In this document: positions 1 through 35,563 of the stretch, piece by piece
Layout: each line of letters begins with the position of its first letter
How positions within the stretch are numbered: position 1 is the first letter of the stretch
Assembly (NCBI GenBank): GCA_031278175.1
Contig: JAITLB010000257.1
Coordinates: forward strand, 1 to 35,563
Origin: Christensenellaceae bacterium
GTDB lineage: Bacteria; Bacillota; Clostridia; Christensenellales; DTU072
Direction of reading: 5' to 3'
Length of the DNA stretch: 35,563 bases
Notes under the pieces: model-generated
The model's database searches: none
What the model was told of the DNA's origin: nothing
The model's input: only the letters and a program-made list of their open reading frames with translations
Program-made: the position numbers and the translations under genes

Positions 1-687
1 TGTATTGACAACATCATTTTCGCTAGCCTCAATGGTAATGTAGTTTTTATTGCCGTCTGTACTATGAGTAATAATAAATAAGTCAGGTTGCCTTATGCTC
101 GTTTCATATGAATAAACCATAAATTTGTTTGTGGCATCAATCTCTATGTATTCGTCAACTTTTTTATAGAAACTTTCTAATTCTTCAAATGATAATAGTG
201 TCTCAATTTTTTCTCCTAATTCGGGGTTGGTAGCGTTAATTTTAAAAGAATATGTAGGCAATAAAATATTAACACCCCACGTGTCAGTTTCATTTTGAAA
301 GAGGATCGTGCCTCTTGAATTTGTCAGGAAATAGCGGAATTGGTTATTCTCTTTTTGAATAAATTCTATGACAAAATAACTTTTGCCTAAGGAACTCGAT
401 TTGAAAATCAAAATGCGATTTTCACTTTTGATAAGTTCGTAATCATATTTACTTATTTCTTGAAAAAGCGAATCAATTGACAACTTGCACCTAAATGCGT
501 AATGAAAATTGGGATCTAAGTAGTAGCGATGATGTTCTAGCAAGAAGCTAAACGTGTCTGCGTTAGTAAGACTTGAAACATAGATATAATCTTCACTAGT
601 ACAACCTAAAATACTAGCGCACAATACCATTGCAATTGACAAGAGAATAACTAAAAACGCAGTTTTAATAAACTTAATGAATTTCAT
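1..687 (-). CDS. putative lipoprotein, C-terminus truncated by window edge (MKFIKFIKTAFLVILLSIAMVLCASILGCTSEDYIY...)
   Basis: Open frame from ATG (complement of 685-687) to the window edge, 229 codons without a stop; SD-like GGAG upstream on the minus strand; N-terminal hydrophobic segment ending in a lipobox-like ILGC. Absent from the ORF track, probably because it is truncated. Confidence 0.75.
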   Translation of the reverse strand, partial: MKFIKFIKTAFLVILLSIAMVLCASILGCTSEDYIYVSSLTNADTFSFLLEHHRYYLDPNFHYAFRCKLSIDSLFQEISKYDYELIKSENRILIFKSSSLGKSYFVIEFIQKENNQFRYFLTNSRGTILFQNETDTWGVNILLPTYSFKINATNPELGEKIETLLSFEELESFYKKVDEYIEIDATNKFMVYSYETSIRQPDLFIITHSTDGNKNYITIEASENDVVNT

Positions 688-1512
688 AAAGTCTCCACAT
701 GTGACAAGCAAATTGAATGATCAACATATGAACCTGCCACACTCGGTAATATAGAGAAGTCTATGGTTGCGAGAACATATGTTAAGGATGCTAATTAAGT
801 ATCACATAAACGCGCAAACACAAAAATACGTTTTCTCACAATATTTAGTGAACTTAAATAGACCTACTCTCTATGTGTGCTTAAATGCCGAATTTCCATT
901 TATCGTTATAGTGTATCATCCACCATACACTCGCTTTAGAGACTAAAAATAACTGGTCTGTTATGAGTCTATAATTAGGCGCTCTTTTGTCCTGCAACGC
1001 GCACAACGATATGTTTGCAAATTCGGAAATGGCATCGCAAAAGTCCATCACCTGTAAATGTCATTTTTGTAAGCAAATCTTAATCTGCACTTTAGGGGGA
1101 CAAGTAAATGCCACTAAATCAGGATGCATTTGCAATTGATGTGTATAGCGCAAAACTGCAATTGTAATTAAAACAAGTAGTTAAGGTAAATGTGATAGAA
1201 GTTATATTAGTTTGTTGGTGCCATCTAACTTCAAGTCACCACACCTTGCGAGAAATTTGCTACTTTATATAACAGAAATATTATATACAATTCGCATTTA
1301 AATGTCAATATCTTATAAGTTTTTGCGCAATATCTAGTGTTAAAGGCAAGTAATGTAGCAGAGTCGCACTAAAACAGTTAAAGCAATATTAAATTGCAGA
1401 TGCAAATAGTACCCGTGGATGCGATGCGTCAAGCCAAGAATTATTAATCCAACTCGTCAGATTTTATAAAAATCACCATGCTCACAAACAAGCAGCAATT
1501 GTCACGGTCTTA

Positions 1513-2310
1513 CTATATTTTAGTTTTTATTTGCGCTCTTTGCACATAAGAAGTCCAGTATTTGAATCCGAATGATAGGACTATTTCTTTAGCACTATCA
1601 TAATTAAAACATATTCTGTCAATTGTATGCGCATCTGATGCAAAAGATATATTTGTTCCACCAAGCTCGGCATAACGCTTAATGATTGCAGGCTCAGGTA
1701 GAGTAACCCATGGAAGTGTTTTGACATTAGTATTGATTTCTAGCGTCTTGTCAAGGGCAATAATGTTTTTTAATATGGCATCTATTATGTCTGCAGTATC
1801 ATTATAATATAGTTCCTTATTAGCATAATTGACATATCTTGCAACATAACCTAGGTGGGCAATAACATCATAATCGTATCCTGGATTTGTACTACCAAGA
1901 ACCGCTTCTAGGTAACTTAGATAAATTTCATTTTTATTCTCAATATTTATTCTTGGTAATAAATAGTATAAGTCGACATTGTTTAGAGAATGAACTGAAT
2001 TGATAATTACATCAAATGGATATTTAGGGAGAATACTTTTGTTTAGTTCAACCGATTCGGGCGAGTACCCAGTTTCAATTCCGAATGCTAATGTTAGTGC
2101 GCTATCACAACGCGTAGCTCTATGATCAACAAGATATGCATCTATGTCGAGTTGTTTGCGCGGAATGATATCACCAAAAAGGTAGTCAAGATCGAGATGT
2201 TCGGTAGTGGCAATATATGTAAGCCCTAACGATTTTGCTTGCGCTACTATTTGTGATAGTTCTGGTGTGCCATCGTGTGAATGCTTGCTGTGTATGTGTG
2301 TGTCTAACAT
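1513..2310 (-). CDS. PHP-domain histidinol-phosphatase-like phosphoesterase
   Basis: N-terminal DTHIHSKHSHDG metal-binding motif, TEHLD, and C-terminal SFASDAHTIDRI, as in PHP/HisJ-type proteins. Confidence 0.8.
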   Translation of the reverse strand: MLDTHIHSKHSHDGTPELSQIVAQAKSLGLTYIATTEHLDLDYLFGDIIPRKQLDIDAYLVDHRATRCDSALTLAFGIETGYSPESVELNKSILPKYPFDVIINSVHSLNNVDLYYLLPRINIENKNEIYLSYLEAVLGSTNPGYDYDVIAHLGYVARYVNYANKELYYNDTADIIDAILKNIIALDKTLEINTNVKTLPWVTLPEPAIIKRYAELGGTNISFASDAHTIDRICFNYDSAKEIVLSFGFKYWTSYVQRAQIKTKI

Positions 2311-2352
2311 ATAGTAAATCCTTATAAAGCAGATTAATGCTAAGTTGTAGTG

Positions 2353-4077
2353 CTACATTTCGGTCGGTGCATCAATTCCTAAAAGCCTAAGTCCTTCTTC
2401 TAATATGATGTGTGTAGCATATGTCAGTGTTGCTCGCGCTCTGCGATAATTGGTCTCGGCGTTCATTATTCTATTTTCTAGATAAAAGCGATTAAAGGCT
2501 TTTGCGACATCTATTATATAACGCGAAAGTATGCTTGGCTCAAATTTTTCTATTACTTGTGTTAATATGTCGGGCATTTTTTCTAGCAATGATAACAGGA
2601 TCGCACTCTCTTTATTATCTAGTCCAGCTAATTCATCGTCAGTAAAAGGGATTGAAAAATAGTCATCGGATACACCTAGGTTTCTCAAAATACTTAATGC
2701 GCGCACATTGGTGTATTGTATATATGGACCAGTTTCACCGTCAAATGATAAAGCCTTATCGTATGAGAATACGATATCCTTAATGCGATTATTGTTTAGT
2801 GCGAAAAAGGTTATTGCACCGACACCAATTTTCTCTGCTATCTCCATCTTGTCTTTTAATGCAGGGTTTTTTACAGTCATAATCTCAGCGCTTTTTTCAA
2901 CTGCTTTAGAAAGAACATCCATAAGAAGGATTACATTACCTCGTCTTGTAGACATTGCACCTTCTTCTAGTGACACCATCCCGAAAGGGACATGTATCAT
3001 ATCTTTAGCCCATGTCTTGCCTGCAAGCTCGAGAACTTTAAACAATTGCTTAAAATGAAGATTTTGTTGGTATGCAACGACATAAATGCATTTGTAGAAA
3101 TCATAAGTTCGCTTGCGATAATATGCTGCGGCAAGGTCGCGAGTGGCATACAGAGTTGCACCATCGGATCGAACCAACAAGCAAGGTGGCATATCATATT
3201 TAGAAAGGTCTACAATTTTCGCTCCATCTGATATTTCAGTTAGGTTCAGTGAATCTAATTCATTTATGACGACATCCATTTTGTCGTTATAAAAAGCCTC
3301 ACCGTTGTAACTGTCAAAATGGACATGCAGACGATCATACACTTTATTAACTTCATCTAGTGTGATCTTCTTGAAAAGTTCAAATAACTGCACGGATTCG
3401 GGATCACCATCTTCTAGTCTTTTGAAAGCGGCGCGTGCCATATCTAACAGCTCAGGCTTTGTTTCAGATTCAGCATGAAATTTGACATAGATTTCGGTAA
3501 GAGCTGATACTCCATCGTTTGTTAATTTTTCAATATTTCCCCATAATTTAAATGCTACTATTAATTTACCGAACTGCGTTCCCCAGTCGCCAAGATGATT
3601 TATGCCGATCGGGTTATATCCCAATTTTTTGTAAATCCTGTATAAAGCACCACCAATTACTGTTGTGCTTAAATGTCCGATGTGCATCAGCTTAGCGATA
3701 TTAATAGAACTGTAATCTATACAAATGGTGCGCCCCATGCCCTCACTTGAATTTGCATAGGTGGATTTTTGAGTGACGATTTCGCTTAGAACGCGATTTG
3801 CCGATGCGCGTATATTGAACTTGAAATTGACGTAACCATTTATTGCAACAATCTTATCAAACATAGTATGGTCATCTGTTATGCTACTGACGATGTTTTC
3901 TGCAATCTTGACAGGAGATGTTTTTAGTAGCTTAGCAAATTTAAAGCATGGCAAAGCAAAATCACCGAGTTCGGGATCAGGTGGTGGGATAAGCGACTCT
4001 TGTATTTCTATATTTGAAACATTATCAATTTTGATTAAGGAAGAAATATATGCTTTTTTTTCTTCTACGATTGACAT
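2353..4077 (-). CDS. argS: arginyl-tRNA synthetase
   Basis: SSINIAKLMHIGHLSTTVIGGALYRIYKKLGYNP..HLGDWGTQFGKL class I HIGH-region motif of ArgRS; C-terminal anticodon-binding region; SD GAGGT upstream. Confidence 0.95.
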   Translation of the reverse strand: MSIVEEKKAYISSLIKIDNVSNIEIQESLIPPPDPELGDFALPCFKFAKLLKTSPVKIAENIVSSITDDHTMFDKIVAINGYVNFKFNIRASANRVLSEIVTQKSTYANSSEGMGRTICIDYSSINIAKLMHIGHLSTTVIGGALYRIYKKLGYNPIGINHLGDWGTQFGKLIVAFKLWGNIEKLTNDGVSALTEIYVKFHAESETKPELLDMARAAFKRLEDGDPESVQLFELFKKITLDEVNKVYDRLHVHFDSYNGEAFYNDKMDVVINELDSLNLTEISDGAKIVDLSKYDMPPCLLVRSDGATLYATRDLAAAYYRKRTYDFYKCIYVVAYQQNLHFKQLFKVLELAGKTWAKDMIHVPFGMVSLEEGAMSTRRGNVILLMDVLSKAVEKSAEIMTVKNPALKDKMEIAEKIGVGAITFFALNNNRIKDIVFSYDKALSFDGETGPYIQYTNVRALSILRNLGVSDDYFSIPFTDDELAGLDNKESAILLSLLEKMPDILTQVIEKFEPSILSRYIIDVAKAFNRFYLENRIMNAETNYRRARATLTYATHIILEEGLRLLGIDAPTEM

Positions 4078-4411
4078 TTTGTATTACCTCAAAATTTTTG
4101 AATTTACTATCACTTTGTTAATCATCTGTTATGATGTCATAAAATAGTCCGCTAGGCGGTGTCTCATAAATGCTTAAAACAAACTATATTCTTAATTTGA
4201 TAGTAACTCATGTATAGTTAAGTGTAGAGTATTAAATATTATGTATCTACGTTTGATGAGTGCAAATACATATTTAAAATTTAATAGTCTAGCGTAAGTG
4301 TATTATATGTTAAATACTTCGAAAACTCAAACTAATAGTATGTATTTTTCTGATTTTCCGCAAGTTAATTTCAAGATTGCGAAATTTATTTACGAAATTG
4401 AATAGTTAATT

Positions 4412-5524
4412 TTACATCTCGGTGTCGTGATGATCGCAACGCGCAATATCGCAATTTTGAACTTTGAATAACCCATATCCAGTACTAGCTTCTTTAGTGG
4501 GTTCCGTACATGTTATTAATGTTTGAACATTACTTAAAGATTCCAGCAAAGAACGTCGTCGCATTTCGTCTAATTCGGACATAACATCATCCAAAATTAG
4601 CACTGGTGCTTCGCCTGTGCGTTCTTTAAAAAGAGATACTTCTGCTAATTTTAGGGATAGAACCGCTGTGCGCTGTTGCCCTTGTGATCCGAATTTTCTC
4701 AAGTCGATATCATTAGCCGCAATTTTTAAGTCATCAAGATGTGGTCCTATTGTAGTATGTTCTAGTCTTAGATCACGGGAATATGATTTCTCCAGCAGTG
4801 CTAATATTTCTGTTTTAGGATCGTCTAGTGTGCCAGCATTTGTTTCGTATGTTATGCTTAAGTCTTCCTTATTTGACGTTAAGCGTCGATGTTTTTCTCG
4901 GGCGATATCGGATAATCTACTAATGAACTTATTGCGCTCTGACACCAATATTGACGCTTCGCGAGCAAGAGGTGCGTTAGTTATTGATATCAAGTTCTGA
5001 ATAGACGAGGTATCTTTATACTGCTTAATTATTTTATTTCGCTCACCTAAGAGTCTAACATAATTCTGGAGTGCATAAAAATATACTTTACTCTGTTGCG
5101 ACAAACTAATATTCAAAAACCTACGTCGATCTTGTGGTGTGCCATTTACTAGTGCTAGTTCGCTCGGCGAAAAGAATACAACGTTTAATACACCCATTAA
5201 TTCGCCTATGCGACGAATTGGCAAAGAATCTATTGCTATGTGCTTGTCACCGTCTTTATCTATTATGATATCCACTATGTGTGAGGAAAAACGCTTTTTA
5301 ATTTTGAGTGTAACTTGTGCGCCTTTTGAACTATTCCAACTTATTAACTCTTTATCTTTAGTATGTCTTGAGGATTTACCAATCGATGCGAGTAAAACGC
5401 CATCGGCTAAGTTTGTTTTGCCACTAGCATTTTCACCTACTATCATATTTATGCCATCTACAAATTCGACAGCAACTGATGAATAGTTAAGAAAATTGCT
5501 GAGTGCAATGCGTGAAACGATCAT
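4412..5524 (-). CDS. recF: DNA replication/repair protein RecF
   Basis: Walker A GENASGKTNL, FFSPSELALVNGTPQDRRRFLN, and Walker B LILDDVMSELD, all typical of RecF. Confidence 0.95.
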   Translation of the reverse strand: MIVSRIALSNFLNYSSVAVEFVDGINMIVGENASGKTNLADGVLLASIGKSSRHTKDKELISWNSSKGAQVTLKIKKRFSSHIVDIIIDKDGDKHIAIDSLPIRRIGELMGVLNVVFFSPSELALVNGTPQDRRRFLNISLSQQSKVYFYALQNYVRLLGERNKIIKQYKDTSSIQNLISITNAPLAREASILVSERNKFISRLSDIAREKHRRLTSNKEDLSITYETNAGTLDDPKTEILALLEKSYSRDLRLEHTTIGPHLDDLKIAANDIDLRKFGSQGQQRTAVLSLKLAEVSLFKERTGEAPVLILDDVMSELDEMRRRSLLESLSNVQTLITCTEPTKEASTGYGLFKVQNCDIARCDHHDTEM

Positions 5525-5526
5525 AC

Positions 5527-6435
5527 TTAAGTACCTAGCTTATATGGTGTTACTTGATACACGTAGTAATTAAGCCAATTATAGAATAAAAGGTTTCCTG
5601 TGCTATTCCATTTCATATCAATATTGTCTTCATCACCATCAATAAAATAACCAGATGGTTGTGCTATATCTATTCCTTTTTCTCTATCGCGTATGTATTC
5701 TCTTTTAAGCGTGTCGCGGTCGTACTCGGAGTGACCAAACAGAAAGAACATATTATTATCGACAGTTTTTGCTACACTGATGCCACATTTATGCCCGCGC
5801 GCTAATACGCAGATATCGTCAAGCGCAGCAATTGCACGCTCATCTATTGAGGTGTATCTGCTATGCGGAATATAGAATCTGTCATCTAAGCCTTTTAAAA
5901 GCAAATCGTGTTTAGCGGTAGCATGGTTTTCGAAGACCCCAGACAATTTTTTAGGGAGTGAAATTTTTTTAATTCCATAGAAATGATAAAGTGCAGCTTG
6001 TGCTCCCCAACATATATATATGGTGCTAGTAACCATCTCTTTGGCATAATTCATAATCGTCATTAGCTCTGGCCAATAATCGACACACTCAAAAGGCATG
6101 GTTTCTACAGGCGCACCTGTAACTATAAGACCATCTAATTTACGTGACTTTATCTCGTCAAAAGTCTTATAGAATTTATCCATATGCGCAACTGAAGTAT
6201 TGCGCCCACGATACGTTGCTGTTTCTATTAAAGTAATATTGACTTGAAGTGGCGAGTTTGCAAGAAGCCGTATAAGTTGAGTTTCTGTCTCAATCTTGGT
6301 AGGCATGAGATTCAAAATAGCGATTTCAATTGGACGGATGTCTTGGGAAGCCGCTCTTTTATTTGACATGATGAATATATTTTCTTCTGATAGTATTTTA
6401 TAAGCAGGCAATGCTTCAGGTATTAAAATAGGCAT
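5527..6435 (-). CDS. metA: homoserine O-acyltransferase (MetA/HTS family)
   Basis: MPILIPEALPAYKILSEENIFIM..., ILNLMPTKIETETQLIRLLANSPLQVNITL, YICWGAQAALYHFYGI: MetA family signature. Confidence 0.95.
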   Translation of the reverse strand: MPILIPEALPAYKILSEENIFIMSNKRAASQDIRPIEIAILNLMPTKIETETQLIRLLANSPLQVNITLIETATYRGRNTSVAHMDKFYKTFDEIKSRKLDGLIVTGAPVETMPFECVDYWPELMTIMNYAKEMVTSTIYICWGAQAALYHFYGIKKISLPKKLSGVFENHATAKHDLLLKGLDDRFYIPHSRYTSIDERAIAALDDICVLARGHKCGISVAKTVDNNMFFLFGHSEYDRDTLKREYIRDREKGIDIAQPSGYFIDGDEDNIDMKWNSTGNLLFYNWLNYYVYQVTPYKLGT

Positions 6436-6474
6436 TTTATCGTTTGCTCCCTCCTTAAACGAAATCAGAATTAC

Positions 6475-6942
6475 TTAACGCTCTACATTTCTTGAATACG
6501 CTTCTTTTATAGCGCGCTCGGCATGTTTTTTCTCTTCGCGTTCTGCCACTACTCTACGTTTATCTGCTAAATCTTTACCTTTAGCTAATGCTATTTCCGC
6601 TTTGAGTAGTGAGTCTTTGAAATACAGTTTAGTAACAACAAGAGTATAACCTTTTTCTTCGATCTTGTGACGCAGTTTGTTTATTTCAGATCGGTGCAAT
6701 AATAGTCTGCGCGTCCGTCTTGGATCTGGATTATATACGCTACCGTGCTTGTAGGGAGAAATATGCGCGTTTATCAACAATGCCTCGCCCTTTCTTATTA
6801 TGGCATAACTGTCACGCAAATTAACATTGCCTAGTCGCACGCTTTTAATTTCACTGCCTTCTAATTCTATACCTGCTTCATAAGTATCTTCAATGAAATA
6901 CTCAAAGTAGGCATGTTTGTTTTTTACAACGGTTTTGATCAT
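6475..6942 (-). CDS. smpB: SsrA-binding protein SmpB
   Basis: NKHAYFEYFIEDTYEAGIELEGSEIKSVR...NLRDSYAII...KRRVVAEREEK: SmpB signature. Confidence 0.96.
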   Translation of the reverse strand: MIKTVVKNKHAYFEYFIEDTYEAGIELEGSEIKSVRLGNVNLRDSYAIIRKGEALLINAHISPYKHGSVYNPDPRRTRRLLLHRSEINKLRHKIEEKGYTLVVTKLYFKDSLLKAEIALAKGKDLADKRRVVAEREEKKHAERAIKEAYSRNVER

Positions 6943-6975
6943 AATCCATTCCCACTAGCATACATCCATTTAATG

Positions 6976-7006
6976 CTAAAAACGGCTATAAAAACTTATA
7001 GCCGTC
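6976..7006 (-). terminator. rho-independent terminator downstream of secG
   Basis: 10-bp perfect stem ACGGCTATAA / TTATAGCCGT (6982-6991 / 6996-7005); followed on the minus strand by TTTTTA. Confidence 0.7.
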
Positions 7007-7092
7007 GACTTTGCTTAATATATGCAAGAATTTGAGCTTGTTGTGACAAATGAAACCAACGGCAAGAAATACCGCATGACATCAGAGTTGTT

Positions 7093-7365
7093 TTAGCTCG
7101 GGATATTACTCTTTAAAATAGATAGCACAAAATAGGAGATAGAGCATATTAAAACGCACAACCCTATAACCATTGTCCATCTTTTGAACTTGGCTTCTAA
7201 TGATTTAGCCTTATTTTTTCCAAAGAATGACTCCGCAGCACCAGTGATAGCACCTAAATTAGCATTGCTACCTTCTTGCAAAGCGACTACAATAATCATT
7301 ATGACCGAAAATACGACCATTAATACCATTGTTGCAATTTGAAATCCGTTAATAATTTCGTACAT
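7093..7365 (-). CDS. secG: preprotein translocase subunit SecG
   Basis: MYEIINGFQIATMVLMVVFSVIMIIVVALQEGSNANLGAITGAAESFFGKNKAKSLEAKF: SecG family. Start refined to 7365 because GGAG lies upstream (the ORF track begins at 7389). Confidence 0.9.
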   Translation of the reverse strand: MYEIINGFQIATMVLMVVFSVIMIIVVALQEGSNANLGAITGAAESFFGKNKAKSLEAKFKRWTMVIGLCVLICSISYFVLSILKSNIPS

Positions 7366-7680
7366 AAAATACTCCACTAAAATTATCATGCAATTATATC
7401 ATTAATTTTAACAGGTTGCAAGAAAAAATACATGCATATGCTATGGAATCTTGCTTTTTAGCTAAAATAGTTGAAAAATTTAAATACAAATTAGGTTTTC
7501 GCGACATTTACTAGACACATAACAGTAGCATTTGACCTGCTATTTAGACATATACCTTTGCACTACTACAAAACGATCAAAGGTTTCAACATATATCGTA
7601 ATTTTAGAACATGTCAATAGTCTCTAGAGAACAAATGTTTAGTCGGTGTGTCGTCAGTAGTGAACTAGATTTGTTAGTGA

Positions 7681-8226
7681 CTATTTATTAATTTTTGCTG
7701 CGCCGTATGTTATCAAGTATCTATGAATATTTTCTTTGATTATAACCTCGGCTGATTTTGCGTCCATGACTTCTAAGATTGAAGTACTCTTATGCTCTAA
7801 TTGTTTATATACATTGAAGAAATGAGTAATTTCGTGCATTATATGTGGTGGCAATTCGCATATATCTTTATAACCATTCCAGAGCGGTTCAGTTATGGGT
7901 ATTGCGATTATTTTATGATCTAACTCGCCACCATCTTGCATGCTTATAACACCTATAGGGTAACACCTGACAAGTGCCATTGGTACTATCGGTTCGCTAC
8001 AAAGTACAAGTACGTCTAATGGATCATGATCATCGGACAATGTAAGAGGGATGAAGCCATAGTTGGCGGGATAATGCGTAGAAGTGTATAGGACTCTATC
8101 AAGGATAAGGGCACCAGTGTCTTTATCCATCTCGTATTTGTTTTTGCTTCCCTTTGAAATCTCAATTACAGCAATAAAATCTCTGACTGAAATGCGGTCA
8201 GGATTGAAGTCATGCCATAGGTTCAT
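7681..8226 (-). CDS. ppa: family I inorganic pyrophosphatase
   Basis: YEMDKDTGALILDRVLYTSTHYPANYGFIPLTLSDDHDPLDVLVL is a soluble PPase active-site signature. Likely start MNLWHD at 8226 rather than the ORF-track start at 8328. Confidence 0.93.
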   Translation of the reverse strand: MNLWHDFNPDRISVRDFIAVIEISKGSKNKYEMDKDTGALILDRVLYTSTHYPANYGFIPLTLSDDHDPLDVLVLCSEPIVPMALVRCYPIGVISMQDGGELDHKIIAIPITEPLWNGYKDICELPPHIMHEITHFFNVYKQLEHKSTSILEVMDAKSAEVIIKENIHRYLITYGAAKINK

Positions 8227-8489
8227 GTGTGCCTCACTCAATAATATTGAATTAATTTTATCGACATTAATCGACAAGAAGTATTTTAACACATTTAACT
8301 TAAATAAAGCAATGCAAATGTGATTCATACTATATTTTTAGGATATTTTTGCGTGTGAGCGATGTTAGAATAAAAGTTTTTCCAATTTCAATAAAAAGAT
8401 AAATAGTAAATATTGAAAGCAAAAAATGGGCGAGTAAGCATGATTTTAGCGGTTTTAATAGCATTTATAGCAATCATCAATTATTATAT

Positions 8490-8518
8490 TTGACATACTA
8501 AAATAGCATTAGTATAAT
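8490..8518 (+). promoter_or_regulatory. sigma-A-type promoter for the PFOR gene
   Basis: TTGACA (8490-8495), 17-bp spacer, TATAAT (8513-8518): perfect consensus boxes. Confidence 0.85.
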
Positions 8519-8610
8519 TTAGAGTTGTAATTTAACATAATGGATAAAACGGTCGCTCTATAGTTACAGACGCTTCCGTAAAGACACACATAATGGAGGT
8601 TCATTTAAAA

Positions 8611-11600
8611 ATGGGCAAAAAAATGACGATTGACGGGAATAATGCCGCATCGTATGTTGCATATGCGTTTAGCGAGGTTGCGGCGATCTATCCGATCACG
8701 CCATCATCGCCTATGGCCGAGTATGCAGATGAATGGGCAGCAAAAGGTATTAAAAATATGTTTGGCCGACCATTGAAATTAGCTGAGATGCAATCTGAGG
8801 CGGGCGCAGCAGGTGCCGTACACGGAGCATTAACAGCAGGTGCATTGACTACTACTTATACAGCCAGCCAAGGGTTGTTGCTGATGATTCCAAACATGTA
8901 CAAAATTGCGGGTGAATTGTTACCTTGTGTATTTCATGTCTCGGCAAGAGCATTAGCAGCCCACGCACTTAACATATTCGGAGATCATGCCGATGTAATG
9001 GCATGCAGACAAACTGGATTTGCAATGATAGCGTCAAACTCTGTTCAAGAGGCGATGGATTTAGCATTAGTTTCGCATTTAGCTACACTGAAAGCAAAAG
9101 TACCTTTCTTGCATTTCTTCGATGGGTTTAGAACAAGTCATGAAGTTAGCAAAATTGATGCAATTGATTACGAAGATATGAAAGCGTTAGTGGACATGAA
9201 ATCTATTGAGGATTTCAGAGCACGTGCGCTTAACCCTGAGCATCCAGTTCAAAGAGGAACTGCGCAAAACGCAGACATATATTTTCAAAATCGCGAGGCT
9301 TGCAATAAGTATTATGATGAGATTCCAGGTATTGTCTCATATTATATGGATAAGGTTGCAACATTAACTGGTAGAAGCTATAAGATATATGATTATGTTG
9401 GAGCAAAAAATGCGGATAGAGTCATTGTCATTATGGGTTCTGGTGCTGAAGCAGTAGAAGAAACTGTTGATTATTTAAATGCGCATGGTGAAAAAACAGG
9501 ATTGTTGAAAGTTAGGTTGTATAGACCATTTGTTGCAGATCAATTTGTTAATGCTATTCCTAAAACAGCAAAGTATATAACAGTCCTTGATAGAACAAAA
9601 GAACCAGGTGCTTTAGGTGAACCTTTATATTTAGACGTAATAGCTGCATTTGCTACAAGTGGGCGTTCACCTAAAATACTCGGCGGCCGGTATGGTTTAG
9701 GATCAAAGGAGTTTACGCCATCTATGGTGGCTGCTATATTTGAAAACATGCTTACCACACGCAAGAATAGATTTACGATTGGTATAGATGATGATATTAC
9801 ACAAACATCATTACCAGTAACTAAATTTTTGAACGCTGCACCACAAGGAACTATTCGTTGCAAGTTCTATGGATTAGGTTCCGACGGTACAGTTGGTGCT
9901 AACAAAAACAGTATTAAAATCATAGGCGACCATACAAACAAATATGTTCAAGGATACTTTTTCTATGACAGTAAGAAATCAGGCGGTATTACAATATCAC
10001 ATCTAAGGTTTGGTGACACACCAATAAAGAGTTCATACTTAATAGATCAAGCGGATTTTGTAGCATGCCATACACCGAGCTATTTATTTAGATACAATGT
10101 ATTGAATGATTTGAAAGAAGGCGGTGTATTCCTATTAAACAGTGTTTGGTCTCCAGATGAAATGACACAAATGCTTCCAGCAGAAGTCAAAAGACAAATA
10201 GCGACAAAGAAAATCAAATTTTATACAATCAATGCCAATGCTGTCGCAACCGAAATAGGTTTGGGTGGTAGAATTAACGCAATCATGCAAGCGGCATTCT
10301 TTAAATTGGCGGATATTTTGCCATATGAAGACGCAGAAAAATACATGAAAGAGGCTGTTAAGAAAACATATGGCAAAAAGGGCGATGATGTTGTTAACAT
10401 GAATTATGCAGCTATCGACAAAGCTACCTCTGAATTGTTTGAAGTTAAATATGATAGCACTTGGGAGACGACAACAGATGGCGCACAAATGATAGTACCA
10501 GCTGATGATGAGTATTTTAAAACAGTAGTCAATCCTATTCTTAAGCAAGAAGGCGATAAGCTTCCTGTTTCTGCATTTAGTGCAGATGGTACGGTTCCAG
10601 TAGGCACAACAAAGTTTGAAAAACGAGGAATCGCAGTAAGAGCACCGTTATGGTTAAAAGACAATTGTATACAATGCAATCAGTGTTCATTTGTTTGCCC
10701 ACATGCTGTTATACGTCCGATACTAGCAACACCTGAGCAGTTGCAAGATGCGCCACAGTCATTTGATGTTAAAGACGCAACAGGATTTAAAGGATACAAA
10801 TTTAGATTACAGGTAAGTCCGTATGATTGTACAGGTTGCGGCAGTTGTGTTAATGTTTGCCCGTCAAAAGTAAAAGCATTAGAGCTAAAGCCTATAGCTA
10901 CAGTTATTGACGCAGAAGCCATAAATGCTGAGTATGCTTTCAATCTGCCAGAAACGGATAAGATTTATAAAGATGATACAGTAAAAGGGAGTCAATTCAA
11001 AAAACCACTATTCGAATTTAGTGGAGCTTGCGCAGGATGCGGTGAAACACCTTACGTTAAACTTATAACGCAGTTATTTGGCGATAGAATGGTGATAGCA
11101 AACGCAACAGGTTGTTCAAGCATATATGGTGGGTCTGCCCCAACATGTCCATATACGACAAACGATAAGGGTTGTGGTCCAGCTTGGGCAAACTCGTTAT
11201 TTGAAGACAATGCTGAGTTCGGATACGGCATGCAACTGGCATATAAAGAGCGTCGCGCCGCAGTAGCTACAAAAATTAACGCTTTAAGAGATAAATTTGC
11301 TAATGATACGGATGAATATATCGTATGTAGCGAATGGATTGAAAATATCGACTCAGCAGAAGGAAGCAAAACTGCTTCTGAAAAACTTTTAAATGTTATC
11401 GAAGCACGACTAAAAGTTGACAGTGCAGATACGACATTAGAAAAGGCAATATATGATGATAAAGATTGCTTAGTCAAAAAGTCTATATGGGTATTTGGTG
11501 GTGACGGTTGGGCATACGACATTGGTTACGGTGGTCTTGATCATGTATTAGCTATGGGTGAAGATGTCAATGTTCTTGTACTAGATACAGAAGTTTATTC

Positions 11601-12120
11601 TAACACTGGTGGACAAGCAAGTAAGTCAACACCAACTGCCGCGATCGCAAAGTTTGCTGCGAGCGGGAAACGTATCAAAAAGAAAGATTTAGGCATGATG
11701 GCAATGAGTTATGGGTATGTTTATGTAGCACAAGTCAGCATGGGTGCTAATATGAATCAGTTACTCAAAGCGATAAAAGAGGCTGAAGCATATAAAGGAC
11801 CGTCACTGATAATAGCCTATGCACCATGTGTAAATCACAATCTTAAGATGGACAAAGTAATGACTGAAATGAAGAAAGCTGTTGAGTGTGGGTATTGGAA
11901 TTTATATAGATATAATCCACAACTAACCCAAGAAGAGAAGAATCCGTTTATATTAGACAGTAAAGATCCGACAGGCGATTATAAAGAATTCTTGTTAGGC
12001 GAAGGTCGATATTCAAGTCTTAAGAAACAATATCCAGATATTGCTGACATGTTATTTGACAAAAACAGAGAAGATGCTAAGGTAAGGTTAGAGACATACA
12101 AACAGCTAGCTGGAAAATAG
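8611..12120 (+). CDS. nifJ: pyruvate:ferredoxin (flavodoxin) oxidoreductase, single-chain
   Basis: [16 protein letters not shown], two 4Fe-4S motifs ([24 protein letters not shown]), TPP-binding [45 protein letters not shown]. GGAGG at 8595-8599 supports the ATG at 8611. Confidence 0.97.
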   Translation: [1169 protein letters not shown]

Positions 12121-12169
12121 AGAAAAAACGAAAGACTTACCTTTAAATAATAAATAAAAATAATGCAAA

Positions 12170-12210
12170 AATAAAAGACTCACCTTTGAGAAGTTGAGTC
12201 TTTTATTTTT
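12170..12210. terminator. bidirectional rho-independent terminator between PFOR and tRNA-Lys
   Basis: 13-bp stem AATAAAAGACTCA / TGAGTCTTTTATT flanked by A- and T-rich tracts on both sides, between convergent genes. Confidence 0.85.
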
Positions 12211-12234
12211 ATTAAATTTAATGAAGGCTATTTG

Positions 12235-12310
12235 TGGTGCGCCTCCAGGGACTCGAACCCTGGACCCACTGATTAAGAGTCAGTTGCTCTACCAACTGAG
12301 CTAGAGGCGC
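12235..12310 (-). tRNA. tRNA-Lys(CTT), CCA encoded
   Basis: Reverse complement GCGCCTCTAGCTCAGTTGGTAGAGCAACTGACTCTTAATCAGTGGGTCCAGGGTTCGAGTCCCTGGAGGCGCACCA; full cloverleaf, anticodon loop CTCTTAA. Confidence 0.96.
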
Positions 12311-13055
12311 ACACAGATAAAATGAGTGTTTGATTTTGTCTTATAATATCATAGACAAGCGCAATTTGACAAGCATTTCAGACATATAATGACATCAAAT
12401 AGTAGTTAAATGACAAAGTCAGTTTGTAGTTGAGGACTGATGAACACCAAACTTTAATTAATCATTTAGTCAACGCAAGTGCCTACCTGCAAGAGTAGCA
12501 TTATTTTCAGTAGAGTTTTCAGTTGTGCTAAAGAGAATTGCTTTTTGATTTATTGATATGCATTCTAAATTCACTGACAATGTATAAATCAGCACATTAC
12601 GACAGTGCTACTGGTTTAAATTATCTATATGCAAACAACATACAGCGCACTTAAGTTATGGCATTTTCGCACTTTCCCCATCTATGTTATGGGTTTGCGA
12701 CAAATTGTGTCAGTAATCTTATAAATATGACCTATAAGGTTTCAGCAATATGCAACATATGTTTTTAGATTTTATCGCACATGGATACCACTTCATGTCT
12801 GCAAGCTGTGCTAGTTTTCGGATCTGTTTGTTCTGTAATATGAGTCTCTTCCGTGACAACTTCATGCTTTATATAGACATATAGATTAAATTATGCCGCA
12901 CAGATTTGCAAGAGTGATTAACATTTCTACAATATGCTTATGTCATAAATGCAAGCATGCTTTTAGAAAAAAGCTTAATTTCAGCAGTTTGTGATTTATT
13001 AAATACAACAACTTGACAATAAAGAAAGTCACCAATTATTGCAGTCTGAAAATGC

Positions 13056-13085
13056 TTGACGCTTATTTAACTTTTTTGATATAAT
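13056..13085 (+). promoter_or_regulatory. sigma-A-type promoter for the peptidase/ABC module
   Basis: TTGACG (13056-13061), 18-bp spacer, TATAAT (13080-13085), about 40 bp upstream of the first candidate start codon. Confidence 0.65.
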
Positions 13086-13123
13086 CCTATTTGTGTCGCG
13101 TGTCATATTGAATAGCATGCTGA

Positions 13124-14029
13124 ATGAAAGTTAAGCAAACTATGCAAAATTATGATAGCATCAATTTTTCACCGAAAAGGGCGGTCAAATTTATGAATTC
13201 ATGTAGAAAGGCAATTGCTATAGTTGCAATTTTAGTAGTGTTAATTAGTGTTGTTTCACTAGGCACGCTTTTCGTTTTTTTTCAGTCAAACACAGTGCAG
13301 GGAACTTCTGCAGCACTCCTACATACGCAAGATGATGCAAGTGCGCAAGTTGATGCACAGTATGGGGGTGAGATAAGATACGAAAAAAGCATTAAAACTA
13401 AAAAACTGCTTTCATCTCCCAACGTTTCACAAAACACAGTTAATAATTACTATAATTACCGTTGGGATCAAAGAAAAACAGCTGAGGTCACAGGTACATG
13501 TAGCGAAGTAGCAACACTAATGCTTGTTAAATCGTATGGCTTTGGTAGTACGTATACAAACAACAATGCATTTTGTGTGATAATGGACATTGCCGTTGCT
13601 AACGAGTATTGGTCTCCATCATATGATGCAGAAGGCAATTTAAATGGTGGCGGGACGAATGTTACAAAAATAGATTCGCTAGCCACTAAATCGTTCACAC
13701 GGTTTTTGTCAAAGAAAAAAGGCAATAATGATGTAGTAAACATATATAACACGCTCAAAAGCGAAATTAATGAGAGCAAAACTGCGATTTTATCGTGTGA
13801 AAACCACAGCATGTTGGCTGTTGGTTATCTGACATATAAAGTCACATATAAAAGATATATCCTTGGTTTTATTGAAACCTGGTATGAAAAGGCAATTGAT
13901 TACGTAATAGTTAATGATGGATGGTTTGATGCGGGCCGTGATATTGATAGTGAGCAATACTCATATTACCCAGTTGCATCAATCAATTCTAACTTCCGCT
14001 TAACAAAGGTGACTGGGTATGATAGCTAA
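13124..14029 (+). CDS. membrane-anchored papain-like / C39-like cysteine-peptidase-like protein
   Basis: N-terminal TM segment (AIAIVAILVVLISVVSLGTLFVFF). Candidate Cys in GTCSEVATLMLVKSYG, His in ENHSMLAVGY, and Asn/Asp in DYVIVNDGW, in papain-fold order. Start uncertain (13124, 13142 or 13193). Confidence 0.6.
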   Translation: MKVKQTMQNYDSINFSPKRAVKFMNSCRKAIAIVAILVVLISVVSLGTLFVFFQSNTVQGTSAALLHTQDDASAQVDAQYGGEIRYEKSIKTKKLLSSPNVSQNTVNNYYNYRWDQRKTAEVTGTCSEVATLMLVKSYGFGSTYTNNNAFCVIMDIAVANEYWSPSYDAEGNLNGGGTNVTKIDSLATKSFTRFLSKKKGNNDVVNIYNTLKSEINESKTAILSCENHSMLAVGYLTYKVTYKRYILGFIETWYEKAIDYVIVNDGWFDAGRDIDSEQYSYYPVASINSNFRLTKVTGYDS

Positions 14030-14729
14030 AAAGAAAATTCTAATTAACATTGTAATTTTACTTATTATTCTTGGATTAGGAATAGCAACGTTTTATATAG
14101 TAGGTTACTATTATTCAAAACCTAAATATAGTACTGTATCGCTCACTACATTTGATAATAAAGTAAGCTTAATATTAGGTGAGCATCTTGGTGTCTCGTA
14201 TACAGATGGACATTATAATTATACCAATGCGCTTAAATCCGACACATTACTTCAAGCAATAAATGACTGTGGTGAGATAGTTGCGACAATCGAACCGTCA
14301 GATAGCGACTCTAGTGAATATTGGTTGTTGTTGTATGAAGGCTATTACTTTACAGTTAAAATAACTGATAAGGTGGTTACTATTTCGAGTTTGCGCTTCG
14401 AAGTGAGGGACAACATACCACTACAAACATATATCCCTTATGTCGATGCATATTCCATTGATGATGTGGGCATAGATGGTTATAACCCTGACACCGTAGC
14501 TAATATCATTTATTGGGATCAAAACAAATTTCATAAAGATTTTGATAGCTTGGCAAATGCATATAAAAAATCCAATTTAGCGTATAATGTGAGAGTTGAT
14601 TACGACTTAAAGAAGATAACGTTGTCTAGTTATGTTAAGGGTCAAGGGATTATAAAATTTTATGCAGTTGTACTATCTTGCGATGACGAGGGAATACGTT
14701 TTTATTGGGATCGGGAGGTAAAAGAATAG
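14019..14729 (+). CDS. membrane-anchored extracytoplasmic protein of unknown function
   Basis: N-terminal TM (KILINIVILLIILGLGIATFYIVGYYY); overlaps the upstream gene by 11 nt; no family recognised. Confidence 0.75.
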   Translation: MIAKKKILINIVILLIILGLGIATFYIVGYYYSKPKYSTVSLTTFDNKVSLILGEHLGVSYTDGHYNYTNALKSDTLLQAINDCGEIVATIEPSDSDSSEYWLLLYEGYYFTVKITDKVVTISSLRFEVRDNIPLQTYIPYVDAYSIDDVGIDGYNPDTVANIIYWDQNKFHKDFDSLANAYKKSNLAYNVRVDYDLKKITLSSYVKGQGIIKFYAVVLSCDDEGIRFYWDREVKE

Positions 14730-15556
14730 TGTCTAGTTCGGAAAAGTTTATTTCTTTGCAAAACATAACAAAATCTTATAACAAAAATCATGTCTTAAAG
14801 GGACTCAATTTTGAATGTGATAGAGGTCAAAATCTCGTTATAACTGGTAAAAACGGTGCAGGTAAGTCGACACTTTTAAAAATAATTTCAGGATTTATTG
14901 TAAATTTTGGTGGGTCATATGCTAGAAATTTTAATAACGTATCGGCTATAATAGAAACTCCTGCATTTATGAACGGTTTCACTGGGCATGAAAATCTTGA
15001 ATATATACTAGACAAGAGCACATACGCTAAAGCACTTGATTTGGCTATAGCATTTGGGTTGCTTGATTATTTAGATAAAAGCGTACATAAATATTCAACT
15101 GGAATGAAACAAAAGTTAGCTTTGTCCGCTGCTTTTGCTAGAGATGCTGACTTATTTGTTTTAGATGAGCCGTTTGATTCTCTAGATCACGAGTCAGTAA
15201 CAATTGCTATTGATATTATAAATTCGCTTAGAAAAAATGCAAAGAGCGTCATTATTGTTACGCACAATTTATCACGGATATCTGATTATTGCGATGAGGT
15301 GTTGCTTTTGAAAGATGGCATTTTACAGTCGGATTCTGAAAATGCAATTTCTGACGCAAATCTAACAACGTATCGTATATCGTTTTTGAATAATACTGGA
15401 AGAGATAATGCGCTTGCTAGATTGGGCGATTTCTCTATTAAAAAGACTGAGACAGAAAACGACATATTAATTAGAGTGAATCCTGATAATATTGGGTTAG
15501 TAATGAAAAGAATAGTTGATTGTTCATTAGCAGGTTTTACAGAAGAAAATGACTAG
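14729..15556 (+). CDS. ABC transporter ATP-binding protein
   Basis: Walker A GKNGAGKST, signature YSTGMKQKLALSAAFARDADLFVLDEPFDSLD, H-loop VTHN. GTG start at 14729 with GGGAGGT upstream, overlapping the preceding TAG by 1 nt. Confidence 0.93.
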   Translation: MSSSEKFISLQNITKSYNKNHVLKGLNFECDRGQNLVITGKNGAGKSTLLKIISGFIVNFGGSYARNFNNVSAIIETPAFMNGFTGHENLEYILDKSTYAKALDLAIAFGLLDYLDKSVHKYSTGMKQKLALSAAFARDADLFVLDEPFDSLDHESVTIAIDIINSLRKNAKSVIIVTHNLSRISDYCDEVLLLKDGILQSDSENAISDANLTTYRISFLNNTGRDNALARLGDFSIKKTETENDILIRVNPDNIGLVMKRIVDCSLAGFTEEND

Positions 15557-15671
15557 CAGGTTATTTTTCTGAAATTTTGTGATGACTAATTGCTGATGTG
15601 TTTTACATGTTAGCATAATTTAAAATGTGCTACGAAATCATATGGTGGCACTAATTTGTTTGAGGAATATA

Positions 15672-16631
15672 ATGAGACAAGAGTTTCTGCGATTAATGAA
15701 GTCAAAAGGTGTTTTGACAAGTGTGTTGTGTATACTAATAGCACTTTTGGTTTTTTCAATTTTTTATTATACAAACAACACAGGTAGACATCTTGCGGTT
15801 AGCGAATATAATGGTGTTGAGGAAATCGATGAGATAATAGTCAGTATAAAAAGCGAAATAGCGTCCCGTGAAAAAGCTGGGACAATTAATGATGTTCAAA
15901 AGAAAGAACTTAATAATAGAATTAATCTATATGAGTGGGTAAAGGCAAATAATATTACATATGATGAGTTAATTAAGGACTACGCGTTTTCGAATGCTAC
16001 ATTTGGAGTGCGTGAACGGTTTGATTTTCATTTTATCTCAGTTCTTGTGATTCAATATATAATGTTGGTATTGATGATAGTGCTTTGTGCCTTTTTAGTT
16101 AGTTATGATTTTTCAACTGGAATACACAGGCAATTGTATTCCATATCGACAAGTAGAGAGTCTATATTAGGTCGGAAGTTTGTTGTGTACATATCTTCTA
16201 TACTAGCATGCTTGCTTCTTAATCTCTTCTTCACGGGAATGATGAGTTTTGCATTTAAGAGCGAAATTAAATATGTCATTATAGAAAACGCTCCCGTTCA
16301 CGCTGTATCAACAAGCGCATATTTTGGATTGGAATATCTAGGTCTTTTTGATTTTATATTGATGTTCGGGGTCATATTCTTCGCGGTGTCTCTCATTATT
16401 CGCAACATCTATATAAGTCTAGTTGTAAATTTGGGTGTAGTATTAGGATATTTGATTCCAGCACTCCTATGGAGTAACACCACTATTGCAGTAATCAACG
16501 CTACGCCATTGACACATTTTGTTTGGGGAATACCAGTATGGCAAATAGTTGTTTCTAGAATCATATGGTGGTTGTTGACATGTGCTCTGTCTTTTGTTGC
16601 TCTCAGACGATTTAAGCGTGCAGATTTGTAA
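15672..16631 (+). CDS. ABC-2 type permease
   Basis: N-terminal MRQEFLRLMKSKGVLTSVLCILIALLVFSIFYY, then a large soluble insert and several TM helices (ORF track start 15627). TGAGGA upstream of the ATG at 15672. Confidence 0.8.
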   Translation: MRQEFLRLMKSKGVLTSVLCILIALLVFSIFYYTNNTGRHLAVSEYNGVEEIDEIIVSIKSEIASREKAGTINDVQKKELNNRINLYEWVKANNITYDELIKDYAFSNATFGVRERFDFHFISVLVIQYIMLVLMIVLCAFLVSYDFSTGIHRQLYSISTSRESILGRKFVVYISSILACLLLNLFFTGMMSFAFKSEIKYVIIENAPVHAVSTSAYFGLEYLGLFDFILMFGVIFFAVSLIIRNIYISLVVNLGVVLGYLIPALLWSNTTIAVINATPLTHFVWGIPVWQIVVSRIIWWLLTCALSFVALRRFKRADL

Positions 16632-17550
16632 CAAAAGCCTCTCTGTTGTTTAAACTAAGAAATAAAGCGACTTTGTCTTAGATTCATTATAGTCAATTTA
16701 GTGTTGTGGATGCTGTTAAGACCGACACAGGTAATGTGTAAAAATGGACATGTTAAAAAAATGGCAAAATACAATTTAACTTTGCGCAAAGTGATCTTAA
16801 AGAACAATTTTGAATATCTTATCTTTAAGTCACCGCACAATAATAATTGCTGACATAACAACAAAATTATCTCATAGTGGAATTTGCCAATATTTGTAGC
16901 AACGCGAGATTAAATAATAAACGGTGCGGTTGCTACAATATTTGCATGAGCGCTGACAATAGATAACAATTTGCGCTTCATAGTAGCAATTAGTACTTGC
17001 TATTTCAGACGCTTAAATTCAGCGGTTCTCAAATCGATTCGCAGTCACTAAATGAAATGAGATTATTTAGTCTTGTTGAATGATTGTCTACAATTCACAT
17101 CCCTAGATTCTCACTGCACAATTTGATGCCACAATTGACTATCTTGTATAGGTGCTTGATGATCTTCAACATCACTTATATATTTGTCTAATTATAATCA
17201 GTATATTACTTCAGTTGTGTCACAAGGCGCAAAAACGCAAGAGAGGAATTGATTATTGATAGAGCAATATAGGGCAATAGGATTGATTTGAAACATCGCA
17301 ATATAGATAGTTAACTCTACATTGCGTGTAGTGTAGTACGAGCATTTTTAAAGTCATATAGCAAATAAAGGAGTAGAAGATCTTAAGAGTGCTATGTTTT
17401 GGGAAAATTTCAAAAAGCAGGTGCATTTTATTTAATTTTCTTTCAATTACTAGTGTATTTTGTTTGACAAGGTATTTTTAAATTTGTTAAACTACTCAAG
17501 CGCGTTTTTAAACGGGCTTTTTTGTGTGAAGCAAAGCGAATATTGCGAAA

Positions 17551-17646
17551 GCATGGAGGTCGCAACAAGACCAAATTGAAATCGTTAATTCGTGTCTAGC
17601 ACAGCGTATTTAGAAGAATTAAACACGGCGGGAACGCCGTTTATTT
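17551..17646 (+). promoter_or_regulatory. structured leader of the S10 operon with candidate attenuator
   Basis: CGTGT (17591-17595) can pair ACACG (17623-17627). This overlaps the terminator-like hairpin CGGCG-GGAA-CGCCG-TTTATTT (17626-17646), so the two pairings are mutually exclusive. Confidence 0.45.
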
Positions 17647-17882
17647 AAGGGATTCTATGACATACGCGGATAAGTGGAAAAGCCAAAAGTTAAAAATTGC
17701 AGTCAAATAGGACTTACAATAGCTAAATATTGCAAAATTGCAAGGTGTGGTTGTTGGAAGAATATAATTTGTTCATTTAGATAATGTAACAAGTTGAACC
17801 TGTTAGACAAAACGAACAGAAGTTTAACGTTCTAGTAACGTTTTGCGGTTCAAGTGATAACGCCACGCCAGGAGGAATATCG

Positions 17883-18191
17883 ATGGCAAGTCAAAAAATC
17901 AGAATCAAGCTAAAAGCGTACGATCATAATCTGATTGATGCATCGTGCGAGAAGATCGTTGATGCTGCAGCACGCACAGGTGCGAGCATATCGGGACCAA
18001 TCCCGTTGCCAACCGAAAGAGAAGTTATAACAATACTTCGTTCTCCGCATAAGCATAAAGATAGTAGAGAGCAATTTGAGATGCGAACACATAAGCGCTT
18101 GGTCGATATATACAACTGTTCGGCCAAGACTGTTGAGTCACTCATGAAGCTTGATCTTCCTGCTGGTGTTGATATACAAATAAAACTATAA
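17883..18191 (+). CDS. rpsJ: 30S ribosomal protein S10
   Basis: [22 protein letters not shown]...[36 protein letters not shown]. Confidence 0.98.
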
Positions 18192-18207
18192 TTGGGACGG
18201 ACAGGAT

Positions 18208-18903
18208 ATGAGTAAAGCGATAGTAGGAAGAAAACTTGGAATGAGTCAAATATTTGCACCTGACGGAACAGTTATACCTGTTTCGGTAGTTGAAGCAACT
18301 CCGTGCTCAATCGTTCAAGTTAAAACTAAAGAGAAAGATGGTTATGCTGCTGTTAAAGTTGCATATGGGAAACAGGTTTCACTTAAAATATTAAGCAAAC
18401 CAGTTGCAGGACAATTTAAGAATGCAGGTGTAACTGCATACGCAAAGCGTTTTAAGGAGTTTCGATTTGCAAACGCAAGCGAATATAAGACTGGCGATTC
18501 GATAACATGTTCAGTATTTCAAAAGGGCGACAAGGTTGATGTTACTGGAAAGACAAAAGGACATGGATTCAGTGGTACTATAAAGCGTTGGAATACACAT
18601 TGTGGTCCTAAAGCACACGGATCGGGTTACCATCGTGGTGTTGGTTCACTAGGTGCCAATAGCACACCGAGTAGAGTTTTTAAGAACAAAAAAATGCCTG
18701 GCCAATATGGTAATGAGCAAGTGACAATACAGAATCTAGAAATAGTGAAAGTCGATGAATCTCGTAACTTGTTATTCGTGTCAGGTGGCATCCCTGGTGC
18801 TGATGGCGGGACTGTAACAATCAAGCAGACTGTCAAAAAAGTAACAAAGAGTTCTAGATGGTATAAAGAACCTAAAGCGACTACAGCGACTGGAAAGAAA
18901 TAA
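18208..18903 (+). CDS. rplC: 50S ribosomal protein L3
   Basis: GRKLGMSQIFAPDGTVIPVSVVE...GHGFSGTIKRWNTHCGPKAHGSGYHRGVGSLG. Confidence 0.97.
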   Translation: MSKAIVGRKLGMSQIFAPDGTVIPVSVVEATPCSIVQVKTKEKDGYAAVKVAYGKQVSLKILSKPVAGQFKNAGVTAYAKRFKEFRFANASEYKTGDSITCSVFQKGDKVDVTGKTKGHGFSGTIKRWNTHCGPKAHGSGYHRGVGSLGANSTPSRVFKNKKMPGQYGNEQVTIQNLEIVKVDESRNLLFVSGGIPGADGGTVTIKQTVKKVTKSSRWYKEPKATTATGKK

Positions 18904-19122
18904 TTAACTTGTGTTTTAGCATTAAGTTATTTGTAGAACACAATTAGCAAAATCTGTCGCAACGGATGAATCGTGAGTCACTATGACCACGAAACGCTAC
19001 GGTGGGCTACATCGAATGTAAAGCTCGCGGACGCATGATAAGACCCAACGAAATCTTTAAACGTTAGGCAATGTGGAAGAAGCGAGAACTATATCTTGAA
19101 GTTATATACGGAGAGTTAAAGA
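18904..19122 (+). promoter_or_regulatory. structured rplC-rplD intergenic RNA (candidate r-protein leader / cis-regulator)
   Basis: Consecutive hairpins: TTGTGTT/AACACAA (18909/18937); ATCTGT-CGCA-ACGGAT (18952-18967); TCGTG-a-GTCA-cta-TGAC-CACGA (18971-18992); GTGGGC-TACAT-cga-ATGTA-aa-GCTCGC (about 19003-19028); CCAACG/CGTTaGG (about 19045-19068). No ORF of useful length. Confidence 0.6.
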
Positions 19123-19746
19123 ATGATTAATATAGACGTATTAAACACGGAGTCGCAAATAGTCGGTAAACTCGAGCTTTCAGAGGAAATTTTCGGGAAG
19201 ACATATAACAGTGCTCTTATTCACCAAGTGATAGTTGCACAACTTGCCAACAAGCGACAAGGGACAAAAAGCACATTAACGCGAACTGAAGTTAGAGGCG
19301 GCGGTATTAAACCGTGGAGACAAAAGGGAACAGGCAGAGCGAGACAAGGTAGTATCCGCGCACCACAATGGATTAAGGGTGGTGTAGTATTTGCTCCAAA
19401 GCCTAGAGACTTTTCAAAGAAAATAAACAAGCGCATGAAGCAAGCGGCACTGTTCAGTGCTCTTAGTCGCAAATTAGTCGATGGAAATATAATTGTGCTT
19501 GATAAGTTCGAAATAGCTGATCCGAAGACAAAGTTGGTAGCGAAAATCCTAAAAAAACTCGGATTAGAGAAATCAACGTACCTTTACACTGACACCGAAA
19601 ATGCTGATTTGTGTAGAGCAGGGCGCAACATTCAAAATCTTGAAATAGTCAATGTTGATTTAATTAACGTATATGACATCGTCCGAGCTGGCAAGTGCGT
19701 TTTTACGGAGAACGCCATTAAGAAACTAATGGAGGCATACGCATAA
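19123..19746 (+). CDS. rplD: 50S ribosomal protein L4
   Basis: KRQGTKSTLTRTEVRGGGIKPWRQKGTGRARQGSIRAPQWIKGGVVFAPKPRDF. Confidence 0.98.
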   Translation: MINIDVLNTESQIVGKLELSEEIFGKTYNSALIHQVIVAQLANKRQGTKSTLTRTEVRGGGIKPWRQKGTGRARQGSIRAPQWIKGGVVFAPKPRDFSKKINKRMKQAALFSALSRKLVDGNIIVLDKFEIADPKTKLVAKILKKLGLEKSTYLYTDTENADLCRAGRNIQNLEIVNVDLINVYDIVRAGKCVFTENAIKKLMEAYA

Positions 19747-20036
19747 TGAATTTGTATGATATAATAGAAAAGCCTATTTTGTCAGAGAAGAGTTATAAAG
19801 GCATTCCATCTAAAAGATACGTTTTTAGAGTGGTAAAGAATGCTAGCAAGACGCAAATAAAGGCGGCACTTGAGACAGCTTTTGATGTTGAAGTAGCAAG
19901 TGTTAATACAATGCACGTAATGGGAAAGCTCCGACGTTCAGGAAAGTATATAGGTAGAAAAACCTCATATAAGAAGGCATATGTGACGCTTACAGCTAAA
20001 AGCAAGCCCATCGAGTTCTTCGAGAGCTTGTCATAA
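19746..20036 (+). CDS. rplW: 50S ribosomal protein L23
   Basis: DIIEKPILSEKSYKG...YVFRVVKNASKTQIKAALETAFDVEVASVNTM. Confidence 0.97.
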   Translation: MNLYDIIEKPILSEKSYKGIPSKRYVFRVVKNASKTQIKAALETAFDVEVASVNTMHVMGKLRRSGKYIGRKTSYKKAYVTLTAKSKPIEFFESLS

Positions 20037-20048
20037 GGAGAGAGTGGT

Positions 20049-20876
20049 ATGGCAATCAAAAGATACAAACCAACATCGCCAGCACGACGCAATATGAGTG
20101 TATTGGATTATGCTGAGATTACATCAGATAAGCCAGAGCGTAGTCTATTGGTGAGCAAAAACCGTAGTGGTGGACGCAACAATACAGGCAGAATAACTGT
20201 GCGACATCGTGGCGGCGGCAATCGTAACAAGTATAGAATCATCGATTTTAAGAGGGATAAGGACGGCATTAACGCAAAGGTCGAGTCAATCCAATATGAT
20301 CCTAACAGAAGTGCGAATATAGCATTGTTAGCATATGCAGATGGCGAGAAACGCTACATCTTAGCGCCTGTCGGTTTAAATGTCGGTGACAGTGTAATGA
20401 CTGGAACAGGAGCGGATATTAAAGTAGGAAATGCTCTAAAATTATCTGATATTCCAGACGGTACAATGATTCATAATATTGAGTTGTATCCTAAGCGTGG
20501 CGGGCAAATTGCAAGGGCTGCTGGTGGGGCCGCACAATTGATGGCAAAAGAAGGCAATAAAGCTACATTGAGAATGCCATCCGGTGAAATGCGATATGTT
20601 CCTATACAATGCAGAGCGACAATCGGACAAGTTGGTAACTTGGAATATGAGCTTGTCAGTTTAGGTAAAGCTGGACGCAAAAGACATATGGGAATTAAAC
20701 CTACTGTTCGTGGTGTTGTTATGAATCCTTGCGATCACCCACACGGAGGTGGTGAAGGTAAATCACCTATTGGAATGTCTACACCAGTCACACCATGGGG
20801 TAAGCCTGCGTTAGGATACAAGACGCGCAACAAGAAAAAGCCGACAGGCAAATTCATTATAAAGCGCATTAATTAG
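20049..20876 (+). CDS. rplB: 50S ribosomal protein L2
   Basis: [17 protein letters not shown]...[28 protein letters not shown]...[17 protein letters not shown]. Confidence 0.98.
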
Positions 20877-20884
20877 GAGACAAG

Positions 20885-21163
20885 ATGAGCAGATCTATTA
20901 AAAAGGGACCTTTCGTAGCAGAAAGTCTTATGAAAAAAGTAGAAGCGTTGAATGCTAAATCTGAAAAAAGACCAATTAAGACATGGTCGCGCGCATCAAC
21001 CATATTCCCAGAATTTGTTGGGCATACTATAGCTGTCCATGATGGCAAAAAGCATGTTCCAGTTTATATCACTGAAGATATGGTTGGACTTAAATTAGGT
21101 GAGTTTGCGCCAACACGTACCTTCCGCGGACATGCGGGAGCAAAGACCACTTCTAAGAAATAG
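20885..21163 (+). CDS. rpsS: 30S ribosomal protein S19
   Basis: [19 protein letters not shown]...[50 protein letters not shown]. Confidence 0.98.
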
Positions 21164-21173
21164 GAGAGCTAAA

Positions 21174-21590
21174 ATGGCGGGTAGAACAAAAACAAAAGCG
21201 AAACTTAGAGCACAAGAAAAAGACAAGCGTCCTCGTGCAATTGCAAAGAACATCAGAATTTCACCATATAAAGTGAGAGCTGTTCTAGATGTTATAAGAG
21301 GCAAAAATCATGATGAAGCGCGCGCCTTATTAAAGTCGTTAAATAAATCGTCTTGTGATCCAGTGCTTAAGGTGCTTAATTCAGCGCTTGCAAATGCTGA
21401 AAACAATTACGGATATAATGTCGATGATATGTATCTTAGCGAATGTTATGCTGATCAAGGTCCAACATTAAAGCGCATGATGCCAAAAGCTAAAGGTAGA
21501 GGTTCGCGCATTCTCAAACGCACAAGCCACATTACAATCATATTAGACTCTGTTAGCACTAAGACAACAGTTGATTCTGGGAGGAAATAA
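21174..21590 (+). CDS. rplV: 50S ribosomal protein L22
   Basis: AIAKNIRISPYKVRAVLDVIRGKNHDEARALL...PKAKGRGSRILKRTSHITIIL. Start refined to 21174 (GGAG upstream). Confidence 0.96.
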   Translation: MAGRTKTKAKLRAQEKDKRPRAIAKNIRISPYKVRAVLDVIRGKNHDEARALLKSLNKSSCDPVLKVLNSALANAENNYGYNVDDMYLSECYADQGPTLKRMMPKAKGRGSRILKRTSHITIILDSVSTKTTVDSGRK

Positions 21591-21595
21591 CAAGC

Positions 21596-22318
21596 ATGGG
21601 TCAAAAAGTAAATCCACACGGTTTAAGAGTTGGTATTATTGAGTCTTGGAATTCTAAATGGATTGCCAATAAGAGTTTAACTGCTAAGTACATCTTAGAA
21701 GACCATAAGATACGTGAATACATCAAGAAGAATTATTATGATGCAGCGATCTCAAAAATCAATATAGAGCGCGCGGCTGATACTATAAAGGTAGATGTAT
21801 ATTGTGGTAGACCAGGTGTTGCTATTGGAAGAATGGGCAAAGGTGGCAAACGAGTTGACGAAGTTGAAAAGAACGAGTTAGAGAAAGCTGATACAAACAA
21901 GAAGCGTGGCATAGATGTTATAAACGCAGACATCTATAAAATAATCGGTAAAGGCAAATCTCTAAATGTTAACGTAAGAGACATCAAAAACGTTGATCTG
22001 GATAGTCAATTAGTAGCTGAGTCAATAGCATCAGCTTTAGAAAGACGCACATCTTTCAGAAGAGCTATGAAGTTTGCTATGGGCAAGACTATGAGAGCTG
22101 GCGCAAAGGGCATCAAAGCGATGGTTTCAGGTAGATTAGATGGTGCTGAAATAGCAAGAACAGAACACTATCATGAAGGATCGATACCGCTACAAACCTT
22201 AAGAGCGGAAATCGACTATGGTTTTGCTGAAGCTAAAACCACCTATGGAATTTTAGGTGTAAAAGTTTGGATTTACAAAGGCGAAATCTACGGTAAGGCG
22301 AAAGGAGGGCGTGACTAA
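21596..22318 (+). CDS. rpsC: 30S ribosomal protein S3
   Basis: [24 protein letters not shown]...[18 protein letters not shown]. Confidence 0.98.
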
Positions 22319-22319
22319 T

Positions 22320-22760
22320 ATGTTGATGCCTAAAAGAGTAAAGCGAAGAAAGCAACACCGAGGCAGAATGACAGGTAAAGCTAATAAAGGCAATGTCATA
22401 GCTTATGGTGAATACGGATTGGTAGCATTAGAGCCAGCGTGGATCACTAGCAACCAGATAGAGGCTGCGCGTATAGCAATGACAAGATATATTAAGCGCG
22501 GTGGGCAAGTATGGGTAAATATATTCCCACATAAGCCTATTACAAAAAAGCCAGCTGAAACACGTATGGGTAGTGGTAAAGGTTCTCCTGAGTATTGGGC
22601 AGCGGTTGTCAAGCCCGAAAGAGTGCTTTTCGAAATGGCAGGTGTGAATGAGCAGATAGCAAGAGAAGCTTTGAGGCTTGCCTCGCACAAACTTCCGATT
22701 AAGACAAAATTCGTTAAGAAAGCAGATCTTGCAGTGGAGGTAATTAATGAAGACAAGTGA
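22320..22760 (+). CDS. rplP: 50S ribosomal protein L16
   Basis: [25 protein letters not shown]...[34 protein letters not shown]. Start refined to 22320. Confidence 0.97.
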
Positions 22761-23010
22761 ATTATATGAAATGACCAATGTTGAGCTTGCAAAGAAGATT
22801 ACTGAGCTTAAGCAAGAATTGTTTATGTTGCGGTTTAAACATGCAGCTAAGCAACTTTCCAATCCACTGATACTTGCTAGTACTAAGAAGGATATAGCAC
22901 GAGCAAAGACGATACTGCGTCAACGAGAGCTAAATCTTTGCGATGAACCACTTCAAGTAGAGAAGAAGGGCGGTCGTTTATTCGGCAGAAGATCAAAGGG
23001 TAAACGGTAG
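22747..23010 (+). CDS. rpmC: 50S ribosomal protein L29
   Basis: [40 protein letters not shown]...[13 protein letters not shown]. Confidence 0.95.
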
Positions 23011-23024
23011 AGGAGTGCTAAGAA

Positions 23025-23279
23025 ATGAAAAGGAATCTTAGAAAAACCAGAATTGGTGTTGTCGTAAGCGATAAAATGGATAAAACTGTTGTTGTTGCTG
23101 TAGAGCAAATAGTTAAGCATCCATTATACAAGAAGTATATTAAGAGAACAACAAAGTTCAAAGCTCACGATGAGCAGAATGCTTGTCATATCGGTGACAA
23201 GATAGAAATAATGGAAACTAGACCGCTCTCAAAAGAAAAGCGTTGGCGCTTTGTAAAATTTGTAGAGCAGGCGAAGTAG
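23025..23279 (+). CDS. rpsQ: 30S ribosomal protein S17
   Basis: [45 protein letters not shown]. Confidence 0.97.
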
Positions 23280-23289
23280 GAGGCTAAAA

Positions 23290-23658
23290 ATGATACAACC
23301 TCAAACAAGGCTTAAAGTAGCTGACAACAGTGGCGCGAAAGAAATAATGTGTATTCGTGTACTTGGTGGCTCATTTGTAAGAAGCGGAAACATAGGTGAT
23401 GTTATTGTAGCTTCCGTAAAAACAGCTACACCAGGTGGTGCCGTTAAGAAAGGTGATGTAATCAAAGCAGTTATAGTACGAACCCATAAAGGTATCAGAC
23501 GTAAAGATGGTACTCATATAAAGTTTGATGACAATGCTGCTGTTATTATCGACAATCAGAAGCAACCACGCGGGTCACGCATATTTGGACCCATTGCAAG
23601 AGAATTGAGAGAAAAAGACTATATGAAAATAATCTCACTTGCGCCAGAAGTGCTATAG
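23290..23658 (+). CDS. rplN: 50S ribosomal protein L14
   Basis: [28 protein letters not shown]...[25 protein letters not shown]. Confidence 0.98.
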
Positions 23659-23668
23659 GAGACATGAC

Positions 23669-24124
23669 ATGATTAAGACAAGCGTAAAAGTAGGCGATTA
23701 TGTCAGAGTTATCGCTGGTAAAGATAAAAACAAATCGGCGCATGTAATTGGCATTAATAGAATTACAGGACGCGCACTTATTGAAGGTAAGGATCTGCAA
23801 ACAGTTATTACTAAGGCTGTTAAAGCACGTCGTGCCACCGATAAGAGTGGTCTCATTGAGCAACCTGGTTCTATTCACGTGAGCAACATTATGCCGATAT
23901 GCAGTGCTTGCAACAATGCGACACGCATAGGTTATAAAATCGAGAACGGTGAAAAGGTTCGCGTTTGTAAGAAATGCGGCGCTACACTACAGACTAATCG
24001 CGGTAGTGCAAGAAAAATTGAAAGATCAGCTAGACAAGCTGCAAGAAAAAAAGATAAAGAAGCTACTAACACAGATGTAGACAACGTAAAAGAGGAGGTT
24101 TTCGATGGCAAAGAAGAAAGATGA
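23669..24124 (+). CDS. rplX: 50S ribosomal protein L24 with CxxC-type zinc ribbon and charged C-terminal extension
   Basis: [35 protein letters not shown]... [30 protein letters not shown], then an additional charged tail. Start refined to 23669. Confidence 0.93.
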
Positions 24125-24701
24125 CATTGTCATCCAATCAGCTGAACCACAGCAAAGAGAACCTAATAGATTAAAGAAGAAATATGATACACAGATTGTG
24201 TCACAATTGGTAAAGACATTCAAGTATACTTCTGTAATGCAGGCTCCCAAATTAGAGAAGATTGTTCTTAATATGCGTTTAGGCGATATAAAGGACAACA
24301 GTAAGAGCATTCAATCAGCGGTCCGCGAGTTAGAACTAATTGCTGGACAAAAAGCAGTTATAGTAAAGGCTAAGCACTCTGTTGCGAATTTCAAAATAAG
24401 ACAAAATCAAGACATTGGTGCAAAAATAACACTGCGTCGCGAGAAAATGTGGGACTTTTTCGATAAGTTAATATCGATCGCATTACCACGTGTTCGCGAT
24501 TTCAGAGGAGTTTCTTCAAAGTCATTTGATGGAAGAGGCAATTATGCACTAGGAGTAAAAGAACAACTCATTTTTCCTGAGGTTTCATATGACCAAGTAG
24601 AGAAAGTGAGAGGTTTTGATATTTGCTTAGTTACAACTGCGGATACCGATGAAGAGGCAAAAGAGTTACTTACATTGCTCGGCATGCCTTTTGCTCGATA
24701 G
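24105..24701 (+). CDS. rplE: 50S ribosomal protein L5
   Basis: [50 protein letters not shown]...[33 protein letters not shown]. Confidence 0.97.
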
Positions 24702-24711
24702 GAGGTATAAA

Positions 24712-24897
24712 GTGGCTAAAAAATCCATGATAAACAAACAAAAACGCAAGCAGAAGTTCTCAACACGTGAATATACTCGTTGCTCAATATGTGGCAGACC
24801 ACATGCTGTGCTTAGAAAATATGGTGTTTGTAGAATTTGCTTTAGGGTACTAGCCTATAAAGGTGAAATTCCTGGCGTACGTAAGTCTAGTTGGTAG
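24712..24897 (+). CDS. rpsN: 30S ribosomal protein S14 type Z
   Basis: [60 protein letters not shown] (zinc CxxC...CxxC). GTG start at 24712 after AGGAGGT. Confidence 0.96.
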
Positions 24898-24910
24898 GAG
24901 GTATAGTATC

Positions 24911-25315
24911 ATGACTTTAACTGATCCGATAGCAGACATGCTAACGCGTATAAGGAACGGATTGACAGCTAAACATCAGAGTGTTGAGATCCCAGCTTCT
25001 AAGATCAAGTTTTCAATAGCTGAAATTCTTGTAGAAGAAGGATATGTCAAATCTGCGTCCGTAGTGAGTGTTGAAAATAAAGTACAAGATGTCATACGTA
25101 TTGAATTAAAGTATGTTGGACACAAAGAGAGCGTCATAAAAGGCCTCAGAAGAATTTCTAAACCTGGGCTTCGTGTGTATGCAAAACACGATGCATTACC
25201 AAAAGTTCTAGATGGATTAGGTATTGCTGTTATATCAACATCGCAAGGTGTAATGACAGACAAGAAAGCTAGAAAACTAGGTGCTGGTGGTGAAGTCCTA
25301 GCTTACGTTTGGTAG
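24911..25315 (+). CDS. rpsH: 30S ribosomal protein S8
   Basis: [17 protein letters not shown]...[27 protein letters not shown]. Start refined to 24911. Confidence 0.97.
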
Positions 25316-25325
25316 GAGGAGAGAA

Positions 25326-25868
25326 ATGTCCAGAATAGGAAGATTGCCTATAAAGTTAAATGCTGGAATAGCTGCTGATTTTAAGGATCGCGTGGTTACT
25401 GTTAAAGGACCACAGGGTGTTCTTTCACAAGAAATCGCCAACGATAAGATCAGCATCTCAATAGAAGGCGATGAATTGAAAGTAGTTCGTTCATCCGAAT
25501 CAAAAGAGGCAAAAGCAGCACATGGTCTTTATAGAGCGTTGATATATAATATGACGGTTGGTGTTGAAAAGGGCTATAGCAAATCTTTAATGATAGCTGG
25601 TGTAGGTTATAAAGCGGTAAACCAAGGTGGAAAGGTAACACTTTCTGTAGGGTATAGTCATACTGTGGATTTGACACCACCAGATGATATTAAGGTTGAA
25701 GTAGTTACACCTACTGAGTTAGTAGTAAAAGGTATTGACAAAGTTAAGGTTGGACAATATGCTGCTGATATAAAAGCTATACGTAAACCTGAACCATATC
25801 ATGGATATGGTATCAGATACAAGGATGAAACCATATTACGTAAAGCTGGTAAGAAAGCAGGCAAGTAA
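25326..25868 (+). CDS. rplF: 50S ribosomal protein L6
   Basis: SRIGRLPIKLNAGI...VTVKGPQGVLS...IRKPEPYHGYGIRYKDETILRKAGKKAGK. Confidence 0.98.
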   Translation: MSRIGRLPIKLNAGIAADFKDRVVTVKGPQGVLSQEIANDKISISIEGDELKVVRSSESKEAKAAHGLYRALIYNMTVGVEKGYSKSLMIAGVGYKAVNQGGKVTLSVGYSHTVDLTPPDDIKVEVVTPTELVVKGIDKVKVGQYAADIKAIRKPEPYHGYGIRYKDETILRKAGKKAGK

Positions 25869-25880
25869 GGAGTTCAGAGT

Positions 25881-26249
25881 ATGTTTAATAAACCGAATAA
25901 GAATAAACAGCGACAAAAGAGACATTTGCGCTTAAGAAGCAAAGTGTCAGGAACCCCTGTAATTCCAAGGCTTAGTGTATACAGATCTTTAAAAAACATC
26001 TATACGCAAATTATAGATGATGAAAGTGGTGTAACGCTCGTAGCAGCTAGCACCATGGAAAAAGATATCGCCTCAAAACTAGACGGAAAAACCAAAGTTG
26101 CAGCAGCCTCAATAGTTGGCGAAGCAATTGCTGTTAAAGCTCTAGAGAAGGGCATTAAAAAGATTGTGTTTGATCGTGGTGGTTATTTGTATACAGGCCG
26201 CATTCAGGCGGTCGCCGATGGTGCGCGTAAAGGCGGACTGGAATTTTAG
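25881..26249 (+). CDS. rplR: 50S ribosomal protein L18
   Basis: [34 protein letters not shown]...[26 protein letters not shown]. Confidence 0.97.
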
Positions 26250-26261
26250 GAGATTCGTATA

Positions 26262-26777
26262 ATGGCAAGAAACGATAGAGATAGAGACAGATCTGCAAAA
26301 GATGAACTTTTGAAAAAAACGGTCGCCGTCAATAGAGTTAGCAAAGTTGTAAAAGGCGGACGCAAAATGCGTTTTTCAGCACTTGTTGTAGTAGGTGATG
26401 GAAGATGTAGAGTAGGAATCGGTACTGGAAAGGCCGCAGAAGTGCCCGAGGCAATTGACAAAGCAACTAAAGCAGCTACTAAGGCAATGTTTACGGTGTC
26501 GACTAAGGGGACAACAATCCCACACGCATCGCTAGGTCAATATGGATGTGGTAAGGTAATATTATTACCAGCTCCAAACGGAACGGGTGTTATTGCTGGA
26601 GGCGCTGTCAGAATGGTTCTAGAGGTAAGTGGAATAGCAGATATCAGAACCAAGTGTCTAGGTACAAACAATCCTATTAACAGTGTAAGAGCTGCAATTG
26701 ATGGTCTCAAGAACTTGAGAACTGCTGAAGATGTAGCAAGACTGCGCGGTAAGACCGTTGAAGAGATTTTGGATTAG
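26262..26777 (+). CDS. rpsE: 30S ribosomal protein S5
   Basis: [50 protein letters not shown]. Confidence 0.98.
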
Positions 26778-26786
26778 GAGGTTTTC

Positions 26787-26969
26787 ATGGCCAAAATTAA
26801 AGTAACGCTTGTAAGGAGCACTATAGGTTGCGTTGAAGCACAAAAGGCTAACATTGCTGCCCTAGGACTCAAGAAAATCAATTCGACCAGAATTCATGAA
26901 GACAGCAATGCTCTGCGCGGAAAGATAGCAAAAGTAGCGCACCTTGTCAAAGTTGAAGAAGTCGATTAG
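26787..26969 (+). CDS. rpmD: 50S ribosomal protein L30
   Basis: AKIKVTLVRSTIGCVEAQKANIAALGLKKINSTRIHEDSNALRGKIAKVAHLVKVEEV. Confidence 0.96.
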   Translation: MAKIKVTLVRSTIGCVEAQKANIAALGLKKINSTRIHEDSNALRGKIAKVAHLVKVEEVD

Positions 26970-26979
26970 GAGAGCAAGA

Positions 26980-27447
26980 ATGGAAACGCAAAAAAAAGAT
27001 CAGATGAGCATACAAACGCTTAAGCCTGCAGTTGGTGCTGTTACTCCAGCTAGGCGCTTAGGCAGAGGTATCGGTTCAGGTTTAGGAAAAACAAGCGGTA
27101 AAGGTCACAAGGGTCAATGGGCGCGAAGTGGCGGTGGTGTGAGACCAGGTTTTGAAGGCGGTCAGATGCCTTTGTATAGAAGAATACCAAAACGTGGTTT
27201 CAATAACAAGTTTAAAGCTGTATACGCGATTGTTAACGTTAAGGACTTAGAAATCTTTGACAATGACACAGTCGTAACAGTTGAGATGTTGCATGATGAG
27301 CGCGTAGTAGGCAAAATTGAGCCATACGGTCTTAAAGTTCTAGGTGACGGCGAATTGAGCAAAAGACTCGTCGTTAAAGCAAACAAATTTACGAAGTCCG
27401 CCATAGAAAAAATTGAAAAGGCGGGGGGCAAAGCAGAGGTAATTTAA
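26980..27447 (+). CDS. rplO: 50S ribosomal protein L15
   Basis: LGRGIGSGLGKTSGKGHKGQWARSGGGVRPGFEGGQMPLYRRIPKRGF. Start refined to 26980. Confidence 0.97.
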   Translation: METQKKDQMSIQTLKPAVGAVTPARRLGRGIGSGLGKTSGKGHKGQWARSGGGVRPGFEGGQMPLYRRIPKRGFNNKFKAVYAIVNVKDLEIFDNDTVVTVEMLHDERVVGKIEPYGLKVLGDGELSKRLVVKANKFTKSAIEKIEKAGGKAEVI

Positions 27448-28772
27448 TGCTTCAAACTATCAAGAACGCTTTTCAATCGCCAGAGATAAGAAAGAAGATG
27501 TTTTTTACATTTATTCTTATCATAGTTTATAGAATAGGATGTTATATTCCAATTCCTGGCGTTGACGCAGATGCAAGCGGTCTGCTGGATATGACACAGA
27601 ACAACGACTTCCTGATGATGTTTTCAGCAATCACAGGTAGTGCATTCCAAAACGGCACATTGTTCTCACTGGGAATAGTCCCGTTTATCAATGCGTTCAT
27701 AATCATGCAGTTATTAACGCTTATCATCCCAAAGCTTGAAAAGCTTTCCAAAGAAGGAGATGATGGTAGAAAAAAGATAGCACAGTATACTCGGTATGTC
27801 GCAATTGTATTAGCAATAATTCAGGCGATTGGTGTAATGTTTGCTTGGAATGATTATATCTCTCCCGTATTTGGTACGTCAGAAGCTAGTCGAATATTTA
27901 CAATGATTTTCATTGTAATCATTTTGACAGGCGGTTCATCTCTAGTAATGTGGTTGGGTGAACGTATAACTGAGTTTGGAATCGGAAACGGTACATCTTT
28001 GATAATCTTTATAGGAATAATCGGATCGCTCGGCACCACAATATTTAATGCGATGGCGACGGTTATACCTAACCAGGTTGCTGCAGGTGATACAACAGGT
28101 ATATGGTACTTGCTAGGATTCTTTGTTCTTGTTATAGTGTTGTTCTTCTTTATCGTATTCGTAGATATGGCCGAACGCAAGATATCTGTTCAGTATGCTA
28201 AGCAAATCAAAGGGAACAAAATGTATGGTGGGCAATCAAGCTACATACCGATAAAAGTTAATGCAAGTGGTGTTATGCCAATAATCTTTGCTAGCTCAAT
28301 TATCATGTTCCCACAAATGATCATTCAATTTGCTAATGCTGGAAGTACACCATTTGGACTCGGTTGGGCTGAGTGGGTAGGAACTAATGGTAAGCTATAT
28401 GCGCCGATAACGTTCATATTCATAATATTCTTTGCATACTTCTATGCACAGATACAGTTTAACCCCGATGATGTAGGTAGGATGCTACAGCAAAACGGAG
28501 GCTTCATACCCGGTATTAGACCAGGTAAATCCACCAGTGATCACTTGCGAAAGATAAACAATAGGCTGACGTTGTTTGGTGCATTGTTCTTAGCGGTAAT
28601 CGCACTAGTCCCAACGCTGATATTGCAACAGGTGTCGGGATTCCAACCACTGGGATTGCAAAACGGATTCTCCGCGACAGGATTGCTGATTGTGGTGTCT
28701 GTAGCACTTGAATTCCAGAAACAATTAGAGTCTCAGTTGCTAGTCAAAAACAATAAAGGATTCTTAAAATAA
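27447..28772 (+). CDS. secY: preprotein translocase subunit SecY
   Basis: Multi-TM protein with GCYIPIPGVD, LGIVPFINAFIIMQLL, KKIAQYTRY, NGGFIPGIRPGKSTSDHL. Confidence 0.98.
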   Translation: MLQTIKNAFQSPEIRKKMFFTFILIIVYRIGCYIPIPGVDADASGLLDMTQNNDFLMMFSAITGSAFQNGTLFSLGIVPFINAFIIMQLLTLIIPKLEKLSKEGDDGRKKIAQYTRYVAIVLAIIQAIGVMFAWNDYISPVFGTSEASRIFTMIFIVIILTGGSSLVMWLGERITEFGIGNGTSLIIFIGIIGSLGTTIFNAMATVIPNQVAAGDTTGIWYLLGFFVLVIVLFFFIVFVDMAERKISVQYAKQIKGNKMYGGQSSYIPIKVNASGVMPIIFASSIIMFPQMIIQFANAGSTPFGLGWAEWVGTNGKLYAPITFIFIIFFAYFYAQIQFNPDDVGRMLQQNGGFIPGIRPGKSTSDHLRKINNRLTLFGALFLAVIALVPTLILQQVSGFQPLGLQNGFSATGLLIVVSVALEFQKQLESQLLVKNNKGFLK

Positions 28773-29404
28773 TGAAGATTGTATTGCTAGGCGCACCTGG
28801 TGCGGGAAAAGGTTCACAAGCTGAACTTATAACTAAAGAGTATGGGATACCTCATATCTCGACAGGTGACGCATTTCGATCTAATATTAAAGCTGGAACC
28901 GAGATCGGACTATATGCCAAATCCTTTATGGATAAAGGACTTTTAGTGCCAGACGAAGTAACAGTAAAAATAGTGGAAGCTAGACTAAGTCAAGGTGATT
29001 GTGCATCAGGGTTTATGTTAGATGGCTTTCCAAGGTCACTAGTGCAAGCAGAGTTTCTAGATAAGATAACTGCTCTTGACTGTGTCTTGAACATTAGTGT
29101 ACCATTTGATGTTATATTGAAGCGGTTGAGTGGTAGAAGAAGTTGCTCTTGTGGTGCTATATATAATACTGACTCTCATAAATCAGACTCCTGTCTTAAG
29201 TGTGGTAACACGTTATTTATAAGGGATGATGACAAGGAAGAAGCTATTAAAAAGCGCTTAGAAGTATATCAAGCTATTACTGCTCCCCTAGTAGACTATT
29301 ATGCTCAAAAAGGCATATTATCGACTGTCATAGGTGCTGAAACGATACTAGACACTTTTTCTTTAGTCAAAAACACTTTAGATTTAGTGTGGAAGAAAGG
29401 TTAG
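28772..29404 (+). CDS. adk: adenylate kinase
   Basis: MKIVLLGAPGAGKGSQAELITKEYGIPHISTGDAFR...MLDGFPRSLVQAEFL; LID zinc Cys residues. Confidence 0.97.
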   Translation: MKIVLLGAPGAGKGSQAELITKEYGIPHISTGDAFRSNIKAGTEIGLYAKSFMDKGLLVPDEVTVKIVEARLSQGDCASGFMLDGFPRSLVQAEFLDKITALDCVLNISVPFDVILKRLSGRRSCSCGAIYNTDSHKSDSCLKCGNTLFIRDDDKEEAIKKRLEVYQAITAPLVDYYAQKGILSTVIGAETILDTFSLVKNTLDLVWKKG

Positions 29405-29410
29405 CACGAA

Positions 29411-30160
29411 ATGATGTACGTAAAAGAGCAAGCTGATCTTGAAAAGATGCGCAAATCGGGCAGGATTTTAAAGGATCTTCTTGACTATATTAGTGAACAA
29501 GTTCGTGAAGGGGTAACCACTAAAGAACTAGACACGAAAGCGTATGATTTCATAACAAAACATGGCGCAACGCCATCATTCAAAAACTACGATGGTTTTC
29601 CAGCGTCACTGTGTATATCCATTGATGATGAGGTCGTACACGGTATTCCTAGTAATAGATGCTTAGAAGAGGGAATGCTCGTAAAGCTAGATGGTGGTGT
29701 ATACTTGGATGGATTTCATACTGATGCGGCGCGTACAGTTATTGTAGGCAAAACCACCGAGCATAAGCGCAAGCTTGCTGAAGTTTGCAAAGAAAGTTTC
29801 TTTGTAGGTATTGCTAAGCTGAAGTCAGGTGCTCGAATTGGTGACTATGCCTCAGCAGTTCAACAATATGTTGAATCGCATAATTTTTCAGTAGTAAGAG
29901 AATTGACTGGACATGGTATAGGTCGCAATCTACATGAGGACCCGATGGTTCCCAACTATGGTATAATGGGAAGGGGGACACGGTTAGCTCGTAATCTTAC
30001 ACTAGCATTAGAGCCAATGATTAATTTAGGCGCGATGTATGTAGATGAACCCGATATCAATGATGGTTGGACAATTAGAACATCCGATGGTCTGCCGTCA
30101 GCACATTTTGAAAACACCGTAATCATAAACGATGATGGTGTAGAAATAATAACGTATTAG
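29411..30160 (+). CDS. map: type I methionine aminopeptidase
   Basis: GFPASLCISIDDEVVHGIPSNR...LDGGVYLDGFHTDAARTVIVG...GHGIGRNLHEDPMVPNYG. Confidence 0.97.
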   Translation: MMYVKEQADLEKMRKSGRILKDLLDYISEQVREGVTTKELDTKAYDFITKHGATPSFKNYDGFPASLCISIDDEVVHGIPSNRCLEEGMLVKLDGGVYLDGFHTDAARTVIVGKTTEHKRKLAEVCKESFFVGIAKLKSGARIGDYASAVQQYVESHNFSVVRELTGHGIGRNLHEDPMVPNYGIMGRGTRLARNLTLALEPMINLGAMYVDEPDINDGWTIRTSDGLPSAHFENTVIINDDGVEIITY

Positions 30161-30170
30161 AGGTTGCGCG

Positions 30171-30446
30171 GTGGCAGAATCTTTAGATGTCGGGTCGATA
30201 GCTTTTTCTAAGTCAGGACGCGATAGTGGCAGGTACTATGTCATCGTTGAGATAGTTAATGCGGATTTCGTAAAGATAGTTGATGGCAAGACACGACGGC
30301 TCGAGAAGCCAAAATTGAAAAAGCTAAAACATCTTAAGCTTGTAAACGATAGCTTACCTAAAATCGCTGAAAAGCTAAAGAATAACAAAAAAATCTTTGA
30401 CGCGGAGATTAGAAGCGCGTTAAGGGACTATAATGGTTCTATATAA
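30171..30446 (+). CDS. KOW-domain RNA-binding protein (L14e-like)
   Basis: LDVGSIAFSKSGRDSGRYYVIVEIVNADFVKIVDGKTRRLEKPKLKKLKHL; position between map and infA; GTG start. Confidence 0.8.
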   Translation: MAESLDVGSIAFSKSGRDSGRYYVIVEIVNADFVKIVDGKTRRLEKPKLKKLKHLKLVNDSLPKIAEKLKNNKKIFDAEIRSALRDYNGSI

Positions 30447-30470
30447 TCTAGGTAAAAAGGAGATCTTGTT

Positions 30471-30692
30471 ATGTCAAAAGACGATGTCATCGAATTTGAG
30501 GGTGTCGTAACAGAAGTTCTACCAGGCACAACGTTTCGCGTCAAGTTATCTAATGGTCACGTGATATTTGCGTATTTGTCAGGCAAGATGAGACTTCACT
30601 ATGTTAAGGTATATGAAGGTGATAGTGTTAAAGTCGCCGTCAGTCCCTACGATTTAGAAAAAGGCAGAATCGTTTACAGAAACAAGAACTAA
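30471..30692 (+). CDS. infA: translation initiation factor IF-1
   Basis: [69 protein letters not shown]. Confidence 0.97.
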
Positions 30693-30713
30693 AACTAAGA
30701 AGAGGTAAGAACA

Positions 30714-30830
30714 ATGAAAGTAAGACCATCGGTAAAACCGATTTGCGATAAGTGCAAAATAATAAAAAGACATGGAAAAGTTATGGTCATCTGCAGCAAA
30801 TACCCTAAGCATAAGCAGACACAGGGTTAG
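30714..30830 (+). CDS. rpmJ: 50S ribosomal protein L36 (zinc-type)
   Basis: [38 protein letters not shown] (38 aa); AAGAGGT upstream; missing from the ORF track because it is short. Confidence 0.96.
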
Positions 30831-30887
30831 ATGCTATAGCATTGTAGTGCCTTGTACTAGAACATTTATAATTAGGTGTTCAAATAT

Positions 30888-30917
30888 TTGCTTTAAAAGG
30901 CAAATTTAAGATATAAT
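30888..30917 (+). promoter_or_regulatory. candidate promoter for the rpsM-rplQ (alpha) transcript
   Basis: TTGCTT (30888-30893), 18-bp spacer, TATAAT (30912-30917) in the 189-bp rpmJ-rpsM gap. Confidence 0.5.
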
Positions 30918-30953
30918 TAAAAAATTGTGCAATCTTCCGAGAGAGCGGCTGTC

Positions 30954-30991
30954 CGGTATAACGGATTTCTCCGGAGAAAAACATTATACCG
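30954..30991 (+). promoter_or_regulatory. stem-loop in the rpsM 5' leader
   Basis: CGGTATAA / TTATACCG 8-bp stem enclosing CGGA-TTTC-TCCG. Confidence 0.5.
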
Positions 30992-31019
30992 AAACAAAAT
31001 ATTTTGGAGGTTTAACTAA

Positions 31020-31391
31020 ATGGCTCGTATATCAGGTGTAGATTTACCCCGCGAGAAAAGAGTTGAAATAGGTCTAACTTACATATACGGCATCGGGAGA
31101 CCAACATCGAACAAATTACTCGATGCATGCAAGATTAGTCCCGATACCAGAGTGAAAGATTTGACTGAAGATCAAATTGTAAAGATCCGCGATTATATTG
31201 AAGAGAATTTGCGCGTTGAGGGTGATCTTAAGCGCGATGTAATGCTTAATATAAAGCGATTAATGGAAATTGGTTCCTATCGTGGCGTAAGACATCGTAA
31301 GGGCTTGCCTGTGCGTGGACAACGTACAAAGCAAAATGCGCGCACACGTAAAGGCAAAAAGCGCACCGTTGGCCGCACGAAGAAGAAATAG
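31020..31391 (+). CDS. rpsM: 30S ribosomal protein S13
   Basis: [34 protein letters not shown]...[27 protein letters not shown]. Confidence 0.98.
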
Positions 31392-31403
31392 GAGAAGCAT
31401 AAG

Positions 31404-31799
31404 ATGGCAGCAGTTAAAAGAACCGCGATCAAGAGAAGAAAAGATCTTAAACATGTAGAGAGAGGTCAAGTTCACATTCACGCATCTTTCAATAACACTA
31501 TCGTCACTGTGACTGATATGACTGGTAACGTTATAAGCTGGTCTTCATCTGGAAAACTTGGGCTTAAAGGCAGTCGTAAATCGACAGCATTTGCAGCTCA
31601 AATAGTTTCAGAAGATGCAGCAAAGAACGCAAAAATACAGGGATTGCGGAGAGTTGAGGTATATGTTAAGGGTCCTGGTCAAGGTAGAGAGTCAGCAATA
31701 CGTGCATTGCAAGTAGCCGAACTTGAAATAACCAAAATTCAGGATGTGTCACCAATACCCCATAATGGATGTAGACCTCCCAAACGCAGACGTCTGTAG
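31404..31799 (+). CDS. rpsK: 30S ribosomal protein S11
   Basis: [48 protein letters not shown]...[15 protein letters not shown]. Confidence 0.98.
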
Positions 31800-32090
31800 T
31801 TTTAGACAACCACAAAGTGTGTTTTATTAAGACAGTGTTTGCGTGGTTAAGAGAAATGAATATAAAGCGTTTAACTAGCAAGTTCACTTAGAATGATTTG
31901 TCTGTGTTAAAGATCACAACTTCAATTTCTCATTAACTTGAAGTTTAAAGATAAATACCAAAATTTTACCTGAGGTACAACGATAAGACTAGTGAAATCT
32001 ATAGCACTAGTGAAGTTGGAAAAACAGGAGTCGCAGCTCAAAGATGCCAATAGAACTTTGAGCCAAAATAAGGAAACAGGATATTAAAAT
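31800..32090 (+). promoter_or_regulatory. structured rpsK-rpsD intergenic RNA (candidate S4/rpsD leader)
   Basis: Three strong hairpins: AACTTCAA/TTGAAGTT (31918/31938), ACTAGTG/CACTAGT (31988/32005), GCTCAAAG/CTTTGAGC (32036/32056). rpsD autoregulatory leaders are established in Firmicutes. Confidence 0.65.
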
Positions 32091-32714
32091 ATGGCAAAAT
32101 ATACCGGACCCGTTTGCAAATTATGCAGAAGAGAGGGAGCGAAATTATTTTTAAAAGGCGATAGATGCTACGGACGCCGTTGCGCAATGGAAGGCAGTGC
32201 AATTCCACCTGGACAGCATGGTGGTGCAAGAAAGAAAGCTACTCCTTATAGTGTGCAGTTGCGAGAAAAGCAAAAAGCAAAGAGAGCTTATGGACTGCTA
32301 GAGAAGCAATTTCATATGTACTATGAGAAAGCCGAGAAAATGCGTGGAATAACAGGTGAGAACATGTTTGTTCTTATTGAACGCCGACTAGACAATGTCG
32401 TATATCGCATGGGCATAGGTTCTTCGCGTGCACAGTCAAGGCAAATTGTCAATCACAGACATATCACAGTAAATGGTAACACAGTTGACATTCCTTCTTA
32501 TTTAGTTAAAACAGGCGATATCATTGCTATAAAGGAAACTAAAAGGGAAAAACCCATATTCGTTGAATTGAAAGGCATGAAGCTGAACAATTTACCTAAA
32601 TGGTTGACATTCGACACCACAACATTGAGTGGACAAATTATTGCTTTACCAACTCGCGCAGATTTGGATTTGACTATCTCAGAGCACATGATAGTTGAGT
32701 TGTACTCAAAATAA
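32091..32714 (+). CDS. rpsD: 30S ribosomal protein S4
   Basis: [27 protein letters not shown]...[32 protein letters not shown]. Confidence 0.98.
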
Positions 32715-32739
32715 TTTTTGAGTAAGGAGTATTCATAAT

Positions 32740-33693
32740 ATGTTAGAAATATCTAAACCAAAAATTTCAGTAGAAGAAAATTCAAACAGAGCCGAGGCGA
32801 CATTTGTTGTTGAACCACTTGAACGTGGTTATGGAATAACAATTGGTAATGCGCTTCGTCGTATATTAAGCACAGCTCTTCCAGGTGTTGCGATAGTAGG
32901 TATTAGAATAGAAGGCATTTCTCACGAGTTTTCTACTATTAAAGGTGTTCGCGAAGATGTATGTGAAATAATTCTTAATCTCAAAGATGTAGCAATAAAA
33001 TCTTTCAATACTGATAATTTTGAGCCTCAAGTTATTAAGCTCTTTAAGAATGAACCAGGTGCAATTTATGCGGGTGATATTGACGTATCAGGAGATATTG
33101 GAATAATGAATCCTGAAGCATATATTTGCACGCTAGATGAGGGCGCAAGTCTTAGCATGGAACTTTCAATAGACATGGGAAGAGGTTATTCAAGTGCAAA
33201 AGAAAACAAGAACCCAAAGGCACCAATAGGTTATATACCCATTGATTCATTATTTTCACCAGTAGTAGCGGTTAGTTATGAAGTTGAGAGCACACGTGTA
33301 GAGCAGTCGATAGATTACGATAAGTTGCGCGTAACTGTTAAAACCAATGCAGCCGCAACGGCACGCGAGGTTGTATCTCTTGCTGCTAAAATAATGGAAG
33401 ATCATATGAAATTATTCATTGGTCTAGTTGATCATATGGCCTCTTTAGATACTATGATTACACATGATGAGGTGAGACAATCAAAGACACTTCATATGAG
33501 CATAGAAGAGCTAGAGCTATCTGTAAGACCGCTTAACTGTCTTAAGAGAGCAGGAATATCAACTGTTGATGATTTAGTGAGAAAAAGCGAAGATGAAATG
33601 CTGAAAGTAAGAAATCTCGGTCGCAAATCGCTAGATGAGGTTATAAAGAAGCTTGAGAGCATTGGCTTAGGTTTTAATAATAAAGACGACTAG
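32740..33693 (+). CDS. rpoA: DNA-directed RNA polymerase subunit alpha
   Basis: FVVEPLERGYGITIGNALRRILSTALPGVAIVGIRIEG...LSVRPLNCLKRAGISTVDDLV...VRNLGRKSLDEVIKKL. Confidence 0.98.
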   Translation: MLEISKPKISVEENSNRAEATFVVEPLERGYGITIGNALRRILSTALPGVAIVGIRIEGISHEFSTIKGVREDVCEIILNLKDVAIKSFNTDNFEPQVIKLFKNEPGAIYAGDIDVSGDIGIMNPEAYICTLDEGASLSMELSIDMGRGYSSAKENKNPKAPIGYIPIDSLFSPVVAVSYEVESTRVEQSIDYDKLRVTVKTNAAATAREVVSLAAKIMEDHMKLFIGLVDHMASLDTMITHDEVRQSKTLHMSIEELELSVRPLNCLKRAGISTVDDLVRKSEDEMLKVRNLGRKSLDEVIKKLESIGLGFNNKDD

Positions 33694-33705
33694 GAGAGTA
33701 GAACA

Positions 33706-34218
33706 ATGGCATCTAATAGAAAATTAGGGAAAAGAACTGATCAACGTGTTCAGTTAGTATATAGTCAGGCATCTTCACTTTTATGGCACGGTGAGATAGT
33801 AACAACTCTAGAACGTGCTAAGGAAGTTCGCAAAGTTGCAGAGAAGATGATAACGACAGCAATCAGAACTTATGAAGACACAGTCAATGTGGATAAGCTT
33901 AAGACCAATCTAAAGAATGAAAAAATAAAGGTTGCTTTCGTTAATGATGGTCCACGCAAACTTGCGGCAAGACGCAGACTTTTAGCAATAGTGCAAAACA
34001 TACCAGAAGAGCGCGCAAAGAAAGAGAAAAAGGCGGAGTATAAAGCTAGAACTAAGGATATTAAGTTCCCGCTCATTGAGAAAATATTCCGCGAATATGC
34101 ACCTAAATATGACGCAAGAGCTAAAGAGAAAAATTGTGGTGGTGGTTATACACGCATTATCAAATTAGGTGAGCGTCGCGGTGATGATGCTTCAATGGTT
34201 ATATTGCAACTAGTATAA
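33706..34218 (+). CDS. rplQ: 50S ribosomal protein L17
   Basis: NRKLGKRTDQRVQLVYSQASSLLWHGEIVTTLERAKEVRKVAEKMIT...GGYTRIIKLGERRGDDASMVILQL. Confidence 0.96.
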   Translation: MASNRKLGKRTDQRVQLVYSQASSLLWHGEIVTTLERAKEVRKVAEKMITTAIRTYEDTVNVDKLKTNLKNEKIKVAFVNDGPRKLAARRRLLAIVQNIPEERAKKEKKAEYKARTKDIKFPLIEKIFREYAPKYDARAKEKNCGGGYTRIIKLGERRGDDASMVILQLV

Positions 34219-34237
34219 TTAAAATTAAATTATATTT

Positions 34238-34266
34238 AAACAAAAAGGCGAAAGCCTTTTTTGTTT
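34238..34266 (+). terminator. rho-independent terminator after rplQ
   Basis: AAACAAAAAGGC-GAAA-GCCTTTTTTGTTT, 12-bp stem with T-tract. Confidence 0.9.
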
Positions 34267-34398
34267 AAGAGAGCAAGAGAATCTTTGTGTTTTATTAAAG
34301 AGTAGTTTAGCAGCAGTGATAGAGTCGATTATTTAATTCTACATTGTCATAAGAATTAAAAAATTAACAACATTTTTGATTAGTATATCTTTATCAGC

Positions 34399-34427
34399 TT
34401 GACAATATAGGCAAATATTGATAGACT
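34399..34427 (+). promoter_or_regulatory. candidate promoter for tRNA-Ser
   Basis: TTGACA (34399-34404), 17-bp spacer, TAGACT (34422-34427). Confidence 0.5.
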
Positions 34428-34520
34428 ATATACCGTCCTCATTGATTGTTTTCATGATAAGACAAACAAGCACGGATTCACAGTATATGATATTATGTGT
34501 ATGCGGATTATATAATTTGT

Positions 34521-34609
34521 GGAGGAATAGCGAAGCGGTCATAACGCGGCGGTCTTGAAAACCGTTTAGGGGAAACCCTACGGGGGTTCGAATCCCTCTT
34601 CCTCCGCCA
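34521..34609 (+). tRNA. tRNA-Ser(TGA), CCA encoded
   Basis: GGAGGAA...TTCCTCCGCCA acceptor stem; anticodon loop CTTGAAA; long variable arm; GGTTCGAATCC T-arm. Confidence 0.96.
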
Positions 34610-34622
34610 AACCGAGTAAAAC

Positions 34623-34655
34623 ACGAACCCCGAACCATCGAGGTTCGTTTTTTTT
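34623..34655 (+). terminator. terminator after tRNA-Ser
   Basis: ACGAACC ... GGTTCGT followed by an 8-nt T tract. Confidence 0.8.
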
Positions 34656-35347
34656 GTGGGCATCTCTGTATTCTTGGATTTGGCTTTTAGTTAGAGAGTA
34701 GACGTTTCTATGACCCCCAAAATGATTGCCCGCTTAACTTTGGGTTTGCGCGTTTTTCATTGAGAGATTAAGCAAGATCTGCGCATCTGGAATTTCATCG
34801 AATCTATGCTACTTACCGTCTAGCGCGGAGTATTTAACCATGCGCTGTATCGCGTTCTCTCACAGCTTAACATTAAGCGGTTCTTATTTTCTGCAATCCA
34901 ATTGCTTTGCCTTATCCTATATTTTGAAGTGTTCCTTGCAAGTATAATTTTGGGTGAGATTTTCTTGTCACAAATGTAAGATTTAATCCTGTCAAAATAG
35001 ATTTAATATGTAAAGACCCCAGTTTTGCGCTTTCAGGCAATGCTTTATTGAATCTTCTCACAAATATGCCTTAATTTAAGGCTCAAAAAAAATTTGCTTG
35101 TTACTTCGATAGTTTAGTTTGATTTGCTTTTCATGAATTCAAACCTCTATGACTATCCCGTGGCATTTTTAGGCGAGATAGACGGGGGCGGTGTATCAGA
35201 AAATTGCTAAGCGTCCGAGATAAGTCCATTGCCAGGTTAAGACAGTTCTGTTCAAAACCTGTTAATTAGCGTCAGGTTCGGCTTGAGCGAAGAAAATGCG
35301 TATGTTGAGAAAGCTCACTAAAAACCTGCTAAATCGAATTAACATTT

Positions 35348-35376
35348 TTGACAAAAGTAGTATCGTTTGATACAAT
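35348..35376 (+). promoter_or_regulatory. sigma-A-type promoter for the XRE gene
   Basis: TTGACA (35348-35353), 17-bp spacer, TACAAT (35371-35376), 32 bp upstream of the ATG. Confidence 0.75.
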
Positions 35377-35408
35377 TGATATTAGTAATGGTGTCATCGG
35401 AGTGTTGC

Positions 35409-35563
35409 ATGAATCTTAGCAGAATTATCAAATTTATAAGAGATTCTTTAGCGTTAAGCCAAGACGAGCTTGCTATAAAAATCGGTGTCGAGCGACTTGC
35501 AGTCGTAAGATGGGAAAATGAAAAGGCAACACCCAACAAAATGGCTCAAGTCAAACTCTGTGA
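35409..35563 (+). CDS. XRE-family helix-turn-helix protein, N-terminus only (truncated by window edge)
   Basis: MNLSRIIKFIRDSLALSQDELAIKIGVERLAVVRWENEKATPNKMAQVKLC: HTH_3-like LSQ.ELA..IGV....V.RWENEK.TP. Missing from the ORF track because it is truncated. Confidence 0.85.
   Translation, partial: MNLSRIIKFIRDSLALSQDELAIKIGVERLAVVRWENEKATPNKMAQVKLC

Follow-up and report, generated by a model that had tools for sequence, protein, structure and literature searches.

The question raised by this locus is what kind of RNA occupies the gap between rplC and rplD, and why a similar one precedes rpsD. In the window, which is positions 1–35,563 of contig JAITLB010000257.1 from the 2.68 Mb genome of a Christensenellaceae bacterium (G000), an earlier note had described a repeated hairpin with a conserved loop in both gaps and proposed a structural RNA shared by ribosomal protein genes, possibly with a common protein ligand.

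The element upstream of rplD and rpsD

Both hairpins are located where they had been placed, with the sequence GATAAGAC...GAAATCT at 19037–19056 and 31982–32000, and a search for the exact pattern GATAAGACN{3,12}GAAATCT revealed four occurrences in G000 versus none when read backwards, which is far above chance; the other two copies are situated upstream of a GGGtGRT-family gene and a class II glutamine amidotransferase gene. The proposed stem is imperfect in the rplD copy, with a C19046/A19066 mismatch within CCCAACG/CGTTAGG. The reported interval, 19037–19081, is real but partial, the hairpins being the outer arm of an RNA of ~95 nt with three helices: P1, the composite arm P2-k-turn-P3-P4, and stem 4. 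Outside the interval lie the 5' half of P3 and P2 (CTCGC 19024/GCGAG 19082 for rplD and CCTG 31969/CAGG 32025 for rpsD). Across the first four copies P2 reads CTCGC/GCGAG, CCTG/CAGG, CTCGG/CTGGG and CCCA/TGGG, and it encloses an asymmetric purine loop, P3, a conserved UAAGAC and the reported P4 hairpin. Aligning further copies revealed P1 (CUACGG...CCGGAAGUUA), a hairpin at the 5' end, and stem 4 is a separate hairpin immediately 3' of the element, most leaders folding stably at this place (mean z -1.9, 46 leaders).

The rplD leader element, P1 and core together, covers 18996–19090 on the forward strand, on which all features of the window given here lie, and is matched by three covariance models: R1, built from the first four copies (E 2e-19), R2, trained on leaders only (E 7e-22), and R3 (E 9.1e-10), the last two performing better than R1. 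It begins with the P1 hairpin followed by a GAAUGU segment (18996–19021), with covarying pairs in alignments A5 and A8, continues with the 5' strand of P2 (CTCGC, 19024–19028, partner 19082–19086) and then, at 19030–19036, with the GA of a tandem G.A (19030–19031) and the 5' strand of P3 (19032–19036). In A5, a MAFFT alignment of 19 copies, these two tandem G.A positions are G in 19 and A in 18 of the 19. The reported motif GATAAGAC (19037–19081) holds P4 (19044–19050/19062–19068), the 3' strand of P3 (19071–19075), the k-turn loop and a second GA (19079–19080); it is followed by the 3' strand of P2, GCGAG, and then AA (19082–19088), and by stem 4 (P5) with TATAT/ATATA at 19090–19108, which is weak in this copy (z 0.6). 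The gene rplD, encoding L4 (19123–19746, PF00573 E 3e-71), starts ~32 nt past the element, which fills the rplC-rplD gap. The rpsD leader element (31966–32030, R1 E 1.4e-15, R2 E 5e-5) contains P2 (31969–31972/32025–32028), P3 (31978–31981/32015–32018) and P4 (31989–31994/32005–32010) but is degenerate, P1 not being seen and the tandem G.A being lost; its stem 4 (P5), GCTCAAAG...CTTTGAGC at 32036–32063, is stable (z -3.5), and rpsD, encoding S4 (32091–32714, PF00163 and PF01479), starts ~57 nt past the element. Other copies, L025–L029, are weak.

Covariation was evaluated against shuffled alignments and against structures in which the pairing partners were slid. For the first four copies, aligned with MAFFT, the proportion of paired cells is 87%, versus 78% when shuffled and 21–42% with partners slid. 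With 19 copies there are 46 cells in which both sides change, versus 19 when shuffled, a value that none of 500 shuffles reached, and slid structures score 0.06–0.07 versus 0.30 observed, about a fifth. The four tandem G.A columns are kept in 18–19 of 19 leaders and in 26–27 of 27 R3 matches. Folding single copies by minimum energy did not yield the consensus structure, and no terminator-like 3' part was noticed in the leaders. The covariation that had been suspected from two hairpins is thus borne out by alignment and by both controls, and that the element is a structured, conserved RNA is regarded as practically certain.

Target genes and sister genomes

The individual models give 19–27 matches in G000 (R1: 21 copies at E<=1e-3), and when R1, R2 and R3 are pooled at E<=0.002 the number of copies is 25. 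All strong copies are in sense orientation with a coding sequence starting about 24–71 nt downstream, whereas a rough estimate of our own gives ~2% of strand positions this close before a sense start, so the placement in leaders is not due to chance; that it goes with a function is very probable. The element does precede several ribosomal protein genes, as had been suggested (rplD, rpsD, rplJ and rplT), but a role specific to these genes does not agree with the remaining list, which includes rho, prmA, lepB (signal peptidase), glgA, glgC, hprK, V-ATPase subunit A, an FGGY kinase, a PTS EIIC, the glutamine amidotransferase, DegV, an FAD oxidoreductase, a SIS protein, lipoproteins and, side by side, the genes of a NifU-like and a GGGtGRT protein. 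No one theme is obvious among the target genes.

Two congeneric genomes, G001 (assembly 91% complete) and G002 (89%), contain 7 and ~15 leaders, respectively, when searched with R2 and R3. Most of these are of a second type, subtype B, which shares the P1/P2/P3 core and differs in the distal arm. In G000, subtype-B leaders are found at L176:1332–1428 and L177:1157–1247, before V-ATPase subunit A and HPr kinase (hprK), so that the two distal-arm subtypes occur together in a single genome. Six orthologous genes carry leaders in both G001 and G002 (GH2, ROK kinase, trigger factor, glycogen phosphorylase (glgP) and two without clear family), and an FAD oxidoreductase gene shared by G000 and G002 is preceded by a leader in both. 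Within orthologous leader pairs compensatory changes are found in P2, for example CCAU/AUGG to CCAC/GUGG. In many of the G001 and G002 leaders the preceding gene ends only 6–80 nt upstream of the element, which thus often fills the intercistronic gap. The positions at rplD and rpsD are absent from the matches in the two sister genomes, so the conservation at these two gaps on which the earlier note had made its proposal depend is not seen there, and it is at other genes that conservation appears.

Across 97 relatives R1 gave one weak match. A DNA pattern scan found a match in the sister genome Christensenellaceae bacterium Cc175_bin14 (JAIRKT01) and one in Prevotella that is probably due to chance; the first pattern match among relatives, in G033 (L005), is located inside a coding region and was discarded as chance.

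Relationship to TnpB omega-RNA

Cas12 and its guides descend from TnpB and its omega-RNA. Rfam scans assign no family to the leaders, in line with the lack of a recognised named motif at the outset. Outside the genus the models built from leaders match almost only omega-RNA (reRNA) at the 3' ends of tnpB genes. R2 also matches G017 and G022 at the omega-RNA region of TnpB elements: a tnpB transposon present in many copies is hit at its right ends, and a second tnpB gene at its end. The many-copy element in these genomes (L075, L058, L074, L081) is of IS605 type with an identical right end, several copies being located at contig ends. R2 was also run on 14 more tnpB loci (12 from named records) and matched two of them, in a Clostridioides phage and an Enterocloster phage, 10 and 31 nt after the tnpB stop codon (E 8.9e-9 and 1.6e-4), and nowhere else in these loci was there a match at E < 1; the leaders thus resemble the omega-RNAs of some TnpB clades and not all. 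Run on 297 genomes of the order, R3 matched five places outside the genus, spread over just three genomes; three of these places start 8–12 nt after tnpB stops, one overlaps the end of tnpB and one looks like a solo end; R2 alone recovers all five. In a joint alignment of leaders and TnpB RNAs 93.8% of cells pair, with a covariation of 0.62 versus 0.17 when shuffled and <=0.15 when slid.

The ISDra2 omega-RNA seen by cryo-EM has, in this order, a hairpin region with a pseudoknot strand, a stem 2 in which a G.A pair precedes C:G, stem 3a/3b, of which 3b is dispensable, stem 4 and the guide (PMC10097598). The leaders show the parts from the hairpin through stems 2 and 3 to stem 4 in the same order: P1 and the GAAUGU segment are the counterpart of the omega-RNA hairpin and pseudoknot 5' strand (GGAAG/GGGAU), P2 is the counterpart of stem 2, and the first-noted block GAUAAGAC has its equivalent in the UAAGAC that several clostridial omega-RNAs carry in their distal arm. 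Unlike omega-RNAs, which are encoded at or just after the tnpB 3' end, they are not beside tnpB but in the 5' leaders of many unrelated protein genes. A GUUCAA-like 3' pseudoknot strand, whose pairing would be short and non-canonical, is not recognisable by eye in most leaders, and what lies 3' of stem 4 are the ribosome-binding site and start codon of the gene itself. Since its own Shine-Dalgarno region follows stem 4, the guide function appears to be lost and use of the leaders as guides has probably ended.

The reRNA of IS607-type TnpB is known as RAGATH-18, and 64% of RAGATH-18 RNAs adjoin an IS607 TnpB (PMC11061315). Its core contains a k-turn with tandem G.A (PMC8191799), and the leaders share both the core CCUG..GGA // GAUGAAGCAGGAA with its k-turn and the tandem G.A. 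The RAGATH-18 model (RF03064) gave no match on the leaders, even at E<=1 in short stretches, and the Rfam gathering score of 44.9 was not reached, but the clostridial phage omega-RNA found by the leader model (L131:2611–2692) gives a weak RF03064 score at the same place. This phage RNA also weakly matches the Enterococcus sRNA Ref70, and scoring with both suggests that Ref70 may be an omega-RNA too. From these comparisons of sequence and structure we hold with high confidence that the leaders are homologous to TnpB omega-RNA, and homology together with leader placement is well supported.

A candidate protein partner and the possible role of the leaders

By profile searches, G000 has one TnpB relative only, a protein of 259 aa on contig C183 which aligns to residues 6–261 of ISDra2 TnpB (E about 3e-23) and stops at that point. 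It is followed by the gene lepA after ~180 nt, so the nuclease and zinc-ribbon half is absent. The protein keeps WED, REC and the RuvC alpha1/alpha2 region. In ISDra2 TnpB, WED and the RuvC alpha1/alpha2 region hold the scaffold, and Y52, S56, K76, F77 and Q80 read the target-adjacent motif (PMC10097598). All five of the latter are changed in the C183 protein (Y52H, S56R, K76R, F77S, Q80Y), including Y52 and Q80, which are kept in nearly all TnpBs compared; R231 is kept, with R232K and Q227R nearby. RuvC is inactivated, the GIDLGI motif being lost and the E278 and D361 regions absent. With the scaffold-binding half kept, the target-motif residues changed and the nuclease half gone, the C183 protein looks DNA-blind, like an omega-RNA binder unable to read or cut DNA, and it may tentatively be proposed as the partner of the leaders.

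An R2 search of the locus found no leader-type element beside the C183 gene, a protein-level scan of genome contigs detected no relatives or ortholog, profile searches of G001 and G002 found no TnpB relative although both carry leaders, and no intact tnpB was found in the genus. In G001 and G002 the partner may be missing from the assemblies, diverged beyond detection or another protein, and the C183 gene could be a decaying remnant. G002 contains, on contig C2 (L102:1498–1695) between two ABC transporter genes, a 65-aa ORF which resembles only the RuvC alpha1/alpha2 segment of TnpB (PF01385 E 7e-4); it may encode a very small omega-RNA binder, or the resemblance may come from a coiled coil by chance. 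The related genome G003 has ~28 TnpB zinc-ribbon fragments, most with in-frame stop codons, a large tnpB graveyard.

On balance we lean towards the omega-RNA scaffold having been exapted as a cis-acting 5' leader, with the C183 protein as its likely partner in this species. A scaffold-binding protein would recognise the scaffold within the mRNA and bind beside the ribosome-binding site, as stem 4 ends ~20–28 nt before the AUG, altering translation or mRNA processing; alternatively, the folded RNA itself would set access to the ribosome-binding site or transcript processing. The direction of the effect is not readable from sequence. The outcome would be co-regulation of a set of translation and carbon-metabolism genes, and the C183 protein would have given up the guide function and kept its grip on RNA alone. 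A genome-wide post-transcriptional regulon, in which scaffold leaders of housekeeping genes are read by a TnpB descendant devoid of DNA recognition and cleavage, is conceivable, if still somewhat doubtful. As to a likely origin, known RAGATH-18 TnpB TAMs include AGGAG and GAGGG (PMC11061315), and since such AG-rich motifs resemble Shine-Dalgarno sites, TnpB transposons inserting at them would leave a sense scaffold just before start codons.

The leaders could also act without TnpB, through the RNA alone (stabilising the mRNA, insulating the ribosome-binding site or sensing a ligand) or through a host protein such as a k-turn binder, with the C183 protein as an unrelated remnant. This agrees with the occurrence of leaders in G001 and G002, where TnpB is undetected, and with a k-turn module that is nearly invariant in the leaders, k-turns being bound by L7Ae-type proteins (PMC8191799), but it leaves aside that the copy-richest genome has a lone, apparently DNA-blind TnpB with the scaffold-binding half, and that the parts contacted by TnpB (P1 region, stem 2, stem 4) are kept; we consider it rather unlikely. 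The absence from the C183 protein of the RuvC/TNB half, together with its altered target-motif residues, bears on the idea that the leaders are still guide RNAs whose sequence 3' of stem 4 directs a dead TnpB to DNA. TldRs set a precedent for this (PMC13418256) and the scaffold is intact, but as no GUUCAA-type end is recognisable after stem 4, where the gene's ribosome-binding site and start codon lie, it is improbable.

That the leaders are non-functional ends of decayed IS605/IS607 elements would fit the same AG-rich TAMs (PMC11061315), which would put sense ends before start codons, but diverged copies maintain their pairing through compensatory change, six leaders are found at orthologous genes in two species and no intact tnpB is seen in the genus, making it very improbable. 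Binding by L4, S4 or another ribosomal protein, the ligand first suggested, drew on the copies at rplD, rpsD, rplJ and rplT; as most copies are at unrelated genes rather than confined to the operons of a bound ribosomal protein, and the relatives of the element are TnpB omega-RNAs, its probability is close to negligible. The first candidates, namely a riboswitch, an element of CsrA type and a self-cleaving RNA, became less likely in view of the target genes and of the matches at TnpB loci.

An incomplete search of the literature revealed no description of omega-RNA scaffolds in the role of mRNA leaders, and to our knowledge the TnpB domestications described (CRISPR-Cas12, TldR) keep RNA-guided DNA targeting. 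If the exaptation is true, the scaffold itself would have become a cis-regulatory leader of mRNAs on dozens of occasions. This would add a new kind of element to gene control and a new source to the regulatory RNAs of bacteria, and a single genome would offer >20 leaders for testing together with a definite protein candidate. Homology and leader placement alone would surprise specialists in regulatory RNA and mobile elements. Like riboswitches and ribosomal protein leaders, the element is a structured 5'-UTR RNA repeated at several genes, but it is homologous to a transposon guide-RNA scaffold and its targets share no evident ligand. The closest protein parallel is with TldRs, nuclease-dead TnpBs which use omega-RNA-type guides as transcription factors (PMC13418256), in that the C183 protein too would be a domesticated, nuclease-inactive TnpB in a host-gene setting. 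TldRs, however, keep DNA targeting and an adjacent guide RNA, whereas the C183 protein lacks the RuvC/TNB half, has altered TAM-reading residues, is of half length and lacks an omega-RNA of its own, the scaffolds being ~25 dispersed copies in mRNA leaders.

Follow-up and report, generated by a model that had tools for sequence, protein, structure and literature searches.

The window, i.e., the whole stretch of 35,563 nt analysed here, is contig C4 of a metagenome-assembled genome of a gut bacterium (G000; 2.68 Mb, 275 contigs, 87% complete), and the S10-spc-alpha ribosomal protein cluster is encoded within it. All genomes used in this study are metagenome assemblies, including those of the two sister species, G001 (91% complete) and G002. 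Two intergenic gaps of the cluster are enlarged in G000 compared with G002, and each contains a structured element upstream of a ribosomal protein gene. The features are as follows (start codons were assigned by script; genes of the window are named from NCBIfam matches, and all other downstream genes from their translations).

18904..19122, + strand, enlarged rplC-rplD gap, 219 nt versus 16 nt in G002
18996..19088, + strand, rplD (L4) leader element with upstream hairpin P0 (19000-19014), from covariance models R2 and R3
19024-19028/19082-19086 (P1), 19032-19036/19071-19075 (P2), and 19044-19050/19062-19068 (P3), + strand, helices of the rplD copy, from the sequence and the model alignment
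19123..19746, + strand, rplD, ribosomal protein L4 (NCBIfam TIGR03953, E=4e-73)
31800..32090, + strand, enlarged rpsK-rpsD gap, 291 nt versus 18 nt in G002
31965..32063, + strand, rpsD (S4) leader element, core 31965-32030 (end 60 nt 5′ of the rpsD ATG) plus 3′ hairpin
31969-31972 CCUG pairing with 32025-32028 CAGG, + strand, P1 of the rpsD copy, covarying across copies
31978-31981 CAAC pairing with 32015-32018 GUUG, + strand, P2 of the rpsD copy, from the sequence; P2 covaries in the family
31982..31987, + strand, internal-loop word GAUAAG of the rpsD copy, aligned to UAAGAC of tnpB omegaRNAs
31988..32011, + strand, P3 of the rpsD copy, ACUAGUG-AAAUCUAUAG-CACUAGU, the hairpin originally reported; from the sequence and the covariation of P3 in the family
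32019..32024, + strand, internal-loop strand GAAAAA of the rpsD copy (family consensus GAAGAA), from alignments A2 and A5
32036..32063, + strand, P4 of the rpsD copy, perfect 8-bp hairpin GCUCAAAG/CUUUGAGC, lying 3′ of the core and 5′ of the Shine-Dalgarno sequence
32091..32714, + strand, rpsD, ribosomal protein S4 (NCBIfam NF003717, E=4e-77)

A sequence-only reading of this DNA had described a hairpin upstream of rpsD, another copy upstream of rplD, and two further perfect 8-bp hairpins in the rpsD gap. The hairpin was found at 31982-32024 exactly as described, with GATAAG and a perfect 7-bp stem, ACTAGTG/CACTAGT, around the loop AAATCTATAG; the motif recurs at 19037-19075 in the rplC-rplD gap, and both 8-bp hairpins are present (AACTTCAA/TTGAAGTT at 31918-31945 and GCTCAAAG/CTTTGAGC at 32036-32063). 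The hairpin at 32036-32063 was reached by none of 200 dinucleotide shuffles. The loop word AAATCTWTA alone occurred at chance level (5 found versus 2.45 expected). The combined pattern GATAAG-N3-14-AAATCTWTA gave seven matches in the genome versus none for the reversed control; five of the seven lie within real elements, and two are apparently fortuitous. Pattern matches in contigs C14, C62, and C260 and a weak model match in a coding frame (L181) were rejected as chance. Two more inverted repeats lie 5′ of the rpsD element, ACCAC...GTGGT at about 31809-31847 and the one at 31918-31945, both within DNA absent from the sister species.

Three covariance models were used, whose E-values are rough owing to a shortened calibration. 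R1 was built from four seed copies of G000 with the rpsD copy left out. It recovered the rpsD copy with E=3.3e-7 in a search of the window and with 2.5e-5 in one of the whole genome, although this held-out test is not fully independent with respect to the words GATAAG and AAATCT, because the seeds were chosen for sharing them. R2, trained on leader elements of G000 only and again without the rpsD copy, found this copy with 30.3 bits (E=8e-4 genome-wide), and the rplD copy, which is in the R2 seed, scored 90.5 bits. R3, built solely from elements of G001 and G002, recovered elements of G000, including those of rho (2e-7) and of rplD in the window (2e-4); the leader elements of these species are thus reciprocally related. 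The rpsD and rplC-rplD copies belong to one RNA family. An R1 match at 25550-25620 of the window, within a coding frame and with 11.7 bits, was regarded as chance.

The rpsD element is larger than first reported, since two outer helices surround the hairpin and the 8-bp hairpin at 32036-32063 follows at the 3′ side. Across the family, the architecture consists of an upstream hairpin P0 (consensus CUACGG...CCGGAAGUUACGC), stacked helices P1, P2, and P3 with the internal loops GGA/GAAGAA and UAAGACC, and a terminal hairpin P4. In five aligned copies, P1 and P2 covary and enclose P3, and the strands GGA and GAAGAA and the word GAUAAG are conserved; P1 reads CUCGC/GCGAG, CUCGG/CUGGG, CCCA/UGGG, CCGU/GCGG, and CCUG/CAGG. 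A hairpin equivalent to P4 follows P1′ in most other copies, and its sequence is free to vary. Alignment A5 comprises 15 copies; of its 19 pairs, 15 were changed on both sides, and 36 compensatory cells were counted versus 13.3 in shuffles (0 of 500 shuffles reached this value); the paired fraction fell from 90% to about 30% when registers were slid. The G000 copies have an extended P3 with the conserved apical loop GAAAUYUUUAA. Subfamilies by species were also observed, with a different P3 and a CCAC/GUGG P1 in L269, L273, L277, L281, and L283 of G002 and L264 and L270 of G001.

At least 21 full copies were found in G000 at R1 E<3e-5, with further copies in the two sister species; these counts are based on model searches and samples (0.42 Mb of G000 and 0.74 Mb of G002), and those for the incompletely covered G001 and G002 are lower bounds. 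Four partial copies of G000, consisting of P3 only, likewise lie just 5′ of genes. The seed words are absent from most G000 copies. The downstream genes include rplD, rpsD, rplJ, rplT, rho, the L11 methyltransferase gene, scpA, glgC, and glgA; genes for V-ATPase A and B, a glutamine amidotransferase, a GGGtGRT protein, and a signal peptidase; and genes for a geranylgeranyl-reductase-like flavoprotein, a kinase, lipoproteins, and membrane proteins. No function common to these genes is evident.

This gene list bears on whether the element is an autoregulatory leader of a ribosomal protein (S4 or L4). Like S4 and other ribosomal protein leaders of Firmicutes, it is a structured RNA before ribosomal protein genes, and the copies before rplD and rpsD, and also rplJ and rplT, would suit such a leader. 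Unlike those leaders, it stands before many unrelated genes and has a different origin: non-ribosomal genes follow most copies, and G002 has no element at rplD and rpsD. The S4 leader proposed for comparison did not emerge from Rfam, as cmscan returned no S4 or other leader family at gathering or permissive thresholds. An autoregulatory leader is almost certainly the wrong reading of the element, and as a general explanation it is refuted by the gene list. The rpsD sequence is explained by no known S4 leader, and its family includes the rplD copy at full length. The earlier suggestion that the upstream regions of S4 and L4 share a structured RNA holds, and such sharing is unexpected, but its description as a subdomain of ribosomal protein leaders does not, given the absence of an Rfam match and the many unrelated genes.

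The position of the elements is narrowly defined. All 38 elements listed for G000, G002, and G001 are in sense orientation, which would arise by random orientation about once in 3e11, and the distance from the element to the start codon is 24-78 nt with a median of 53 in these 38. At rplD and rpsD of G000, the extra DNA sits just 5′ of the Shine-Dalgarno sequence, and the two insertion sites lie after TAATTAA / TAGTTTTA. Since the corresponding gaps of G002 are only 16 and 18 nt, copies have been gained or lost between species. Other sites are shared: an element precedes the flavoprotein gene in both G000 and G002, and another precedes a PaaK-like gene in G000 (partial) and G002. In the gap between purA and the beta-galactosidase gene, the element aligns throughout between G001 and G002, while the upstream intergenic DNA does not; therefore, the element has been kept there as an RNA. 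As judged from this comparison, selection has preserved a leader-positioned element in at least one place.

A near-canonical omegaRNA right end with a GTCAA terminus and without tnpB was observed in G002 (L282, 1526-1605, minus strand of G002:C92), in sense orientation and 72 nt 5′ of a lipoprotein gene. This relic is plausibly an evolutionary intermediate between a transposon end and a leader element. Functionless relics of non-autonomous transposons (MITE-like or palindrome-associated), which a transposase supplied in trans had inserted next to genes, would account for this relic, for the insertions just 5′ of the Shine-Dalgarno sequence, and for the difference in copies between the sister species. 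However, MITEs and palindrome-associated elements occur as near-identical copies in both orientations, whereas here the copies are strongly diverged and yet have compensated helices, and all 38 are in sense orientation at a narrow distance from the start codon. The conservation at an orthologous site within an unalignable flank also argues against such relics, and we consider this explanation unlikely.

Outside the genus, the only strong R1 matches were repeats in G093 at the 3′ end of a tnpB gene. When R2 was run on 40 genomes, it matched, outside the genus, tnpB omegaRNAs in G088 (E=2e-7), G017, G022, G093, and G059 (E values of 2e-7 to 6e-5); additional matches at E<0.05 were one in G011, with a similar flank, and a weak, chance-like one in G093, and no match was found in 31 other genomes of the family. 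In G017 and G022, the TnpB stop codon (C-terminus ...HGRDDNAAMNILNEGLRLLST*) precedes the start of the R2 match by approximately 10 nt, and the terminal hairpin, GTTCAA, and a varying flank come after the match. On contig C95 of G017 and in G059, the match overlaps the 3′ end of the tnpB frame. Leader elements and omegaRNAs could be aligned end to end, ACUACUGUAGGGACUACAGGAAGUUACGCCUAUGGAG...GUCUAUGAAGUAGGAA of G017 corresponding to CUACGG...CCGGAAGUUACGCCCGUGGACAC...GUGGAAGAAGCGGGAA. Weak R1 matches in G033, G060, G023, G050, G029, G015, G006, and G080 were not counted as members of the family; a search of a subset of them with R2 gave none.

The element shares with the omegaRNA of IS200/IS605 TnpBs such as that of ISDra2 the P0 hairpin, the GGAAGUUACGC linker, P1, the GGA/GAAGA internal loop, P2, UAAGACC, P3, and P1′, followed by GAA and the terminal hairpin. 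These alignments and model matches show homology between the element and the omegaRNA scaffold that TnpB transposons carry. Unlike omegaRNAs, the leader elements are not beside tnpB, have neither a transposon right end nor a guide, and are followed by a Shine-Dalgarno sequence and a start codon; their P4 sequence is variable, and the extended P3 of the G000 elements has its own conserved loop, which is absent from omegaRNAs. In all six omegaRNAs examined, the P0 loop is paired to the right end, forming the omegaRNA pseudoknot with the pre-guide end. In the G001 and G002 elements, a possible counterpart, P0-loop pairing just 3′ of P1′, was reached by 0 of 2000 shuffled loops but by 341 of 5000 permutations, and in the G000 elements, a pseudoknot of the P0 loop with the downstream leader was not supported. 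The RAGATH-18 RNA family, which turned out to be the IS607 TnpB scaffold (reRNA; PMC11061315), is likewise a conserved RNA of the TnpB guide-scaffold type, but our elements had no Rfam match at permissive thresholds.

PF07282, covering the RuvC-III and zinc ribbon region of TnpB, had no match in G000, G001, or G002. The sole TnpB-like gene found in G000 (PF01385) has an intact frame encoding 259 aa (C183:1443-2219, minus strand; L241) and sits upstream of a lepA-like gene; its GC content by codon position is 0.45/0.38/0.30. The protein, a single sequence known from G000, matches NCBIfam IS200_TnpB (NF038281, E=3e-45, profile positions 2-249 of 360) and aligns to residues 6-261 of ISDra2 TnpB. 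It stops after the RuvC alpha2 helix and thus contains no RuvC-II glutamate, RuvC-III, or zinc ribbon, and its RuvC-I strand is degenerate. In ISDra2 TnpB, contacts to the omegaRNA are made by the WED domain and by helices alpha1-alpha2 of RuvC, with D191, E278, and D361 as the catalytic residues (PMC10097598). From these positions, the 259-aa protein keeps most RNA-binding surfaces but is without two of the three catalytic residues. Its nearest full relatives in the searched set are the TnpBs of G022 and G088 (31-32% identity), two genomes in which omegaRNAs were recognised by R2.

In G002, a 65-aa ORF with a Shine-Dalgarno sequence lies between two ABC-transporter genes (L230, 1498-1695; G002:C2) and matches the omegaRNA-binding alpha1-alpha2 segment only (E=2.3e-9 in 0.74 Mb); no N-terminal TnpB half was found beside it. 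Common to the remnants of G000 and G002 is the omegaRNA-binding segment, and their ends fall at almost one position. No TnpB remnant was found in G001, although elements are present there, and so a partnership of the element with the remnant is only suggested. In the related genome G003 (L200-L228 and L229-L240), there were approximately 26 PF07282 matches, nearly all broken by stops or truncated; these TnpB fragments represent a large extinct burst of an IS605-type transposon.

Since nuclease-less proteins of TnpB origin with RNA-guided DNA binding do exist, as TldRs show (PMC13418256), the elements could be working guide RNAs of a TldR-like protein, with the guide read from the gene start. 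TldRs, which derive from TnpB, act as RNA-guided repressors and have lost catalysis with no apparent loss of guide RNA or DNA binding (PMC13418256; its reference 5). The scaffold homology and the nuclease-less TnpB of G000 fit this description, as TldRs are also domesticated TnpBs without nuclease that have an omegaRNA-type scaffold. Unlike TldRs, however, the 259-aa protein has no RuvC-II, RuvC-III, or zinc ribbon, its second half being gone, and the scaffolds are many and located in mRNA leaders. Furthermore, no R1 match was found in L241 beside the gene of this protein, which thus has no adjoining scaffold, and neither a conserved right end nor a pre-guide segment is present 3′ of P4. We regard working guide RNAs as very improbable.

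The element descended from an omegaRNA scaffold of TnpB transposons of the IS200/IS605 type, and intact TnpB was lost from the genus. We propose that copies of the scaffold were distributed and retained as 5′ leaders, approximately 50 nt 5′ of the start codons of ordinary genes, at least two dozen in number. In the most likely mechanism, the element would fold in the mRNA leader and act in cis on the initiation or stability of the same message. A nuclease-less TnpB remnant (259 aa in G000 and 65 aa in G002) that retains omegaRNA-binding parts probably binds the element. The terminal hairpin of an omegaRNA is directly followed by the guide, a place that is occupied here by the Shine-Dalgarno sequence and the start codon; a bound protein could cover or expose both. 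Because of this position, the simplest hypothesis is control of translation initiation, whether or not the TnpB remnant takes part. The origin, position, and conservation of the element are shown, and the regulatory role, the direction of the effect, and the remnant as the partner are what we infer. On balance, we lean towards exapted omegaRNA scaffolds that may act as cis 5′ leaders, possibly bound by a truncated TnpB. Points against this reading are that searches of G001 found elements but no remnant, that the downstream genes have no evident function in common, that the G000 elements do not support the omegaRNA pseudoknot, and that copies come and go between species at rplD and rpsD, as expected of mobile DNA.

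The same leader might also act as an RNA alone, i.e., as a stabiliser, a ribosome standby site, a translation enhancer, or a ligand-sensing leader, with the TnpB remnants being unrelated leftovers. The elements of G001, where no remnant was detected, are consistent with this, as is the apical loop GAAAUYUUUAA of G000; being conserved yet absent from omegaRNAs, this loop indicates that the RNA has a new constraint of its own. Against it, each of the sole TnpB pieces that remain in G000 and G002 holds the omegaRNA-binding segment, and the two break off at almost one position; we think an RNA acting alone rather unlikely, though the best of the alternatives. A bolder form of the preferred reading with exapted, possibly TnpB-bound leaders is that the TnpB-omegaRNA pair may have turned into a dispersed post-transcriptional system, with portable 5′ leaders on dozens of mRNAs and an RNA-binding truncated TnpB as the regulator, having no guide or DNA target; we hold this to be quite possible, if somewhat short of probable.

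To our knowledge, the known fates of TnpB (Cas12 and TldR) all retain the RNA-guided principle. No report of omegaRNA scaffolds as mRNA leaders was found in the literature searched, mostly open-access journal papers. If the proposal is true, it would describe a route from transposon RNA to regulatory RNA, in which a guide scaffold spread as an mRNA leader motif and the RNA-binding half of TnpB was employed without DNA targeting; omegaRNA-like structures would then be no sure mark of a transposon or a guide.

Elsewhere in the window, an AT-rich stretch resembling a promoter is found in the rpmJ-rpsM gap (30811-31019), together with a long, imperfect hairpin (GGTATAA...TTATACC) 5′ of rpsM, which is a different element.
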